Assembly: GCA_018698135.1 (NCBI GenBank)
Contig: JABINZ010000161.1
Location: 1-62,725 of the forward strand
Reading direction: 5' to 3'
Length of the DNA: 62,725 bases
Source of the DNA: Bacteroidota bacterium
GTDB taxonomy: Bacteria; Bacteroidota; Bacteroidia; CAILMK01; JAAYUY01
In this document: positions 1-62,725 of the stretch, piece by piece
Numbering within the stretch: position 1 is the stretch's first letter
How the letters are laid out: each line of letters opens with the position of its first letter
Translations under genes and position numbers: made by a program
The notes under the pieces: model-generated
The model's database searches: none
The model's input: only the letters and a program-made list of their open reading frames with translations
Told to the model about the DNA's origin: nothing

Positions 1-122
1 ACAATGGCCTTATGTTCTTCTGGAATATCCTCTTCTAAAGTAATCTTCACATAAGGCAAGCTTTTAAGTACTTCAAGTAGATGAAGTGCCTTATTGTCTT
101 TAATATCTAAAATGACTTTCAT
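1..122 (-). CDS. Antitoxin-like small protein, partial (3' end off window)
   Basis: The reverse strand is open from an ATG at 122 to the window edge (41 codons, no stop), beginning MKVILDIKDNKALHLLEVL. Short Bacteroidota proteins that begin in this way are usually the antitoxin-side partner of a RelE/ParE-type toxin gene. That link comes from remembered family resemblance; the toxin would lie left of position 1 and cannot be seen. No DNA-binding motif is visible in the fragment. It is divergent from the RHS-tip gene that follows. Confidence 0.5.
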   Translation of the reverse strand, partial: MKVILDIKDNKALHLLEVLKSLPYVKITLEEDIPEEHKAI

Positions 123-197
123 GAAACAATTTTGAATATTCGATAAAGCAATTAACACAAATATAGCCAATAAATGCGCAAATAATGTACCTTAAAG

Positions 198-1118
198 ATG
201 GATAAATTTGATAACTTTATGGTTGCTATGGGCTGCATTAGACTCGACATAATAGATAATATTCCGTCAAAACGTTCCTCACAAATTCTGATGGGCTCCC
301 TAAGTAATTGGAAACCAATTACTAAAAGGGTGTTAGTACTTATAGGTTCGGGTTTCCAGGGGCAGGAAATAGATGATGAAATCAAAGGAGAAGGAAATTC
401 CGTCAACTTCAAATACAGAATGCAGGATCCAAGGATTGGGAGGTTCTTTGCAGTGGACCCGTTGGCTGCTAAGTATGCTTATAATAGTCCTTATGCATTT
501 AGCGAAAATAGTCTTATTGCATTTATTGAATTAGAAGGACTTGAAAAAGTATTTTACCATAGCTCCCTTTCATCAGATTTTAGAACTGTTCTTGAAGTAG
601 AAAGAGAAACACCAGTTGGTTGTGAATTTCATACAACACTCAAAGATCAAGATAAAGTTGATGTCGTATATTTTGGTATTCCCAAAGACGCTTTAGATGA
701 AGGACTTCACAAAGAGATAAAATCAGCTGATCATTATGAAAGAGTCAAGAAAAGATACCCGGCAGCGTTTAGAAATGTTAGTGTGGATAAAATAGAAGAA
801 CATTTTTCAGAAAATAAGGGCAAGACATTGATGTTAATTGGAATTAGGAAAGAAACAACTAAGTTTAATTGGGAAAAAGATGAATCATATATTGCAAAAA
901 TACCGATTAATGAAGCTGCAAAAACTTTAAATCACGAAGAATATCATGGATTAAAAGTATTAAAAGGAGAAAACATTGGTGAAGATAAAAATGAACTAGA
1001 TCATCAAGATTACTATGGCGAATGGACAACTTCTTCACCATCTGATGAGGAAGTTCAAAATGAAACAAAGTATAAAAATTCGATAGCAAAAAGAGCAGTA
1101 ATATGTCAAACAAAATAA
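198..1118 (+). CDS. Orphan RHS core tip with C-terminal HExxH (putative metallopeptidase toxin) domain
   Basis: Residues 52-116 match the end of an RHS repeat-associated core: GFQGQE, then [18 protein letters not shown], then [10 protein letters not shown] and ELEGLE. This conserved segment normally comes just before a variable toxin tip. No YD-repeat shell precedes it; residues 1-50 read like former non-coding sequence that is open by chance, so the start at 198 is uncertain. The tip (about residues 117-306) carries NHEEYHG, an HExxH zinc-peptidase signature at residues 246-250, followed by acidic candidates for a third ligand ([10 protein letters not shown]). I infer a displaced RHS C-terminal cassette encoding a metallopeptidase-like toxin. 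It overlaps the next gene by 16 bp, as toxin/immunity pairs often do. The toxin function is inferred; the RHS core match is clear. Confidence 0.7.
262..355 (+). repeat. RHS-leader repeat, copy 1
   Basis: This stretch, inside the 5' part of the RHS-tip frame, aligns with 1888-1975. The two share the order CCTCACAAA, CTAAGTAATTG, AAACC, ATTACTAA or ATCACTAA, and ACTTA. In this copy the sequence runs straight into the RHS core (GFQGQE). It probably marks the junction where RHS tips are exchanged or displaced. Confidence 0.55.
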
Positions 1119-1711
1119 ATATTTTATTGGCATTTTATGGAATACTTATATTTGCAGGAATTATATGTTGTAAAAGAAATTGTAAGGAATTTGAAATAGT
1201 CATAAATCCTAACTCCGAACGCCCCCCTTTAATAAAAATTACAGGAAAAGATTCTAGCAAATGCGTGTATCAAGCATATGTATATATAATGCTTAAAGAT
1301 TGCACCATTGATTCTCGAGGAGAATTATTTCTTAAAAATGATGCTTTTTACTTAAATGTTAAAGATCCTTCAATAAATAATTTAAGGTATTTTGATTTTA
1401 AGAAATCATTAAATGAGGATTATACTATTCCAATAACTATTTTAGATAAAAAGTATTCTATAAAAGCTTCTGTAGAGGAAATTGTAAATTGGAAGGAAGG
1501 CATAGAAGTATATGTATTTAGATTTCAAGAGACATATTATTATTTAGATAGACCATTAGATGTTATACTACTATGTTCTAAAGAAAATGGGATTCTTGGA
1601 TCATATCTAACAACATATGAAAATGAGAATAAAATACTAATTGCACCTGGTGGAGAAATTTTAAAGGATTATATAGATTATTCAGATTATAAAATAAGAT
1701 ATTTAAAGTAG
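1103..1711 (+). CDS. Putative lipoprotein, candidate immunity partner of the RHS tip
   Basis: 202 residues. The N-terminus is a lipoprotein-type signal: a hydrophobic stretch at residues 7-20 ending in IICCKRN, with Cys22 or Cys23 as the likely lipidated residue. The rest looks like a soluble beta-rich domain with no family I recognise. Its start lies 16 bp inside the upstream RHS-tip gene, implying translational coupling. By position it is the natural immunity candidate. If that is right, its location in the envelope suggests the toxin is neutralised in the periplasm rather than the cytoplasm. The alternative is an unrelated cargo lipoprotein. Function is inferred from context only. Confidence 0.55.
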
Positions 1712-1749
1712 GTAGGGTAACCAACGCCAACTAGTCCAAGCATGTAAAA

Positions 1750-1798
1750 ACAAAAACTGGTTCAAGATTAAGCGTAGCGATTCTTGGAACTTTTGTTT
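1750..1798 (+). terminator. Candidate hairpin terminator after the RHS-tip pair
   Basis: Imperfect inverted repeat: ACAAAA...GTTCAAGA, a loop of about 15 bases, then TCTTGGAAC...TTTTGT, followed by a T-rich run. The stem has mismatches, so this is only a candidate terminator for the RHS-tip/lipoprotein pair. Confidence 0.4.
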
Positions 1799-1887
1799 AA
1801 TTATTTATATAAAAAATGCGAGTAAATCGTTATCTTATAGCACAAAACACCTATGTTCTTCTTCAGTTCACATACCAGCATACCGCT

Positions 1888-1975
1888 TCCGTACGTATAC
1901 GCCTCACAAACCCCAATAAGCCCTCTAAGTAATTGAAAACCTATCACTAAGAAGGACTCCAGAACTTACAGGATT
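1888..1975 (+). repeat. RHS-leader repeat, copy 2 (decayed)
   Basis: Diverged copy of 262-355 with the same order of short matches (CCTCACAAA, CCTCTAAGTAATTG, AAACC, ATCACTAA, ACTTACAGG). Unlike copy 1 it is not followed by an RHS core; downstream is non-coding. This is consistent with loss of an earlier RHS tip at this site. Confidence 0.5.
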
Positions 1976-2142
1976 GTTTTTAGGAGGCTAGTAAGGTTTC
2001 AGTGGCCTAAATATGTCGGTGGGAATAAAGGATATACGTTAAACAAATTTAGCATAAGACAATTGTGAAAATACAATATCAAAAATTAAACTGAAATTAA
2101 ACTCTTGCTAAGTAATTTTGAAATGAATATAAACACCTCAAA

Positions 2143-2402
2143 ATGGAAAAAACATATAAATCCTGCCAAAGCTGTGGGATGCCGTTAAAGAAGGATGAAG
2201 CCGGAGGAGGCTCAAATTTGGATGGAACAAAATCAATAATGTATTGTAGTCATTGTTTTCAGGATGGAGAGTTTACCAATCCTGATATTGATGTCAATCA
2301 AATGAAAACCTTAGTAAAAGGAAAACTTAAAGAAATGGGTTCCCCGGCCTTATGGGAGGTTTTTTCACTTTGAATATCCCAAAACTTGAGCGTTGGAAAT
2401 AA
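2143..2402 (+). pseudogene. Putative zinc-ribbon domain protein, single-base frameshift near the 3' end
   Basis: The open frame (2143-2373, 76 residues) starts MEKTYKSCQSCGMPLKKDE and contains CQSC and CSHC, the two Cys pairs of a small Bacteroidota/Firmicutes zinc-ribbon family. The family usually ends in a motif like GFFTxxIPKLxRW. Here the reading frame runs off into WEVFSL, but the expected ending GGFFTLNIPKLERWK is present in another frame, stopping at 2400-2402. Restoring one T in GGTTCCCC (about 2339-2345) would give an 86-residue intact protein. The zinc sites are unaffected, so a shortened product could still fold. Either a real frameshift or a sequencing error. Confidence 0.7.
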
Positions 2403-2475
2403 AAACAATTTTTATTTTTTCATATCATGATAAATTTAAAATTTTTTGAAAAAGAATCCTTATTGAGAAATAACC

Positions 2476-3102
2476 ATGAGTATATTTACAGATTTAGCCA
2501 GCGTGCTTGATGAAAACGATGAACTTTCAAATAAAGAAAGAGCAAAACTGATTGCTGACAACAAGGATGAAAAAGAGATCAAAGAACTTGTAAAGAGGCT
2601 CAATTATCAAAACAGGGGCATTCAAAGTGATAGTATTAAAGTACTTTATGAAATTGGATATGTAAAACCTGAACTAATTTTGCCTTATTTAAATGATTTT
2701 CTTGATTTATTAAACAGCTCCAACAACCGGATGATTTGGGGTAGTATGTGTGCATTGAGTTCTATCTCAAATATTGAGGCAAAACAATTATATCCTCATT
2801 TGAATAAAATATTAAACGCAGTTGATGAGGGATCTGTAATTACTAAAGATGCTGCTGTCATCATCTTGGTCAATCTGGCAAAAATAAACACTTATAAAAG
2901 CGAGTGTACAAACTTATACCTAAAAGTATTGAAGAATAGCCCGCATAATCAATTCCCTATGTATGCTGAGAAAGGATTCGAAATAATTGATAGTTCTTGC
3001 AAAAATGAATTTCAAACAATAATTGCTATTCGCTTGGATCAGCTGGAGAAAGAATCTCAAAAGAAAAGACTTTTAAAGCTTTTAAAGAAACTCGAAAGCT
3101 AA
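2476..3102 (+). CDS. HEAT/ARM-like helical repeat protein, function unknown
   Basis: 208 residues with no signal peptide or membrane segment. The protein is almost wholly helical, with repeating units such as LILPYLNDFLDLLNSSN followed by a helix with small residues (WGSMCALSSI) and LYPHLNKILNAVDEGS. This is the pattern of HEAT-like repeats, which act as protein-binding scaffolds. The C-terminus is Lys-rich (KKRLLKLLKKLE). I do not recognise a specific family; cytoplasmic scaffold is the most that can be said. It stands alone between a zinc-ribbon remnant and glnN. Confidence 0.55.
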   Translation: MSIFTDLASVLDENDELSNKERAKLIADNKDEKEIKELVKRLNYQNRGIQSDSIKVLYEIGYVKPELILPYLNDFLDLLNSSNNRMIWGSMCALSSISNIEAKQLYPHLNKILNAVDEGSVITKDAAVIILVNLAKINTYKSECTNLYLKVLKNSPHNQFPMYAEKGFEIIDSSCKNEFQTIIAIRLDQLEKESQKKRLLKLLKKLES

Positions 3103-3223
3103 GATTTGCGAAAAACACTTTTTTTTTAAGCACCACCCCCCTATTCAATATACTCTGTTCGTAATTTTTATCACTTTTACCAATTGTTCACAATTTTTTA
3201 AAGGGGTATCTCTGATATTTATG

Positions 3224-3231
3224 TATTTTTG
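3224..3231 (+). promoter_or_regulatory. Bacteroidota -7 box upstream of glnN
   Basis: TATTTTTG matches the TAnnTTTG -7 consensus and lies 25 bp before the ATG at 3256. It overlaps the TTG that would otherwise be a longer start, which supports the ATG as the true start. No clear -33 TTTG is seen at the usual distance. Confidence 0.45.
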
Positions 3232-3255
3232 AGTAAAATTAAACTATACATAGAA

Positions 3256-5445
3256 ATGTCATATTTACGTTTTAGTGCCTTGGAAGACATCAGGAAAAGA
3301 AAAGCTATTGATGTTAAATTACCTTCTGTAAAAACTTCAGAATATTTTGCTGTCAATGTTTTTGATTTAAAGAAAATGCAAGAATATTTGTCTGAAGAAG
3401 CTTATGAAAGTGTTAAAAATGCAGTTGAAAGTGGAAGTAAAATTGATCGAAAAGTAGCTGAACAAATTGCTTCCGGAATGAAATCATGGGCACTTGATCG
3501 TGGAGCATCTCATTATACTCATTGGTTCCAACCCTTGCATGGAACAACAGCCGAAAAACACGATGCATTTTTTCAACCAACAAAAGATGGTGGCGTAATT
3601 GAAAGTTTTGGTGGCGACAAACTCGTTCAACAAGAACCTGATGCCAGTAGTTTCCCCAGTGGTGGAATCCGAAATACTTTTGAGGCCAGAGGTTATACTG
3701 CTTGGGATCCTTCATCTCCAGCATTTGTTATTGGAACAACACTATGTATTCCAACTATTTTTGTAGCCTACACAGGCGAAGCATTGGATTATAAAACACC
3801 ATTGTTACGTTCGCTTACAGCTCTTGATTCTGCCGCAGTTAAAGTATGTCAGTTATTTGATCGAAATGTAACGAAAGTAATTGGCACACTGGGATGGGAA
3901 CAGGAATATTTCCTCGTTGATGAAGCACTTTATCATGCTCGTCCTGATTTGATGCTTACAAAACGCACCTTAATGGGTCATGCTTCTGCAAAAGATCAGC
4001 AATTGGCCGACAATTACTTTGGATCAATACCTGAGCGTGTCATGTCCTTTATGAAGGAATTGGAAATAGAAGCCTATAAATTGGGAATTCCAATTAAAAC
4101 AAGGCATAACGAGGTAGCTCCAAACCAATTTGAGTGTGCTCCTGTATTTGAAGAAGTGAATCTGGCAGTTGATCACAACCAATTATTGATGGACATCATG
4201 GAAAAAATAGCCAAACATCACTACTTCCGTGTTCTATTCCATGAAAAACCATACAAAGGGGTGAATGGTAGTGGCAAACATTGCAATTGGTCCTTAGCAA
4301 CCAATACAGGCATTAATTTACTTTCGCCAGGCAAAACACCAAAATTAAACCTACAGTTTTTAACTTTTCTTGTTAATACAATGAAAGCTGTTCACGATTG
4401 GCAGGATTTAATTCGTGCAAGCATCATGTCTAGTGGCAATTCCCATCGACTTGGAGGACATGAAGCGCCACCAGCAATTATTTCAGTATTCATTGGTCAG
4501 CAATTAACCAAAATGCTGGATGAAATAGTGAATCGTGTTAGTAATAAGAAAATGTCGCCTGATGAAAAAACAGGTCTTAAGTTAGATGTTGGTAAAATTC
4601 CAGAAATATTACTTGACAATACTGATCGTAACCGTACGTCTCCATTTGCATTTACAGGAAATCGTTTTGAGTTCAGAGCTGTTGGAGGATCTGCCAATAC
4701 AGCAAATCCAATGATTACACTTAATACCGTAATGGCCAATCAGCTGAATGAATTTATGACAGATGTGAATAAAGCCCGGGAAAAAGGAGTTAAAAAAGAT
4801 GAAGCTATTTTTCAGGTTTTGCGCAATTATATTATAAAATCCAAGAGAATTCGTTTTGAAGGCGATGGATATAGCGACAATTGGGTAAAAGAAGCAGAAA
4901 AAAGAGGATTATCAAATATCACAGACGTGCCTGATTCTTTTTCAGCTATCATCACAAAAGAAGCCAAGGCTTTATTTACCAAAACCAATGTTTTAAGCGA
5001 AGTTGAAATTAACGCTCGTTTTGATATTCGCTTAGAGCGATTTACAAAAAAGATTCAAATTGAATCAAGGGTTTTAGGTGATTTAGCTATAAATCATATA
5101 ATTCCAACGTGTATTAATTATCAAACCAAGTTAATTGAGAATGTCAAAGGGATAAAACAAGTTTGCACGGTTGACGAATTCAATTCTGTTTCAGCACTTC
5201 AAATGGAAACAATTAAAGAAATATCCCACCGAATTAGTCAGGCAAAAATGTTGGTTGACCAAATGAAAGAGGAAAGGAAAAAAGCGAATAATATGGAAAA
5301 AATACTAGATAAGGCAAACTATTACAGCAAAGTGGTTATACCGTATCTGGGCAAAATTCGTTCTCATATCGATCGTCTGGAACTCATTGTTGATGACCGT
5401 ATGTGGCCAATGCCAAAATATCGGGAGCTACTTTTTAACAGGTAA
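3256..5445 (+). CDS. glnN: Glutamine synthetase type III (GlnN)
   Basis: About 729 residues from the ATG, the length of GSIII enzymes (type I is about 450). It condenses glutamate and ammonia with ATP in the cytoplasm. GSIII-like stretches are obvious: SEYFAVNVFDLKKMQEYL near the N-terminus, HYTHWFQPLHG, GTLGWEQEYFLVD, HNEVAPNQFECAP, GKHCNWSLATNTG and NRTSPFAFTGNRFEFRAVGG; the last carries substrate- and ATP-site residues. The frame extends upstream to a TTG at 3229, but MSYLRFSALEDI at 3256 aligns with family starts and a -7 box overlaps the TTG. Single gene with its own promoter; no nitrogen-regulator gene nearby. Confidence 0.95.
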   Translation: MSYLRFSALEDIRKRKAIDVKLPSVKTSEYFAVNVFDLKKMQEYLSEEAYESVKNAVESGSKIDRKVAEQIASGMKSWALDRGASHYTHWFQPLHGTTAEKHDAFFQPTKDGGVIESFGGDKLVQQEPDASSFPSGGIRNTFEARGYTAWDPSSPAFVIGTTLCIPTIFVAYTGEALDYKTPLLRSLTALDSAAVKVCQLFDRNVTKVIGTLGWEQEYFLVDEALYHARPDLMLTKRTLMGHASAKDQQLADNYFGSIPERVMSFMKELEIEAYKLGIPIKTRHNEVAPNQFECAPVFEEVNLAVDHNQLLMDIMEKIAKHHYFRVLFHEKPYKGVNGSGKHCNWSLATNTGINLLSPGKTPKLNLQFLTFLVNTMKAVHDWQDLIRASIMSSGNSHRLGGHEAPPAIISVFIGQQLTKMLDEIVNRVSNKKMSPDEKTGLKLDVGKIPEILLDNTDRNRTSPFAFTGNRFEFRAVGGSANTANPMITLNTVMANQLNEFMTDVNKAREKGVKKDEAIFQVLRNYIIKSKRIRFEGDGYSDNWVKEAEKRGLSNITDVPDSFSAIITKEAKALFTKTNVLSEVEINARFDIRLERFTKKIQIESRVLGDLAINHIIPTCINYQTKLIENVKGIKQVCTVDEFNSVSALQMETIKEISHRISQAKMLVDQMKEERKKANNMEKILDKANYYSKVVIPYLGKIRSHIDRLELIVDDRMWPMPKYRELLFNR

Positions 5446-5552
5446 GAAGCAATCTCATTCAAAATATTTTCATAGCTCAAAAAGCTATTTGGCATCCGCT
5501 TTTCTGAATAATTTTCCGTGTAAAATCAATTCTTCGATTAATGCTTTATGCA

Positions 5553-5560
5553 TATATTTG
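5553..5560 (+). promoter_or_regulatory. Candidate -7 box before the secreted protein at 5611
   Basis: TATATTTG matches TAnnTTTG, 50 bp before the ATG. It sits in an AT-rich partial palindrome (TTGATCAATTGAT follows). No -33 element is evident. Confidence 0.35.
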
Positions 5561-5610
5561 ATCAATTGATATATAAACCATCAAACTCTTTAGATCAATA
5601 ATAAAGCCAA

Positions 5611-6303
5611 ATGAAAAAACATATTATTTTAATAACATTTGTATTAATCAGCGTTTATGCATTTCCACAAATCAATCCTCATAACGAGACATTTAGTTCA
5701 GCAGGAAGTAATGTTTTCTTTAAAGAGATTAAACCAAAAATAATTGATATTCCTAGTGCAGTTTATTTGAACGATAAATGGACATCCACTACCTTGTATT
5801 ATAATTCAGAATATACTATAAATAACGTGAAGTGTAAATACGATATCAATTCTGAAATTATTGAAATTGATGCTGATTCCATGATTAGAATTGTTCATAC
5901 ATCAGTGATAGATTCCTTTTCCTTTGTCGATGAAAATAAGCACTTACATATGTATGTAAATTGCATGCAATTTGAACTGAGTGAATATATGCATGGATTT
6001 TTCAGAACACTTAGCAGTGGTAAAATCACTTTACTAGAAAAACCAGCTGTAAAAATTATTGAATCGGATTACAATGTAGCCTTAGATGTTGGACACAAAG
6101 AAAGAAGGTATGTTAAAACCATTAAGCTTTTTGTTATCATTGATGGAAAAGTTGATGAATTACCACGAAAAAAGAAAACAATTAATTCACTTGTTCAAGA
6201 TAAATCCTTGGAAGTTGAGACCTATCGAAAGGAAAACAAATTAAAATTTAGAAAACCAGAGGATATAGCTAAAATGATTAGCTATTATAATGGATTGAAC
6301 TAA
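5611..6303 (+). CDS. Secreted protein of unknown function
   Basis: 230 residues. The N-terminus MKKHIILITFVLISVYAFPQ is a signal peptide with the Bacteroidota-typical F-Q/S-Q cleavage context. The mature part is beta-rich in the middle (for example LYYNSEYTINNVKCKYDIN) with a basic C-terminal third (PRKKKTINSL, RKENKLKFRKPEDI). No T9SS tail or lipobox is present, so a periplasmic location is likely. No domain I can name. The following gene is convergent with a gap of only 5 bp and no obvious terminator. Confidence 0.6.
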   Translation: MKKHIILITFVLISVYAFPQINPHNETFSSAGSNVFFKEIKPKIIDIPSAVYLNDKWTSTTLYYNSEYTINNVKCKYDINSEIIEIDADSMIRIVHTSVIDSFSFVDENKHLHMYVNCMQFELSEYMHGFFRTLSSGKITLLEKPAVKIIESDYNVALDVGHKERRYVKTIKLFVIIDGKVDELPRKKKTINSLVQDKSLEVETYRKENKLKFRKPEDIAKMISYYNGLN

Positions 6304-6308
6304 ATAAA

Positions 6309-6776
6309 TCAGGCTGGATCTGATCGATATTTAAGCTTTATTCCATTCATGAAATTACGTAATATCTGATCATTGCAATTTCTAAATTGTTTCTGACCAG
6401 GCTTTCGGAAAAAAGCACTTAATTCATGCCTGCTGATTTTCATATCCATCGAATCAAGAATCTCTAAAATATCGGTATCCTTAAAGTCCAATGCAATTTT
6501 TAACTTTCTAAAAATAATATTGTTATTTAACCTGATTTCAGGTTCTGGTTGAGCACCTTCCTTCTTACCTCTTTTATCATTAATAAATCCGTTCAAAAAA
6601 ATGGCTAATTGGCTGTCACTTAATTCCTCATATCCTTCTGCATCATCTTTTTTCAACCAATCGCAAACTTGCGTTCTGCTGACTTTAAAATCAGCCAATC
6701 CAAATATTTCGATCATCTTGGCATCGCTTAAATCAAATGTGTATCTAAGACTACGAATTATACTGTTATTTTCCAT
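6309..6776 (-). CDS. DUF1456 family protein (YehS-like)
   Basis: 155 residues made of two similar halves. Each starts with an N-N-(S/I)-I-(I/F)-R-x-L segment (NNSIIRSLRYTFDLSD and NNNIIFRKLKIALDFKD) and ends in a helix with FLNGFI or FMNGIK. This internal duplication is characteristic of the DUF1456/YehS family, whose function is unknown. It lies 15 bp downstream of uvrB on the same strand, so it is probably the last gene of the epimerase-uvrB operon. No catalytic residues stand out. Confidence 0.85.
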   Translation of the reverse strand: MENNSIIRSLRYTFDLSDAKMIEIFGLADFKVSRTQVCDWLKKDDAEGYEELSDSQLAIFLNGFINDKRGKKEGAQPEPEIRLNNNIIFRKLKIALDFKDTDILEILDSMDMKISRHELSAFFRKPGQKQFRNCNDQILRNFMNGIKLKYRSDPA

Positions 6777-6791
6777 ATTACATTTATTCTT

Positions 6792-8816
6792 TTAAAATCT
6801 ATCCTTTAAAATCTTTCTCAACTCAAACAACTCATCCCTGAATTGTGCAGCCATAATAAAATCAAGTTCTTTTGCAGATTTTTTCATTTTCTTTTCCGTA
6901 TCTGAAATAGATTTTTCCAATTGTTCCTGATTCATATAGGAAATAATCGGATCTGCGACTAAATTCAAATTAGCAGGATCGCTATAATACATAGGATGTG
7001 GTTTTTTTGAATCAGCTAAGGATGTCTGCTCCAAAATCTGTGCAACCGACTTTTTGATACTAGCTGGAGTTATATTATTCTCCAAATTATACTGCAATTG
7101 TTTTTCACGCCTTCTATTTGTTTCATCAATGGTTCGTTGCATACTACCTGTAATCCTGTCGGCATACATGATTACTTTCCCATTTAAATTACGTGCTGCC
7201 CTTCCTGCTGTTTGAGTCAATGATGTTTCAGACCGCAGAAAACCCTCCTTATCAGCATCCAATATGGCTACCAAAGATACCTCTGGTAAATCTAATCCTT
7301 CCCGCAATAAGTTTATCCCTATGAGCACATCAAATTTACCCAGACGGAGATCGCGAAGTATTTCAATGCGTTCTATGGTCACAATCTCTGAATGCAAATA
7401 CCTGGCACGTATACCTAAGTTAATCAAGTACTTACTTAACTCCTCAGACATCCGTTTTGTGAGTGTGGTAACCAATACTCTTTCGTCTAGTTTAACTCGT
7501 AAATCAATTTCGCCAAGCAAATCATCTATTTGATTTTGGCAAGGTCTTATTTCAATAATTGGATCTATTAATCCGGTTGGACGAACAATTTGCTCCACTA
7601 CTGAACCTCCTGTCTTTTCTAATTCATAAGGCCCTGGTGTGGCACTCATATAAATCACCTGATTCTGAACGCTTTCAAATTCTGTAAGATTCAAAGGTCG
7701 ATTATCCACTGCAGCAGGTAATCTAAAGCCATAATCCACCAGCACACTTTTGCGAGAAAAATCGCCTGCATTCATGCCCTTTACCTGAGGAAGACTCACG
7801 TGACTTTCGTCCAAAATCATTAAATAATCTTTAGGAAAATAATCAAGTAAACAGAATGGACGATCGCCAGGTTGCCGTCTGTCGAAATATCGTGAATAAT
7901 TTTCAATTCCTGAGCAATAACCCAGTTCTTTGATCATTTCAATATCCAGATTCACTCGTTCGTTAAGTCTTTTCGATTCCAAATGCTTTTCAATACTGTC
8001 AAAATAAGACGTCTGAGTCAAAAGATCATTTCTGATTTCATCCAGTGCAACTTGGATGACATCGGGTGGAGTAACAAACAAATTTGCGGGAAATATAACT
8101 GCAGTTTCTAATTTCTCTAATCTTCGTCCTGTTTTGGGGTGAATTGCCTCCAGCTTTTCAATTACATTTCCAAAAAAACTGACACGAAATGCCTCTTCTG
8201 CATAAGATGCAAAAATATCCACCACATCACCTGCAACTCGGAAAGTTCCATTATTCAATTCAGTATTGGTGCGTACATACAAGCTATCTATTAAGCGAAG
8301 CAGAAACTGTTTTCTATTGATTTCATCACCCACATTTAATGTTATGGTTGCTTCTTTGAAGGAATCTGGATTACCAATACCATAAATGCATGAAACCGAT
8401 GCCACCACAATCACATCTCTGCGACCTGATAATAACGAAGAGGTTGCTCTGAGTCTTAATTTCTCAATTTCATCATTGATGCTTAAATCTTTTTCGATGT
8501 ATGTATTACTGGCAGGCAAAAAAGCTTCTGGTTGGTAATAATCATAATAGGAAACAAAATACTCAACTGCATTGTCTGGAAAAAACTGCTTGAACTCTCC
8601 ATATAGCTGAGCCACTAAGGTTTTATTATGACTCAATACCAAAGTTGGTTTTTGTACCTCCTGAATAACATTGGCAATGGTAAAAGTCTTACCTGAACCT
8701 GTTACTCCTAACAAAACCTGATATTTCTCATCTTGCATCAATCCCTTTGTTAATTGACTGATGGCTGCTGGTTGATCGCCCTGTGGTTTATAATCTGAAA
8801 TTATTTTAAAATCCAC
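6792..8816 (-). CDS. uvrB: Excinuclease ABC subunit B (UvrB)
   Basis: 674 residues, full family length. UvrB is the DNA-damage verification helicase of nucleotide excision repair, loaded by UvrA and recruiting UvrC. Visible features: Walker A GVTGSGKT at residues 37-44, the beta-hairpin region SYYDYYQPEAFLPASNTYIE, Walker B-type LDESH with HVSLPQ, helicase motif VI-like QTAGRAARN, and a C-terminal UVR motif (AAQFRDELFELR) that contacts UvrC. The start abuts the stop of the upstream epimerase gene (zero gap) and DUF1456 follows 15 bp downstream, indicating one operon. Nothing is missing or truncated. Confidence 0.98.
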   Translation of the reverse strand: MDFKIISDYKPQGDQPAAISQLTKGLMQDEKYQVLLGVTGSGKTFTIANVIQEVQKPTLVLSHNKTLVAQLYGEFKQFFPDNAVEYFVSYYDYYQPEAFLPASNTYIEKDLSINDEIEKLRLRATSSLLSGRRDVIVVASVSCIYGIGNPDSFKEATITLNVGDEINRKQFLLRLIDSLYVRTNTELNNGTFRVAGDVVDIFASYAEEAFRVSFFGNVIEKLEAIHPKTGRRLEKLETAVIFPANLFVTPPDVIQVALDEIRNDLLTQTSYFDSIEKHLESKRLNERVNLDIEMIKELGYCSGIENYSRYFDRRQPGDRPFCLLDYFPKDYLMILDESHVSLPQVKGMNAGDFSRKSVLVDYGFRLPAAVDNRPLNLTEFESVQNQVIYMSATPGPYELEKTGGSVVEQIVRPTGLIDPIIEIRPCQNQIDDLLGEIDLRVKLDERVLVTTLTKRMSEELSKYLINLGIRARYLHSEIVTIERIEILRDLRLGKFDVLIGINLLREGLDLPEVSLVAILDADKEGFLRSETSLTQTAGRAARNLNGKVIMYADRITGSMQRTIDETNRRREKQLQYNLENNITPASIKKSVAQILEQTSLADSKKPHPMYYSDPANLNLVADPIISYMNQEQLEKSISDTEKKMKKSAKELDFIMAAQFRDELFELRKILKDRF

Positions 8817-9833
8817 CTAAACTTTTTTAAGAAATTGACATGTATCTGCAACTGATTTTTCTACTTCAATAAAATCTTTTTTCAGTGCATTTATAACTTT
8901 TGAATTATTGTAATAATATCGACTAGTTGCCAATTTCAACAATTCAGGTGTAATTATGGCATTCGACCGGCTTATAAAAGCCCGAAATCGATCAAGGATA
9001 GAAACCAAATAACTCAAAAAATAATTTGCCTCTTTTGCTTTGGTCGGTATTTCAAAATGTTTATACATCTGCTGAAATAGTTCTTTGTAGCTAACATTAT
9101 CAGAAACCAAAATATAACGTTCGTTATACAATTTTTCATCACGACTCAATTCATACAAAAAATCTGCAACATCTCTTACATCTATATAACCATTTACACC
9201 TTTTGTATAATATTTAAATCCTTTTTGAATGAGACGGAATATTTTCGAGACCTCATTTTCCTCAACTGCTGGTCCAATTACAACCCCTGGGTTAACAATA
9301 ACACCTTTCAATCCCTCTTTATACGAGCGCCAAACCTCTAATTCCGACATATACTTACTAATGCCATAAACGGAACCTTGTTTTTTATGATGGCTAAATT
9401 CAGATTCATCAATGGTTTCCTTATCCCCCCTTCCAAGAGAAGCAATGGAGCTTACAAAATGGAACTTATTAACTCCGTTTTCTAAAGCAAGATCCGTCAT
9501 ATTTTTTGTTGCGCCTACATTGACATTCAACAAATAATCTTTTTCTTTTCCTTGAAAACTCACTATTGCCGACAAATGAAAGATTTCGTCAATCCCATGA
9601 AAACAAGTTTTCAAATCAGCAAGACAAGTTAAATCAGCATCCACCCAATCTATCTGCTGATTGTAGCTTTCAAAATCAGAAAATTCATTTTGATTCAAAA
9701 AATCAAAAGCAAGTTTTACCTGTTTCAAATTACTACTTGAACGTTTAATAGCTCGGACTTGATGCCCTTCCTTTACCAGTCTGAATAATAAATATGAACC
9801 TAGAAATCCTGTAGCTCCGCTAATCAGTATCAT
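8817..9833 (-). CDS. NAD(P)-dependent epimerase/dehydratase (extended SDR, dihydroflavonol-reductase-like)
   Basis: 338 residues. The N-terminal Rossmann motif is ISGATGFLGSYL (TGxxGxxG) and the catalytic-type YxxxK is YGISKY, preceded by a conserved serine (FVSSIASLG). This is the layout of extended short-chain dehydrogenases acting on sugars, sterols or flavonol-like ketones. The substrate cannot be read from the sequence. It is the first gene of a minus-strand operon with uvrB and DUF1456, but no functional link to DNA repair is evident. Cytoplasmic. Confidence 0.85.
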   Translation of the reverse strand: MILISGATGFLGSYLLFRLVKEGHQVRAIKRSSSNLKQVKLAFDFLNQNEFSDFESYNQQIDWVDADLTCLADLKTCFHGIDEIFHLSAIVSFQGKEKDYLLNVNVGATKNMTDLALENGVNKFHFVSSIASLGRGDKETIDESEFSHHKKQGSVYGISKYMSELEVWRSYKEGLKGVIVNPGVVIGPAVEENEVSKIFRLIQKGFKYYTKGVNGYIDVRDVADFLYELSRDEKLYNERYILVSDNVSYKELFQQMYKHFEIPTKAKEANYFLSYLVSILDRFRAFISRSNAIITPELLKLATSRYYYNNSKVINALKKDFIEVEKSVADTCQFLKKV

Positions 9834-9932
9834 ATGAACCTTTAATCTTAAGGCTCGAAATTAGTGAATAATGGAGGATTTTTTGAGAGTCAAATTGAAG
9901 TAATAGAAATTCATCTGTGAATAATTCTCGAA

Positions 9933-9961
9933 TTGAAAATATGTATTGATTTGTAGCTTTG
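9933..9961 (+). promoter_or_regulatory. Candidate promoter of the arginase-like gene
   Basis: TAGCTTTG at 9954-9961 matches the -7 consensus TAnnTTTG. A TTG at 9933-9935 lies 18 bp upstream, near the -33 position. The ATG of the gene is at 9980. Confidence 0.45.
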
Positions 9962-9979
9962 TTATCTTAAAATGAAATC

Positions 9980-11128
9980 ATGAGTCTGAGTGATAATTTC
10001 GTTCCCGTTCACATTGCCGATGAACTTGATGTTAAAAACTATTCATCTGATTGTTGGATAAACAAGCTGTCCATTTTCGATCAAAGTTTCCCTTTACTGG
10101 ATGGGAAGAAAATTGCCCTGATTGGCATTGTTTCCGAAGAATCAAAATACGAAGCCAATCATGTTAGAAATTTCCTCTATTCGATGACGAAAATTGAATA
10201 CGCATCTGTTTTTGTTGATTTGGGAAATTTCATATTTGACTATCAAGATGGACGAATTCAAGAAAAACTGGGTTTCACTTTAAGTGAAATTATTGGTGCA
10301 GGATTGATACCCATTTTAATTGGTTCAAGCCAGGAATTAACTTATGCACAATACATGGCATTTGAGTATCTTGAACGATATGTGAATATTATAAGTGTTG
10401 ATTCCAGAATAGACTTAAATCTGGATGATGAAGGAGATGTTAAAGATGACAATTACCTTTCAAAAATATTAATGAAAGAGCCACCTTATTTATTCAATCT
10501 TTGTCAGTTGGCTTATCAATCACATCAAACCGATAGCAGAGTTTTAAAATTATTAGAAAACTATCATTTTGATTTTATTCGCTTGGGGAAAATTCGAGAT
10601 TCCTTTGAGGAAATAGAACCCATTGTACGAAGTGGTGATTTACTGAGTTTTGATATATCCGCTATCAGGCAATCTGATTCATCAGCTTGCAACTCACCAT
10701 CGCCTAGTGGATTATTTGCTGAAGAAGCATGTCGTATTTGCAGAATTGCTGGTGCCAGTAACAATCTTGCTTCAGCTGCATTTTATGAATTCAATTCAAT
10801 GAAGGATAAACGTGGACAATCGGCACACCTGATCGCACAAATGATCTGGTATTTTACTGATGGTGTTTACCATCGAATTACTGAAGGCAAATTCAACGAT
10901 AGCAATAACTATGTAAAATACATGACAACTGATCAGGACAATGTACATGAAATGGTTTTTTACAAGAGTAAGAAAAGCAATCGTTGGTGGATGGAGGTGC
11001 CTGTAAGCCACAAAAAGAAAAACTATATTGGCAAAGAACTATTCCCCTGTTCCTATAAAGATTATGAATTGGCAACCAAAGGTGAAATTCCGGAGAGGTG
11101 GTGGAAAGCACTTAAAAAACTCAGCTAG
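9980..11128 (+). CDS. Arginase-fold 'formimidoylglutamase' family protein lacking metal ligands
   Basis: 382 residues with the ureohydrolase (arginase/agmatinase) fold layout. True members bind two Mn ions through GGDHS, DAHxD and a SxDxDxxDP motif. Here the matching segments read GSSQE (115-119), DSRID (141-145) and SFDISAIRQSD (223-233), so the key histidines and one Asp of the DxD pair are absent. Bacteroidota carry a whole subfamily like this, usually annotated formimidoylglutamase. From the residues seen, hydrolysis by the usual mechanism is unlikely. A C-terminal extension of about 85 residues is rich in aromatic and basic residues (KKSNRWWMEVP). It has its own promoter and precedes gcvT by 160 bp. 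Confidence 0.8.
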   Translation: MSLSDNFVPVHIADELDVKNYSSDCWINKLSIFDQSFPLLDGKKIALIGIVSEESKYEANHVRNFLYSMTKIEYASVFVDLGNFIFDYQDGRIQEKLGFTLSEIIGAGLIPILIGSSQELTYAQYMAFEYLERYVNIISVDSRIDLNLDDEGDVKDDNYLSKILMKEPPYLFNLCQLAYQSHQTDSRVLKLLENYHFDFIRLGKIRDSFEEIEPIVRSGDLLSFDISAIRQSDSSACNSPSPSGLFAEEACRICRIAGASNNLASAAFYEFNSMKDKRGQSAHLIAQMIWYFTDGVYHRITEGKFNDSNNYVKYMTTDQDNVHEMVFYKSKKSNRWWMEVPVSHKKKNYIGKELFPCSYKDYELATKGEIPERWWKALKKLS

Positions 11129-11289
11129 TGAAATTATTATTTGTATTTTTTTGATAATTACAATTAATTCCTGAACTTTTATTTTTTAAAAAGCTATTAT
11201 TTATGCAAAAAATCGATATTTGTATACCTAATACCTACTAATCACACAAAATATTAACAACTTTATAATTATTAATTTGATTCAATTAC

Positions 11290-12381
11290 ATGAAACCTAC
11301 TGCATTAACTGAAAAACATATTGCTTTTGGAGCAAAAATGGTCCCATTCGCAGGATATAATATGCCTGTTTACTACGAAGGAATTAAAGCTGAACACATA
11401 ACTGTTAGAGATAAAGTTGGTGTTTTTGATGTGTCTCATATGGGAGAATTTACAGTTGAAGGCAAAGATTCACTGAATTTTCTTCAATTTGTCACATCTA
11501 ATGATGTTGCCGCTCTCGAAGCCGGTAAAATTCAGTACAGTTGTTTTCCCAATGATAAAGGAGGTATTGTTGACGATTTGTTGGTATACCATAAAGATAA
11601 AGACAAGTATTTACTTGTTGTTAATGCAGCAAATATTGATAAAGATTGGGCTTGGGTTTCAAAACAAGCAGAAAAATTTGATGTTGAGCTAAAAAATATA
11701 TCAGAAAATATTGCTCAAATTGCTGTTCAAGGACCAAGTGCTACTAAAACTCTTCAGAAATTAACAGATATTAATTTAGCAGAAATAAGTTATTACACTT
11801 TTACATATGGAACTTTCGCTGGAATTCCAGACGTTTTAATTTCTGCTACCGGCTATACTGGTTCAGGAGGATTTGAATTGTATAGCAAAAATGAAGACAT
11901 GGGGCTGATATGGGACAAAGTCTTTGAAGCTGGTGAAGAATTTGGTATAAAACCAATTGGTTTAGGAGCACGCGACACCTTGCGTCTTGAAGTTGGTTTC
12001 TGCCTTTATGGAAACGATATTGATGATACAACCTCCCCAATCGAAGCAGGTTTAGGTTGGATTACTAAATTCAACAAAGATTTCATGATGAAAGATTTTC
12101 ATTTGAAATTAAAGGAAGAAGGTGTTAGCAAAAGATTAGTTGGAATTGAATTACTTGATAAAGGTGTTCCTCGTCAGCATATGGAGATTTTTAATAGTGA
12201 TCAAGAGATTATTGGAGAAATCACTTCGGGAACTCAATCGCCTTACTCAGGTAGAAATATTGCAATGGGATATGTTTCAAAACCTTTTGCTAAAGCAGAT
12301 ACAGAATTATTAATTCAATCGAGAAATAAGTTTTTACAAGCTAAAGTTGTAAAACTACCTTTCTATAAGAAGATTACTTAA
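11290..12381 (+). CDS. gcvT: Aminomethyltransferase (glycine cleavage T protein)
   Basis: 363 residues, normal for GcvT. It transfers the aminomethyl group from lipoylated H protein to tetrahydrofolate, giving methylene-THF and ammonia. Family marks: VPFAGYNMPVYY near the N-terminus, VGVFDVSHMGEF, NDKGGIVDDLLVY (folate pocket), TGYTGSGGFELY, and GLGARDTLRLEVGFCLYGND. The genes for the P, H and L proteins are not in the window. The upstream gap of about 160 bp is AT-rich and contains a near-consensus -7 (GATATTTG). Links functionally to metF and metH further right through the folate pool. Confidence 0.96.
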   Translation: MKPTALTEKHIAFGAKMVPFAGYNMPVYYEGIKAEHITVRDKVGVFDVSHMGEFTVEGKDSLNFLQFVTSNDVAALEAGKIQYSCFPNDKGGIVDDLLVYHKDKDKYLLVVNAANIDKDWAWVSKQAEKFDVELKNISENIAQIAVQGPSATKTLQKLTDINLAEISYYTFTYGTFAGIPDVLISATGYTGSGGFELYSKNEDMGLIWDKVFEAGEEFGIKPIGLGARDTLRLEVGFCLYGNDIDDTTSPIEAGLGWITKFNKDFMMKDFHLKLKEEGVSKRLVGIELLDKGVPRQHMEIFNSDQEIIGEITSGTQSPYSGRNIAMGYVSKPFAKADTELLIQSRNKFLQAKVVKLPFYKKIT

Positions 12382-12402
12382 CACCTTACTTAATTTACCG
12401 CT

Positions 12403-12867
12403 ATGATGCAGATTACAGAACTGGAAGTTTGGAAGGCAGCAATCGAGCTGGCCAAACGTTGTTATGAAATTTCTGCTGATTTCTCCGACCAAGCACAATA
12501 CGGATTATCAGCCCAAATAAGAAGGACCGTAACCAACATTCCGGCCAATGTTTCTGCTGCAGCCAGCCGAAAGCATGGTAAAGAATCATTACGTCATTTA
12601 TTCCGTTCACGCGACCTGATTTATGAGGTAGAATCTCATATTTATCTCGCAAATAGAATGGGCTATATAGATGATGAATTACTCGAATCTATGCTGGAAA
12701 CTTTGAATACATCAAAAAGATTGCTTTTTGGCTTTATTAAATATTACAAACGATCTGGATCAACAGATTATAGAAGTCGAAGACACAATCCTGGAGGCAG
12801 CAGTCATTCGCATGATGAAATATCATCAACGGATACTGATGTTGAAGAAATTGATGATGACTTTTAA
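12403..12867 (+). CDS. Four-helix-bundle protein (23S rRNA intervening-sequence family)
   Basis: 154 residues. Residues 1-120 show the S23/four-helix-bundle pattern: an N-terminal LEVWKAAIELAKRCYEI, then LSAQIRRTVTNIPANVSAAAS, a helix with SLRHLFRSRDLIYEVESHI, and a final LETLNTSKRLLFGFIKYY. The function of this family is unknown; members are found inside rRNA intervening sequences and as free genes. The last 35 residues are a low-complexity tail that turns strongly acidic (TDTDVEEIDDDF). It lies 21 bp after gcvT and may be co-transcribed. A second, broken member lies at 41356-41713. Confidence 0.85.
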   Translation: MMQITELEVWKAAIELAKRCYEISADFSDQAQYGLSAQIRRTVTNIPANVSAAASRKHGKESLRHLFRSRDLIYEVESHIYLANRMGYIDDELLESMLETLNTSKRLLFGFIKYYKRSGSTDYRSRRHNPGGSSHSHDEISSTDTDVEEIDDDF

Positions 12868-13099
12868 TTGAAGTTATCAACTTTATACTCATTATTGCTT
12901 TTAAGAAAACAATTTGCGTTTTAGATTAAACTCGAAACCCTGCTTCTTTTCAAGAATTTAACATGCATTTACTTCAAGCTATTTAAGTAGATTTAACGTT
13001 TTAATAATCTTAAATCTATTTTGATTAGATAATTAATAATAATTTTGATCTGTTATATTAAAGGGAAATGTACTTGAAAAACAGTTATAAACTTTATTA

Positions 13100-13789
13100 A
13101 TGAGTATACAAAACAACACCATTTTACTAGTGGATGATGACAGCGATACCTTAGAATTTCTTACATACAATTTAGAGAAAGAAGATTATATAGTACATAC
13201 TGCATCAAATGGATACGAAGCCATTAAGCAAGCTGTAAAAATTATTCCTGACTTAATTATTTTAGATGTGATGATGCCGGGCATGGATGGTGTTGAAACC
13301 TGCACTGAACTCAGAAACATAATGGAATTAAAAAATACGGTTATCTCATTTCTCACAGCCCGAGGAGAAGATTATTCTCATGTTGTAGGGCTGGAAGCAG
13401 GGGCTGATGATTATATAGTAAAGCCTATAAAACCCAAAATTCTTGTCAGTAAGGTAAAATCTTTACTTAGGCGAAATGCTGTAGGCAAAACTGAAGACTC
13501 TCAAATTCAACAATTTGGAAATATAATTATTAATCGGGAACGCTATTTGGTTGTCAAAGATGGAACTGATATAGTTTTACCTCGAAAAGAATTTGAACTA
13601 ATATCTTATCTTAGTTCAAATCCCGGAAAAGTATTTACCAGAGATGATATTCTTAAAACAATTTGGGGAGAAGACGTAATCGTTGGAGACCGAACCATAG
13701 ATGTTCATATTCGAAAACTGAGGGAGAAATTAGGGAATGAATATTTCAAGACGATCAAAGGAGTTGGATATAAATTCGAATATGAATAA
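13100..13789 (+). CDS. PhoB/OmpR-family response regulator
   Basis: 229 residues. The receiver domain (1-125) has the acidic pair in LLVDDDSD, the phosphoacceptor Asp56 in LDVMMPGMDG, and the conserved Lys108 in DDYIVKP. The C-terminal winged-helix DNA-binding domain ends with the classic GDRTIDVHIRKLREKLG and IKGVGYKFE. It should be phosphorylated by the kinase that follows 28 bp downstream. The target genes are unknown. The resemblance to PhoB/PhoR raises the idea of phosphate control, but no pst or pho genes are nearby. Confidence 0.93.
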   Translation: MSIQNNTILLVDDDSDTLEFLTYNLEKEDYIVHTASNGYEAIKQAVKIIPDLIILDVMMPGMDGVETCTELRNIMELKNTVISFLTARGEDYSHVVGLEAGADDYIVKPIKPKILVSKVKSLLRRNAVGKTEDSQIQQFGNIIINRERYLVVKDGTDIVLPRKEFELISYLSSNPGKVFTRDDILKTIWGEDVIVGDRTIDVHIRKLREKLGNEYFKTIKGVGYKFEYE

Positions 13790-13817
13790 TCAGGCAAATA
13801 AATACTAATTTCCCAAA

Positions 13818-14879
13818 GTGGAATCCATAATGAAAATGAAGAACCTAACTCCCTTACAATTATCCTTACTTAATTCATCAATTGTTTCTGTTTTAATCGG
13901 CATTATATATTTATTAATTCATATTATATTCAACATTAGCGAATGGTATATGTTTTTGATAGTGATTGGCATTACCTGGCTTGTTTCCTATCTGGTTTTT
14001 GCCTATACCTTGGAATTTTTCATCTATCGGAAAATTAAACTGATCTATAAAACCATCAATAATTTAAAACTTAAAGAAAAGGAATCTCCTGCTAAAATTG
14101 ATATTCGCAATGATATAATTACTGAAATTGGTGAGGAAGTTGTTGATTGGGCAAAAAGTAAAAACATTGAACTGGCACAGCTTAAAAACACCGAAACATT
14201 CAGAAGAGAGTTTTTAGGGAATGTGTCTCACGAACTCAAAAGCCCTATTTTCAACATTCAGGGTTATTTACATACTCTTTTAGATGGAGGACTTCATGAT
14301 GCATCAATAAATCAAAAGTATTTAAGCAAGGCCGCCAAGAATCTGGATAATTTATCTGAAATTGTTAACGATCTTGATATAATTTCTCGTTTGGAAACCG
14401 GAGAATTGAATATTGACCCTCAAAAATTTGATATTCATCAATTATGTGGTGAAATTTTTGATTCCTTAGAATTTCAAGCAAAACGACATACTATTTCCAT
14501 GGCCTTCAAAGATGGTTGTAATAAGAGTTTTTATGTATTTGCAGATATTGATAAAATCAAACAAGTATTAACAAACCTTATATCTAATTCATTAAAATAT
14601 GGAAAAGAAAAAGGGAAAACTTTGATCGGCTTTTATGATATGCATGATAATATTTTAATCGAAGTTACTGACAATGGCAATGGAATTGAACCAATACACC
14701 TTCCTCGACTTTTTGAACGTTTTTACCGTGTAGATAAAGCAAGGTCAAGAAGTGAAGGTGGCAGTGGCTTAGGTCTTGCCATAGTAAAACATATAATTGA
14801 AGCGCACGGTCAACAAATAAACGTTCGAAGCAGCATGCAAGTAGGAACCACATTTGGCTTTACACTTAAAAAAGCCTAG
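13818..14879 (+). CDS. PhoR-like membrane sensor histidine kinase
   Basis: 353 residues from a GTG at 13818; ATGs at 13830 and 13836 are equally plausible starts. Two membrane helices (about residues 17-40 and 43-66) form a short hairpin with almost no periplasmic loop, so the signal may be sensed in the membrane or cytoplasm. The DHp motif FLGNVSHELKSPI has the phosphorylated His near residue 138. The ATPase domain shows NLISNSLKYG (N box), DNGNGI (G1), LFERFYRVD (F box) and GGSGLGLAIVKHI (G2). Partner of the response regulator upstream. No PAS or HAMP domain is obvious. Confidence 0.93.
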   Translation: MESIMKMKNLTPLQLSLLNSSIVSVLIGIIYLLIHIIFNISEWYMFLIVIGITWLVSYLVFAYTLEFFIYRKIKLIYKTINNLKLKEKESPAKIDIRNDIITEIGEEVVDWAKSKNIELAQLKNTETFRREFLGNVSHELKSPIFNIQGYLHTLLDGGLHDASINQKYLSKAAKNLDNLSEIVNDLDIISRLETGELNIDPQKFDIHQLCGEIFDSLEFQAKRHTISMAFKDGCNKSFYVFADIDKIKQVLTNLISNSLKYGKEKGKTLIGFYDMHDNILIEVTDNGNGIEPIHLPRLFERFYRVDKARSRSEGGSGLGLAIVKHIIEAHGQQINVRSSMQVGTTFGFTLKKA

Positions 14880-15038
14880 TCTTTTTTCATTGCATTTTCA
14901 CCTCTCCTATTATTCTCTTTTTCCACAATAAATATTGTATTTAGTGTTCAAAATATTTGACTTAATTTATATATTGCGAATAGATACAGCATATAGTGAA
15001 ATGCTTTGCTGTAACTAAATAAAGGCAAAAACACATTT

Positions 15039-18000
15039 ATGATAAAAAAAGCTAACCTATTAGGAGCCTTACTGCTTATTTCAAGTTTCGTATTCGCTCA
15101 AACAAACTTTCTTTCATTCAACCAAAACGAATCATTATTTAATGATAAAATGCCCGTCAGAAGTGTTGATGAAAAAGACAACAATGGTTTAATCGTTGAA
15201 TATCAATTCCCGGGTGTATTTGTAAGCCAAATAGCAGATAATGGTATGGATTTCCAGAATCTTCACATCAAAGGTTTTACAAATTTAAAAGAAAGAGGCA
15301 AGCCAGCTCTTCCATCACATACTGATATAATTGCCTTACCACTTGGGACTGAAAATGTCTCTATTAAAATTCTTTCTGCTGAGAAACAGGAATACGATAA
15401 TTACATGATCTACCCTTCATTGAGGTTAGCTACAGGACGATGGGGAGATCCCGAACCAACTTTTGAAATAGATCAAGATTTTTATAATTCCAACATCAAT
15501 TATCCAAATGTTCCGGTAGATGTGGTTGAAATAAACAAAATAAGAGGAATGAATATGGCTTTTGTTCAATTGTGTCCTATTCAATTCAATCCTGCTGAAG
15601 GAAAAATAATTGTTTATTCAAAAATTAAGTATAAAATCGAGTTTCAGAAACAATCTGGATTTATTGACAAACGATCCTCCAATAATTACCTCAAAACCAT
15701 ACCTAATTTCATTCTTAATGATTTCTCAATTAAAAATGAAATTAGACAAAATGATTATACAAGAGCTCTTGCCGATCAGATGAGAGGAGAATCAAAAAGT
15801 TATATAATCATTACTCATTCAAAATACAAACAAGCCGCTGATAGTTTAGCACAATGGAAAATGCAACTGGGATATGGTGTAGAAGTTATTTCAAAATCAT
15901 TTTGGACAGCTGATGATGTGCGCAATGAAATTAAAACCCGCTACGATTCCTGGGATCCCAAACCAGATTATTTTGTAATTATAGGTGACAATGAAGATGT
16001 ACCGGGCGACAATATCCTTTCACCATCAAATGATGAATTCCATACAGATCTATATTTTGCTTGTATGGATGGCTTGAATGATTACATGCCCGACATTGCA
16101 CATGGAAGAATATCAGTTTCCTATGCTGGAGAAGCCAATCTGACCATTCGAAAAATCATTGATTATGAAAGAAAACCTTATAACGATTATGATTTCTACC
16201 ATACAGGTTTAAATTGTGCACAATATCAAGATGATGATAAAAATGGATATGCTGACAGAAGATTTTCATTAACCAGCGAAAATGTAAAAGATTATATTGA
16301 AAATGAGATCGGAAAAGATGTGAAACGTGTGTATGCCACAGATATTGATATCACTCCTCAATATTGGAACAATACATATTATGCAGCAGGAGAAGCCCTC
16401 GACTCCTCATTACTTAAACCCGGTTTTGAATGGAATGGATCAAAAACCGACATTGCCATTAATATCAATGCTGGTGCTTTTTATGTATTACACCGAGACC
16501 ATGGCTATTCTGGAGGACTTGGCTGGCATATGCCTCAATTCAAAACAAGTGATGTCAAGTCATTGCTTTCCAATGGAAAAAAACTTCCTATCGTATTTAG
16601 TATCAACTGCAATACCGGAGAATATCAATTACCTGAGTGTTTTGCAGAAGCATTTTTACGTCATAACAATGGAGGCGCAGCAGGTATTTTTGCCGCGGCT
16701 TATGTTAGCTATTCTGGATACAACGATGCTTTAACGCTTGGTTTTTTTGATGCCATATGGTCGAACCCCGGCCTCATTCCAAACTTTACAGGAAGTCAGG
16801 GAATTGGCAATCCTACTTTAAGTGATCATGAAGATATTTTTACCATGGGAGATGTTTTAAACCAGGGATTATTAAGAATGGTTGAAACATGGGGAACCAA
16901 TAAATATACATTTGAATTGTTCCATTATTTTGGTGATCCTGCCATGCGTATTTTTACAGAGAATCCACAACTCATAACTGCAGTCACACACAATGACAGC
17001 ATTATTTGTAATTCAACTTCATTTAGTATCTCAAATTGTAGCTTAGCTGATGCTTTAGTTACTTTGGTTTGTGATGGGGAGATTATTGCCATGGACACCT
17101 TAACCAATGGTAATGTTACCTTAAATTTTGATGCACTAGCAGGGAGTCAGGCTTATTTAACAATTTCAAAACATAATTATGCACCATACATAGCCATCAT
17201 ACCAATTACTGGTGGTTGCCCAAAATCAAGATTTGAAATAAGCAGCTCAAATAATTGCATAGATAATCCACTGACTGTAACTAGCAATTCAAGTGGAGAT
17301 ATTACAACATATTATTGGGATTTTGGACAAAATGCAACACCTGCTAATGCTACAACAGAAGGTCCTCACCAAATAGTTTATTCTACTGCAGGTAGCAAAA
17401 CCATCAGTTTAAAAACCACTGGTGCTGCAGGAATAAGCGAGTGGGAACTAGAAGTAGAAATCAATGAAAATTGTGAATTCTTCAGCCCCAATTCAGGGAA
17501 TTCTGTTATTACTAACTGCAATGGAATTCTTTATGATAATGGAGGAACATCAGATTATTCAAACAATACAGATGGAAGTATAACCATATCACCTACTGGA
17601 GCCAGTTCAGTGACACTTCAGTTTAAAAGTTTTGATTTTGAATTGGATTATGATTATCTGAAAATTTATGATGGAGCAAACATTTATGCTCCTCTTATTG
17701 GATCATACACTGGAAATAGCCTCCCAAATAGTGGTCAAATTACATCCACTACCGGATCAATAACCATCAGGCAAATTACAGATGAAGCTATGCAAAAAAC
17801 GGGTTATGAACTTATTTTCTTCTGTAATCAATCCAACACTGCTCCTCTGTCAAATTTTTATGCTTTGAGTCAGGAAAGTTGTAATGGTGTAGTTAGTTTC
17901 AACGATATGTCAAGAAACGCACCAGACAATTGGTTGTGGAATTTTGGAGATGGCAATACATCAACAGATCAAAATCCGTCACACAGCTATCTTGAAAATG

Positions 18001-19229
18001 GTGTTTATACAGTCAAACTTATTTCATGGAATGCATATGGTTCTGACAGTTTCACCAGAGAAGATTATATCGATGTACAGTTTCCTGAAGCTCCTTATGT
18101 TGTGAATGGATCGAATTGTGGAAATGGAAGTGTAAAACTAAGAGCCAATGGTAGTGGTATGATCGAATGGTACGATTCCTTAACTGGTGGCAATTTACTT
18201 GCACTGGGAAATTATTTCTACAGCCCTCCTATTACGGAAACAACAACCTATTATGCCCAGATAAATGCAAAGAGTTATCGATTTGGAGCCCCTGACAACA
18301 ACATTGGCACTGGAGGAAACTTCTCCTACAACAACGAACATGGTTTGGTATTCAGCACATGGAAACCTATGCATCTTCACTCCGTTGTTGTTTATGCAAG
18401 TGGTGCAGCTAACAGAACTATTGAACTTAAAGATGCAAACGACTTTGTATTGGCTACCAAAACACTATATATTGAAGATGGCGAAAGCAGAATTGATTTA
18501 GATTTTAACATTCCTGTTGGAACCAACTTAAAATTAGTTACTGGAAATGCTTGTAATTTGTTCCGAAATCGGACAGGCGCAAATTATCCTTACACCATAC
18601 CAAATACAATAAGTATTACAGGTAGCACAGCAGCACAAACAGGTTATTACTATTTCTTTTACGATTGGAAGCTTTCAGAATTGGAGAAATGTCTGAGTGA
18701 ACGAATCCCAGTTATAGCTTACATCCATACAAATGCAGCTATTGCAGACTTCAGTTTTAAAGATTCTGGTTTATATTATACATTCACAAACAATTCAACA
18801 CTAGCAAATACTTTTGGGTGGAATTTCGGAGATGGAAATATAGATACCATGAATTTTAGTTGTGTGCATAAATTTCAAGATGCAGGAGACTATCAGGTCA
18901 ATTTACAGGTTGCTAATGGATGTGGATCCAATGATATAACGAAAACTTTATCGGTGGTAAACAGCATTAATGAGGTCCAACAAAGCCCTGAAATTCTATT
19001 ATTTCCAAATCCTAATAATGGGAATTTTGAATTAAAAATAGATCGTAATGAATTCGAATTGCTTAGAATATTAGATATGCAAGGAAAGATTATCTATGAA
19101 TCAAAAATGGAAAATCAATATGCTGACAATATTTATTCTGTAGAGAGTGGTGTTTCCACCAAGGGTATGTATTTACTTCAATTGAGTGGAAAAGATAAGA
19201 TAGTTCAACAGGCGTTTGTGATTGATTGA
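15039..19229 (+). CDS. Gingipain-type (C25) cysteine peptidase with CUB/PKD modules and T9SS sorting tail
   Basis: 1396 residues. Signal peptide MIKKANLLGALLLISSFVFA. A propeptide-like region (about 25-240) is followed by the C25 catalytic domain. The dyad candidates are His488 in HRDHGYSGG and Cys524 in FSINCNTGEY, the gingipain arrangement. After this come a CUB-like domain (SDYSNNTDG...YDYLKIYDG), two PKD domains marked by WNFGDGN, an Ig-like module ending TTTYYAQ, and a C-terminal T9SS type A tail starting LLFPNPNNGNFELKI. The protein should cross the outer membrane through type IX secretion and act at the cell surface or outside, degrading proteins or processing other T9SS cargo. Monocistronic as far as can be seen. 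Confidence 0.93.
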   Translation: MIKKANLLGALLLISSFVFAQTNFLSFNQNESLFNDKMPVRSVDEKDNNGLIVEYQFPGVFVSQIADNGMDFQNLHIKGFTNLKERGKPALPSHTDIIALPLGTENVSIKILSAEKQEYDNYMIYPSLRLATGRWGDPEPTFEIDQDFYNSNINYPNVPVDVVEINKIRGMNMAFVQLCPIQFNPAEGKIIVYSKIKYKIEFQKQSGFIDKRSSNNYLKTIPNFILNDFSIKNEIRQNDYTRALADQMRGESKSYIIITHSKYKQAADSLAQWKMQLGYGVEVISKSFWTADDVRNEIKTRYDSWDPKPDYFVIIGDNEDVPGDNILSPSNDEFHTDLYFACMDGLNDYMPDIAHGRISVSYAGEANLTIRKIIDYERKPYNDYDFYHTGLNCAQYQDDDKNGYADRRFSLTSENVKDYIENEIGKDVKRVYATDIDITPQYWNNTYYAAGEALDSSLLKPGFEWNGSKTDIAININAGAFYVLHRDHGYSGGLGWHMPQFKTSDVKSLLSNGKKLPIVFSINCNTGEYQLPECFAEAFLRHNNGGAAGIFAAAYVSYSGYNDALTLGFFDAIWSNPGLIPNFTGSQGIGNPTLSDHEDIFTMGDVLNQGLLRMVETWGTNKYTFELFHYFGDPAMRIFTENPQLITAVTHNDSIICNSTSFSISNCSLADALVTLVCDGEIIAMDTLTNGNVTLNFDALAGSQAYLTISKHNYAPYIAIIPITGGCPKSRFEISSSNNCIDNPLTVTSNSSGDITTYYWDFGQNATPANATTEGPHQIVYSTAGSKTISLKTTGAAGISEWELEVEINENCEFFSPNSGNSVITNCNGILYDNGGTSDYSNNTDGSITISPTGASSVTLQFKSFDFELDYDYLKIYDGANIYAPLIGSYTGNSLPNSGQITSTTGSITIRQITDEAMQKTGYELIFFCNQSNTAPLSNFYALSQESCNGVVSFNDMSRNAPDNWLWNFGDGNTSTDQNPSHSYLENGVYTVKLISWNAYGSDSFTREDYIDVQFPEAPYVVNGSNCGNGSVKLRANGSGMIEWYDSLTGGNLLALGNYFYSPPITETTTYYAQINAKSYRFGAPDNNIGTGGNFSYNNEHGLVFSTWKPMHLHSVVVYASGAANRTIELKDANDFVLATKTLYIEDGESRIDLDFNIPVGTNLKLVTGNACNLFRNRTGANYPYTIPNTISITGSTAAQTGYYYFFYDWKLSELEKCLSERIPVIAYIHTNAAIADFSFKDSGLYYTFTNNSTLANTFGWNFGDGNIDTMNFSCVHKFQDAGDYQVNLQVANGCGSNDITKTLSVVNSINEVQQSPEILLFPNPNNGNFELKIDRNEFELLRILDMQGKIIYESKMENQYADNIYSVESGVSTKGMYLLQLSGKDKIVQQAFVID

Positions 19230-19269
19230 TTCGTTTTTGAACAGAATTAATAAATCAAATTTCTTTGTA

Positions 19270-19277
19270 TACATTTG
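19270..19277 (+). promoter_or_regulatory. Candidate -7 box before the gene at 19300
   Basis: TACATTTG fits TAnnTTTG and is 23 bp from the ATG. No -33 element is seen at the right spacing. Confidence 0.35.
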
Positions 19278-19299
19278 ATATACAATTAAAAACACAATT

Positions 19300-19755
19300 A
19301 TGGGGAAGAAACTATTAGTAATCCTTATTTTGGCAATAAGTCTCGGATTTATTTTAGCTGAAAAATATGCAATTAAAGGAAGTGTTTCATCTTCCGGTTC
19401 GCCCATTAAAGATGTTGATGTCACCTTAAAAAAAGTTCCCGGTTATGCTGTTTTTGCTCGTAGCATGACTGATGGTAGAGGGAATTTCCAATTTGCCGAT
19501 AGCCCTGAAGGGAACTTTGTTGTGGAAGTCAGTTATTTTCCTATCAGTGGTCCTGATGCTGAAGTAAGTGGTAAATTCTATTATTTTGACGATCCTTTAG
19601 ATGATGCAGTTGTTAAGATATTCAATGAAGATAACCAATTACTTAAAACAATAAATACAGATGATAAAGGGCGCTTTTCTGCAAATGGATTAGATGCAGC
19701 CGAAGTAAGATTAGTTATCAGTGGAATTACCGGATATACGCCTGCAGGACAATAA
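19300..19755 (+). CDS. Secreted protein with carboxypeptidase-regulatory-like (beta-sandwich) domains
   Basis: 151 residues. Signal peptide or anchor MGKKLLVILILAISLGFILA. The mature part resembles two short carboxypeptidase regulatory-like repeats: YAIKGSVSSSGSPIKDVDVTLKK with GRGNFQFAD, then LDDAVVKIFNEDNQLLKTI with KGRFSANGL. Such domains in Bacteroidota are surface or periplasmic beta-sandwich modules that bind proteins or polysaccharides. No enzyme domain is attached and there is no T9SS tail. Similar free-standing domains are common; the role is unknown. Confidence 0.7.
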   Translation: MGKKLLVILILAISLGFILAEKYAIKGSVSSSGSPIKDVDVTLKKVPGYAVFARSMTDGRGNFQFADSPEGNFVVEVSYFPISGPDAEVSGKFYYFDDPLDDAVVKIFNEDNQLLKTINTDDKGRFSANGLDAAEVRLVISGITGYTPAGQ

Positions 19756-19814
19756 TCATATTACGAAAATAATAATTTGATTTCTTCGTTTTAAAAGGAT
19801 TAAAACAATGAATC

Positions 19815-21026
19815 ATGAACAATCGATTTAATCTTATACTCTCGCCTTTGTTTTTAATATCCCTATGTATTTTATTTCTAAATGATTTCATTTTAAAAGA
19901 CTTATATCCGGGACTTATTACTGGAAAGCTAAGCGATTTTGCAGGCTTGATCGTTTTTACAACATTCATTTATTTTCTGATTGGAAAATGGAAGAAGCAT
20001 ATTTTCCTTGTATCAGCATTGCTTTTCATATTTTGGAAAAGTTCATTGAGTACTGGAATTATTGAGTTTTCAAATTCCTTATTGCCTTTAACAATTGGAA
20101 GAGTTATAGATTATACCGATCTAATCGCTTTATTAATTTTACCTATTACTTATTTTTATAATCCTAAGAAAGTACTGACAATTAAAAAACCCATTTTAAA
20201 ATATACACTGATCCTGTTTACTTTGTTTTCATGCATTGCATCCGAAGTAACAGATATAAAATTTAAAAATAAAGTTAAAGGTGTTACACCTTATGAATTG
20301 CAGGGAGATTACATTTTTCAGTACACAGAAAATGATAAACTTGTTCTCGATACAATCACATTTATTCGGATAAAGAAAAGTTCATTCCTCATATTAGAAA
20401 ATCTTAAAGACACTTTATATCTTGGACAAATAAAAAGGAGAAAAGGAGATTACTATCTTTTTAAGTTTGATAAAGAAACCGAATATTGGGAAATAAATAG
20501 TTTCCGTATTGATGGAGATAGTATTTACAATTTTGAAAATTCATTCTGGGGATTATCGGATAAAGAATTTGTAAAAGCTAGTTTTGAACTTATTGAAATA
20601 GAAAAAAAAGATGATGATGAAACCTGGTTTGTGAATAATACAAAGAAGGAGACATTGAAAGCATTTGACCAATTGCTGAATAATTCAAAAGGATATTTTT
20701 TTACTGAAATTATTCAAGCTGAAGATACCATCTTTGAAGAGATTCAACTCCAAGAAGATATTGCTGCTTCTATACCTAATGAGAGTTCATTTGCAATTAA
20801 AGCATATCCAAACCCTGTTATCGATCAATTAATAATTGAACATCGGTTCAAAACATCTGTTAAAGCTGCAATTATTAATACTTCCGGACAAATAATGCAA
20901 AGAATAAAAGTTGAAGAAAGTCCTCTTACGTGGAATTTAGAAGCTTTGCAAAAGGGTGTTTATACCATCCTATTCTATACAGATAAAACACAGTCTGATT
21001 ATTCAATTAAGATTATCAAGAAATAA
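19815..21026 (+). CDS. Multi-pass membrane protein with a C-terminal T9SS-like tail
   Basis: 403 residues. Residues 1-135 contain four or five membrane helices (LILSPLFLISLCILFLND, FAGLIVFTTFIYFLIG, IFLVSALLFIFWKS, LIALLILPITYF, YTLILFTLFSCIA) and no cleavable signal. A soluble beta-rich stretch follows (about 145-300). The C-terminal 75 residues look like a type A T9SS sorting domain: IKAYPNPVIDQLIIEH, a middle with TSGQIMQRI, and ending KGVYTILFYTDKTQ. Sorting tails belong on exported proteins, so the pairing with inner-membrane helices is odd and may reflect a fusion. Function unknown. No frameshift is visible at the junction. Confidence 0.65.
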   Translation: MNNRFNLILSPLFLISLCILFLNDFILKDLYPGLITGKLSDFAGLIVFTTFIYFLIGKWKKHIFLVSALLFIFWKSSLSTGIIEFSNSLLPLTIGRVIDYTDLIALLILPITYFYNPKKVLTIKKPILKYTLILFTLFSCIASEVTDIKFKNKVKGVTPYELQGDYIFQYTENDKLVLDTITFIRIKKSSFLILENLKDTLYLGQIKRRKGDYYLFKFDKETEYWEINSFRIDGDSIYNFENSFWGLSDKEFVKASFELIEIEKKDDDETWFVNNTKKETLKAFDQLLNNSKGYFFTEIIQAEDTIFEEIQLQEDIAASIPNESSFAIKAYPNPVIDQLIIEHRFKTSVKAAIINTSGQIMQRIKVEESPLTWNLEALQKGVYTILFYTDKTQSDYSIKIIKK

Positions 21027-21523
21027 AACCACAATGTCTATGCAGTGTCCTCGAAAGGCTTACTGAGTCTAGTTTCATCAGTGTCCTCTTCGAGAGACAC
21101 TAATCGAACCCATAGGATGTACTCATGAAAACAAGCTTTCCTGCCTGTTGGTTAGAATCAGTGTCTCCTGAAAGGGACACATACCCAAAACTCAGTCAAA
21201 CCTAACAGGTGGCCTTGCTCCTGTTAGGTTGAACAACTGAATAAACAATAAACTTTTGACTGGATACTTTCTACTTTCGACCTATCAGGTTTTATTCAAC
21301 CAGATAGGTCTGATTCTTTTCAGGATCAGTCGTTTGCGACTTTAAGTCAGCCTACGACTAAAATCACCTACAACAAAGTAATTTTCCTGTAAATAATGTA
21401 GGACCGAATTTCATTCGGTCAAATAGGAAAAAAATAGTCCGATTGCAAATCGGACCTACATTAGTGTAATCCAAACATCTTGTTTAGTAGTTCACTCGTA
21501 AATGAATCCTGTGAGATAAAAGC
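21027..21523. other. Intergenic region of palindromic repeats (block A and preceding hairpins)
   Basis: 497 bases with no gene. The left third has related hairpins built on GTGTCC/GGACAC-like arms (for example 21081-21101 and 21160-21180). From 21196 to 21515 it holds a 320-bp block also present at 37851-38171. Confidence 0.8.
21196..21515. repeat. 320-bp palindrome-rich dispersed repeat, copy A
   Basis: Aligns end to end with 37851-38171. Order of hairpins: CCTAACAGG/CCTGTTAGG (21201-21228); ACCTATCAGGTT/AACCAGATAGGT; CTGAT/ATCAG; a TCG/CGAC-rich arm; then a composite TGTAGG-GACCGAAT/ATTCGGTC-GTCCGATT/AATCGGAC-CCTACA at 21397-21460. No open frame runs through it. Likely a REP- or MITE-like non-coding repeat that folds when transcribed. 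Confidence 0.8.
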
Positions 21524-21973
21524 CTACTTCAATATCTGGGCAGTGTGATCTTTTACTTTCACTTTCTCAATGATGTCTTCAATCTTTCCCTCTTCATCAA
21601 TCACAAAAGTGCTACGGATAACACCCATATAGGTTCTGCCATACATTTTCTTTTCGCCCCAAACCCCATAATCGTTTAGGATTTTCTTTTCTGTATCGGC
21701 TAATAAATCAAAAGGAAGTTCATGCTTTTCGATAAACTTCAAGTGAGATTTCTCACCATCAGGACTGACGCCTAAAACAACATAACCTTGCTTAATAAGT
21801 GTATTGTAATTATCTCTTAAATTACAGGCCTCTTGGGTACAACCAGGGGTGCTATCTTTTGGATAAAAGTATAGAACAACTTTCTTTCCTTTGAAATCTA
21901 AAAGGTTTACTTCTTCTCCATTTTGGTTGTTGGCTTTTATCGCAGGAGCCATATCCCCTATTTTAAGTTTCAT
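21524..21973 (-). CDS. bcp: Thioredoxin-dependent thiol peroxidase (BCP-type peroxiredoxin)
   Basis: 149 residues. Reduces hydroperoxides using thioredoxin. The peroxidatic Cys45 lies in DSTPGCTQEAC and the resolving Cys50 is five residues later, the BCP (PrxQ) atypical two-Cys pattern. Also typical is LYFYPKDSTPGC with GVSPDGEKSH. The start overlaps the stop of the M23 peptidase gene by 4 bp (ATGA), so the two are translationally coupled. A cytoplasmic antioxidant enzyme. Confidence 0.95.
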   Translation of the reverse strand: MKLKIGDMAPAIKANNQNGEEVNLLDFKGKKVVLYFYPKDSTPGCTQEACNLRDNYNTLIKQGYVVLGVSPDGEKSHLKFIEKHELPFDLLADTEKKILNDYGVWGEKKMYGRTYMGVIRSTFVIDEEGKIEDIIEKVKVKDHTAQILK

Positions 21974-23733
21974 CTAATAAATTTAATGTTAATCTCCCGG
22001 GTATTTTCTTTCTTGTCAGTAACGAGCAATTTAAAATAATGCTCTTTTCCGTCAGCCCTATTATCAAATGTATGCAGTAAAAGTTTTCTTTTCTTATCGT
22101 ATTCCATCAAAATCCACTTTCCATCAATGCTTGCCCGATAGGATTCTATTCCAGATAATCTATCATACATGCTTACACGCATATCCTTTTTCCAGGTTAA
22201 ATTGGAGTTATTCCAGAAATTTAGTGTTTGAATTACAGGTGCAATCGTATCCACCATAATGGCATAATCGGCAAATTCTCTGCTTTTAGCTACAACAAAG
22301 CCATTTTGATATTCACCTCCAATTGTCCAGTATGAATCATTTGCTCCAATCTGCGCAATTAAAGCTTTAGGCTGATATTGCTCTGGTAGTTTTTCTGCAT
22401 TAATACGTATAGTGTAATAATATTGAACGGCTACTTTATAATTATGAATAGTATGAATATCGGAATACATATTTGACCGCCCATCTCGCATACTGTGATG
22501 AAATTTGATATCCTCATAAAAAGAAAACTCAGGAAAACTCAACTCAATATCATCTGTTTTGAAAATATTGGGTCTGTCGAAATAAAAGATTTTCTTAAAG
22601 TTGGTATCAGTGTCCTGTGGAATCAAACTATCTGCTAGGTCAAAATATTGAAGCAGAAATTTCAAATCGACTTGGTTTTTGAAAAAATCAATAGCGGTTA
22701 CCTGTATATTTAAACTGTCACCAAAGTTCATGTTAACGATTCCATTGTTATCTAGTATATCATAAAATGCCAACTTATTATTTGGTAAAACAAAAAGCCG
22801 CTGAAAATTTTTATGCAAACTTACTTTTGCTTCATAATCTCTATGGGCATTAATATAACGTGTATGATCAGGACTGTAAAAATCCCTTTTTTGAGAATAA
22901 ATTGTCCGTCCGTTAATAGCCAAATAGAGCTTGTAGATATCGAGGATATTACCTGAACCATTGATCTGATCCTTGCATTCAACAGCCATCCCAAATTTTC
23001 CCTTAGCGCGAATTGCCTTAACGCCACTTAGCTTGTAGTCTCCATTCGACTTAATTAAGCGTAGAACAAATGGTTTGAAATAGTTTCTATTATATGTACC
23101 GTTTTTTCCATAATATTCTACCTGTATAGCACTGAGGTTATCTAAAGGATACAATCGCACCCGCAGCATCCTTGGCTTAATATTATCTTCCAGTTTATAG
23201 CCAAATAACAGGGGATTTATCAACCATTTTGATTCAGTTTCTCTAATCTCGAAATGAAGATGTGGAGCTAAAGAATGACCTGAATTACCCGAAAAAGCAA
23301 TAGTATCTCCTTGTTTAAACCTGAATTCTTTGGATGGTGGATACAAATTCAGTTCGAAACTCTCCTCTTTATATTGCATCTTTTTCACAAAAACAGCCAG
23401 ATCAGGATTAAAGGCTGAGAGATGCGCATAACCAGAGGTGTAACCATTATCATGCTCCAGAAATAGCATTCGCCCATAACCTGATGCTGAGATGCTTATT
23501 CTCGAAACAAGTCCATCAGCAATGGCAATAACGGGAACGCCTTCCTGTCCTCCAGTTCGAATATCTAATCCTGCATGAAAATGACTTCGTCTTAATTCAG
23601 AAAAGTTACCTGAAAGAGAAATCGGAATTGGCACAGGCGAAATAAAATCATTTTGAGGATATGTATGTTGACCAACAGAAAGTATGGGAATTAAGCTGAT
23701 GCAGATAAGGGAAAGGAAAAATTTGATTTTCAT
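21970..23733 (-). CDS. M23 (LytM) family peptidase with long beta-rich C-terminus
   Basis: 587 residues. Signal peptide MKIKFFLSLICISLIPILSV. The LytM domain lies at about residues 30-185: HFHAGLDIRTGG supplies the HxxxD ligands and HLHFEIRE the HxH motif, so the zinc site looks intact. Such enzymes cut peptidoglycan cross-bridges or act as envelope endopeptidases. The remaining 400 residues are beta-rich and include an Ig-like segment near the C-terminus (DRLSGIESYRASIDGKW). It abuts the FAH-family gene upstream and overlaps bcp downstream by 4 bp, forming a tight minus-strand operon. Confidence 0.92.
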   Translation of the reverse strand: MKIKFFLSLICISLIPILSVGQHTYPQNDFISPVPIPISLSGNFSELRRSHFHAGLDIRTGGQEGVPVIAIADGLVSRISISASGYGRMLFLEHDNGYTSGYAHLSAFNPDLAVFVKKMQYKEESFELNLYPPSKEFRFKQGDTIAFSGNSGHSLAPHLHFEIRETESKWLINPLLFGYKLEDNIKPRMLRVRLYPLDNLSAIQVEYYGKNGTYNRNYFKPFVLRLIKSNGDYKLSGVKAIRAKGKFGMAVECKDQINGSGNILDIYKLYLAINGRTIYSQKRDFYSPDHTRYINAHRDYEAKVSLHKNFQRLFVLPNNKLAFYDILDNNGIVNMNFGDSLNIQVTAIDFFKNQVDLKFLLQYFDLADSLIPQDTDTNFKKIFYFDRPNIFKTDDIELSFPEFSFYEDIKFHHSMRDGRSNMYSDIHTIHNYKVAVQYYYTIRINAEKLPEQYQPKALIAQIGANDSYWTIGGEYQNGFVVAKSREFADYAIMVDTIAPVIQTLNFWNNSNLTWKKDMRVSMYDRLSGIESYRASIDGKWILMEYDKKRKLLLHTFDNRADGKEHYFKLLVTDKKENTREINIKFIR

Positions 23734-24344
23734 TACTTGACTTTGAGCTCTAAATTCAAATTGTTATCTAAATACCCTCTTAAAATATCGCCTGATGCAA
23801 TTGGACCTACACCTGCGGGTGTCCCCGTGTAAATTAGGTCTCCAGTTTCCAAGGTGAAAAATCTGGATATAAACGAAATAATGAAATCGAAATTAAAAAT
23901 CATTTCTGTTGATTTTCCTTTCTGAACCAGGTCTTCATTTTTAATTAAATGAAATTGTATTTGCTCAGGATTACTTAATTGCTTCAGTGAAACGAATTTC
24001 CCAATTGCTGCAGCATTATCAAAGGCCTTTGAAAGCTCCCAACTCAGTTTTTTATCTTTCAATTTATCCTGAATATCTCGGGCTGTAAAATCAAGACCAA
24101 GAGCAATTTCTGAATAATAGTTTAAAGCATCCTCCAATAAAATATTTTTTCCTTTTTTATCAATCTTAAGAACCAATTCTAATTCATGATGAATATTGGA
24201 TGAAAATGAAGGCATTTCAAATACTTGCTCTCCTTTTATCAAAGCAGAATCTGGTTTCAAAAAGATTGCAGGCTCTTCAAGTACAACATTTTTTAACTCT
24301 TCTATGTGCTTGACATAATTTCTTCCGACACAAATAATCTTCAT
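23733..24344 (-). CDS. Fumarylacetoacetate hydrolase family protein (acylpyruvase-like)
   Basis: 203 residues, the short single-domain FAH type (YcgM-like). Marks: KIICVGRNYVKHIEE at the N-terminus, FLKPDSALI, HHELELVLKI (the ExE metal ligands), GLDFTARDIQ (the third acidic ligand), WELSKAFD and GDLIYTGTPAGVGP. Family members cleave acylpyruvates or decarboxylate oxaloacetate with Mg or Mn; the substrate cannot be told apart here. Cytoplasmic. It shares a base with the M23 gene downstream, so it is likely the operon's upstream member. Confidence 0.92.
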   Translation of the reverse strand: MKIICVGRNYVKHIEELKNVVLEEPAIFLKPDSALIKGEQVFEMPSFSSNIHHELELVLKIDKKGKNILLEDALNYYSEIALGLDFTARDIQDKLKDKKLSWELSKAFDNAAAIGKFVSLKQLSNPEQIQFHLIKNEDLVQKGKSTEMIFNFDFIISFISRFFTLETGDLIYTGTPAGVGPIASGDILRGYLDNNLNLELKVK

Positions 24345-24411
24345 CTGAAATATATTATTAATTATTTAATATGGCTAAATATAAAGTGACTCAAACCGCT
24401 ATAAATACTGC

Positions 24412-26127
24412 TTACTCATATTTTTTTATTTCTTCTTTAACAAAATTCGCCAATTCTTTTAAGTGCGATTTTGAAAAGCTGAAATTAATGCCAGCAGTCT
24501 TATAAATTTCAGGAATCGATTTCGTATAACCTAATTTCAAGGCTTCCATATACGAATTTAAACCTTGTTCCTTATTTTGTTTGTAGTTTTTCCAAACAGC
24601 AATAGCTCCCAATTGAGCAATAGCATATTCTATATAATAGAAAGGAATTTCAAACAAGTGCAATTGCTTTTGCCAGGACTTCTTCAAATACTCCTCATAT
24701 CCATCATAATTGACTATTCCTGTCCCAAATTCTTTCAATATGGACATCCATTCCTCATCACGTTCAGTTATGGAATGAGTAGGATGTGTATAAACCCAAT
24801 GTTGGAATTTATCAATTATTGCAACCCAAGGCAAAACCATTAATATATCTTCCAGATGCTTGTGAACAGCCTGTTTGAATTCTTTTTCATCCTTGTAAAA
24901 CACTTTCCACTGATCCATAGAAATCAATTCCATGGACATAGATGCTAGTTCAGCTACTTCAGATGGTGTATGTTTGAAATATGTTAATTCTAAATCTCTG
25001 CTTACAAATGAATGAATAGCATGCCCCCCCTCGTGCATCATGGTTACCAAATCTCGCTGGCGTCCTGTTGCATTCATGAAAATAAACGGAATTCCAGTTT
25101 CTGCCAAAGGATAATTATAACCTCCGGGAGCCTTGCCTTTTCTTGAATCTAAATCAAGAAAGCCATTGCTTTTCATAATGCCAATATATTCGCCCAGATT
25201 GAAACCCAAATTATTAAAACCTGTGATGGTTTTATCAACCAATTCATCAACTTGTTCAAATGCAGTAATTCTTAATTCCCCCGGAATAGGAGCATCATTA
25301 TCATAAGGCCTCAGTTCCTTCACGTCCATGAGATTCAGTCTTCTTTCCTGAATCAATTTTATTAAAGGAACAATTTCATCCCGAATTGAATTATGAAACT
25401 CTAAATTGTCTTCAATGCTGTAATCAAAACGATCAAGATCAATGAATTTATAATCTCTGAAATTTGAAAAAGAAGCATTTTCCGCAACTTCTTGACGAAG
25501 TTTAACAAGTGTGCTATACAATTCATCTATTTCAGCAGCATCTTTCAATCTGGCATCAACTACTTTATCAAAAACCTGTTTCCTAATCTCTCTGTCAGGG
25601 TTTTCAAGGAATGCAGCAGCCTGCTGCAATGTTAGTTCAGCACCTTCATGCTCAATCATCATTTTGGATGTAATACGGGCATATTTTTGTCCTTCATTGG
25701 CAATAGTTGTGTATAAAGGAATATTTTTTTCTCTAAAAAGTTCAATGCTGTTCTTTATCGACCGATAAAGTATTTGATAGGCTTCAGAGGGAGCTGATTC
25801 TACGTTATAAAAATCAATAAACTTTCTATTGAGTTGATCTGATATGGGAGCAAGATGTGGTTGGATTTCGTTTATAAAATAATCATATCTTTTTTTTATA
25901 TCCTCATCCAATGTATTGCAAGTAAATTTAATATAGCGCCAGGCTATATCTTCACTTACAAAAGCATCTATTTCGCTCCTATCTGCAAGCCATGTGTGCT
26001 GATCTTCAGCAGAATTGATTTGCCGTTGTTGCAGTTCTTCATAGAAAGATTTTATGTCTTCCCAGTTTTCAAGTGATATAGTTAAAGGTAAAAAAGAGCG
26101 CTTTTTTGAGTTTAGCTTTATTCCCAT
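24412..26127 (-). CDS. M3 family oligoendopeptidase
   Basis: About 571 residues. A zinc metallopeptidase that degrades oligopeptides in the cytoplasm. The HEGGH zinc motif lies in MMHEGGHAIHSF (about residues 363-367), with the downstream glutamate in PSEVAELASMSMELIS as the third ligand. The open frame extends to 26151, but that start lies inside a terminator hairpin (26138-26160); MGIKLNSKKR at 26127 is the sensible start. A run of seven C bases (plus strand) sits in the Gly-Gly codons of the active site, a slippage-prone spot, yet the frame is intact. The gap of 67 bp to the FAH gene suggests possible co-transcription. Confidence 0.93.
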   Translation of the reverse strand: MGIKLNSKKRSFLPLTISLENWEDIKSFYEELQQRQINSAEDQHTWLADRSEIDAFVSEDIAWRYIKFTCNTLDEDIKKRYDYFINEIQPHLAPISDQLNRKFIDFYNVESAPSEAYQILYRSIKNSIELFREKNIPLYTTIANEGQKYARITSKMMIEHEGAELTLQQAAAFLENPDREIRKQVFDKVVDARLKDAAEIDELYSTLVKLRQEVAENASFSNFRDYKFIDLDRFDYSIEDNLEFHNSIRDEIVPLIKLIQERRLNLMDVKELRPYDNDAPIPGELRITAFEQVDELVDKTITGFNNLGFNLGEYIGIMKSNGFLDLDSRKGKAPGGYNYPLAETGIPFIFMNATGRQRDLVTMMHEGGHAIHSFVSRDLELTYFKHTPSEVAELASMSMELISMDQWKVFYKDEKEFKQAVHKHLEDILMVLPWVAIIDKFQHWVYTHPTHSITERDEEWMSILKEFGTGIVNYDGYEEYLKKSWQKQLHLFEIPFYYIEYAIAQLGAIAVWKNYKQNKEQGLNSYMEALKLGYTKSIPEIYKTAGINFSFSKSHLKELANFVKEEIKKYE

Positions 26128-26137
26128 GTCTTTATAC

Positions 26138-26160
26138 AAAAAACCCCTCATCAGAGGGGT
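26138..26160 (-). terminator. Rho-independent terminator
   Basis: On the minus strand ACCCCTC-TGAT-GAGGGGT is followed by T6. It lies 20 bp past the stop of the small membrane protein gene (26181-26561) and just before the M3 peptidase start, separating the two units. Confidence 0.85.
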
Positions 26161-26180
26161 GAATAAAATTATATTTTTTA

Positions 26181-26561
26181 TTATTCCTTAATCACATTTC
26201 GTTTTCTGAACCAAAAGGTCAGAATTGTTCCAATTAACAACAAAATTCCAATTCCAATGATTAAAACGTGCCATGTGTCGTTTCTGTTTGACCAAGCTGA
26301 TAATATTCCAAGATACGCAAACCATAAAACTAATGCAATCCATTGAGGAATGGATTTAATCATTCGCATTATTTTATTAACACGCAAATCATGGTTTATT
26401 CGATTTAATGCATCCTGTAAATCCTTACCATAGGCTGGTATTGTTTCCTGACTACCATCCTCGTTTTCCATGGTTATTTCAAATTTCATCCAACCAGGAA
26501 ATGATTCTGAATCTTTTCTATGTGTAGCGGTTATTACTCTTCTTCTTTTCTTATGTTCCAT
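26181..26561 (-). CDS. Small membrane protein, function unknown
   Basis: 126 residues. The first 65 are hydrophilic (MEHKKRRRVITATHRKD..., IPAYGKDLQDALNRINHDLRV). Two membrane helices follow (IPQWIALVLWFAYLGILSA and VLIIGIGILLLIGTILTFWF) and a basic tip FRKRNVIKE, a topology with both ends cytoplasmic. No named family is recognised. It ends at a clear terminator and starts 25 bp after the DUF5606 gene, so the two form a short operon. Confidence 0.65.
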   Translation of the reverse strand: MEHKKRRRVITATHRKDSESFPGWMKFEITMENEDGSQETIPAYGKDLQDALNRINHDLRVNKIMRMIKSIPQWIALVLWFAYLGILSAWSNRNDTWHVLIIGIGILLLIGTILTFWFRKRNVIKE

Positions 26562-26585
26562 TAATCTATTTTATTCAATAACAAT

Positions 26586-27146
26586 TTACTTAGCTGCTTT
26601 TCTGACCACTGGTTTTTTGACAGAAGGTGCTTTTGGTGTTGCCTTCTTCACCGAAGTAGCTTTCTTTGCACCTGTTTTTTTCGTAGGCTCTTTTTTAGCT
26701 TCCGCACTAGCATCTTTGCCCTCTTCTATATTTTCTTCCTCTTCTTTTTTCAGATTCTCAATCACGTCAGGATAAAATTCACATATGATATGATACCAAC
26801 GTAACATTTTCTTCATATCTGAAATATAGACCTTTTCTTGATCGTGATTTGGAACATGTTCACGGAAAAAAGAATAAATTGCTTCAGGTTCAGATTTCTG
26901 ATTTAATTCCAATTTCAATCCACCTTTTTCAAAAAATTTCAGATAAACATCCAATAGAAAAATATCAGAATTATCAGTTGAAAAGATAGTGATGTCGTTT
27001 AGCACCAATACATGTAAGTTAGGTTGAACTTTAAATTTGGTTCTTTTTTCGTTCAGCGTTTCAACAATTATCCCTTTGGGAGATTTATTAATGACTCTAA
27101 AAAGTTCACTTTTTCCTTTGATTGCAATAAAATCCTTTAAATCCAT
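26586..27146 (-). CDS. DUF5606 family protein with Lys/Ala-rich tail
   Basis: 186 residues. Residues 1-130 match the Bacteroidota DUF5606 pattern: LKDFIAIKGKSELFRVINKS, GIIVETLNEKRTKFKV, LNDITIFSTD, then a helical part ending MKKMLRWYHII. Function unknown. Residues about 135-155 are acidic (KKEEEENIEEGKD) and 155-186 form a Lys/Ala/Pro-rich tail with repeated KKAT and VKKP units, like histone H1-type nucleic-acid-binding tails. The tail suggests binding to DNA, RNA or the ribosome, but that is inference. A -7 box lies upstream (27173-27180). Confidence 0.8.
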   Translation of the reverse strand: MDLKDFIAIKGKSELFRVINKSPKGIIVETLNEKRTKFKVQPNLHVLVLNDITIFSTDNSDIFLLDVYLKFFEKGGLKLELNQKSEPEAIYSFFREHVPNHDQEKVYISDMKKMLRWYHIICEFYPDVIENLKKEEEENIEEGKDASAEAKKEPTKKTGAKKATSVKKATPKAPSVKKPVVRKAAK

Positions 27147-27172
27147 AGTTTATTTTAGCTATTTGTAAGCTA

Positions 27173-27180
27173 CAAATATA
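27173..27180 (-). promoter_or_regulatory. Candidate -7 box of the DUF5606 operon
   Basis: The minus strand reads TATATTTG (TAnnTTTG), 27 bp before the ATG of the DUF5606 gene. No -33 element is evident. Confidence 0.4.
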
Positions 27181-27240
27181 ATGGATATAAGTGTTTTTGA
27201 AAGCCCTTGTTTTCAAAGCAGTTTAAATATCCAGAAGTTG

Positions 27241-27248
27241 TATTTTTG
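27241..27248 (+). promoter_or_regulatory. Candidate -7 box of the Asp-box protein gene
   Basis: TATTTTTG fits TAnnTTTG, 18 bp before the ATG at 27266. It is divergent from the DUF5606 promoter about 60 bp away. Confidence 0.4.
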
Positions 27249-27265
27249 CAACACAAAATAATATC

Positions 27266-29878
27266 ATGTTAAGCAGAAGAATTATACGCCTGATTCCAAT
27301 ATTACTATTTACCTCGATCATACTGGTTACACTTATTAATGTTTTTATTTCCCATTCTAGTGAAGAACTTTCAGAAGAAATGGAAAGCCCATCTTTCCCT
27401 CAATTAGCATTTGAGCAGGAGTTCGATAAAATTAAAAACCCAATTACAGGAGAAGTACCTGGAGATGCAATTTACAAAGCTTACCAGTCCTTAAATTATC
27501 AAGGAAAAATATCAAAATCATATATTCAAGCAAAGAATTTATATGTAAAAGGTTGGAAACCATTTAATGACTATTTATCGAATCTATGCATTACAAAGAT
27601 GACCTATGATCCAAGAAATACGAAGGTTTTTTATTTCTGTACAGGAGAAGGCTGGTTCAATGCTGATGCTGGTCGAGGAGCTGGCGTCTGGAAATCGACT
27701 GATGGTGGCGATTCATGGATTCAATTGCCATCCACCACTACAAATGCATTTCATTATTGTCAGGATATTGTTGTACACCCCTTTACAAGCCATGTTTATG
27801 TCAGTACACGAAATGGTGGATTACAACGATCTGTTGATGGAGGAAATAGCTGGCAACAAGTTTTGGGAAGCTCTTCTGGAAGTAAAAGCAATCGAGCTGC
27901 AGATATTGAATTGACTAAAGAAGGTGGCGTTTTTGTTAGCATGGGCATTTTCGAAAAAGATGGAATTTATTATTCAGAAACAGGCGATAGTGGATCTTTT
28001 GAGTCAAGAATGGTAGGTTTCCCAACCGCTGTATATAGAATTGAATTGGCAACAGCACCATCAAATGATGATGTAGTTTATGCCGTGCCGACAAGTAGTA
28101 TCTCTGCTGATAAACATTTAATTGTTGGATTTTATCGATCCGATGATAAAGGCTTAACATGGGAAGAAACTGAAAATCCAGGTGGCGAAAGGAAGCTGGC
28201 AAAAAATCAGGGATGGTATGATTTAATTATTGAAGTCGATCCAAATAATGAAGATATTGTTGTCGCAGGTGGCTTATATATCTGGCGAACTCAGGATGGA
28301 GGAGATAGCTGGAAAAAACTAACTTCAGGAAAAAGAAGTAACGATGATTATGTTCATGTAGACCAACATGAAATTGTTTTTCATAACTCCGACACAGCGT
28401 ATTTTGGAAATGATGGAGGAATATGGCGTTCAGATAATTTCACCTCAGATGAACCCACCATATACAATTTGAATAATACTTTTAATGTAACACAGTTTTA
28501 TGCTGCATCTATTCATCCTGAAGCAGGAAACCTCAAAATTATTGGAGGAACTCAAGATAATGGAAGTTTAATGATTTTAGATGAGGGCATATCAGACTTC
28601 AAAGCCATATCGGGAGCCGATGGCAGTTTTTGTGCTATTAATCCGAATAATGGCGATATCATGTACACCACAACGCAGTATAGACGAATGTATCGATATA
28701 CAGATGGTGGAACAGGAATTCCTGATACCATTACAAATGGTTTTATTACTGATGATAATGTCCAGTTTATCAATCCAATAGAAATTGATCCGGTTGATCC
28801 GGAAATTATTTATCAGGCTAGTAAAAGAGGTTTGTGGCGACTTAAAAATGCATCCACTGCGAGTAAAGAAGATTGGAAAAAAGCAAGTTATAACTGGGGA
28901 GACTTAACAGCAATTGGAGTATCTCAAAATGTAGCACATCATGTTTTTTTAGGCAGAAAAAGTGGAGGCAAAATTTATAGATTGGATAATGCACATATCA
29001 GCGATGAAAATGTCCGACCAGTATGGATAAACCCTGATAATGATTTACCTGATGCTTATTGTTCAAATATTTTTGTTAATCCCAAAGATGCCAATCACTT
29101 GATTGTCATTTTTTCCAATTATGGAATTAATAACATTTGGGAATGCAAAGGAGCTTTAACCGATTCAGCCAGCTGGCAGCATCATGATGGAGATTTACCC
29201 GATTTGCCTGTGCGCTGGGCTTTGCTTCACCCTGAAATTGAAGGAGCTTGTTACATTGCAACAGAACTGGGCGTTTTTTACACCTTGAAATTAAATGGGA
29301 ATTCAACTGTTTGGGAACCTATGTACTCAGGAATTCCATTAACGCGAGTTGATATGCTGAAAATGAGACCTTCAGATAATACTGTTGTGGCTGCAACCCA
29401 TGGTAGAGGATTATATACAGGTGTATTGAAAGACGAAAGCATGTCAGTTATTTGGACAGAAAGAGGACCTCAAAATGTAGGCGGAAGAACCAGAACCATC
29501 ATGATAGATCCCAATGTAAAATCAAATAAAAAAATATGGGCAGGAAGTGTATCTGGTGGTCTTTTTAAAATCAATAATATCGACTCTATCTATTTCTATA
29601 TACCTGATGACAAAGAAATTTTTGATTTGAATGTATTAAGCAATCCTATTGGAGAGAATGGCTCCTGGCTGCATATTGAATTAGGAAGTCAGGAATTAAT
29701 TACGATTAAGTTATACGACATGCATGGTAGAGCTGTTGAAACAATAATTGAAAATAAAAGCTTCATTGGTGCTCATGACTTAAAGTGGATGCCGTCCATT
29801 AATCACCGTCCAGGTATTTATTTTCTTTCGATGCAATCCGGAGCGAATTCCAATATGAATAAAGTCATGTTATATTAA
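27266..29878 (+). CDS. Secreted Asp-box/VPS10-like beta-propeller protein with T9SS-type tail
   Basis: 870 residues. An N-terminal hydrophobic segment (IIRLIPILLFTSIILVTLI) serves as signal or anchor. Several Asp-box (BNR) repeats are visible: VWKSTDGGDSWIQL, LQRSVDGGNSWQQV, FYRSDDKGLTWEET and IWRTQDGGDSWKKL. They form a sortilin/VPS10-like or glycosidase-like beta-propeller. No sialidase catalytic set was identified, so an enzyme function is not claimed. The last 80 residues resemble a type A T9SS sorting domain (LNVLSNPIGENGSW, IKLYDMHGRAVETI, PGIYFLSMQ), although the usual FPNP is altered to LSNP. Probably exported to the surface. Confidence 0.85.
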   Translation: MLSRRIIRLIPILLFTSIILVTLINVFISHSSEELSEEMESPSFPQLAFEQEFDKIKNPITGEVPGDAIYKAYQSLNYQGKISKSYIQAKNLYVKGWKPFNDYLSNLCITKMTYDPRNTKVFYFCTGEGWFNADAGRGAGVWKSTDGGDSWIQLPSTTTNAFHYCQDIVVHPFTSHVYVSTRNGGLQRSVDGGNSWQQVLGSSSGSKSNRAADIELTKEGGVFVSMGIFEKDGIYYSETGDSGSFESRMVGFPTAVYRIELATAPSNDDVVYAVPTSSISADKHLIVGFYRSDDKGLTWEETENPGGERKLAKNQGWYDLIIEVDPNNEDIVVAGGLYIWRTQDGGDSWKKLTSGKRSNDDYVHVDQHEIVFHNSDTAYFGNDGGIWRSDNFTSDEPTIYNLNNTFNVTQFYAASIHPEAGNLKIIGGTQDNGSLMILDEGISDFKAISGADGSFCAINPNNGDIMYTTTQYRRMYRYTDGGTGIPDTITNGFITDDNVQFINPIEIDPVDPEIIYQASKRGLWRLKNASTASKEDWKKASYNWGDLTAIGVSQNVAHHVFLGRKSGGKIYRLDNAHISDENVRPVWINPDNDLPDAYCSNIFVNPKDANHLIVIFSNYGINNIWECKGALTDSASWQHHDGDLPDLPVRWALLHPEIEGACYIATELGVFYTLKLNGNSTVWEPMYSGIPLTRVDMLKMRPSDNTVVAATHGRGLYTGVLKDESMSVIWTERGPQNVGGRTRTIMIDPNVKSNKKIWAGSVSGGLFKINNIDSIYFYIPDDKEIFDLNVLSNPIGENGSWLHIELGSQELITIKLYDMHGRAVETIIENKSFIGAHDLKWMPSINHRPGIYFLSMQSGANSNMNKVMLY

Positions 29879-30103
29879 ACATTATCTGCTTATTATCTCA
29901 ACATTAGCACAATTATCCATTCTCAATTGGCATTCAAATTTCACAGGATTTTCCACTTTCATTTGTCTTTATTCCTTACATCAAAACTGCTGTAATTCTT
30001 AGCAGTCAAAAAACATTTTGCAAATTTTATAATCTAAATATTTGGTTATCTAAAATGTATATTGTATATTGTAATAACATTTGAAAATCAAAAAAACAAT
30101 GCT

Positions 30104-30523
30104 ATGGAAATGAATTACTTATGTCCGCATTGCAGGGCACAGCTCAAAATCGATAATGAGCTAATTCTCACCATTAAATCTCACAAAACTAAACACAATG
30201 GACTTTTAATTTTAGACCCGCAGGTAGGTAATTATTCGCTGCGTTATCACGAAACCATTGATTTTGAGAAAGGGGAGGAATTCGATATTTATTGTCCTAT
30301 CTGTTTTAAAGAATTGAAAGCAAAAAAGGTAAATCCGAAGCTTCTTTATCTGATTATGCAAAATAAGCAAGGAGAGGAATTTGAAATATATTTTTCAAGA
30401 ATATTTGGAGAGCATTCAACTTTTGTTTTAAGTCATGATAATATAATTGAAAGGAAAGGAGAAGATGCATCAACTTACTACAATTATTTCTCAGCTAGAC
30501 TAAAACAAGCTATCAATTCATAA
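30104..30523 (+). CDS. Small protein with two CxxC knuckles (zinc-ribbon-like)
   Basis: About 139 residues from the ATG at 30104; a longer TTG start at 30062 is less likely. The first knuckle, NYLCPHCRAQL, is at the N-terminus and the second, IYCPICFKEL, about 50 residues later; together they could bind one zinc. The C-terminal half is alpha/beta with no recognised motif. No signal peptide, so cytoplasmic. Possibly a nucleic-acid or ribosome-associated zinc protein, but no family is recognised. Confidence 0.65.
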   Translation: MEMNYLCPHCRAQLKIDNELILTIKSHKTKHNGLLILDPQVGNYSLRYHETIDFEKGEEFDIYCPICFKELKAKKVNPKLLYLIMQNKQGEEFEIYFSRIFGEHSTFVLSHDNIIERKGEDASTYYNYFSARLKQAINS

Positions 30524-30658
30524 CATATTTTGATTTTTTTAGCCCAAATAACATCATAAGGACTTAATAATCTGGTGTTTATTAAGAACAATCAACAATA
30601 TTCAAAGCTGATTCACACTAATTAGAATATACTTCTATTAAGATTATTTCTAAATTAC

Positions 30659-30689
30659 TTTGAATTTCTTTTAAACATCTCTATATTCG
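30659..30689 (+). promoter_or_regulatory. Candidate promoter of the EGKCG lipoprotein
   Basis: TTTG at 30659-30662, a 19-bp spacer, then TATATTCG at 30682-30689 (one mismatch to TAnnTTTG). The spacing suits the Bacteroidota sigma-ABfr promoter. The ATG is at 30719. Confidence 0.5.
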
Positions 30690-30718
30690 CATAAATAAAT
30701 AATCCTAAATAATTCATT

Positions 30719-31018
30719 ATGAAAAAACAATTCAGAAATCTATTCGCATTCCTTGCAGTTTTTGCAATGGTTGCATTTACTACTTCTATAATGACATCTT
30801 GCGATAATGCAGATGAAGATGCTACTGAAGAAACAATAGAAGACGCTGACGCAGAAGCTGATGTTGAAGCAGTTGCTGAAGAAGAAGCCAAATGTGGTGA
30901 AGGTAAATGCGGAGAAGGCAAATGTGGAGAAGGTGATGCTGATGTAGCTCCAGAAGGTGAAGTTACTGAAGAAGCAGAAGCCAAGTGTGGTGAAGGTAAA
31001 TGTGGAGAAGGCGAATAA
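30719..31018 (+). CDS. Small acidic lipoprotein with five EGKCG-type motifs (HvfA-like)
   Basis: 99 residues. Signal and lipobox: a hydrophobic stretch to residue 23, then SIMTSC with Cys28 as the lipidation site. Then an acidic linker and two clusters of a five-residue Cys repeat: AKCGEGKCGEGKCGEG (57-72; Cys59, 64, 69) and AKCGEGKCGEGE (88-99; Cys90, 95). EGKCG is the motif modified in HvfA-type peptides by DUF692/MNIO enzymes with a DUF2063 partner, giving copper-binding products. No such enzyme gene is in the window, so modification is unproven. It has its own promoter and terminator, so it is transcribed alone. The alternative is an unmodified metal-binding or thiol-buffering lipoprotein. 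Confidence 0.8.
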   Translation: MKKQFRNLFAFLAVFAMVAFTTSIMTSCDNADEDATEETIEDADAEADVEAVAEEEAKCGEGKCGEGKCGEGDADVAPEGEVTEEAEAKCGEGKCGEGE

Positions 31019-31040
31019 AAATTCTTAATCCAGAATAATA

Positions 31041-31069
31041 AAAACTGAGCTAGTTCTCAGTTTTTTTTT
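31041..31069 (+). terminator. Terminator, probably bidirectional
   Basis: AAAACTGAG-CTAGTT-CTCAGTTTT followed by further T bases. It lies 22 bp after the EGKCG gene. The A-run on the left could also serve the convergent GMC oxidoreductase gene. Confidence 0.85.
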
Positions 31070-31076
31070 GCTCTCT

Positions 31077-32750
31077 TCACAGGCTGGATTTAATAATATC
31101 AGCTACTCTAAATGAATTTGCATAAATTGTCCATGTATACGTTACACTACCTCCTGTTGGCATAAAGCTGCCATCTGTTACAAATACGTTTTCAGCATCA
31201 TGTAGCTGACAATTTTTGTTCAAAACCGAAAATTTCGGATTATCTCCAAACCTACACCCTCCTGCCATTAAGTTCGGTGGTGGAGAACCACTGATGCTGG
31301 AAGTAATATTCCGAGCACCCATCTCTTTTAAAAGTAACTCACTTTTTTCTGCCAGATATTTTCCAACTTTAATATCATGTTCATGATTTCCAATCCGAAC
31401 TTTTGCCACTGGCAACCCCCATTTATCCTTCACTTTTGGATCAAGTGATACAAAACAATCATCAGTCGGCAGCCAATCATTGAATACTTCAAACTGCAAT
31501 TGCTTCATTTCATTAAAACGAAACTCGAGTTTATCTTTCAATTCCTGACCCCATACTAATTTACCCTGATCTCCATACTTAAGTTTATTTGCTTTTCGAA
31601 TTGGATTAGGATGCTCATGTAAAAAATCTACGGTTCCACCCTTTATCCGGCCTAATTTTGGATCATCAATTACATACCAATCCTGCAAAGCTCTGTTCAC
31701 AAATGGCCCTCGTGTTTGTAACTCTTTAACCTGTGATTCAGTAAAATCCTTGAAATAAAAATCACCTCTGCCAATTCCTCCTGCCGAAAAGATAAGATTC
31801 TTCCCAACTTGTCCTGAATTATTTCCCAAACCATTTTTGTGCTTTGGCCCTACAGACATGAGCAATAGTCTACTCGATTCTATTGCTTGACAAGCTACCA
31901 CAAACGCTTTCGCATGTACTTTTTGAACAATTCCCTCTTTATCAAAATATTCAAGTTCTGTTACTTTTCCACTAGAATCTGAAACAAGTTTGTAGGCCAT
32001 TGAGTGAGGTCTGATTTCACAATTTCCTGTTCTAAATGCCACATCCAAGAGTGCAGCACGTGAACTTCCTTTTGCTCCTGAATTACATCCATAACTACCA
32101 CAAAACACAGAATAATAACAAGCGTTTCGCTGATTATGTGCTTTCGTTAAAATGGCTCTTGGCATAGGGAATGGATGATAACCCAATCTTTTAGACGACT
32201 CATCAATCCAATTAGCAAAAGGATGATCTATCATTGAAGGAAATGGAAAGTCTTTGGTTGAGCGTGGCTCCTGTGAAGGATGATTAACTACTTTACCAGA
32301 AATCCCAACAATTTCTTCAACCTTAGCAAAATAAGGCTCCATTTCTTCATAGGAAACTGGCCAATCTACCACATTTGCACCTTCAATTGCACCAAATTCA
32401 GAAAGCAGCTTGAAATCAACAGGTTTCATCCGATGAAAATAGCCACTCATAAAATTGGAGGAACCTCCTACAATATTCCCATTCCAAAAACTTCCACCTG
32501 ATATTGCATTTGATTCTGCTTTCCACTTTCCTTTAATAAAATCTTCAATTACGTGAGGTTCATCTTCTAATTTAGGCACATAATGGTCTCTTCTACATGT
32601 TCCTATCTCATCTTTAGAAAAATCCTGTTCATTATACCAGCCCCCTTTCTCGATAACAACAACACTTTTACCAGTCATTGCCATTTCATAAGCAATAGGT
32701 CCTGCTCCTGCCCCACTTCCAATTATGCAAACATCAAAGTATTTACTCAT
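31077..32750 (-). CDS. GMC-family FAD oxidoreductase
   Basis: 557 residues. The FAD-binding Rossmann motif CIIGSGAGAGPIAYEMA is at the N-terminus with VVVIEKGG; the second GMC signature is near GGSFWNGNIVGGSSNFM. The C-terminal catalytic region contains FVTDGSFMPTGGSVTYTWTIYANSFRVAD. Such enzymes oxidise alcohols or sugars such as gluconate. Its start lies 8 bp inside the upstream subunit-3-like gene, so the two proteins very likely form a complex. The flavoprotein itself has no signal peptide; export would depend on the partner. No cytochrome c gene, the usual third component, is adjacent. The sugar substrate is not predictable. Confidence 0.92.
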   Translation of the reverse strand: MSKYFDVCIIGSGAGAGPIAYEMAMTGKSVVVIEKGGWYNEQDFSKDEIGTCRRDHYVPKLEDEPHVIEDFIKGKWKAESNAISGGSFWNGNIVGGSSNFMSGYFHRMKPVDFKLLSEFGAIEGANVVDWPVSYEEMEPYFAKVEEIVGISGKVVNHPSQEPRSTKDFPFPSMIDHPFANWIDESSKRLGYHPFPMPRAILTKAHNQRNACYYSVFCGSYGCNSGAKGSSRAALLDVAFRTGNCEIRPHSMAYKLVSDSSGKVTELEYFDKEGIVQKVHAKAFVVACQAIESSRLLLMSVGPKHKNGLGNNSGQVGKNLIFSAGGIGRGDFYFKDFTESQVKELQTRGPFVNRALQDWYVIDDPKLGRIKGGTVDFLHEHPNPIRKANKLKYGDQGKLVWGQELKDKLEFRFNEMKQLQFEVFNDWLPTDDCFVSLDPKVKDKWGLPVAKVRIGNHEHDIKVGKYLAEKSELLLKEMGARNITSSISGSPPPNLMAGGCRFGDNPKFSVLNKNCQLHDAENVFVTDGSFMPTGGSVTYTWTIYANSFRVADIIKSSL

Positions 32751-33291
32751 TGGGCTTGTATTTATTCATTAAACTTGGTCTCGGATTTCCGGGAATATGA
32801 TGAAGCCATTTCCAGCCTTTTTGATCATCGTTTATTTGATAAATAGGATCACCCAGCATTGCTTCAAAAGTGTATGTCAATAGCAAAGACAAAAACTTCT
32901 TTCCCTTTTTAAACGTTTCCATTTCTCGCAATACTTCCTCAATGTTCATATTTTGCAGTTCTCTACACTCTTTATCAAAAAGCCTTTTAGATACATCATC
33001 AGCCCATCGAATACCATTCTTTATGGTTTGCTTTTGAGATGATTTTATTGTATTGTCTGTCAAGACAGATTTGATATGAGTTAATGCTGAAATAGAATTG
33101 GCTCCAGGAGAATTTTCATTTTCAGGTAACAATAGATTTAATATCCGATTCAAAGTCAATAATTCTTCATCAGAAAGATTATAATTTCCGAGATGAAGTA
33201 TCCGTTTACAAGCGGAAATTGGCAACTGTATAATAACAGCTAACAAACTGATATAATAAACAAAACGCCTTCTGCTAATACTATGGTTCAC
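32743..33291 (-). CDS. Gluconate 2-dehydrogenase subunit 3-like protein with Tat/lipoprotein-type leader
   Basis: 182 residues. The leader MNHSISRRRFVYYISLLAVI has a twin-arginine-like SRRRF and ends in LPISAC, so Cys28 may be lipidated. The mature part fits the small subunit of membrane-bound GMC dehydrogenases (LSDEELLTLNRILNLLLPE near the N-terminus, FLSLLLTYTFEAMLGDPIY near the end). In such complexes the small subunit accompanies the flavoprotein across the membrane. It overlaps the GMC gene by 8 bp and is divergent from the citrate lyase genes. Confidence 0.85.
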   Translation of the reverse strand: MNHSISRRRFVYYISLLAVIIQLPISACKRILHLGNYNLSDEELLTLNRILNLLLPENENSPGANSISALTHIKSVLTDNTIKSSQKQTIKNGIRWADDVSKRLFDKECRELQNMNIEEVLREMETFKKGKKFLSLLLTYTFEAMLGDPIYQINDDQKGWKWLHHIPGNPRPSLMNKYKPNE

Positions 33292-33446
33292 CTAAAAAAA
33301 TTGAATTCAAACTCCCACGAATTTAATTCTTATCAAAGTGATATTTAAGCATTTTAAGTTTTTTCTCTTTATCATATCTCAATTCATTTGTATTTGATAA
33401 TTTGGCCTAGTATTCAACTACGTTTTAAATCGTTTAAAATATTATA

Positions 33447-34670
33447 ATGAGTCAATTAAAGGTTTGCTCAGGCAATAAAGGAGATGATGTTAAGTCAGAT
33501 TGTTATGTTGAAATAGAACTTACACAATCAGGAGGACTTCAAATTGAGCTTAAAAGCAAAGTTGATGTGCTATATGGAGATTCAATATTATCTCTAGCCA
33601 ATTCTGTACTTGCTCATTTTGAGATTGAAAATGCAATCGTATATATTGAAGATAAAGGAGCTCTTGAATTTGTAATAGCAGCTCGATTAGAAGCGGCCAT
33701 CCAAAAACTTAAAAAGCAGGATAAAGAATATCTACTTGATATAATTGAACCTAATATTTATCAAACTGAAAAAGATCAGATACGCTTTTCAAGATTATAC
33801 TTGCCAGGCAATACTCCTAAATTATTTATAAATGCCGGAATTCATAAAGCGCATGGAATTATTCTGGATTTGGAAGATTCCGTTGCTCCGGATAAAAAAC
33901 ATGATGCGCGTTATCTGGTAAGAAATGCCTTACGCTCATGCAATTTTTATGGCGTGGAACGAATGGTGCGTATCAACCAGATTCCGACTGGACTTGAAGA
34001 TCTAGATTTCATTATTCCTCATAATGTAAACCTGATTCTGATTCCAAAAGTGGAAAGTGCAGAACAAATACAACAAGTTGATGAGAGGATAGCTCAAATC
34101 AAACAAGAAAAAGGAATTGATTACCCTATTTGGTATATGCCAATTATTGAAAGTGCTTTAGGTGTTATTAAGGCTTATGAAATTGCTACAGCATCAGATA
34201 ATATTGTTTCGCTTGCTATTGGTCTAGAAGATTATACGGCTGATCTAGGAGCAAAAAGAACCTTGGAAGCAAACGAATCATTTTATGCCAGATCAGTTTT
34301 AGTAAATGCAGCAAAAGCAGCAGGTATTCAAGCGATCGACTCTGTATTTTCAGATGTTGATGACATGGAATCATTAAAACAGAATATTCTAAAATCAAAA
34401 GGATTAGGATTTGAAGGAATGGGCTGTATCCATCCTAGACAAATTCCTGTGATACATGAATTTTATGCTCCTGATCAGGATGAACTTGAAAAAGCCATGA
34501 AAATAGTATTAGCATTTGATGATGCTACTGCAAAAGGTTTAGGAGTGGTTTCTTTAGGTTCAAAAATGATTGATCCTCCTGTGGTAAAAAGAGCTCTCAA
34601 ATTAATTGAAACAGCAATTTTACTGGGAAAATTAGATAAAAACTGGAAAGAATCTGATAATAGTATTTAA
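33447..34670 (+). CDS. Citrate lyase acyl-carrier/beta-subunit fusion (CitD-CitE)
   Basis: 407 residues. Residues 1-90 match CitD, the acyl carrier: the VKSDCYVEI segment aligns with the CitD prosthetic-group site (Ser17), and IEDKGALEFVIAARLEAAI is the conserved end. Residues about 105-400 are CitE (HpcH/HpaI fold): RLYLPGNTPKLF, HGIILDLEDSV, RVNQIP-like VRINQIP, and GLEDYTADLG. CitE cleaves citryl-ACP to acetyl-ACP and oxaloacetate. In most bacteria CitD and CitE are separate; here they are one chain. CitF follows 11 bp downstream. The genes for the prosthetic-group and acetylation enzymes (citC, citG, citX) are not in the window. Confidence 0.9.
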   Translation: MSQLKVCSGNKGDDVKSDCYVEIELTQSGGLQIELKSKVDVLYGDSILSLANSVLAHFEIENAIVYIEDKGALEFVIAARLEAAIQKLKKQDKEYLLDIIEPNIYQTEKDQIRFSRLYLPGNTPKLFINAGIHKAHGIILDLEDSVAPDKKHDARYLVRNALRSCNFYGVERMVRINQIPTGLEDLDFIIPHNVNLILIPKVESAEQIQQVDERIAQIKQEKGIDYPIWYMPIIESALGVIKAYEIATASDNIVSLAIGLEDYTADLGAKRTLEANESFYARSVLVNAAKAAGIQAIDSVFSDVDDMESLKQNILKSKGLGFEGMGCIHPRQIPVIHEFYAPDQDELEKAMKIVLAFDDATAKGLGVVSLGSKMIDPPVVKRALKLIETAILLGKLDKNWKESDNSI

Positions 34671-34681
34671 AGAACAACATC

Positions 34682-36232
34682 ATGAAACTCGTTAAAAATG
34701 CCATTGGAAGATTAGTTCCAGTCGAAATAAATGGTAAAAAGCAAATTCCTTTTCAGGGAGTTGGAAAGTACAAACCTGAAGGCTTCAAAGCACAACTTCC
34801 TATCAGAAGCGTTGCCGATTATCCAGCAGATGGAGATAAACGTCAGCCAAGTTTAAAAGATGCATTAGTTAAATCTGGATTAAAGGATGGAATGGTTATT
34901 TCCACGCATCATCATTTCAGGAATGGTGATATCATTGCCAATCAGGTATTTGATATTGCTGCTGAAATGGGTCTCAAAGATTTAGTTTGGGTTCCTTCGG
35001 CATCATTCCCTTGCCATGCTCATTTAATCCAATATTTAGAATCAGGTGTTATTCACCATATCGAAGGTAGTATGAATGGTCCTCTGGGTCGATTTACCTC
35101 AGAAGGTAAAATGAAGGGTACAGGAATCCTTCGTTCGCATGGAGGACGATATCAGGCTATTCAAGACGGAGATGTTCATATTGATATTGCTGTTATTGCA
35201 GCTCCTACTGCTGATCCATTTGGCAATGCCAATGGTGTAAATGGTTCTTCTGCCTGTGGATTGTTGGGTTTTGCTCTTGCAGACTCCCAATATGCCGACA
35301 AAGTTATTGTGGTAACTGATAATATGGTTCCATTCCCCTGTATTCCATGGCAAATTCAGGGAAACAATGTCGACTATACAGTGGAAGTTGACCAAGTTGG
35401 AATACCTGAAAAAATCGTATCCGGAACAACGGAAATCACAAAAAGTCCTGACCGTCTTTTCTTAGCTGAATTGACCGCAAAGTTTTGTGACAAAGCAGGA
35501 TTGATTAAAGATGGATTTTCTTTCCAGGCTGGTGCTGGTGGTACAGCTTTATCCATCGGGAACTTTTTTGGAGACATTATGCGTGAGCGAGGCATAAAAG
35601 CTCGTTTTGCTCGTGGTGGTTCCAATAAATACCTCGTTCAAATGTTAGAGGAAGGCTTGATAGATTACATCCTTGATGGACAAACCTTTGATTTGGAAGG
35701 CGTTCGTTCTATGCGTGAAAATCCAAATCATACAGATACCAGTCCATTCACATCCTATAATTATCATGGAAAAGGAAACTTCAATACCTTAGTAGATATT
35801 GTTATTTTGGGAGCAACAGAAGTTGATCTGGATTTTAATGCTAATGTGGTAACTCATTCCGATGGAGTACTTCTTCACGGAATTGGAGGTTGGCAAAATT
35901 GTTTATTATCAAAAACTGTTGTTTTGCCTATTCCACTTTTTAGAGATAGAATTCCTGTTATTCGTGATGAAGTGACTACGGTGTGTGGACCAGGTGAATT
36001 GATTGATGTGATTGTTACTGAAAGAGGAATTGCTATCAATCCACTGCGAAAAGATTTGATTGAAGCAACAAAAGATTCTGGTTTACCCATAAAAACAATT
36101 AAAGAATTGAAAAAAGAAGCTGAAGATATTTGTGGAGTTCCAGCCAAAATTGAGTTTGAGGAAGAAGTTGTGGCAGCCATAAAATGGGTTGATGGAACTA
36201 TCATTGACGCTGTTAGAAAAATTAAGAAATAA
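34682..36232 (+). CDS. citF: Citrate lyase alpha subunit (citrate:acetyl-ACP transferase)
   Basis: 516 residues, the normal CitF length. It exchanges acetyl for citryl on the carrier protein. Typical stretches: MVISTHHHFRNGD, WVPSASFPCHAHLIQ, IEGSMNGPLG, FQAGAGGTALSIG, and VVTHSDGVLLHGIGGWQN, ending in a ERGIAINPLRKDL segment. It directly follows the CitD-CitE fusion and shares its transcription. Together they would form the lyase that splits citrate into acetate and oxaloacetate in the cytoplasm. Confidence 0.95.
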   Translation: MKLVKNAIGRLVPVEINGKKQIPFQGVGKYKPEGFKAQLPIRSVADYPADGDKRQPSLKDALVKSGLKDGMVISTHHHFRNGDIIANQVFDIAAEMGLKDLVWVPSASFPCHAHLIQYLESGVIHHIEGSMNGPLGRFTSEGKMKGTGILRSHGGRYQAIQDGDVHIDIAVIAAPTADPFGNANGVNGSSACGLLGFALADSQYADKVIVVTDNMVPFPCIPWQIQGNNVDYTVEVDQVGIPEKIVSGTTEITKSPDRLFLAELTAKFCDKAGLIKDGFSFQAGAGGTALSIGNFFGDIMRERGIKARFARGGSNKYLVQMLEEGLIDYILDGQTFDLEGVRSMRENPNHTDTSPFTSYNYHGKGNFNTLVDIVILGATEVDLDFNANVVTHSDGVLLHGIGGWQNCLLSKTVVLPIPLFRDRIPVIRDEVTTVCGPGELIDVIVTERGIAINPLRKDLIEATKDSGLPIKTIKELKKEAEDICGVPAKIEFEEEVVAAIKWVDGTIIDAVRKIKK

Positions 36233-36237
36233 GCAAA

Positions 36238-36870
36238 GTGCCTTATTTGGAGCTACAAAATATTAGCCTGGGATTTAAAGATCAAACATTGTTTGAAAAC
36301 TTAAATCTATCCATTAATAAAGGGGAAAAGCTTGTTATTAGTGGACCATCTGGAATTGGAAAATCCAGCTTACTCAAACTTATTTTAGGTTTTATCCCTG
36401 AGTTTAAGGGGCAAATAAAATTTAATGATGAAACTATTTCAACCCAAAACATTTGGAAACTCAGGAGAAGCATTGGTTATATTTCTCAGGACAGCGATAT
36501 AGGAGAAGGAAAAGTAAGTCAATTAATTGAGGATATTTTCGCTTTGAAAGCTAACATCAAGCAGAAACCAAAAGAAAGCAGAATTACGAAACTGTTACAT
36601 GACTTTAGGTTAGATGAATCTACCCTAAACAAGGATTTTGAAGAATTATCAGGTGGGGAAAAGAAAAGGGTTGTTATTATTATTTCTATTTTATTGGATC
36701 GAGATTTTTTCTTTCTGGATGAAATTACAGCTGGTTTAGATGCAGAAGCACAGGAAACTGTTATTGACTATTTTATTCAAAGCACGCACACTGCCATTAT
36801 AATTAGTCATGACAAGGAATGGTTGAATCGAAATGGAGTAAAAGAGTTTAGATTAAAAAGTAATAAGTGA
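36238..36870 (+). CDS. ABC transporter ATPase (FetA/YbbL-like)
   Basis: 210 residues from a GTG at 36238, only 5 bp after citF. Walker A GPSGIGKSSLLK near residue 37, Q-loop in GYISQDSD, signature LSGGEKKR, Walker B FFLDEITAGLD, and the switch His in IIISHDKEW. The short length and the UPF0014-type permease that follows identify the FetAB class, reported to export iron. The closeness to citF may mean read-through transcription rather than a shared role. Confidence 0.88.
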   Translation: MPYLELQNISLGFKDQTLFENLNLSINKGEKLVISGPSGIGKSSLLKLILGFIPEFKGQIKFNDETISTQNIWKLRRSIGYISQDSDIGEGKVSQLIEDIFALKANIKQKPKESRITKLLHDFRLDESTLNKDFEELSGGEKKRVVIIISILLDRDFFFLDEITAGLDAEAQETVIDYFIQSTHTAIIISHDKEWLNRNGVKEFRLKSNK

Positions 36871-36952
36871 ACTAAAGTTAAAAGTGCCTAGAGTTAAAAA
36901 AATGATATACTACAAACTTTAGGCATTTTAGGCACTCCAAACTTTAGGCATT
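36871..36952. repeat. Short inverted/direct repeat between fetA-like and fetB-like genes
   Basis: AAGTGCCTA (36882-36890) is inverted as AGGCACT (36930-36936), and AAACTTTAGGCATT-type units occur twice (near 36915-36928 and 36939-36952). This is an AT-rich repeat typical of Bacteroidota gaps. It could form a stem in the mRNA between the two transporter genes. Confidence 0.5.
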
Positions 36953-36959
36953 AATTAGA

Positions 36960-37748
36960 ATGAAAACAGTAGATATAAATACACTTCCCCTGATTATAGG
37001 CTTTGCCTTGATCATAATTCCTATTGTCTTTTCGTGGTGGTTTAAAATCGGAATTATCAAACGCACATTGATTGCTTCTTTCCGAATGGGCATTCAATTG
37101 ATACTTGTGGGATTGTTCCTTGAATATTTATTCGAATTAAATAATTCATTAATAAATATAGCTTGGCTAATGTTCATGATTCTGGTAGCTTCAGTTTCTA
37201 TGATTCGCAATTCTGATTTAAAGTACAAAGTTTTGCTCTTCCCAAGTTTTATGAGTTTAGCTATTACAACGCTATCTATTGTTTTCTTTTTCAATATTGT
37301 CATCCTAAATCTTGAAAATATTTTTGATGCTAAATACCTTATTGCGATTGGTGGAATGATACTCGGGAACTCTCTGCGGAGTAATATTGTGGGTGTTAGT
37401 AGTTTTTATAAAAGTATTAAGCGTAACGAGAATAGATACCTGTACCAACTTTCACTGGGAGCAACCAGACTGGAAGCTATCCTTCCCTTTTTCCGTGAAG
37501 GTTTTAAAAGCGCGGTTAATCCATTTATTGCAGGCATGGCAACCTTTGGGATTGTGTCTATTCCGGGTATGATGACTGGACAAATACTTGGAGGTTCAAG
37601 TCCAATGCTGGCTGTAAAATATCAAATAACAATCGTTATAGCCATATTTGTTGTTACAACAGTTTCTGTTATCCTAACAATACTTTTCACCGCACGTAGC
37701 AGCTTTAATGGGTATGGGGTATTGAATAAGGAGATATTTAAAAACTAA
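36960..37748 (+). CDS. fetB: ABC transporter permease, UPF0014/FetB family
   Basis: 262 residues with about seven membrane helices (for example LPLIIGFALIIIPIVFSWWF, LILVGLFLEYLF, IAWLMFMILVASVSMI). Family marks: GMILGNSLRSNIVG, YLYQLSLGATRLEAILPFFREGFKSA (cut here for brevity as LSLGATRLEAILPFFREG), and SIPGMMTGQILGGSSP. Partner of the ATPase 90 bp upstream. The family includes FetB, linked to iron efflux and oxidative stress resistance. Substrate by analogy only. Confidence 0.9.
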   Translation: MKTVDINTLPLIIGFALIIIPIVFSWWFKIGIIKRTLIASFRMGIQLILVGLFLEYLFELNNSLINIAWLMFMILVASVSMIRNSDLKYKVLLFPSFMSLAITTLSIVFFFNIVILNLENIFDAKYLIAIGGMILGNSLRSNIVGVSSFYKSIKRNENRYLYQLSLGATRLEAILPFFREGFKSAVNPFIAGMATFGIVSIPGMMTGQILGGSSPMLAVKYQITIVIAIFVVTTVSVILTILFTARSSFNGYGVLNKEIFKN

Positions 37749-37850
37749 TGTAGGTCCGATTTGCAATCGGACTAGCTCAATGCTTTTTTCTATTCAATCC
37801 TTAGTCCCCAACGCTCAAAAGGCCTGCGCTACAGACTAAGAATAACTCAT

Positions 37851-38171
37851 TCAAACCTTACAGGTGGTCTTGCTCCTGTTAGGTTAAACAACTGAATAAA
37901 CAACAAACTTTTGGCAAAAGACTTTCTCCTTTCGACCTATCAGGTTTTATTCAACCAGATAGGACTGATTCTTTTCAGGATCAGTCTTAGCGCGACTTGA
38001 AGTTGGCCTACGACTAAAATCACTTACAAGACAATAATTTTCGAGTGATTAATGTAGGACCGAATTATGTTCGGTCAAATATGAAGAAAAAAGTCCGATT
38101 TCAAATCGGACCTACGTTCGTGCAATCCAAAAATCTTGTTTTGTAGTTCACTTGTAAATGAAACCGGTGAG
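37851..38171. repeat. 320-bp palindrome-rich dispersed repeat, copy B
   Basis: Same order of hairpins as 21196-21515 in the same orientation, from TCAAACCT...CAGGTGG to the final GGTGAG. The first hairpin arm is slightly decayed (CCTTACAGG instead of CCTAACAGG). The GACCGAAT and GTCCGATT palindromes are at 38053-38115. Confidence 0.8.
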
Positions 38172-38280
38172 GTTTGATCCATATGTCGTAGTACGACTTT
38201 AAGTCAGCCTACGACTAAAGAACAGTTATCATCCTCAAATAATGCTCCTCCCCATCAATGATTTAATAAGAAATACACTT

Positions 38281-38394
38281 AACCTAACAGGTGGCCTTGC
38301 TCCTGTTAGGTTGAACAACTGAATAAACAATAAACTTTTGGCAAAAGACTTTCTCCTTTCGACCTATCAGGTTTTGTTCAACCAGATAGGTCTG
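38281..38394. repeat. Partial third copy of the palindromic block (first 114 bp)
   Basis: Contains CCTAACAGG/CCTGTTAGG (38283-38310) and ACCTATCAGGTT/AACCAGATAGGT, joined by GAACAACTGAATAAAC as in the other copies. It stops after the second hairpin. Confidence 0.75.
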
Positions 38395-38461
38395 GTCAAT
38401 TTCAAAACTCATGGTTTCGTTTGCTATGATATATAAAACCTGCCAGTCTTAGATCAACTAT

Positions 38462-38531
38462 TGTAGGTCCGATTTTCAATCGGACAAAGACCGAATACCA
38501 GCCTGACTTCTGGCAGGAAATTCGGTCCTAC
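38462..38531. repeat. Nested palindrome with reversed order of arms
   Basis: TGTAGG, then GTCCGATT/AATCGGAC, then GACCGAAT, an inner CCAGCCTGA...TCTGGCAGG arm, then ATTCGGTC and CCTACA. The GTCCGATT hairpin comes first here, opposite to the copies at 21397-21460 and 38053-38115, as if the composite inverted or was rebuilt. Confidence 0.7.
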
Positions 38532-38532
38532 A

Positions 38533-39993
38533 CTATCTTATAGGAATATTCTTCAACATATCTAGAAGCAACTCCCAAAAATCAATCGTTGTTTGAATAT
38601 TGATTCTCTCCTCTGGAGTATGTGCTCCTTTAATATCTGGTCCAATAGAAACCATATCAATACCGGGATATTTCACACCAATAAGTCCACATTCCAGACC
38701 TGCATGTATGGCTTTCACTTCTGGATCTGAATTAAATAGGCGTTTATAAGAAGCTTCACTAATTCTGACTATTTCAGAATCCGGATTGGGTTCCCAACCC
38801 GGATAGCCATCTGAGGAAATCACTTTTGCGCCTGCTAACTTAAAAACAGATTGCACAGTATGTACCATATCATCCAGCTTTGACTGGATTGAACTTCGCT
38901 GACTCGTTCCAATTAATACTTTATCTCCTTCTGTTTTAATCGTGGCTAAATTCGTTGACGTTTCAACTAAATTATCTAATGTTTGACTCCAAGCCTGCTC
39001 TCCATGAGGACATGCAGCAATGGCCATACTGAGTTTAGCCTGAGTGGTAAGATCAATAATAAACTCTGGTTTCTCCGTTTTCTCCACTTCGATTTTTAAA
39101 TCGGGAGCTGTTACACAAAGTTCATTTCTTAGGTTTTTGTTGAATATTTTAACAAAATCTTCAAAATCAGCAGCATGTTTTTCATTTACTAAAAGAGTTG
39201 CAAATGCTTCACGTGGAATTGCATTTCTCGCATTACCACCATTTATATCTGCAACAAAAACACTATATTTTTCTCTTGTTTCGAGTATAAAACGATTAAC
39301 AATTTTGATTGAATTTCCTAAACCATTATGGATCTCATCTCCTGAATGTCCTCCTTGTAATCCAGTTACTGCAATACGGTAAAAGGACATGGCGCAAGGA
39401 ACAGGATATTTTGTGAATGTAAATTCGGCTTTAGTATCCCTACCTCCAGCACATCCAATGAAGATTTCACCCCAATCTTCTGAATCCAAATTAATTAAAG
39501 TTTTTGCTTCAAAAAAACCAGGCTGTAATCCGAATGCTCCTGTTAAACCAGTCTCTTCATCTACAGTAAATAAGCACTCAATTGGTCCATGAGGAATGTC
39601 ATCTGCAACAAGGATTGCCATTTGAGCTGCAATGCCAATTCCATCATCTGCACCAAGAGTTGTTCCTGTTGCATAAACTAACTCACCATCAATCCGAGGA
39701 AGGATAGCATCCTTTTCAAAATCATGTTTTGTATCTGAATTCTTCTCACCCACCATATCCAGATGCGATTGTAGAACAACTGTTTTCCTATTTTCAAAAC
39801 CCTTTGTTGCTGGTTTCGAAATCAAAACATTGTTGAGGTCATCTGTTTTGTACTCAAGCTTTTGCGCCTTAGCAAAGTCTACTAAATAGGCTATTATTTT
39901 TTCCTCTTTTTTGGATGGACGAGGGATTTTACAGATTTCTTCAAAATATTTCCAAACTGATTTTGGCTCGAGATGTCCTAATACACTTGTCAT
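38533..39993 (-). CDS. pepD: Aminoacyl-histidine dipeptidase (PepD, M20 family)
   Basis: 486 residues. A cytoplasmic zinc dipeptidase of broad range (carnosine-type Xaa-His dipeptides). Metal and catalytic motifs: LQSHLDMVGEKN, GTTLGADDGIGIA, FTVDEETGLTGAFG and LINLDSEDWGE, plus AIHAGLECGLI near the C-terminus. The full M20/PepD length is present. The stop lies directly next to the palindrome cluster, which may act as its transcription end. Confidence 0.95.
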   Translation of the reverse strand: MTSVLGHLEPKSVWKYFEEICKIPRPSKKEEKIIAYLVDFAKAQKLEYKTDDLNNVLISKPATKGFENRKTVVLQSHLDMVGEKNSDTKHDFEKDAILPRIDGELVYATGTTLGADDGIGIAAQMAILVADDIPHGPIECLFTVDEETGLTGAFGLQPGFFEAKTLINLDSEDWGEIFIGCAGGRDTKAEFTFTKYPVPCAMSFYRIAVTGLQGGHSGDEIHNGLGNSIKIVNRFILETREKYSVFVADINGGNARNAIPREAFATLLVNEKHAADFEDFVKIFNKNLRNELCVTAPDLKIEVEKTEKPEFIIDLTTQAKLSMAIAACPHGEQAWSQTLDNLVETSTNLATIKTEGDKVLIGTSQRSSIQSKLDDMVHTVQSVFKLAGAKVISSDGYPGWEPNPDSEIVRISEASYKRLFNSDPEVKAIHAGLECGLIGVKYPGIDMVSIGPDIKGAHTPEERINIQTTIDFWELLLDMLKNIPIR

Positions 39994-40183
39994 AGTTATT
40001 GTATTGAAATATTACTGATTCCTTTGAATAAATTTAGCAGCCAGCAATAATTAGTTGATTTAAATTATACCTCACGAATGTAAAAATTTATAAGGAGATT
40101 AATTCGACAAATTAATCTTTTTTACTCTCCGTTTTTTTAAGTTTATTTCCAAATAAAACCAAGCATATGCCAATAGGATAGCT

Positions 40184-40191
40184 TAAATTTG
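40184..40191 (+). promoter_or_regulatory. Candidate -7 box of ychF
   Basis: TAAATTTG fits TAnnTTTG, 23 bp before the ATG at 40214. No good -33 element is seen. Confidence 0.4.
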
Positions 40192-40213
40192 CACTTTCTA
40201 AAAAAATGGATTT

Positions 40214-41308
40214 ATGGTATTACCTTGTGGAATAGTTGGATTGCCAAATGTGGGAAAATCCTCATTATTTAAGGCCTTAACCGGGAATGAAACGGCAATT
40301 GAAAATTTCCCCTATACAACAACCGAATCAAATATTGGTGTGGTAGATGTTCCTGATAGCAGATTGAGCAAGTTGAGCGAAATGGAACAGCCACACAAAA
40401 CAACACCCAATACAGTTGAGTTTATTGATATTGCAGGTTTAGCAAAAGGAGCAAGTCAAGGCGAAGGTTTGGGAAATGGATTCTTAGATTCCATTCGTCA
40501 TAGCGATGCAATTATTCATGTCATTCGCTGTTTTGATAATGACAATATAGTTCACATTAACACATCTGTAAATCCTGTTAGAGATAAGGAAGAACTTGAT
40601 TTTGAATTACAGTTAAAAGATCTCGAGACTGCTGTAAAATCAATTGAACGTAATAGAAAAGCAGCCAAGGGAGGTGATAAAAAAATAGCCCAATTAATTC
40701 AGCTATTGGAGAAAGTCAAAGAGCATTTGGATGAAGGAGGATTTGTTAGAGAAATGAAATTCACTCCTGAAGAATGGAAAATGCTGAAGAATTATTCATT
40801 TTTGACAGGGAAAAAAATTCTGTATGTAGCCAATGTTGATGATGCCGGATTAAATGGGAATAAGCATGTTGATGCATTGAAAGAGTCAATTGCAGAGGAA
40901 AATGCCGAAATTGTTATTTTAAACGCAAAGCTGGAAGCAGAAATAGCTGAAATTGAAGATGACGAGGAGCGAAACGAATTCATGGAGATGTATGAATTGA
41001 AAGAACCTGGAGTAAATGTATTAATTCATTCTGCTTATCATTTACTGGACCTGATCACATTTTTCACTGTTGGTAAAAAGGAAGTACGAGCTTGGGCCAC
41101 ACCTAAAAACAGCACAGCACCTCAAGCTGCCGGTGCCATTCACTCAGATTTTGAGAGAGGCTTTATTCGTGCTGAAATGATAAAATTTACAGATTATGTG
41201 GAGTTAAAAACAGAGCAAGCTTGTAAAGACGCAGCCAAATTTCATGTAGTCGGCAAAGATTATATTGTGCAGGATGGGGATCAGTTGCATTTTTTGTTTA
41301 ACGTATAA
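40214..41308 (+). CDS. ychF: YchF/OLA1-type redox-regulated ATPase
   Basis: 364 residues. An Obg-related P-loop protein that binds ATP rather than GTP and associates with ribosomes. G1 GLPNVGKS at residues 9-16, G2 region NFPYTT, G3 DIAGLAKGA, and a YchF-type C-terminal TGS domain beginning LLDLITFFTVG and ending DYIVQDGDQLHFLFNV. Conserved length and ends. Free-standing gene. Confidence 0.97.
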   Translation: MVLPCGIVGLPNVGKSSLFKALTGNETAIENFPYTTTESNIGVVDVPDSRLSKLSEMEQPHKTTPNTVEFIDIAGLAKGASQGEGLGNGFLDSIRHSDAIIHVIRCFDNDNIVHINTSVNPVRDKEELDFELQLKDLETAVKSIERNRKAAKGGDKKIAQLIQLLEKVKEHLDEGGFVREMKFTPEEWKMLKNYSFLTGKKILYVANVDDAGLNGNKHVDALKESIAEENAEIVILNAKLEAEIAEIEDDEERNEFMEMYELKEPGVNVLIHSAYHLLDLITFFTVGKKEVRAWATPKNSTAPQAAGAIHSDFERGFIRAEMIKFTDYVELKTEQACKDAAKFHVVGKDYIVQDGDQLHFLFNV

Positions 41309-41355
41309 TACTGGTATCTAGTTGCTGGCTGCTGGTAGATCGATAAATTTAAGCT

Positions 41356-41713
41356 ATGAGTTATAAAAATCTTGAAATTTGGAAACTTGCGAAAGAAAAC
41401 TTAATTCAAATTCATAAAATGACACTGACTGAGCTGCTAAATTTGAAATGTATGAGGAAGGAAGTCAAATTCGCAGATCAAGCAAATCAGTTAGATCCAA
41501 CATTGTTGAAGGATATAGAAGAAGAAGATACAGAAATGATTATATTAGATTCTTAAACTTTCAATTTCTTCAAATGATGAAACGCTAGATCACTTGGAAA
41601 CACTATTTGAAACAGGATCATTAACAAATAAAGCAATTTATGAGGATATTCATTCTCGAACTGAGACATTAGGAAAAATGCTGAATAATTTTATTAAAGC
41701 AGTTGAGAAGTAA
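41356..41713 (+). pseudogene. Four-helix-bundle protein, two frameshifts
   Basis: The frame from ATG 41356 begins MSYKNLEIWKLAKENLIQIHKM like S23/four-helix-bundle proteins but leaves the family pattern after about residue 27. The lost parts are found in other frames: [20 protein letters not shown], then [19 protein letters not shown]...LGKMLNNFIKAVEK, stopping at 41711-41713. One missing base near 41437 (GCTGCTAAA for GCTGCCTAAA) and one missing T near 41560 would restore a protein of about 119 residues. A broken paralogue of the intact gene at 12403. Confidence 0.85.
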
Positions 41714-41742
41714 TAATAAACCAGTTACTAGAAACAATAATT

Positions 41743-43284
41743 ATGGCAAATCAAGAAGACAATTTAAAAAAAATAATTAGTCACTGTAAAGAATACGGAT
41801 TCGTTTTTCAATCAAGTGAAATATACGATGGACTAGCTGCAGTTTATGATTATGGACAGCTTGGTGCAGAATTGAAAAATAATATTAAAAGCTATTGGTG
41901 GAAGTCAATGGTTCAGTTAAACAAAAATATTGTTGGAATTGATTCAGCCATTTTTATGCATCCAAAAGTCTGGAAAGCTTCCGGACATGTGGACGGCTTT
42001 AGTGATCCTTTAATTGACAATAAAGATTCAAAAAAACGCTATAGAGCTGATGAAATAATTGAAGGTCAGATTGATAAGTTTGAACAAAAGATCAATAAAG
42101 AAGTTGATAAAGCAGCAAAACGCTTTGGAGAATCATTTGATGAATCTCAATTCAGGGAAACAAATCCTCGTGTTTTAGCAAATCAGGAAAAGATAGATGC
42201 AATTAGAAATCGTTTTGTGAAAGCTTTGGAGGAGAATAATCTGGATGAGTTGAAACAAATTATTATTGATCAGGAAATAGCTTGCCCTGTTTCAGGAACA
42301 AGAAACTGGACAGATGTGCGCCAGTTTAACCTGATGTTTTCTACTCAAATGGGAGCTGCAGCTGATGGTGCAAGTGAATTGTATCTAAGACCTGAAACAG
42401 CTCAAGGAATATTTGTTAATTACCTGAATGTACAGAAATCAGGTAGAATGAAAATTCCTTTTGGAATAGCACAGATTGGAAAAGCCTTCCGCAATGAAAT
42501 TGTCGCTCGCCAGTTTATTATTCGTATGCGCGAATTTGAACAAATGGAAATGCAATTTTTTGTTCGTCCCGGAGAAGAAATGAAATGGTTTGAGTATTGG
42601 AAAGAAGCAAGACTTAAGTGGCACAAAGCCCTTGGTATGCCTGAGGAAAACTATAGAATACATACACACGATAAACTAGCACATTATGCGAACGCAGCTG
42701 TAGATATTGAATACAAATATCCCTTTGGATTTAAAGAATTAGAAGGGATTCATTCTAGAACTAATTTTGATCTTAGTCAGCATGAAGAGTTCTCCGGTAA
42801 AAAACTACAATATTTCGACAATGAATTAGAAGAAAGTTATGTTCCCTTTGTAGTTGAAACTTCTATTGGATTGGACCGGATGTTTCTAAGCATTTTATCT
42901 CATGCATTTACTGAAGAAAAGCTTGAAGATGGCTCAGAACGAACCGTTCTGAAAATTCCTGCTGCACTCGCCCCTTATAAAGTGGCCATTCTTCCTTTAG
43001 TTAAGAAAGATGGAATGGATGAAAAAGCAATTGAGATTTACAACGAGCTTAAATTCCATTTCAATTGTCAATACGATGAAAAAGATAGTATTGGTAAGCG
43101 GTACAGAAGGCAAGATGCTATTGGAACTCCATATGCTATAACTGTTGACGGACAAAGTTTGGAAGACAATACGGTTACCGTTCGCTATCGAGATACGATG
43201 GCACAAAAACGTGTTTCGGTTAATGAACTCTTAGTTGAAATAAGCAAAGAAGTTGCTATTGAGAATGTGTTGAAAGCGCTTTAG
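41743..43284 (+). CDS. glyQS: Glycyl-tRNA synthetase (alpha2, class II)
   Basis: 513 residues. Charges tRNA-Gly. This is the single-chain type found in eukaryotes, archaea and some bacteria including Bacteroidota, not the alpha2beta2 form. N-terminal CKEYGFVFQSSEIYDGLAA; motif 2 in GKAFRNEIVARQFIIRMREF; FEQMEMQFFV; motif 3 in VVETSIGLDRMFL; and the anticodon domain with PYKVAILPLVKKD and DSIGKRYRRQDAIGTP. Full length. Confidence 0.97.
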   Translation: MANQEDNLKKIISHCKEYGFVFQSSEIYDGLAAVYDYGQLGAELKNNIKSYWWKSMVQLNKNIVGIDSAIFMHPKVWKASGHVDGFSDPLIDNKDSKKRYRADEIIEGQIDKFEQKINKEVDKAAKRFGESFDESQFRETNPRVLANQEKIDAIRNRFVKALEENNLDELKQIIIDQEIACPVSGTRNWTDVRQFNLMFSTQMGAAADGASELYLRPETAQGIFVNYLNVQKSGRMKIPFGIAQIGKAFRNEIVARQFIIRMREFEQMEMQFFVRPGEEMKWFEYWKEARLKWHKALGMPEENYRIHTHDKLAHYANAAVDIEYKYPFGFKELEGIHSRTNFDLSQHEEFSGKKLQYFDNELEESYVPFVVETSIGLDRMFLSILSHAFTEEKLEDGSERTVLKIPAALAPYKVAILPLVKKDGMDEKAIEIYNELKFHFNCQYDEKDSIGKRYRRQDAIGTPYAITVDGQSLEDNTVTVRYRDTMAQKRVSVNELLVEISKEVAIENVLKAL

Positions 43285-43360
43285 AGATTCTTTAGAATTT
43301 ATACTGTTGTTGGCTTATAATTTGTGGTATTTATGCCATCCAAGTTAAAAAGCTAATAAA

Positions 43361-44848
43361 ATGAAGAAACTATTCTTTGTATTGCTTCTTTCAGTATTCA
43401 CTTTTCAATCATTTAGTCAATTAGAAACCAAAATTGGAGCTGAAGTTGGTTTACAAGCCTACTTTTACACTCTATATGATGAAGGTGATTTGCTATGGAA
43501 TCCACCAATTCCCGGAGCAATGTTTTCCTTTAAAATTGCTCAGGAAATAAAAAAGAGTTTTGAGATAGAAACAGGATTTTCACGTTTTACATATTATGGT
43601 GGTCCGAATACAAGGGATGGGTATTTTCATATTATGGCCAGTAATACTTTGATTTGTTACCAAATACCTTTTCGATTTAAATATACATTTCCCCTTATAA
43701 AAGACAAATTATTTTTCACTCCTCATATTGGTTTTAGCTTCAATATTAATGATGATTTTCTTAGCGAGAGCTCTGGCACGACTATAAGAAATTCTCCACT
43801 TGATACACTAAAAATAACTCATCAGGATCTGACCGGATTCAGAAAATTATTTTTCATGCAAGAAACTGGACTCTCGTTAAAATTAAAGCTTAAATCAGAT
43901 GTTCGACTAACCAGTTCTATTAACTATCAAAGTGGCTTTTTCAAACTGATAGAAACTAACATTGTTTATTCGACTAATAGTGGACCTGAGAAACAAGCGT
44001 CATTAATTTCAAATGGAAATAATTTAAAGCTACTATTTGGGTTAGAGTATCCGCTGAGTAATATATGGCAGAAATCATCCTACAGAAAAGAGACGAAGAA
44101 TGAACGAATAAAAAGTGTAAAGGAATCAAATAACAAACGATTTTACATAGGGTTTGGTGCAGGTGCCTTGTGGCGTTATTATTCTTCAATCCCCAGCAAA
44201 GATGTTATAACATCAAGAAATGGACGCTATGCTTTCCCAAGTTTTAATTATGCCGATTTCACAATAGGAATAAATTTTGGGGTCAAACTACATGAGAATA
44301 TTGGACTACAAACTGGCATTTCTACTCAGAACTTCTGGAATCGGTATTATATCATGGATGAAGATGATGTAATTTATGGTGGGGGAACAAGGTTTGGAGA
44401 ATCAAACCTATTCAAAATCCCTCTTCTATTTGAATATCATTATCAATTGCCATCCGTTTTGAACCGTTTCACCATTATTCCATCATTGGGCATGAACTTA
44501 CTTCATTCAAGAATAACGGGAGATTATGAATCTTTTAGTGGCAATGTAGTCATATATAATTTAGCATATCCAAATGATTCACTATACAGGGAAATCACAT
44601 TCGCCAGACCCAATAAAAATATAATAACACTCACAACTGGTATTGAAATTGATTTTTATATTTTAAAAAATCTCATTTTATATTTGAAAGGAGAATATAC
44701 ATTAGGAACAGGAAGTGTATTAAACCAAATTGACACATGGGTGTTTTACCAGAACAAGGGTTATTCAGCAATACAACAATTTAGAGGAAAATCTTCGGAA
44801 TTGATGATGGGATTTAAAGTGCCTTTTGATTTCAAAAAACAGCAGTGA
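43361..44848 (+). CDS. Outer-membrane beta-barrel protein with two barrel-like halves
   Basis: 495 residues. Signal peptide MKKLFFVLLLSVFTFQSFS. Residues 20-240 and 255-495 each look like a porin-type 8-strand barrel domain: the halves share IPFRFKYTFPL/IPLLFEYHYQL followed by FFTPHIGFSFN/FTIIPSLGMNL, and each ends in a hydrophobic strand. A basic Lys-rich linker (RKETKNERIKSVKESNNKR) joins them. It may be one larger barrel or two fused small ones. No ligand or transport role can be stated. Confidence 0.75.
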   Translation: MKKLFFVLLLSVFTFQSFSQLETKIGAEVGLQAYFYTLYDEGDLLWNPPIPGAMFSFKIAQEIKKSFEIETGFSRFTYYGGPNTRDGYFHIMASNTLICYQIPFRFKYTFPLIKDKLFFTPHIGFSFNINDDFLSESSGTTIRNSPLDTLKITHQDLTGFRKLFFMQETGLSLKLKLKSDVRLTSSINYQSGFFKLIETNIVYSTNSGPEKQASLISNGNNLKLLFGLEYPLSNIWQKSSYRKETKNERIKSVKESNNKRFYIGFGAGALWRYYSSIPSKDVITSRNGRYAFPSFNYADFTIGINFGVKLHENIGLQTGISTQNFWNRYYIMDEDDVIYGGGTRFGESNLFKIPLLFEYHYQLPSVLNRFTIIPSLGMNLLHSRITGDYESFSGNVVIYNLAYPNDSLYREITFARPNKNIITLTTGIEIDFYILKNLILYLKGEYTLGTGSVLNQIDTWVFYQNKGYSAIQQFRGKSSELMMGFKVPFDFKKQQ

Positions 44849-44929
44849 TATGAATGATTCTATTGTTCTAAACTTTCTGATTAATAAGAATAATTTTGAG
44901 ATCATTCTAATCTTTTTAACGTTGAGAAT

Positions 44930-45169
44930 ATGAATACAGAAGTAGTTTATATTGTTGCAATTGTGGTAATTGTATATTTAATCTTACAACCGATCAGGAC
45001 AAAATATGGATTAGAGAAATTAAAACCGCTCATTATTATTCCAGTTGTTATTGCTCCTCTTTTTAACAAAGTCAATTTTCAGGATATATCTAGTGTGGTA
45101 AAGGTATTATCCGTTTTGCTAATTGGTTTTGCCATTTGGAAAACGATTAACAATTTTAAAAAGAAATAG
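44930..45169 (+). CDS. Small membrane protein
   Basis: 79 residues with about three hydrophobic helices: VVYIVAIVVIVYLILQP, PLIIIPVVIAPLF and VVKVLSVLLIGFAIW, ending in a basic KKK. No family recognised. Its stop (45167-45169) is directly followed by the reverse-strand stop of rfbA, with no room for a terminator. Confidence 0.55.
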   Translation: MNTEVVYIVAIVVIVYLILQPIRTKYGLEKLKPLIIIPVVIAPLFNKVNFQDISSVVKVLSVLLIGFAIWKTINNFKKK

Positions 45170-46060
45170 TTATTTCTTTAATTTCTTCATCTCTCTTTCC
45201 TGCTTGAGCATATTCAACAGATACTGTCCATAACCACTTTTCACAAGGGGTTCAGCAATTGTTTGCAATTGATCTGAATTAATAAACCCCATTTTCCAAG
45301 CAATTTCTTCAATGCAGGAAATCTTCATTCCTTGTCTTTCCTGAAGAACTTCAACAAATTGAGAAGCTTGCATGAGTGAGTGGAAAGTTCCAGTATCGAG
45401 CCAAGCTGTTCCTCTACTAATCACCTGAACTTTAAGCTTTCCTTTTTCCAAATAAGTTTTATTTACATCGGTAATCTCATACTCTCCTCTTGCTGAAGGT
45501 TTAAGATTTTTAGCTATTTCAACCACAGAATTATCATAAAAATACAAACCTGGAACTGCATAATTCGATTTGGGTTGGCTAGGCTTTTCCTCAATACTTA
45601 ATGCTTTCCTATTTTCATCAAAATCTACAACTCCATATCTTTCAGGATCAGCAACATGATAGGCAAATACAATCCCACCATCCGGATTATTACAAGCTTG
45701 TAAGGTTTGAGGCAACTCCTTTCCATAGAAAATATTATCACCAAGAACTAAGCAAACATCATCATCTCCAATGAACTCTTCTCCTAAAACAAATGCTTGT
45801 GCCAAGCCATTTGGAATTTCTTGTACTTTGTAAGAGAATTTTAATCCCAAACTACGTCCATCTCCCAGTAATCTTTCAAAATTTGGCAAATCTTCTGGAG
45901 TAGAAATTATCAGAATTTCCTGAATTTTTGCCATCATCAAAATAGACAATGGATAATAAATCATCGGCTTATCATAAACAGGCATTAGCTGCTTACTAAC
46001 TGCTAAAGTTAATGGGTGTAATCGTGTGCCGGCTCCACCGGCTAGTATAATTCCTTTCAT
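45170..46060 (-). CDS. rfbA: Glucose-1-phosphate thymidylyltransferase (RmlA)
   Basis: About 296 residues from MKGIILAGG at 46060; an upstream ATG at 46078 lies in repeat DNA. It makes dTDP-glucose from dTTP and glucose-1-phosphate. Motifs: [14 protein letters not shown] (nucleotide-binding G-rich loop), [48 protein letters not shown] and [15 protein letters not shown]. It is separated from rfbB by the GxxExxY repeat array but runs in the same direction. rmlC and rmlD are not in the window. Confidence 0.96.
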
Positions 46061-46070
46061 AATAAAATGC

Positions 46071-46180
46071 TTAACCACGGAGGCACAAAGACACGGTTTT
46101 TATTTAAGATATCCATTGATTCTCCAATATTCATTTTAACTTTATTGTTTCTTGGTGACTTGGTGTCTTGGTAGTTAGAG
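46071..46180 (-). repeat. GxxExxY-element derivative, unit 1 (110 bp)
   Basis: Starts TTAACCACGGAGGCAC and ends CTTGGTGTCTTGGTAGTTAGAG. Internally it keeps ATCCATTGATTCTCC, the sequence that codes for the C-terminal RRING part of the GxxExxY gene, but nearly all of the coding region is gone. Confidence 0.75.
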
Positions 46181-46181
46181 C

Positions 46182-46324
46182 TTAACCACGGAGACACGAA
46201 GGCACGGATTTTAATTGATTGAAGATAAATATTGATTCTTCGTAATTCTCCTATTTGATTATTTTAGATTTAACTTTATTTTATTCTCTATATTCTTGTT
46301 GACTTGGTATCTTGGTAGTTAGAG
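46182..46324 (-). repeat. GxxExxY-element derivative, unit 2 (143 bp)
   Basis: Same ends as unit 1; almost identical to unit 3. Contains ATATTGATTCTTCGTAATTCTCC (here split: ATATTGATTCTTCG then TAATTCTCC), related to the gene's 3' end, plus TTAACTTTATTTTATTCT-type filler next to the gene's 5' side. Confidence 0.75.
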
Positions 46325-46325
46325 C

Positions 46326-46468
46326 TTAACCACGGAGGCACGAAGGCACGGATTTTAATTGATTGAAGATAAATATTGATTCTTCGTAATTCTCCTATTT
46401 AATTATTTAAGATTTAACTTTATTTTATTCTCCATATTCTTGGTGACTTGGTGTCTTGGTGGTTAGAG
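46326..46468 (-). repeat. GxxExxY-element derivative, unit 3 (143 bp)
   Basis: Near-identical tandem copy of unit 2, ending GGTGACTTGGTGTCTTGGTG then GTTAGAG. The high similarity to unit 2 suggests recent tandem duplication. Confidence 0.8.
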
Positions 46469-46469
46469 T

Positions 46470-46927
46470 TTAACCACGGAGGCACGAAGGCACAGTTTTA
46501 TTTTTCACTAAAATAACCATTGATTCTCCGTTTTATTCCATTCTTAATTAAATCAACGTTGAAATTGAGAAGAAATCCTAATTTTTTGTTTGCAAGCTTT
46601 AGATAACTTATCAGCTGCGCTTCATGAACTGGAAGCATTATTTCAACAGCTTTAAGTTCAATTATAATTTCATCTTCAACTAATATATCAATATAAAAGT
46701 CCTTAGAAAGAGTTTCTCCTTTATAAACTACCGGAATTCTCACTTCGGACTCAACTTTTAATCCTCTATTCTTCAACTCTTTTACTAAACAGATGTGATA
46801 AACTGATTCTAATAGACCAGCGCCTAACTCCTTATGAACTTCAAAGGCTGCATTGACAACTTTTGTTGCTATTTTATCCAATTCACTTTTGTTCATATTT
46901 CTTGGTGTCTTGGTGTCTTGGTGGTAG
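46470..46927 (-). mobile_element. GxxExxY gene with imperfect inverted ends
   Basis: The left end TTAACCACGGAGGCACGAAG and the right end (reverse complement CTAACCACCAAGACACCAAG in the sister units) match at about three of four positions, giving imperfect inverted repeats of about 25 bp around the gene. The right end stops 2 bp before the rfbB stop codon. No transposase is present; mobility is inferred from the shared ends and the derivatives. Confidence 0.6.
46498..46896 (-). CDS. GxxExxY protein (PD-(D/E)XK nuclease-like)
   Basis: 132 residues. The name-giving motif is GLLESVY (Gly27, Glu30, Tyr33). The nuclease-like core has Glu49/Glu51 in LKVESEV, Asp70 in YIDILVEDE and Glu80-Leu-Lys82 in IIIELKAVE, the D...ExK arrangement of PD-(D/E)XK enzymes, followed by QLISYLKLANKKLGFLLNFN. 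The family's function is unknown. It lies inside the nucleotide-sugar operon between rfbB and rfbA, in the same orientation, with inverted-repeat ends and three gene-less derivatives beside it. Confidence 0.9.
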   Translation of the reverse strand: MNKSELDKIATKVVNAAFEVHKELGAGLLESVYHICLVKELKNRGLKVESEVRIPVVYKGETLSKDFYIDILVEDEIIIELKAVEIMLPVHEAQLISYLKLANKKLGFLLNFNVDLIKNGIKRRINGYFSEK

Positions 46928-46929
46928 GC

Positions 46930-47979
46930 TTACCTCTTCGTATATTGCTCGTTATAATAACTTTTATACGCCCCAGAAGTAACTCTCTCCATCCATTCTT
47001 CATTATCCAGATACCAATCTACTGTTTTCTCAAGCCCTTCTTCGAAAGTAATAGATGGTTCCCAACCTAAATCAGTCTCCAGTTTGGTTGGATCAATTGC
47101 GTAACGCATATCATGCCCTGCTCTGTCCTTTACATAGGTAATTAACTTTGCTGAGTCGCCACTTTTACGATTCATTTTGCGATCCATAATTTCACACAAA
47201 AGATTGACTATATCAATATTCTTCCACTCGTTTTTTCCACCAATATTGTAGGTCTCTCCTACTTTCCCTTGGTGAAATATTGTGTCAATAGCACTTGCAT
47301 GATCTTCTACCCACAACCAATCTCTAATATTTAAACCTTTCCCATAAACAGGAAGTGGCTTATTATTTTTAATATTGTTGATCATTAATGGTAATAACTT
47401 CTCAGGAAACTGAAACGGCCCATAATTATTCGAACAATTCGAAATCTTAACAGGCAAATCATAAGTATGATGATAGGCTCTCACCAAATGATCTGAGCTT
47501 GCTTTTGAAGCAGAATATGGAGATCGAGGATCATAAGCTGTACTTTCTACAAAATACCCACTGTCTCCCAGACTTCCGTACACTTCATCAGTAGAAACAT
47601 GATAAAAGATATGATCAGATTCATCTTCCCAAAAAACTTTCGCTGCATTTAATAAATTGAAAGTACCAACTATATTGGTTTCAATGAACTCATTTGGTTT
47701 CAATATAGATCGATCCACATGGGACTCAGCAGCTAAGTGAATGACTCCATAAAAATAATGTTGCTCAAATAATTCGTTTACAAAAACTGAATCAACAATA
47801 TCGCCTTTAATAAATGCATAATTTGGCTTATTCTGTACATCTTTCAGATTTTCCAGATTTCCAGCATAAGTAAGCTTATCAAGATTACAAATTTGATAGT
47901 CTGGATATTTATTGACAAAAAGCTTAATTAAATGAGAGCCAATAAAACCTGCTCCTCCGGTTACTAATATCTTCTTCAT
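46930..47979 (-). CDS. rfbB: dTDP-glucose 4,6-dehydratase (RmlB)
   Basis: 349 residues. Converts dTDP-glucose to dTDP-4-keto-6-deoxyglucose with bound [15 protein letters not shown] (Rossmann), HLAAESHVDRSI, VSTDEVYGSLG, the catalytic YSASKASSDHL, NNYGPFQFPEKLLPL, and a RDWLWVEDHASAI stretch are all present. It lies 6 bp after the UDP-xylose synthase gene, in one operon. Its C-terminus abuts the GxxExxY element without loss of family residues. Confidence 0.97.
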   Translation of the reverse strand: MKKILVTGGAGFIGSHLIKLFVNKYPDYQICNLDKLTYAGNLENLKDVQNKPNYAFIKGDIVDSVFVNELFEQHYFYGVIHLAAESHVDRSILKPNEFIETNIVGTFNLLNAAKVFWEDESDHIFYHVSTDEVYGSLGDSGYFVESTAYDPRSPYSASKASSDHLVRAYHHTYDLPVKISNCSNNYGPFQFPEKLLPLMINNIKNNKPLPVYGKGLNIRDWLWVEDHASAIDTIFHQGKVGETYNIGGKNEWKNIDIVNLLCEIMDRKMNRKSGDSAKLITYVKDRAGHDMRYAIDPTKLETDLGWEPSITFEEGLEKTVDWYLDNEEWMERVTSGAYKSYYNEQYTKR

Positions 47980-47985
47980 TATTAT

Positions 47986-48939
47986 CTATTGAAACTCAGC
48001 TAATGATTTGAAATATTCTACAGTTTTTTTCAATCCTTCTGTTCTGGTATGATGAGGTGTCCAACCCAATTTTTCTTTTGCCAACGAAATATCAGGTCGC
48101 CTTTGCATAGGATCATCAACAGGAAGAGATTCATATACTATTTTAGATTTTGATCCTGTTAATTCAATCACCTCTTTGGCAAAATCCAAAATTGTAATCT
48201 CATCAGGATTTCCAATATTTACAGGATAAGCATAATCACTTAAAAGTAATTTGTAAATACCATCCACCTGATCTTTGATATAACAAAATGAACGGGTTTG
48301 CAGTCCATCACCAAATACTGTTATATCTTCTCCTCGTAAAGCCTGACCAATAAATGCTGGCAATGCGCGTCCATCATTTAATCGCATTCTTTCACCGAAC
48401 GTATTGAAAATCCTCACTATTCGGGTATCAAGCTGATGATAAGTATGATAAGCCATGGTTATGGCTTCCTGAAACCGTTTAGCTTCATCATAAACTCCAC
48501 GAGGACCAATGGGGTTTACATTTCCCCAATAATCTTCTTTTTGCGGATGAACCTGTGGATCGCCATACACCTCTGAAGTTGATGCAATTAATAATCTCGC
48601 ATTTTTCGCCAATGCTAAACCCAATAAATTGTGCGTACCAAGTGAGCCTACCTTTAATGTTTGAATAGGCATTTTCAGGTAATCAATTGGGCTGGCAGGT
48701 GATGCAAAATGCAGGATATAATCCAATTGACCTGGCACATGAACAAACTTGCTTACATCATGATGATGAAATGAGAACTCTTTTAATTTAAACAAGTGTT
48801 GAATATTACTCAAACTACCCGTTAATAGGTTATCCATTGCAATAACTTCATAATCTTCTTTAATGAACTTATCACATAGGTGTGAACCAATAAAACCAGC
48901 AGCACCTGTTATGAGAACTCTTTTTTTTCTATTACTCAT
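47986..48939 (-). CDS. UDP-glucuronate decarboxylase (UDP-xylose synthase)
   Basis: 317 residues. [49 protein letters not shown] and [18 protein letters not shown] (YxxxK) are the UXS signatures. It makes UDP-xylose from UDP-glucuronate, the product of the dehydrogenase encoded just upstream, with which it overlaps by 4 bp. Cytoplasmic; feeds glycan or LPS synthesis. Confidence 0.93.
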
Positions 48940-50267
48940 TTATTTTTTTGACTTTCTTCAAAAGCTTTATTCCTTCCAATTGAAAAGTAGGTAAAGCCTA
49001 ACTCGGCTAATTCTTCATGCTCATACAAGTTACGACCATCAAAAATCACTTTTTCTTTCAAATTTAAAGCAATTTTACTAAAATTAGGATTTCGGAATGC
49101 CTGCCATTCTGTAACGATCAGTAAACAATCAGCTCCTTCTAAAACATCATATTGGAAATTACCATAAGTGATTTTATCACCAATTACCTTTTTTATATTA
49201 GGCATGGCTTCAGGATCATATGCATGCACTTCGGCTCCTTCTTTCAATAGCTCATCAATAATATATAATGATGGAGCTTCTCTAATATCATCCGTGTTGG
49301 CTTTAAAAGCCAGTCCCCACATAGCAATTTTCTTTCCTTTTAAAGATCCGCCAAAATGTTCTTTCATTCTGGGTATTAAAATAGTTTTCTGCTTATCATT
49401 AATGGACATTACTGCATGCAGAATATCAAGATTGTAACCATATTCATTAGCAGTTTTTGAAAGAGCCTGAACATCTTTAGGGAAACAACTTCCTCCATAT
49501 CCTATACCTGAATAAAGAAAATGCTTTCCAATTCTTACATCTGTTCCAATTCCCCTTCTGACCATATCGATATTAGCTCCCATCAAATCGCAAAGATTTG
49601 CAATTTCATTCATGAAAGTAATTTTGGTTGCCAGAAATGAATTTGCTGCATACTTTGTTAACTCTGATGATCTCTCATCCATAAAAACAACAGGATTTCC
49701 TTGTCTGACGAAGGGTTTATATAATTTATCCATGAGTTCTCTGGCTTTCATGGATCGGGTTCCAACAACAATGCGATCAGGTTTCATGAAATCATCAACA
49801 GCAAAGCCTTCTTTCAGAAATTCAGGATTCGAGACAACATCAAATTCCACCAGTGCATTTTCCGAAATTTTAGATATCACTTTATCAGCAGTACCAACTG
49901 GCACAGTACTTTTATTTACAATTACTGTGTAATTCTCTAATAAAGATCCTAATTGACCTGCAACATCTAATACATATTGTAAATCAGCGGATCCATCTTC
50001 ACCAGGAGGAGTTGGCAATGCTAAAAATATAATTTTTGCATCCTGAATTCCCTCTTTAAGATTATTTGTAAAAAACAGCCGTTCTTGTTTAATATTTCTT
50101 TCGAATATTACTTCCAAACCTGGCTCATAAATAGGCACTTTCCCAGCCTTCATCATTTCAACTTTATCGATATCGATATCCACACAGGTAACTGTATTAC
50201 CTGACTCTGCCAAACAAGTTCCGGTTACTAAACCAACATATCCTGTTCCTACAACTGCAATTTTCAT
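48936..50267 (-). CDS. ugd: UDP-glucose 6-dehydrogenase
   Basis: 443 residues. Oxidises UDP-glucose to UDP-glucuronate in two NAD-dependent steps. [19 protein letters not shown] (NAD site), [44 protein letters not shown] with the catalytic Cys, and [16 protein letters not shown] are all present. First gene of the minus-strand operon ugd-uxs-rfbB-rfbA, with a -7 box at 50305-50312. Confidence 0.96.
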
Positions 50268-50304
50268 TTTTACTGATAGATTATTTTAGAATAAATAAGA
50301 TGTG

Positions 50305-50312
50305 CAAATATA
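50305..50312 (-). promoter_or_regulatory. Candidate -7 box of the nucleotide-sugar operon
   Basis: The minus strand reads TATATTTG, 38 bp before the ugd ATG. It lies 4 bp from the divergent -7 box at 50317-50324. Confidence 0.45.
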
Positions 50313-50316
50313 TAGT

Positions 50317-50324
50317 TAAATTTG
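50317..50324 (+). promoter_or_regulatory. Candidate -7 box of the 50350 gene
   Basis: TAAATTTG, 26 bp before the ATG at 50350; back to back with the ugd promoter. Confidence 0.45.
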
Positions 50325-50349
50325 CGAAGAATTTTTAATCTCAGATCAA

Positions 50350-51111
50350 ATGAATGTACGCTTAAAGTTTTTTATTTCCCTTTCATTTTTAGTTATTACT
50401 ACAACTTCTTTTGGACAAGCAAGCATCAAAGATTCATCAATAAATATGTCAATTGTTGGATTTGATTTTTCTTACAGCATTCCTGATAAAGATATGGCTG
50501 ATAGGTTTGGAGGGTTTTCACAGCTTGGAATATCCTATTCTTTCAAGTTCAGCAACAATATTATTTTGGGTACATCAGCCAACCTGATGTTCGGAACAAC
50601 AGTAAAAGAAAATGATATATTTTCAAACATTAGTACAAGTGAAGGTTATTTAATTGATAACCAAGGCTTATTAGTTCCTGTTGCGCAAGAATTACGAGGT
50701 TTTAATTGTGACGCAAAAATCTCTTATCTCATACCAGTATTGGGTCCCAATCCAAATTCAGGTTTAATTATTGGAATTGGTACTGGATTTTTACAACATA
50801 AGATTTTTCACACCTATAGCTTTGGCCCTCTGTATCAAATTGAAGGTGAATATGCAAAAGGTTATGATCGTTTATCAAATGGAGCAACCTTGATCCAGCA
50901 AGTTGGTTATTACCGATTTAACAATAAAAATCTGGGTAGTTTTCATGCTATTTTTAGTATTACTGAAGGATTTACCAAAAACAGACGTGATCTGAATTTC
51001 GATATGATGGCTGCTCCTGATGTAAATCGTATGGATATATTTTATAGTTTGTCAATTGGCCTGGACTTACCTCTCTTCACCAGAAGTCCTGATAAATTTT
51101 ATATCAATTAG
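50350..51111 (+). CDS. Outer-membrane beta-barrel-like protein
   Basis: 253 residues. Signal peptide MNVRLKFFISLSFLVITTTS with the FGQ cleavage context. Alternating hydrophobic strands such as IGLDLPLF at the end, GLIIGIGTGFLQHKIF and FKFSNNIILGTSANLMFG, suggest a small barrel. No named family. It precedes waaA by 4 bp and is probably co-transcribed, which points to an envelope role. Confidence 0.65.
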   Translation: MNVRLKFFISLSFLVITTTSFGQASIKDSSINMSIVGFDFSYSIPDKDMADRFGGFSQLGISYSFKFSNNIILGTSANLMFGTTVKENDIFSNISTSEGYLIDNQGLLVPVAQELRGFNCDAKISYLIPVLGPNPNSGLIIGIGTGFLQHKIFHTYSFGPLYQIEGEYAKGYDRLSNGATLIQQVGYYRFNNKNLGSFHAIFSITEGFTKNRRDLNFDMMAAPDVNRMDIFYSLSIGLDLPLFTRSPDKFYIN

Positions 51112-51115
51112 TAGC

Positions 51116-52399
51116 ATGTTTTTACGCTTAATGTCAATATTGCTTTATAATGGTTCGATTAAGCTCTATTGGCTTATCATCAAAATAAGTACTCCATTTA
51201 GTCCTAAAGCCAAGAGTTGGATTGTGGGTCGTAAAAATGTATTTACAACGCTCCAAGAACACAAATCAGAGAATGAATTTAGGATTTGGATACATGTGTC
51301 ATCTTTAGGTGAGTTTGAACAGGGAAGGCCAATCATTGAATCACTCAAAAAAAATCACCCCAATCTTAAAATAATCCTGACTTTTTTTTCCCCATCAGGT
51401 TTTGAAATCAGGAAAAATTATCAGCAAGCAGATTTGATTACTTATTTGCCAATTGATACTAAAAATAATGCTAAAAAATTCATTGAATTAGTTAATCCGA
51501 GTTTAGCCATTTTTATTAAATATGACTTTTGGTTTCACTATTTCAATCAATTAAAAAACAAGAATATTCCTTTGATTCTTGTGTCTGCACTATTTCGCAC
51601 TAATCAAATATTTTTCAAGTCATATGGGTTCATATTCCTTGATTTATTAAGAATTCCCGATCATATTTTCGTTCAAAATGAAGAAAGTAAGACAATTCTT
51701 GAAAAAAATAAGATTCATCATGTATCTGTTATTCCTGATACGCGAATAGATCGTGTTTTTCAAATTTCTAAAACGATTAAAATAGATGAGATTCAAAAAG
51801 CGGTAGATTTTAAAGGAGAATCAAAAATATTGATTCTGGGTTCCTCCTATGAAACAGAAGAGAATCTAATCAAAAAAATGATTAGAAACAGTCTGAATGA
51901 TTGGAAGATTATCATTACACCGCATGATGTAAGTCCAGCTAGAATTCAATCTATTTGTCATGAGTTTAGTGAGCATGCATGTGTGCTTTGGACCGAAAAT
52001 TATTCGAAAGAAGATATTTCGAAAGCAAGAATATTAATTGTGGATACAATCGGATTACTGAATAAACTGTATTCCCTGAGTAATATAGTATTTATTGGCG
52101 GTGGATTTAATAAATCGATACATAATTTACTGGAACCAGCAAGTTTTGGCAATGCAATTATGTTTGGCCCGAATGGACATCAAAAATTTCCTGAAGCAGG
52201 TGAATTAATAAATCAAGATGCAGCAGTTTTAATTAAACATCCAGATGATTTTGAATTATCATTAAATAATTTGATTAAAGAAAATGCCTATTTAAATTAT
52301 GGGCAAAATGCTAAAAATTACATCAATACCCATACGGGTGGAAGTTCAAACGTATTGGATTATCTAAATAAAAACTACCTGACAAAATTTCTGGATTAA
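51116..52399 (+). CDS. waaA: 3-deoxy-D-manno-octulosonic acid (Kdo) transferase
   Basis: About 427 residues from ATG 51116; the frame extends to 51056 but that part overlaps the upstream gene. An N-terminal membrane anchor (SIKLYWLIIKI) precedes a GT30-type catalytic domain: IHVSSLGEFEQGRPII (catalytic Glu region), YLPIDTK, VIPDTRIDRVFQI, ILGSSYETEENLI, VFIGGGFNKSIHNLLEPASFG. Adds Kdo to lipid A at the inner membrane, required for LPS. Confidence 0.94.
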   Translation: MFLRLMSILLYNGSIKLYWLIIKISTPFSPKAKSWIVGRKNVFTTLQEHKSENEFRIWIHVSSLGEFEQGRPIIESLKKNHPNLKIILTFFSPSGFEIRKNYQQADLITYLPIDTKNNAKKFIELVNPSLAIFIKYDFWFHYFNQLKNKNIPLILVSALFRTNQIFFKSYGFIFLDLLRIPDHIFVQNEESKTILEKNKIHHVSVIPDTRIDRVFQISKTIKIDEIQKAVDFKGESKILILGSSYETEENLIKKMIRNSLNDWKIIITPHDVSPARIQSICHEFSEHACVLWTENYSKEDISKARILIVDTIGLLNKLYSLSNIVFIGGGFNKSIHNLLEPASFGNAIMFGPNGHQKFPEAGELINQDAAVLIKHPDDFELSLNNLIKENAYLNYGQNAKNYINTHTGGSSNVLDYLNKNYLTKFLD

Positions 52400-52450
52400 C
52401 TATTTAATTCCTTTTTAACGTAAATAACAATATAAAAATAAATATCTGTT

Positions 52451-52458
52451 TATATTTG
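52451..52458 (+). promoter_or_regulatory. Candidate -7 box before the first thioredoxin-like gene
   Basis: TATATTTG, 69 bp before the ATG at 52527. No -33 element is evident. Confidence 0.35.
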
Positions 52459-52526
52459 AAAAGCAAAATTGCCTAAAGTATTTTTGATGGAATAGTATTT
52501 GATAAATGAAGACAAAACAATAGACA

Positions 52527-52994
52527 ATGAAACAATTTCTAATTATTACTATACTCAGTATTTTTACAACGACTCTCGCTTTCTCACAAACTCAAAATGA
52601 ACTTAGCTGGCAAAATTGGAACGATGGCTATACAATGGCTAAAAAGAAAGACAAAATATTAATGATTGATCTGTATACGGATTGGTGTGGATGGTGTAAG
52701 AAAATGGATAAAGACACCTATACAAACCCTGAGGTTATCAAACTTATCGACAAACACTTTATTCCTGTAAAATTTAATCCGGAATTAAAAAATATCCAAT
52801 ATGATATAGAAGGTAAAAAATACACAGGAATGCAATTGTATGGTATGCTTGTTCAGAATCAAAGGACTGGTTATCCAACAACAGTTTTTCTGTATACTAA
52901 GGAAAAGAAATTATATTTAGAGCCAGGCTACAAAAATGCAGCACAGTTTAATCAGATACTGAATAAATACATTAATTTAGATCCAACTAAATAG
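52527..52994 (+). CDS. Secreted thioredoxin-fold protein 1 (CGWC)
   Basis: 155 residues. Signal peptide MKQFLIITILSIFTTTLAFS. A thioredoxin fold with the active-site motif DWCGWCKKM (Cys54, Cys57), then PVKFNPE and the cis-proline loop in GYPTTVFLY. DUF255/SoxW-like short thioredoxins of this kind act as periplasmic thiol reductases. First of three paralogues in tandem. Confidence 0.85.
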   Translation: MKQFLIITILSIFTTTLAFSQTQNELSWQNWNDGYTMAKKKDKILMIDLYTDWCGWCKKMDKDTYTNPEVIKLIDKHFIPVKFNPELKNIQYDIEGKKYTGMQLYGMLVQNQRTGYPTTVFLYTKEKKLYLEPGYKNAAQFNQILNKYINLDPTK

Positions 52995-53077
52995 TTTTTT
53001 ATTAAATTTTCTCGTCACCATAGTACATTGATTATGTACTATTTAAACTGCTGCAAGGATAACTTCTTGTAAATTAA

Positions 53078-53110
53078 TTTGACATTGGGGGCTATAAGAT
53101 TGTATATTTA
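53078..53110 (+). promoter_or_regulatory. Candidate promoter of the second thioredoxin-like gene
   Basis: TTTG at 53078-53081, a 21-bp spacer, TATATTTA at 53103-53110 (last base differs from TAnnTTTG). The ATG is at 53152. Confidence 0.45.
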
Positions 53111-53151
53111 CATCATCAAATAAAATTGAAAATGTAAAAGTATTGCAACCC

Positions 53152-53664
53152 ATGAAAAAACTTTTATTCATCCTTTTAGTAGTTATATTAGGCGCTGTAT
53201 CTGTCCACGCACAGGACTATTCGCAAGCACCTAAATTACCTAAATTACCTAAAGTAAATTGGGTGAGTTGGGATGAGAGTTGCGATATTGCTAAAAATGA
53301 AGAGAAAGTTATCATGCTCGATTTATACACCGAATGGTGCGGTTGGTGTAAAAAAATGGATAAAGAAACATTTACTGATGCTGAAATTGTTGAGATAATT
53401 AATAATCATTTCGTAGCTGTAAAATTAAATCCAGAGAAAAAAGGACAAACTTTCCTTTACAAAGGACAATCAATAAATTCGCAACAACTTTTAAAACTTC
53501 TTGCCGAAGATGAGCAAGTAAAATACCCTGCAATAATATTTTATTACCCAGAGCATAATGAAGTGTTTACTGAAGAAGGATTTCAAAAGCCAAAATCATT
53601 CAAACATCTTCTCAAAATTTATGTTAATCACAACGAAAAACTCAATGCAACTGCATTAAAATAA
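53152..53664 (+). CDS. Secreted thioredoxin-fold protein 2 (CGWC)
   Basis: About 170 residues from MKKLLF at 53152; the ATG at 53143 is possible but would add residues before the signal peptide. Signal to about residue 21 (SVHAQ). Then a PKLPKLPK spacer and EWCGWCKKMDKETF (Cys63, Cys66), NPEKKGQTFLYKG, and KYPAIIFYYP. The active site matches paralogue 1, but the spacer and C-terminus differ. Own promoter. Confidence 0.85.
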   Translation: MKKLLFILLVVILGAVSVHAQDYSQAPKLPKLPKVNWVSWDESCDIAKNEEKVIMLDLYTEWCGWCKKMDKETFTDAEIVEIINNHFVAVKLNPEKKGQTFLYKGQSINSQQLLKLLAEDEQVKYPAIIFYYPEHNEVFTEEGFQKPKSFKHLLKIYVNHNEKLNATALK

Positions 53665-53714
53665 TTTCACAAATTACTGTCCCTTCATTTCCCAAGTCTA
53701 TAGATCATTTTTAT

Positions 53715-53722
53715 TAACTTTG
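53715..53722 (+). promoter_or_regulatory. Candidate -7 box of the third thioredoxin-like gene
   Basis: TAACTTTG fits TAnnTTTG, 23 bp before the GTG at 53746. An AAGGAG sequence just before the GTG is an unusually good Shine-Dalgarno for this phylum. Confidence 0.45.
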
Positions 53723-53745
53723 CCGTTTCTTAAAATACGCAAGGA

Positions 53746-54246
53746 GTGAAGAGAATTTTTCTTTTATTATTTATATTTTCAGGAAGCACTTTTGTTTTCA
53801 GTCAGAACCAAGAAATTAATTGGTTGGAATGGGATGTTGCCTATGAAAAAGCACAGAATGAAAAGAAAATTCTTCTGGTGGATCTGATGACAACTAAATG
53901 CCCCTATTGTGTAAAAATGGAAAAGGAAACCTATGTTAACCCACAAATAATAAAAATCCTTCAGAATGATTTTATTTGCACTAAGGTTAATCCTAAAAGA
54001 GAAGGAATAAAGTATCAAGTTGGTGATGAATCATATACTGGATTAGAATTGATTAAATATCTTACGACTAATTCGATGTATTCCGAAGATCCAAAGGTTA
54101 AATTCCCAACAACGGTTTTTATTATGCCTTACAATAAACAAATATTTGTTGAGCCAGGTTTTCAAGAAGCTCAAGTTTTCAAATACATGCTTTTCAATTG
54201 TGTAAAAGCAAAAGAAAGACTTGAAAAGAGGCTAAAAAAAGGCTAA
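53746..54246 (+). CDS. Secreted thioredoxin-fold protein 3 (CPYC)
   Basis: 166 residues from a GTG start preceded by AAGGAG. Signal peptide MKRIFLLLFIFSGSTFVFS. The redox motif is changed to TKCPYCVKMEKETY (Cys52, Cys55): CPYC is glutaredoxin-like rather than thioredoxin-like, which should shift the redox potential. KFPTTVFIMP holds the cis-proline. It has a small insert (TNSMYSEDPK) absent from paralogue 1. Followed 30 bp later by rlmD. Confidence 0.85.
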   Translation: MKRIFLLLFIFSGSTFVFSQNQEINWLEWDVAYEKAQNEKKILLVDLMTTKCPYCVKMEKETYVNPQIIKILQNDFICTKVNPKREGIKYQVGDESYTGLELIKYLTTNSMYSEDPKVKFPTTVFIMPYNKQIFVEPGFQEAQVFKYMLFNCVKAKERLEKRLKKG

Positions 54247-54276
54247 TACCTACCGAAATCAAATTAATATATACAG

Positions 54277-55686
54277 GTGAAAAAAAACGAAGTATTTCAA
54301 CATATTGAAATAGTAGATTTATCTGCTAAAGGAAAGGGGATTACACGAATAAATAATGCAGTAGTTTTTGTTGATCATACTTTACCCGGAGATATTATTG
54401 ACTTAGAAATCCTTCGTAAAAGGAAAGGATTTTATGATGCAAAATCAGTATTATGGCATACAAAATCACAGAATCGACAAACTGCAATTTGCTCACATTT
54501 TGACATTTGCGGAGGTTGCAAGATTCAAAATATGGCCTATGATAGTCAATTAGAATTCAAATTTCAACAAGTTGTAAATAGTTTAACCCGAATCGGTGGG
54601 TTAGAAAATCCAAACATTTTACCAATTATTGGCAATAAAACAACTGAATATTATCGAAACAAGCTTGAATATTCCTTTTCTACTTCCAGGTGGTTATCTC
54701 AGGCTGAAATCGAATCTGAAGAAGCTATTGAAAATAGAAATGCAGTTGGATTTCACGCACCCGGACGATTTGATAAATTAGTTGATGTTACACATTGCTA
54801 TCTACAGGAATCGCCCTCAAATGAGATCAGAAACTTCATTCGGGAATATGCAAAAGAGAAGAATTTTAGTTTTTTCAATCCATACAAACATAGGGGGCAA
54901 TTACGTTCACTCTTTGTACGAACAAGTACAACTCAGGATTTGATGATTAATCTAGTTTTTGGTGAAGAATTGACAGATGAGATGGAACAATTGCTTCAAA
55001 CTCTTCATACCGAATTCCCACAGATATCATCTCTTTTTTATATGGTAAACACCAAACAGAATGATTCGGTTTACGACATTGAAGCAAAACATTATAGTGG
55101 GAATAAATTCATCACTGAAAAAATTAATCACCTGAAATTTAAGTTAGGACCAAAATCATTTTATCAAACAAACTCATTACAAGCTGTTCGATTATATGAA
55201 GTGATTAAGGAATTCGGGCAATTCAAACAAAATGAAGTTATTTATGATTTATATTCTGGTGTTGGAAGCATCGGGCTTTTTCTTGCAAAAGATGTTCACA
55301 AGGTAATTGGAATTGAAACAGTTGATGAAGCAGTATTGGATGCTGAAGAAAATATGAAATTCAATAAAATTGATAATGCTCAGTATTTTGCAGGACAGGT
55401 TGAAGATCTCTTAACTCCTGAATTTGCTGAAAAATATGGCATAGCAGATACCATAATAATTGATCCTCCCCGACCTGGAATTCATAAAAAAGTTATTGAA
55501 GCCATTTTAAATCTTTTACCCAAAAAACTAATATATGTCAGTTGCAATCCGGCTACTCAAGCACGCGATATAGAATTATTAACATCTGCATATTCGTTCA
55601 TCAAAGCACAACCGGTAGATATGTTTCCACATACCTTGCACGTTGAGAATGTATCATTATTGCAATTAAATAGGAATTATGGATAA
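54277..55686 (+). CDS. rlmD: 23S rRNA (uracil-5-)-methyltransferase RlmD
   Basis: 469 residues from a GTG start. Residues 1-60 form a TRAM-like RNA-binding domain. The iron-sulfur cysteines are Cys72, Cys78 and Cys81 in ICSHFDICGGC, with a fourth in DVTHCYLQ. SAM-binding DLYSGVGSIGLFLA; catalytic Cys in SCNPATQARDI; DPPRPGIH. Methylates a uracil in 23S rRNA (U1939 in E. coli numbering). Confidence 0.94.
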   Translation: MKKNEVFQHIEIVDLSAKGKGITRINNAVVFVDHTLPGDIIDLEILRKRKGFYDAKSVLWHTKSQNRQTAICSHFDICGGCKIQNMAYDSQLEFKFQQVVNSLTRIGGLENPNILPIIGNKTTEYYRNKLEYSFSTSRWLSQAEIESEEAIENRNAVGFHAPGRFDKLVDVTHCYLQESPSNEIRNFIREYAKEKNFSFFNPYKHRGQLRSLFVRTSTTQDLMINLVFGEELTDEMEQLLQTLHTEFPQISSLFYMVNTKQNDSVYDIEAKHYSGNKFITEKINHLKFKLGPKSFYQTNSLQAVRLYEVIKEFGQFKQNEVIYDLYSGVGSIGLFLAKDVHKVIGIETVDEAVLDAEENMKFNKIDNAQYFAGQVEDLLTPEFAEKYGIADTIIIDPPRPGIHKKVIEAILNLLPKKLIYVSCNPATQARDIELLTSAYSFIKAQPVDMFPHTLHVENVSLLQLNRNYG

Positions 55687-56044
55687 ACACCCTCTATTAG
55701 ATAGTTTAAAAAAAGACATCGAATTTTATAATAATTCTATTAAGGAAGTTGCATTGGAAATTACTAATGCTAATTTTTCGAAATACCCTATTTTTATTGC
55801 ACATCAGCATGAAGTGAATCTAGGTGAAGTGATACTGGATAAAGCTGATTATCAAAGAGAATGGACAATCAACGCCACGGTTCTTGAAGACTTAATTGAA
55901 CATGGAATTGTTGAAGAATCTAAAGCAGCCGATTTCAAAAAAGTATTTAAAAATCCAAAAGAGTTTATTTGCATTTTTCTGATTACCGAAAAAGGAGGCA
56001 ATTTTATTTTCTCACCCTACAAAAATAAGATCAAATCTAAATAG
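55679..56044 (+). CDS. Conserved hypothetical protein overlapping rlmD
   Basis: 121 residues, starting 8 bp before the rlmD stop, so translation is probably coupled. No signal or membrane segment. Contains an alpha-beta pattern with FIAHQHEVNLGEVILDK and ends in FSPYKNKIKSK. It resembles uncharacterised Bacteroidota proteins; no motif for a role in RNA modification. Confidence 0.65.
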   Translation: MDKHPLLDSLKKDIEFYNNSIKEVALEITNANFSKYPIFIAHQHEVNLGEVILDKADYQREWTINATVLEDLIEHGIVEESKAADFKKVFKNPKEFICIFLITEKGGNFIFSPYKNKIKSK

Positions 56045-56063
56045 CGACTCCGTCTATTTATCG

Positions 56064-56071
56064 TAACTTTG
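56064..56071 (+). promoter_or_regulatory. Candidate -7 box of metF-metH
   Basis: TAACTTTG fits TAnnTTTG, 29 bp before the metF ATG. The 55-bp gap is too short for a SAM or cobalamin riboswitch, and none is seen. Confidence 0.5.
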
Positions 56072-56099
56072 TAATCCAATATAAAACTGACATAGGATT

Positions 56100-57047
56100 A
56101 TGAAAGTAATCGAACACATTGAAAAAGCAAAAGAACCATTATTTAGTTTTGAGATTATTCCTCCAGCAAGGGGTAGTAGTGGGCAAGATATCATCAATAT
56201 TGTTGAAGAATTGCAAGCCTTTCATCCCCCATTTATTGATGTAACCAGTCATTCAGCAGAAGCCTATTATGAAGAATTGAATGATGGCAATATTAAACGA
56301 AGAATTCGAAGAAAAAGACCCGGAACTATTGGTATTTGTGGAGTAATTCAAAACCGCTTCAATATAGATACTGTTGCTCATATTTTAATTCGTGGATTTT
56401 CAAAAGAGGAAACTGAAGATGCGTTAATTGAATTAAACTATCTGGGTATTCATAATGTTTTTGCATTGAGAGGCGATGAAACTAATTACAAAAAGCCAGT
56501 CGAAAATAACAAGAGTATCAACCATTTTACATCCGATTTGGTTAAACAAATTTCAAACCTCAGCAAGGGCGAATATCTCGAAGAAATATTAAACTCCGTT
56601 CCTTTGGATTTTGGAATTGGTGTTGCAGGTTATCCAGAGAAACATTTTGAAGCGCCCAATTTAAAAACAGATATCATGCATCTCAAAGAAAAAACAGATG
56701 CAGGTGCTGATTACATTACCACACAAATGTTTTTCGATAATTCAAAGTATTTTTCTTTTGTTGATCAAAGTAAAACAGCGGGCATTCATGCACCTATTAT
56801 TCCAGGGATTAAAATTCTAAACTCGACCAGACAATTATCCAGCATTCCAAAAAATTTCTATGTGGATTTACCCGAAGAATTAGTTGACGAGGTTCAAAAA
56901 AATCCAAAACATGTTACGCAAATAGGCATTGATTGGGCTATAAAACAAAGTCAGGATTTATTAGATAAGGGAATTCCCTATTTGCATTATTATATCATGA
57001 ACGACACAAAAGCAGTTGTTGAAGTAATTAAAGGATTGAAATATTAA
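56100..57047 (+). CDS. metF: Methylenetetrahydrofolate reductase
   Basis: 315 residues. Reduces methylene-THF to methyl-THF with [17 protein letters not shown] at the N-terminus (catalytic Glu region), [38 protein letters not shown] and [13 protein letters not shown] are typical. The stop is 3 bp before metH, so the two methionine genes form an operon. Confidence 0.95.
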
Positions 57048-57050
57048 TAA

Positions 57051-60000
57051 ATGATTAAAGAAATCCTTAAAAACAGAATACTTGTTCTGGATGGTGCTAT
57101 GGGCACTATGATACAGAAATATACGCTTTCAGAAGAAGATTATCGAGGAAGTCGATTTACAAATATTCAGAATGACGTACAGGGAAACAACGATCTCCTA
57201 TCTATTACACAGCCAGATATCATCAAACAAATTCATACAGAATATTTAGATGCTGGTTCTGATATCATCGAAACTAATACATTCAATGCCAATGGAATTT
57301 CAATGCAGGATTATCAAATGGTGGATCTTGTATATGAGTTGAATTTTGAATCGGCAAAAATTGCAAAAAAACTCTGTGTAGAATATTCAAAACAAAGTCT
57401 GGAAAAACCACGTTTTGTGGCAGGAGCCATTGGCCCAACGAACAGAACTGCATCTATGTCGCCAGATGTAAACAATCCTGCCTTCCGAGAAGCTTCTTTC
57501 GATGAGTTTGTTGCTGCCTATGAAGAGCAAGTAAAAGGATTGATTGACGGTGGATCTGATATACTGCTTATTGAAACTATTTTCGATACGCTGAATGCAA
57601 AAGCAGCTTATATTGCCATTCAAAATATTTTTTCCGAAAAAGGAATTAGTCTTCCAATCATGGTATCAGGAACTATTGTCGATGCCAGTGGAAGAACTTT
57701 ATCAGGCCAGACAATAGAAGCCTTTCTGATTTCCATGTCGCATATGGATTTGTTATGCATTGGACTGAATTGTTCAACAGGTGCAAAAGACATGTTTCCG
57801 CATATTCGTGAGTTGGCCGAAAAATCTTCCACATATGTAAGTGCTTATCCCAATGCTGGTTTTCCAAATCAATTTGGAGAATATGATGAAAGCCCTGAAG
57901 CCATGGGCAAGCAATTACAGGAATTTCTTGATTTAGGTGTGATAAACATTGTAGGCGGCTGTTGTGGCACAACTCCAGATCATATCAAAGAATTTAACAA
58001 GATTGTTAAAAATATTACTCCAAGAAAAATTACTGAACAAGCCACAATTTCAAGATTAAGTGGATTAGAACCGCTGTATATTCGACCTGATAGTAATTTC
58101 ATTAATATTGGTGAACGGACCAATGTAGCAGGTTCAAAAAAGTTCCTTCGCTTAATCATGGAAGAGCAATATGAAGAAGCTTTATCTGTAGCAAGAGATC
58201 AGGTTGAAGGTGGCGCACAAGTAATTGATGTGTGCATGGATGAAGCCATGCTTGACGCAAAAGCTGCAATGAGCAATTTCCTCAATATGATTGCTGCAGA
58301 ACCGGATATTGCCAAGCTTCCCATCATGATCGATTCGTCCAAATGGGAGGTTATTGAAGCAGGATTAAAATGTACTCAGGGCAAATCTATTGTTAATTCA
58401 ATTAGTTTGAAAGAAGGTGTAGAAAGCTTTAAATCACAGGCTAGAATCATCAGAAACTATGGTGCATCTGTTATAATAATGGCTTTTGATGAAAAAGGTC
58501 AGGCCGATAGCTTTGAAAGAAGAATTGAAGTTTGCCAAAGAGCATATAATATCCTAACCAAAGAAATTGGTTTCCCAGCTGAAGACATCATATTCGATCC
58601 CAATGTTTTAGCCATCGGAACAGGAATCAGTGAGCATAATAATTATGCAGTTGATTTTATCAATACAACCACATGGATCAAGAAAAACTTACCTCTTGCT
58701 AAAATTAGTGGAGGAATCAGCAATTTATCTTTTGCATTCAGAGGGAATGATCGACTTCGAGAAGCAATACATTCTGTTTTCCTATTTCATGCTATAAAAG
58801 CTGGCTTGGATATGGGCATTGTAAATCCTTCACAACTTGAAGTGTATGACAGCATACCAAAAGAATTGTTGGATTTAACAGAAGATTTGGTGTTAAACCG
58901 AAAAGTAGATGCAACTGAAAAATTATTGGAGTTTGCAGAAACCTTAACCAGCGATCCTAAATCAGAAAAGAAACTGGATGAATGGAGGTTACTTCCTGTG
59001 AATAAGCGTCTTTCTCATTCTTTGGTAAAAGGTATTACCGATTTTATTGATGCGGATGTTGAGGAATCACGACAAACATTTGAATTTGCATTAGAAGTAA
59101 TTGAAGGACCCTTGATGGATGGGATGAATGTAGTTGGTGAATTATTCGGTTCAGGCAAAATGTTTCTTCCACAGGTGGTTAAAAGTGCACGTGTCATGAA
59201 AAAAGCGGTTGCCTTTTTAACACCCTTTATTGAAGAAGAAAAAAGACTGAGTGGCGATAAGTCATCTGCTGGAAAAATTGTTCTGGCAACTGTAAAAGGT
59301 GATGTTCATGATATAGGGAAGAATATAGTTGGTGTTGTGCTGGCATGCAATAATTATGATATTATCGACATGGGTGTGATGGTCAAAAAAGAAGATATCA
59401 TTCAAAAAGCAATTGACGAGAAGGCCGATATTATTGGATTAAGTGGCCTCATTACACCTTCGCTTGAAGAAATGACTAAAGTGGCATCCGAATTAGAAAG
59501 ACTAAAACTCAATATCCCATTACTCATTGGAGGTGCTACAACATCTGAAGTGCATACTGCTGTAAAAATAGATACAAACTATTCGGCTCCTGTTATTCAT
59601 GTGAAAGATGCCTCTCAGAGTGTTCAAATTGCCAGTCAGCTTTTATCCAAAAAAAGTAATTCGATTACGAATGATCTGAAAATCAAGTACAGTAAAATTC
59701 GGGATTTTCATGAGTCGCGGAAAACAAAGAAAACCTATGTTGATCTGGATCAAGCTCGAGCCAATAAATTAAAGCTGGATTGGAAAAACTACAAACCAAC
59801 TCAACCCCAGTTTATCGGGACAAAAGTGATCAAGAATTATTCAATAAAGGAAATTGCTAACTATATCGACTGGACATTTTTCTTTTTAGCCTGGAAGATT
59901 GAAGGACAATATCCACAAATATTGGATGATCCAATCAAAGGAGAAGAAGCAAAAAAAATATTTACAGATGGTCAAAAAATGCTAAACGAAATAATTGATC

Positions 60001-60704
60001 ATAATAAGCTTCAAGCCCATGGAGTACTTGGTTTTTGGCCAGCTCATGCAAAAAATGACAATATTATTCTTCAGGATGAAAATAAGCAAGAAATAGCCAA
60101 GTTTCATTTCCTCAGAAACCAATTGAAGAAAGAAAATGATGCAAATGTTTCACTGGCTGATTATGTGCCAGATGAAAATCAAAATACAGAAGAATACTTA
60201 GGTGCATTTGCAGTTAGTTGTGGATTTGGAATTGAAAAATGGATTAAAAAGTACGAAAGTGATCATGATGATTATTCAGCCATTATGATTAAAATTATTG
60301 CGGACAGACTAGCTGAAGCTTTTGCTGAATTATTACACGAAAAAGTCCGTAAAGAATTTTGGGGATTTGCAAAAAAAGAATCGCTAACAACTGCTGAACT
60401 GATTAAAGAAAAATACCAGGGAATTCGTCCCGCCATTGGTTATCCATCTGTTCCTGATCATACCGAGAAGCAAATTCTTTTTGACTTACTACATGCAACC
60501 GATGAAGTCGGTATTCATTTAACAGAGAGTTATGCTATGTATCCGGGTGCTTCTGTCAGTGGTTTTTATTTCGCTCATCCCGATGCACAATACTTTGTGA
60601 TTGATAAAATCTCAAAAGATCAGTTGGAAGATTATGCATCCAGAAAAGGAATTAGTGTTGAAGAAGCTGAAAGGTGGTTAGCTACTAATCTGAACTACCA
60701 ATAA
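57051..60704 (+). CDS. metH: Cobalamin-dependent methionine synthase
   Basis: 1217 residues, a full single-chain MetH. N-terminal homocysteine domain: [12 protein letters not shown], zinc ligands Cys241 (GLNCSTG) and Cys304/Cys305 (GGCCGTTP). Folate domain: [17 protein letters not shown]12 domain: [13 protein letters not shown] with the cobalt-binding His753, and [14 protein letters not shown]-terminal AdoMet activation domain: [17 protein letters not shown]. Makes methionine from homocysteine and the methyl-THF supplied by metF just upstream. All domains for reactivation are present. Confidence 0.98.
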
Positions 60705-60754
60705 ATTGTTGATTATTTACTGTTATAATCGATAGAGCATTTTTATTATTCCCA

Positions 60755-60762
60755 TATATTTG
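60755..60762 (+). promoter_or_regulatory. Candidate -7 box of the barrel gene at 60795
   Basis: TATATTTG, 33 bp before the ATG. No good -33 element. Confidence 0.4.
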
Positions 60763-60794
60763 TTTCCTTCATTAAAAAGGCAAAAATCAAAATA

Positions 60795-61475
60795 ATGACA
60801 AAACTTTCAATTTTATTTGTATCACTGCTATTGATAACTGCAAGTGTTCAGGCACAAAACTATTTTGGAATTAAAGGTGGTATCTCTTTTACCAGTATGT
60901 CGGGAGGACATTTGGGTATAGCTTATGAAGACCGAGGCGAAATTGGTGGAACCACCGGATTAACTGCTGAATTTGTAATCAACGATTACTTTTCATTAGC
61001 ACCAGAATTAATATTTAGCAGAAAAGGGACTGAAATCTATAAAGGAGAATCAAACATTACCATTGCAACACGCACGGATATTTATCATTTTGGATATATG
61101 GAAATACCATTGCTTGCAAAGATTGGCTATGATTTGGATTTCATGGAGGTTTTTGTAAAAACAGGACCCTATTTAGGCTTTATTTTAGGCGGAATGGCAT
61201 CTGAGGAAGGAACAGGTATCATTGGTAAAAGAGAATTAAGTCTCGATCAATATTTTAGTGATACAGAACGTAATCAGGAATTTACAAAATTTGACATGGG
61301 CTGGTATCTTGGAGGAGGAGCAGCAATTTATGCGGGACCAGGTAAAGTATTTCTTGGACTACATTATGATATTGGTTTTATGGAAATTGCACAAGATAAT
61401 CCGACCTATACATACAAAAGTATGGGATCGAACAGAGCTTTTATAATTGAAGCCGGCTATTTGTACGAATTCTAG
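60795..61475 (+). CDS. Outer-membrane beta-barrel (PorT-like) protein
   Basis: 226 residues. Signal peptide MTKLSILFVSLLLITASVQA. NYFGIKGGISFTSMSGG and the ends FIIEAGYLYEF are the first and last strands of a Bacteroidota porin-family barrel (outer-membrane beta-barrel domain). A PorT role in type IX secretion is one possibility but is not shown. Ends at a bidirectional terminator. Confidence 0.8.
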   Translation: MTKLSILFVSLLLITASVQAQNYFGIKGGISFTSMSGGHLGIAYEDRGEIGGTTGLTAEFVINDYFSLAPELIFSRKGTEIYKGESNITIATRTDIYHFGYMEIPLLAKIGYDLDFMEVFVKTGPYLGFILGGMASEEGTGIIGKRELSLDQYFSDTERNQEFTKFDMGWYLGGGAAIYAGPGKVFLGLHYDIGFMEIAQDNPTYTYKSMGSNRAFIIEAGYLYEF

Positions 61476-61493
61476 AATCTGAAGATAAAATGT

Positions 61494-61529
61494 AAAAAAA
61501 GCACAGTTTAACCGCTGTGCTTTTTTTTT
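61494..61529. terminator. Bidirectional rho-independent terminator
   Basis: A7-GCACAG (61501-61506), an 8-base loop, CTGTGC (61515-61520), then T9. Both flanks suit termination of the barrel gene on plus and the T9SS protein on minus. Confidence 0.9.
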
Positions 61530-61534
61530 ACTTT

Positions 61535-62725
61535 CTATAGTTTCACAATTTGCAATACAGCTCGCTGCCCCACTCCATTTGAAATAATTATATAATATGT
61601 TCCGGCTTTAGCACGAATAATTAAATCAATTTCACTTGTATTGCTGTGCGATGAAGAAGTAATCGTTTGCCCCATTTCGTCTGTAATATGAACAAATATA
61701 TTCTCATGAACTTTGCCTAAATCAACTTTCAATGAACCAGATGTTGGATTCGGGAATACATTCAATTTCTCAGCAAATGAGTTCTCTTTTATACTTGAAA
61801 TCTCAATATAGTAGCAATTTGATGTATCAAGGCAGTTCTCTTTTTGTATTTCAACTGCATAATTTCCTGTTTTATCTGCAATAAAAAACTGGTTTGTTTC
61901 ATTTACAATCACCTGATAAGCTGCATCACAGTCCAACCACTGATACTTAAGAGATACAGTACTTGCCTTGAGTGTGTCTCCTAGTTGAATTACCGACATG
62001 TCAATATCAACAACAGTTAAATTGATGGTAATCAAGCTATCACAACCATTATAATTTAGAATAGTATCGAAATAAATCCCACTTGTAAAATAAGTCTCAT
62101 CTCCGCTGGGAACTATATAACTATCGCATACTTTTTCTAAAATTGTACTTGATGTTTGGTGATTCACTGTGAGATTGATAGTCAGCAAACTATCACAGCC
62201 AACATAATTTGAAATGGTATCTGAATATACACCGCTGATTGTATATGTTTCGTCTCCACTGGGAACTATATAGCTGTTGCAAACTGTTTCTGAAATGGTA
62301 GATGATGATTGATAGTTCACTGTCAAATATATCCTTAGCAAACTGTCACAACCAGCATAATTTGGAATTGTGTCAGCATAAACACCGCTGATTGTATATG
62401 TTTCGTCTCCACTTGGAACAATGTAGCTGTTGCATACAGTTTCTGTAATAGTGGATGATGATTCATAGTTCACAGTCAAAATAATCGTTAGCAAACTGTC
62501 ACAACCAGTATAATTTGGAATTGTGTCAGCATAAACACCACTACTTGTATAGGTTTCGTCACCACTAGGAACAAGATAGCTATTGCAAACTGTTTCTGAA
62601 ATGGTAGATGATGATTGATAGTTCACTGTCAAATATATCGTTAGCAAACTATCACAACCAGCATAATTTGGAATTGTGTCAGCATAAACACCGCTGATTG
62701 TATATGTTTCTTCTCCACTAGGAAC
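61535..62725 (-). CDS. Repetitive secreted protein with T9SS sorting tail, partial (5' end off window)
   Basis: The minus frame is open from the window edge (62725) to the stop, 396 residues. Four full and one partial copies of a 51-residue repeat are visible: each has SSTI, TVCNSY or KVCDSY, VPSGDETY, then GVYADTIPNY, and GCDSL, so each carries two cysteines that may pair. The copy nearest the tail is the most diverged (ILEKVCDSY). The C-terminal 95 residues are a T9SS type A tail (LNVFPNPTSGSLKVDLG, AGTYYIIISNGVGQ). A surface adhesin- or filament-like role is plausible; the N-terminus is unseen. Confidence 0.88.
   Translation of the reverse strand, partial: VPSGEETYTISGVYADTIPNYAGCDSLLTIYLTVNYQSSSTISETVCNSYLVPSGDETYTSSGVYADTIPNYTGCDSLLTIILTVNYESSSTITETVCNSYIVPSGDETYTISGVYADTIPNYAGCDSLLRIYLTVNYQSSSTISETVCNSYIVPSGDETYTISGVYSDTISNYVGCDSLLTINLTVNHQTSSTILEKVCDSYIVPSGDETYFTSGIYFDTILNYNGCDSLITINLTVVDIDMSVIQLGDTLKASTVSLKYQWLDCDAAYQVIVNETNQFFIADKTGNYAVEIQKENCLDTSNCYYIEISSIKENSFAEKLNVFPNPTSGSLKVDLGKVHENIFVHITDEMGQTITSSSHSNTSEIDLIIRAKAGTYYIIISNGVGQRAVLQIVKL

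Follow-up and report, generated by a model that had tools for sequence, protein, structure and literature searches.

EGKCG repeats are treated as the signature of copper-binding RiPPs made by MNIO enzymes, and an NCBI domain model names in this way a protein encoded in the window (the whole stretch of DNA analysed, 62,725 nucleotides; its genome is labelled G000 and that of a congener G001). The question raised by this locus is whether the repeat is enough to predict a modified peptide. The first-pass annotation had left two readings, an enzyme acting on the protein from elsewhere or an unmodified surface metal or thiol buffer.

The repeat lipoprotein and its gene

The gene (30719..31018, forward strand) encodes an acidic EGKCG-repeat lipoprotein of 99 aa and has a syntenic orthologue in G001, which keeps it in the same place with the same neighbours. 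A signal peptide (residues 1-27) and a lipobox at Cys28 (MTSC, followed by DNADED; 30719..30802, forward strand) were recognised from the sequence with a regular expression, and the lipobox is conserved in the G001 orthologue by sequence comparison (MTSC, followed by NEAKDD). The mature lipoprotein is 39% Asp/Glu, with a net charge of -23 and six Cys counting that of the lipobox. Five cysteines at 5-residue spacing, an acidic linker and a lipobox had been annotated and are all present, but the five KCGEG units that follow the linker do not form one run, being split into a first block of three, KCGEGKCGEGKCGEG (Cys59, 64 and 69; 30890..30934, forward strand), and a second of two, KCGEGKCGEG (Cys90 and 95; 30983..31012, forward strand). 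The protein scores 32.3 bits against NCBIfam NF050137 (cut-off 19.5), whose name is 'HvfA family oxazolone/thioamide-modified RiPP metallophore', so that the resemblance to HvfA-type substrates proposed in the annotation is formally real; against the HvfA equivalog NF050188 it scores 25.4 bits, under the cut-off of 95.

A promoter and a terminator of its own, likewise annotated, are borne out by a promoter-like element and a 10-pair terminator, both conserved in the congener. The promoter-like element, TTTG-N19-TATATTCG (30659..30689, forward strand), was read from the sequence, is presumably of the Bacteroidota -33/-7 type and is mostly conserved in G001, where the -7 element is TAAATTTG. The intrinsic terminator (31040..31074, forward strand, with the stem listed on the reverse strand too) consists of the stem, which is the part conserved in G001, and a T tract. 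Upstream of the promoter-like element, positions 30630-30659 (TTCTATTAAGATTATTTCTAAATTA) are strongly conserved in G001, possibly as a site for a regulator. Shortly before the lipoprotein gene, positions 30062-30523 encode a small protein containing two CxxC motifs, for which there is no counterpart among the ORFs of at least 90 aa listed at the G001 locus.

Over 25 aligned repeat codons, G000 and G001 differ by 10 synonymous and 0 nonsynonymous changes, and over the 54 codons preceding the repeats by 19.7 synonymous and 30.3 nonsynonymous changes. The repeat alignment is not unique, but the zero nonsynonymous count is independent of the alignment chosen because the repeat peptides are identical. 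In G001 the five repeats form one uninterrupted array, which means a change of arrangement at a constant count of five. The KCGEGKCG DNA pattern occurs three times in the window against 0 of 100 dinucleotide shuffles, and the reversed pattern was matched in 0 of 395 class genomes; together with the lack of nonsynonymous repeat changes, these counts rule out chance or low complexity as the source of the repeat. Purifying selection thus maintains the EGKCG repeats in a genus in which no MNIO was detected.

MNIO genes and the two kinds of KCGEGKCG genomes

The statement that the window holds no DUF692/MNIO enzyme or DUF2063 partner is correct and extends to the whole draft of G000 (4.23 Mb, 287 contigs, 96.95% complete), in which MNIO/DUF692 (PF05114) and DUF2063 (PF09836) each gave 0 matches. 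PF05114 also gave 0 matches in the draft of G001, and control genomes were matched in both PF05114 searches. An MNIO hidden elsewhere in the genome was rejected on the 0 PF05114 matches in G000 and G001, and a DUF2063 partner elsewhere on the 0 PF09836 matches in G000, so that an enzyme acting from elsewhere is unlikely inside this cell. This genome check had been proposed with the annotation, and its outcome supplies one half, the absence of a DUF692 gene, of what was named there as refuting a RiPP, the other half being mass spectra with unmodified cysteines. As in lipidated RiPPs (DAG-RiPPs), the window protein carries an SPII signal and lipobox (MTSC, from sequence and regular expression); a modifying enzyme encoded with the precursor was not found, MNIO having been sought in G000 with 0 matches. 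Inspection by eye revealed no post-signal stretch of the LGSGAELR kind in the window protein.

Of 395 class genomes, 29 contain the exact KCGEGKCG DNA pattern; PF05114 was matched in 19 of these and not in the other 10. In a phylum draw, also of 395 genomes, 8 contain the pattern, the sample being even but small and composed mostly of drafts. Six of the phylum matches lie outside the class sample (G064, G075, G091, G136, G163 and G414) and PF05114 is present in all six, which gives an MNIO-positive set of 25 genomes (19 class and 6 phylum). In 24 of these 25 genomes, 75-314 bases separate the MNIO match from the KCGEGKCG motif. In G163 (L097, G163:C77) the KCGEGKCG protein and the MNIO are on separate contigs, the sole such case. 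The substrates are lipobox-free in 25/25 genomes; no convincing lipobox occurs among the 26 MNIO-linked proteins, the single regular-expression match (L046) falling in an over-long N-terminus, and a leader-like post-signal motif of the LGSGAELR kind is present in 23 of the 26 by a strict regular expression. In seven MNIO-positive loci viewed by eye, the substrate gene precedes the MNIO and then a DUF2063-like protein; beyond these lies a DoxX-like gene in 6/7, and a sigma-factor-like gene is found upstream in 6/7.

Among MNIO-free genomes, KCGEGKCG in an acidic chain belongs to a lipoprotein in eight of eight (G000, G001, G028, G458, G488, G514, G614 and G621), a count that leaves out G517 and G670 from the 10 MNIO-free class genomes. 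The motif of G517 lies in no open frame. G670 (77% complete) encodes a lipobox-free KCGEG protein (L090:2210-2581) with a convergent ORF as its downstream neighbour, and has neither an MNIO nor a GMC oxidoreductase of the kind described below. G621 (single contig, 97% complete), where MNIO gave no match, encodes three repeat proteins; besides its lipoprotein there is a lipobox-free repeat protein (L079). A rule set beforehand, that a lipoprotein without a leader goes with no MNIO, was applied to new phylum genomes; three were returned, all lipobox-free and all MNIO-positive, so only one arm of the rule was probed.

Several further Cys-rich proteins were seen in these genomes. G621 encodes, one after the other, a lipoprotein with 21 Cys and KCGEGKCG repeats at its end (L078:6220-6756) and another exported protein rich in Cys (L078:6955-7257), both of metallothionein-like look. 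G514 (L084:9974-10354) and G488 (L086:1472-1900), which also have an acidic repeat lipoprotein, each encode a Cys-rich, lipobox-free exported protein built of a CTCDECKGKDGKCKPDCKC core and a tail of the KCGEGKCG type. In G614 (L081; G614:C4, ~85423-85445) a KCGxxKCG array lies in no open frame and apparently the same repeat occurs upstream in another frame, possibly as the result of a frameshift.

The neighbouring GMC dehydrogenase genes

The lipoprotein gene had been called an orphan that stands alone. A convergent GMC/Gluconate_2-dh3 pair (31077-33291) was overlooked, and the lipoprotein class co-occurs with, and often adjoins, GMC. The lipoprotein and GMC genes are tail to tail, 58 bases apart. 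The GMC oxidoreductase (31077..32750, reverse strand; PF05199 60.9 bits and PF00732 45.8 bits, both over cut-off) is related to the catalytic (alpha) subunits of exported FAD dehydrogenase complexes, and its best PDB relatives are FAD glucose dehydrogenase (6a2u and 8hdd; E 2.4e-36 for 6a2u, from B. cepacia) and fructose dehydrogenase (7w2j). The GMC start is overlapped by 8 bases by the gene for a Gluconate_2-dh3 (gamma, 'hitchhiker') subunit whose N-terminus resembles a twin-arginine signal (32743..33291, reverse strand; PF13618 49.4 bits, cut-off 23.4). Three cysteines (Cys211/217/222) are found in 10/10 GMC orthologues, with a spacing (x5, x4) one residue off that of B. cepacia GDH (x5, x3; Cys212/218/222, 3Fe-4S). 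As described in PMC6719666, the B. cepacia FAD-GDH has a catalytic subunit with 3Fe-4S on Cys212/218/222 and a Tat hitchhiker, and passes electrons to a membrane-bound subunit with three haem c groups. ORFs of at least 60 aa with CxxCH were absent from the window and from stretches L020, L079, L082 and L123 around the adjacent loci, and no membrane-bound multihaem cytochrome c was found in any of these; the Cys-repeat lipoprotein gene occupies a place where a cytochrome gene might be expected. An arrangement like that of the classical complex was seen in G400 (L128:5749-8908), where a distant GMC (31% identity) is preceded by a small Tat-like gene and followed by one for a protein with seven CxxCH motifs.

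GMC orthologues were sought in 295 class genomes with the window GMC protein as query (E <= 1e-60), which returned 12 matches, 10 of them with at least 43% identity. All eight MNIO-free genomes with the acidic lipoprotein are among these 10, the orthologues of the seven other than G000 being 51-79% identical to the window GMC; the remaining two are G564 and G539. The latter has a GMC of 43% identity and no Cys lipoprotein at that locus. No orthologue was found in the 25 MNIO-positive genomes or in G670 and G517 (27 genomes searched), with a distant GMC in G075 (27% identity) and short weak matches in G136 and G414 counted as non-orthologous. The difference between MNIO-free lipoprotein and MNIO-positive genomes (8/8 against 0/25) gives a Fisher p of 7e-8 at the genome level, which ignores relatedness; the safer figure is that by family (5/5 against 0/9, p 5e-4), in which f8 stands on both sides, and with G517 and G670 kept as misses (8/10 against 0/25) p is 2e-6.

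Five genomes (G000, G001, G614, G621 and G564), belonging to four families, have GMC and Gluconate_2-dh3 genes beside a gene for a Cys-repeat exported protein. The arrangements are of three types, with convergent genes in family f1, divergent ones in f37 and a shared strand in f8 and f23. The lipoprotein gene is convergent with GMC in G000 and G001, and in G614 it is divergent from Gluconate_2-dh3 at 92 bases. In G621 the repeat protein, Gluconate_2-dh3 and GMC genes follow in a row on one strand, and the repeat protein adjoining GMC is without a lipobox. G564 encodes an acidic lipoprotein ending in ACEEGACEAGACEGGDHEH, directly upstream of Gluconate_2-dh3 and GMC on the same strand, which has the same architecture and Cys spacing but the repeat CEEGACEAGAC, not EGKCG. 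GMC and repeat genes are on different contigs in four of the eight lipoprotein genomes (G028, G458, G488 and G514). Gluconate_2-dh3 stands beside GMC in G000, G001, G614, G621, G028 and G564, over the Pfam cut-offs in the loci scanned, and was not seen next to GMC in G488 and G458. That the GMC link reflects nothing more than inherited synteny is made less likely by the order and orientation of the genes, which vary between families.

Possible roles of the lipoprotein

The preferred reading, which we hold to be evenly balanced between right and wrong, is that the window protein belongs to a class of MNIO-independent, exported, acidic Cys-repeat lipoproteins that are not MNIO-matured RiPPs and work with an exported GMC flavodehydrogenase. 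Members of the class would be exported, mostly lipid-anchored, acidic proteins with CxxxxC repeats, usually KCGEG. The window lipoprotein would be exported by Sec, lipidated on Cys28 and anchored in the outer membrane; acidic residues follow Cys28, with no exact match to a published surface-export consensus, and Bacteroidetes surface export signals are acidic as well (PMC5080379). The GMC catalytic subunit and the Gluconate_2-dh3 hitchhiker would form a two-subunit dehydrogenase exported by Tat. The unmodified repeat thiolates would bind a soft metal, most likely Cu(I) by analogy, and copper binding is reported for modified EGKCG peptides (PMC13097082). The lipoprotein would be the membrane-anchored metal-thiolate partner of the dehydrogenase, in the genetic place of the multihaem cytochrome (beta subunit), and may act as anchor, electron acceptor or metal supplier. 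MNIO was not found, the repeats are under selection, and co-occurrence and repeated adjacency link them to dehydrogenase genes, which suggests an unrecognised partnership between an EGKCG lipoprotein and an exported flavin dehydrogenase; part of the co-occurrence could come from shared niche or ancestry. Further points that tell against this reading are the four lipoprotein genomes with GMC and repeat genes on different contigs, the GMC genes of G488 and G458 with no Gluconate_2-dh3 seen beside them, the G539 locus, the repeat protein of G670, the lipobox-free neighbour of GMC in G621 and the one-residue difference in GMC Cys spacing from B. cepacia GDH.

A free-standing, metallothionein-like buffer of the envelope, in which unmodified KCGEG thiolates at the outer membrane take up copper, further soft metals or oxidants while GMC is linked merely by shared regulation, niche or ancestry, seems to us rather unlikely. 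It agrees with a monocistronic gene that has its own promoter and terminator, with the same repeat at the end of Cys-rich metallothionein-like proteins in MNIO-free genomes (G621 L078, with 21 Cys; G488 L086; G514 L084), with the histidines that accompany the repeat in G614, G621 and G564, and with the unlinked GMC in 4/8 genomes, but that this one GMC/Gluconate_2-dh3 pair adjoins the repeat gene in four families whose gene orders differ, and that the co-occurrence is 8/8 against 0/25, goes beyond what a generic buffer would lead one to expect. The unmodified surface buffer of the first-pass annotation still fits better than its enzyme elsewhere, and misleads where it has the protein standing alone, since GMC co-occurs and often adjoins. 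The exported GMC flavoenzyme might itself be the modifying enzyme, replacing MNIO and oxidising the EGKCG cysteines outside the cytoplasm, which would accord with a motif near-identical in MNIO substrates and MNIO-free lipoproteins and with the lack of any genome having both MNIO and this GMC among the 35 with the repeat in which the two were sought (neither was found in G517 and G670). This we regard as decidedly improbable: the partner repeat in G564 is CEEGACEAGAC, so that the common feature is the Cys spacing and not EGKCG, the GMC resembles sugar dehydrogenases, and peptide modification is not known from any GMC enzyme. Very slight is the chance that the protein is a lipidated oxazolin (a DAG-RiPP of the NedA kind) and that the draft assembly failed to capture its MNIO gene. 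Lipidated EGKCG RiPPs exist (NedA, PMC12636315), the repeat protein and MNIO of G163 are on different contigs, and G000 is 96.95% complete in 287 contigs, but PF05114 is absent from both genus members and six further genomes, including the single-contig G621 (97%), MNIO lies within ~0.3 kb of the repeat in 24/25 MNIO-positive genomes, and the window protein is without the post-signal motif of MNIO-linked proteins.

The MNIO substrates HvfA/oxazolin, fontiphorin and Buf_EGKCG (captophorin) are like the window protein in having repeated EGKCG with a Cys every five residues, in being exported and in scoring over the NF050137 cut-off; the window protein differs from them as an acidic lipoprotein with no leader-like motif, in a genome without detected MNIO or DUF2063, and with an NF050188 score far under the cut-off. 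NedA, the lipidated oxazolin of Neisseria dentiae, shares the lipoprotein signal and the EGKCG repeats, and is described as modified by the MNIO NedB with its partner NedC, losing 4 Da per motif (PMC12636315), whereas an enzyme of the NedB or NedC type was not found in the genome of the window. Of the 5-mer substrates tested in vitro, those in which a charged residue follows Cys were not processed by the MNIO complex FonBC (PMC13097082). In the G564 repeat each Cys is followed by Glu, so that a FonBC-like enzyme would be unlikely to accept it. Direct-electron-transfer FAD dehydrogenases (6a2u, 7w2j) likewise have a GMC catalytic subunit, with a Cys cluster near 211-222, and a PF13618 hitchhiker, but their third component is a membrane-bound multihaem cytochrome c and the third at this locus is a Cys-repeat lipoprotein. 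Bacterial metallothioneins, by analogy, are also Cys-dense chains with likely metal-thiolate chemistry, in contrast to which the window protein is lipid-anchored outside the cytoplasm and has regular CxxxxC spacing and an acidic linker.

EGKCG precursors without MNIO and lipidated EGKCG RiPPs with MNIO are already in print (PMC12452194 and PMC12636315), the former counting Buf_EGKCG without MNIO in 67 of 2583 surveyed genomes and leaving the matter open. In the literature searched, subscription papers being outside its scope, no link was found between EGKCG proteins, MNIO or, among the matches listed, bufferins and GMC dehydrogenases, and no report of a GMC oxidoreductase with gluconate 2-dehydrogenase subunit 3 under Bacteroid- terms. 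What is new here is the MNIO-free, lipoprotein, dehydrogenase-linked form of the EGKCG protein. A wider proposal, that in some Bacteroidota a Tat-exported GMC flavoenzyme takes the place of the cytosolic MNIO and has lipid-anchored EGKCG peptides as its substrates or as its electron conduit, is doubtful; if true, it would mean either MNIO-independent modification of EGKCG cysteines or a three-part dehydrogenase with a metal-thiolate lipoprotein as electron acceptor instead of a cytochrome. Selection maintains this repeat although no MNIO was detected, so that the EGKCG signature alone does not predict modification; for the MNIO-free EGKCG orphans of the sampled class there is now a shared architecture and a candidate for the partner, and the question of their role becomes testable.

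Follow-up and report, generated by a model that had tools for sequence, protein, structure and literature searches.

GxxExxY genes and their inverted word-array ends point to an apparently undescribed kind of self-spreading element

Introduction

Two described systems come closest to the locus analysed here. In the REP/REPIN repeats with their RAYT transposases (PMC3116915, PMC2817692), short palindromic repeats enclose a resident nuclease-type gene, and numerous intergenic copies that lack the gene are moved in trans. The 23S rRNA intervening sequences hold a small open reading frame between inverted repeats and are patchily spread; their mobility has long been suspected and is still an open question (PMC4990558).

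The GxxExxY family (TIGR04256/PF13366) is otherwise known by name only. We found no description in the open-access literature of a link between GxxExxY genes and word-array ends or miniatures; an earlier one is possible, for example in subscription papers or database notes. Here we analysed a stretch of 62,725 nt from a Bacteroidota bacterium (GCA_018698135.1, contig JABINZ010000161.1), hereafter the window, in which a GxxExxY gene and three gene-less units lie between rfbB and rfbA. The initial annotation had read this array as an undescribed self-spreading element.

Results

The array between rfbB and rfbA

Four head-to-tail units, three gene-less and one gene-bearing, all on the minus strand, lie between the upstream neighbour rfbB (dTDP-glucose 4,6-dehydratase; 46930..47979, minus strand) and the downstream neighbour rfbA (glucose-1-phosphate thymidylyltransferase; 45170..46051, minus strand), the start of which lies ~10-20 bp from the array. 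The gene-bearing unit (46470..46927) carries inverted word arrays at both ends. The proximal array, TACCACCAAGACACCAAGACACCAAGAAAT as read on the minus strand, occupies 46897..46926 before the GxxExxY start codon, and the distal array, TAACCACGGAGGCACGAAGGCAC on the plus strand, occupies 46471..46493 after the stop codon; the gene (46498..46896, minus strand) encodes a PD-(D/E)XK nuclease-like protein of 132 aa with intact catalytic residues. The gene-less units follow at 46071..46181 (unit 1, 111 bp), 46182..46325 (unit 2, 144 bp) and 46326..46469 (unit 3, 144 bp), of which the latter two share 96% identity. On re-measurement, the initial coordinates of the units (46071-46927) and the distance of 2 bp from 46927 to the rfbB stop codon hold, and rfbB and rfbA are correctly named and, as had been stated, undamaged.

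All four units start with TTAACCACGGAG and finish with a run of CTTGGTG words. A search of the window for the word pattern CCACNNAGNCACNNAGNCAC, with up to 3 mismatches allowed, yielded 10 matches, all inside the array, where 1.1 were expected and 0/100 shuffles reached 10. The imperfect inverted repeats said to bound the gene unit were recovered as an alignment of its two ends over 21 bp with 16/21 positions identical (8/5000 shuffles as good), the mismatches being confined to variable word positions; by a stricter inverted-repeat score, this unit is among the less symmetric copies (score 9). The end consensus given initially is one of many word types.

Unit 1 holds both word arrays together with ~45 bp of the 3' end of the GxxExxY gene, a similarity that 0/1000 shuffles equalled, and in a genome of the same genus both mini-units carry this 3' end clearly (0/1000 shuffles each). 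The similarity is weak for units 2 and 3 taken singly (182/1000 and 33/1000 shuffles as good, respectively). The gene-less units of the window are internal-deletion forms that retain both ends and part of the 3' end of the gene, clearly so for unit 1 and weakly for units 2 and 3; the initial claim stands for the shared ends of all three and for the gene piece of at least one.

In another species of the genus (G296), the same site is occupied by a frameshifted GxxExxY gene and two gene-less units, and the stop codon of rfbB apparently lies inside the element's outer end. Since the element is found at the same place in both species, it must have been inserted early in the history of the genus and not recently. 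In three genomes of the same order or class (G303, G305 and G049), rfbB directly adjoins rfbA, and the two genes either overlap or are separated by 2-18 nt. By this comparison, the site is empty in these more distant relatives, and the number of units within the array varies; local duplication probably raised it in the window. Local duplication in tandem, arising on the spot without any mobility, would fit the three head-to-tail miniatures, two of them 96% identical, and the occupied site in the sister species. As a full account, however, it is refuted by the empty sites and by copies dispersed within the window's genome and across phyla, and we attach almost no credence to it. In the window's own genome (C127; L012, L023), a word-array miniature is tandemly duplicated along with ~170 bp of its flank.

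The GxxExxY protein

The protein encoded in the window matches the full profiles of TIGR04256 (145.7 bits against a curated cut-off of 35, E 7e-43) and PF13366 (PDDEXK_3; 145.1 bits against a curated cut-off of 22, E 1.5e-42), and thus belongs to this family over its full length. Among 52 sequences, E30, Y33, D70, K82 and Q94 are invariant, and E80 is kept in at least 90%. The AlphaFold2 model (pLDDT 94) has its nearest PDB fold in SSO0001 (4ic1, E 1.7e-4), a Cas4 protein, followed by an Argonaute-associated Cas4-family protein, LHK-Exo and lambda exonuclease; a search by sequence found no solved homologue. With invariant E, D, K and Q at the PD-(D/E)XK site, a nearly invariant E in ExK and the right fold in the model, the protein can be placed in this superfamily, and it models as a Cas4/lambda-exonuclease-like nuclease, in agreement with the D...ExK nuclease-like core noticed at first.

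No transposase domain was found in the window protein with the TIGR04256/PF13366, PADLOC and PHROGs profiles. No known anti-phage defence model matched it either, the PADLOC and PHROGs matches being weak (Cas4 E 0.024, CRISPR-associated E 0.002), and a known defence system was rejected on this ground. Cargo of phages or plasmids was likewise rejected, as no phage records match and plasmids do so in 7/72,556 cases.

Word arrays at the ends of GxxExxY genes

The inverted ends generalise to other GxxExxY genes. For 74 genes from the phylum, the two flanks match as inverted repeats with a mean score of 17.5, against 9.8 for mismatched pairs and 8.9 for distal controls; a score of at least 12 was reached by 63/74 genes and by 1 distal control, and a gene's own partner flank was the best of all 74 for 28 genes. 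Similarly, 76 genes from ~20 phyla, archaea included, gave a mean score of 20.2 (10.1 for mismatched pairs, 8.9 for distal controls), and 62 of the 76 have inverted ends, versus 0/62 controls. We scored words of the form C[AG]CnRA[GT], for example CACAGAG or CGCAAAG, in a set of 159 GxxExxY genes drawn from ~20 phyla. With patterns that were picked after inspection of the data, word runs were found at both ends of 103 genes, at one end of 42 and at neither end of 14, that is, at one end or more in 145/159, compared with 1/159 and 2/159 of the distal control flanks. The words are spaced 8-10 bp apart, and some copies carry other words, among them one (L005) in the window's own genome.

Furthermore, the CAC or CGC type of the words agrees between the two ends of a gene (rho 0.92, n=103), and mapping it on the protein tree takes 28 changes, against 42.5 +/- 3.0 when shuffled. 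The word type thus belongs to the protein: it is specific for each gene and follows the GxxExxY tree, so that the GxxExxY families co-vary with their ends. The paralogues of two genomes (G236 and G148) differ in their words within one genome while each matches its relative in the other; this match is partly due to shared descent of the whole locus.

In a Deltaproteobacteria MAG, a full miniature lies on either side of a GxxExxY gene; the two are near-identical, and the loop of each contains a terminator-like hairpin. Three genomes from two families have the GxxExxY unit between membrane-protein-like and arsC-like genes (names read by eye).

Gene-less copies across genomes

In the window's genome, the word pattern gave 23 matches, whereas the reversed control gave 0. 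About 10 word-bearing loci of this genome have no GxxExxY gene, the smallest being a hairpin of ~55 bp with a stop codon on one side and a start codon on the other.

Across the phylum, the GxxExxY gene is present in 152/296 genomes, patchily and in 1-12 copies. It is found in 49/50 genomes with at least 5 matches to CAC words and in 46/47 with at least 10 matches to CGC words, the second word type tested in the same phylum. In the union of both sets, 72 of the 74 word-rich genomes carry the gene (p=4e-23; p=4e-17 when one large gene-poor family is left out), with p-values that are inflated by kinship of the genomes; a contrast within one genus is independent of that, since CGC matches there range from 0 to 176 per genome and the high-count genomes are all gene-positive. 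The matches far exceed what the genes' own ends would supply, one genome having 176 with 4 genes and another 27 CAC matches with 1 gene. In this phylum, abundant gene-less arrays therefore occur almost only in gene-carrying genomes. Ends that bear no relation to GxxExxY genes, which would have spoken against the initial reading, are not what we observed: the ends are tied to the gene both in the 145/159 genes and in the 72/74 word-rich genomes, and the dispersed gene-less copies are tied to its presence.

Empty, filled and replaced sites

Empty sites were found at rfbB-rfbA, scpA-scpB, nuoF-nuoG and a convergent gene pair (the scpA/scpB and nuoF/nuoG names being read by eye from translations). 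Between scpA and scpB in genus g57, four species carry a gene unit and G038 retains a decayed remnant with both ends, while the site is empty in G065, G069 and G175. Between nuoF and nuoG, G065 and G069 have no insert; G100, G163, G054 and G026 carry a CACAGAG miniature there, and G038 and G175 a four-helix-bundle gene with inverted words of its own. At a third site, a single operon junction in eight congeners of g57 (L230-L235), the inserts are inverted repeats of different families, including a CATTGCGA...AGCAATCT type. At two convergent sites (L173/L248 and L376/L381/L385/L397), a miniature occupies the position of the relatives' likely intrinsic terminator.

For other copies in the window's genome, comparison with a shortened query sequence gave few clear empty sites, because the relatives are distant. 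No clean target-site duplication was read at several sites in two genera, where the flanks, 68-94% identical, are too diverged for junctions to be placed at the level of single bases.

Placement, selection and the level at which the ends act

Sense placement between co-oriented neighbours prevails among the gene units (67, against 3 antisense, 17 convergent and 12 divergent). Their median distance to the upstream stop codon is 9 nt, and of the 104 ends that face a stop codon, 64 are at most 15 nt away from it. Such sense placement is also expected of ordinary operon genes, and it is not expected of a random inserter unless antisense copies are lost. Close gene pairs mostly share both neighbours, with few at different places; since they are mostly at orthologous loci, gene-bearing copies move rarely. 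The dN/dS between orthologous GxxExxY copies is 0.03-0.12, indicating purifying selection, and a low value at fixed loci also fits a role that serves the host.

GxxExxY might thus be a host-serving or addictive gene, such as a defence or regulatory nuclease, with the arrays as its operator or binding sites and the dispersed copies as a regulon or a product of passive spread. The strong purifying selection at orthologous loci and the operon-sense placement, as for an ordinary gene, favour it. We nevertheless regard this as improbable, since the gene is patchy, being present in half of the genomes in 1-12 copies, gene remnants are retained in miniatures, empty sites exist, and the PADLOC and PHROGs matches are weak.

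A different possibility is that the element acts at the RNA level, its ends pairing in the transcript and the gene being looped out or excised, as in a 23S rRNA intervening sequence, with which it shares the outline of a small open reading frame between inverted repeats (PMC4990558). Differences between the arms, read as sense RNA, comprise 229 wobble-compatible and 250 incompatible transitions (p=0.36), and there is no match to any Rfam family. Conservation for pairing in the transcript would have left more G-U than A-C differences; no such excess is seen, so the arms are not maintained for it and look like DNA sites. RNA pairing of the ends was rejected on these two results, and we consider an RNA-level element very improbable.

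Four-helix-bundle genes in the same architecture

Genes for four-helix-bundle proteins of the 23S intervening-sequence type have inverted ends in 24/29 cases. Their words are private and strictly spaced at 7 bp (L330-L359), in contrast to 8-10 bp for GxxExxY. Of 21 scorable genes, 18 lie in operon sense, a few bp from the neighbouring stop and start codons. We know of no nuclease motif in four-helix-bundle proteins. Because these genes share both architecture and sites with GxxExxY, the mover may not be a nuclease: the words of each family may be served by its own protein, or both families may be moved by some third party.

In this latter case, the arrays or hairpins would be moved by other shared machinery (host recombination, replication or some other enzyme), and the GxxExxY and four-helix-bundle genes would be passengers or helpers. 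That two unrelated protein families have a common architecture and even common sites, and that a single site in eight congeners is taken now by one inverted-repeat sequence, now by another, argue for such machinery. Word type and spacing are, however, specific for each family, with words 8-10 bp apart around GxxExxY and strictly 7 bp apart around four-helix-bundle genes; the words follow the GxxExxY tree, and word-rich genomes are nearly always gene-positive; we thus hold shared machinery to be unlikely, if worth keeping in mind.

The window itself contains two genes of the four-helix-bundle type. At 12403-12867 (plus strand), an intact TIGR02436 gene lies between two same-strand genes and has a weak inverted flank match (score 10). 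At 41424-41704 (plus strand), a gene broken by in-frame stops lies between a gene ending at 41308 and one starting at 41743.

Discussion

The results point to a self-spreading element of a kind that is widespread and apparently undescribed. The initial proposal to this effect is partly supported: the tie between ends and gene, the empty sites and the dispersed copies agree with it, and the role in insertion that it suggested for the nuclease-like protein is a hypothesis. The insertion between rfbB and rfbA is not recent. We lean towards reading the GxxExxY gene and its ends as the two parts of a single genetic element, in which the predicted nuclease acts on the arrays as double-stranded DNA sites and so spreads the element and its miniatures.

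In such an element, the inverted arrays of CRCnRAG words, ~8-10 bp apart, would serve as double-stranded DNA recognition sites, and the Cas4/lambda-exonuclease-like PD-(D/E)XK nuclease would most likely recognise and cut them in cis and in trans. Cutting at the arrays, or at cruciforms that they may form, would start the copying of the element and the miniatures, and over evolutionary time copies would reach new places; most of these are operon junctions beside stop codons, and two correspond to the site of a likely intrinsic terminator. Copies with the gene would persist after landing in sense in an operon, where the insertion would supply expression without a promoter of their own; the persistence of sense copies in operons suggests a reliance on host transcription. 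The miniatures would arise through internal deletion and then multiply.

More tentatively, word-array elements could be a general class in bacteria and archaea, a reading that we entertain without leaning to it. Each would consist of a short gene within inverted arrays of a private, co-evolving word, with miniatures at operon junctions or terminators. GxxExxY (8-10 bp spacing) and the four-helix-bundle genes (7 bp) would be unrelated branches, and the 23S intervening sequences would be ribosomal outliers of the second.

If GxxExxY genes and their ends do form such an element, a family that is annotated but functionless, and present in half of the sampled genomes of the phylum, would acquire a context and a role open to testing. 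Intergenic hairpin repeats, a large class, would be accounted for, and the known mobile-type systems would be joined by one that relies on a Cas4-like nuclease where others have a transposase. It would also give a handle on the movement of 23S rRNA intervening sequences, and the pairing of one protein with one word over many copies would be a natural data set for the specificity of protein-DNA recognition.

Among known systems, insertion sequences with their MITEs share with GxxExxY the inverted ends and the internal-deletion miniatures that keep both ends. Unlike them, however, the GxxExxY element has no transposase domain, shows a strong sense bias, and ends in imperfect word arrays instead of fixed ends. 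The 23S intervening sequences are located in rRNA, from which RNase III removes them, whereas GxxExxY units lie between protein genes and their arms are free of an RNA-pairing constraint; the S23/four-helix-bundle open reading frame is unrelated to GxxExxY, although four-helix-bundle genes share sites with GxxExxY-type miniatures. The REPIN/RAYT system is alike in that dispersed gene-less palindromic repeats are tied to a gene, as here in the 72/74 word-rich genomes. It differs in its enzyme, RAYT being a Y1 HUH tyrosine transposase and GxxExxY a PD-(D/E)XK protein (PDDEXK_3), in its GTAG- or CGTC-tagged palindromes in place of word arrays, and in that GxxExxY has many diverse copies per genome. 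The element resembles REPIN/RAYT in its working principle, with an unrelated enzyme and unrelated ends.
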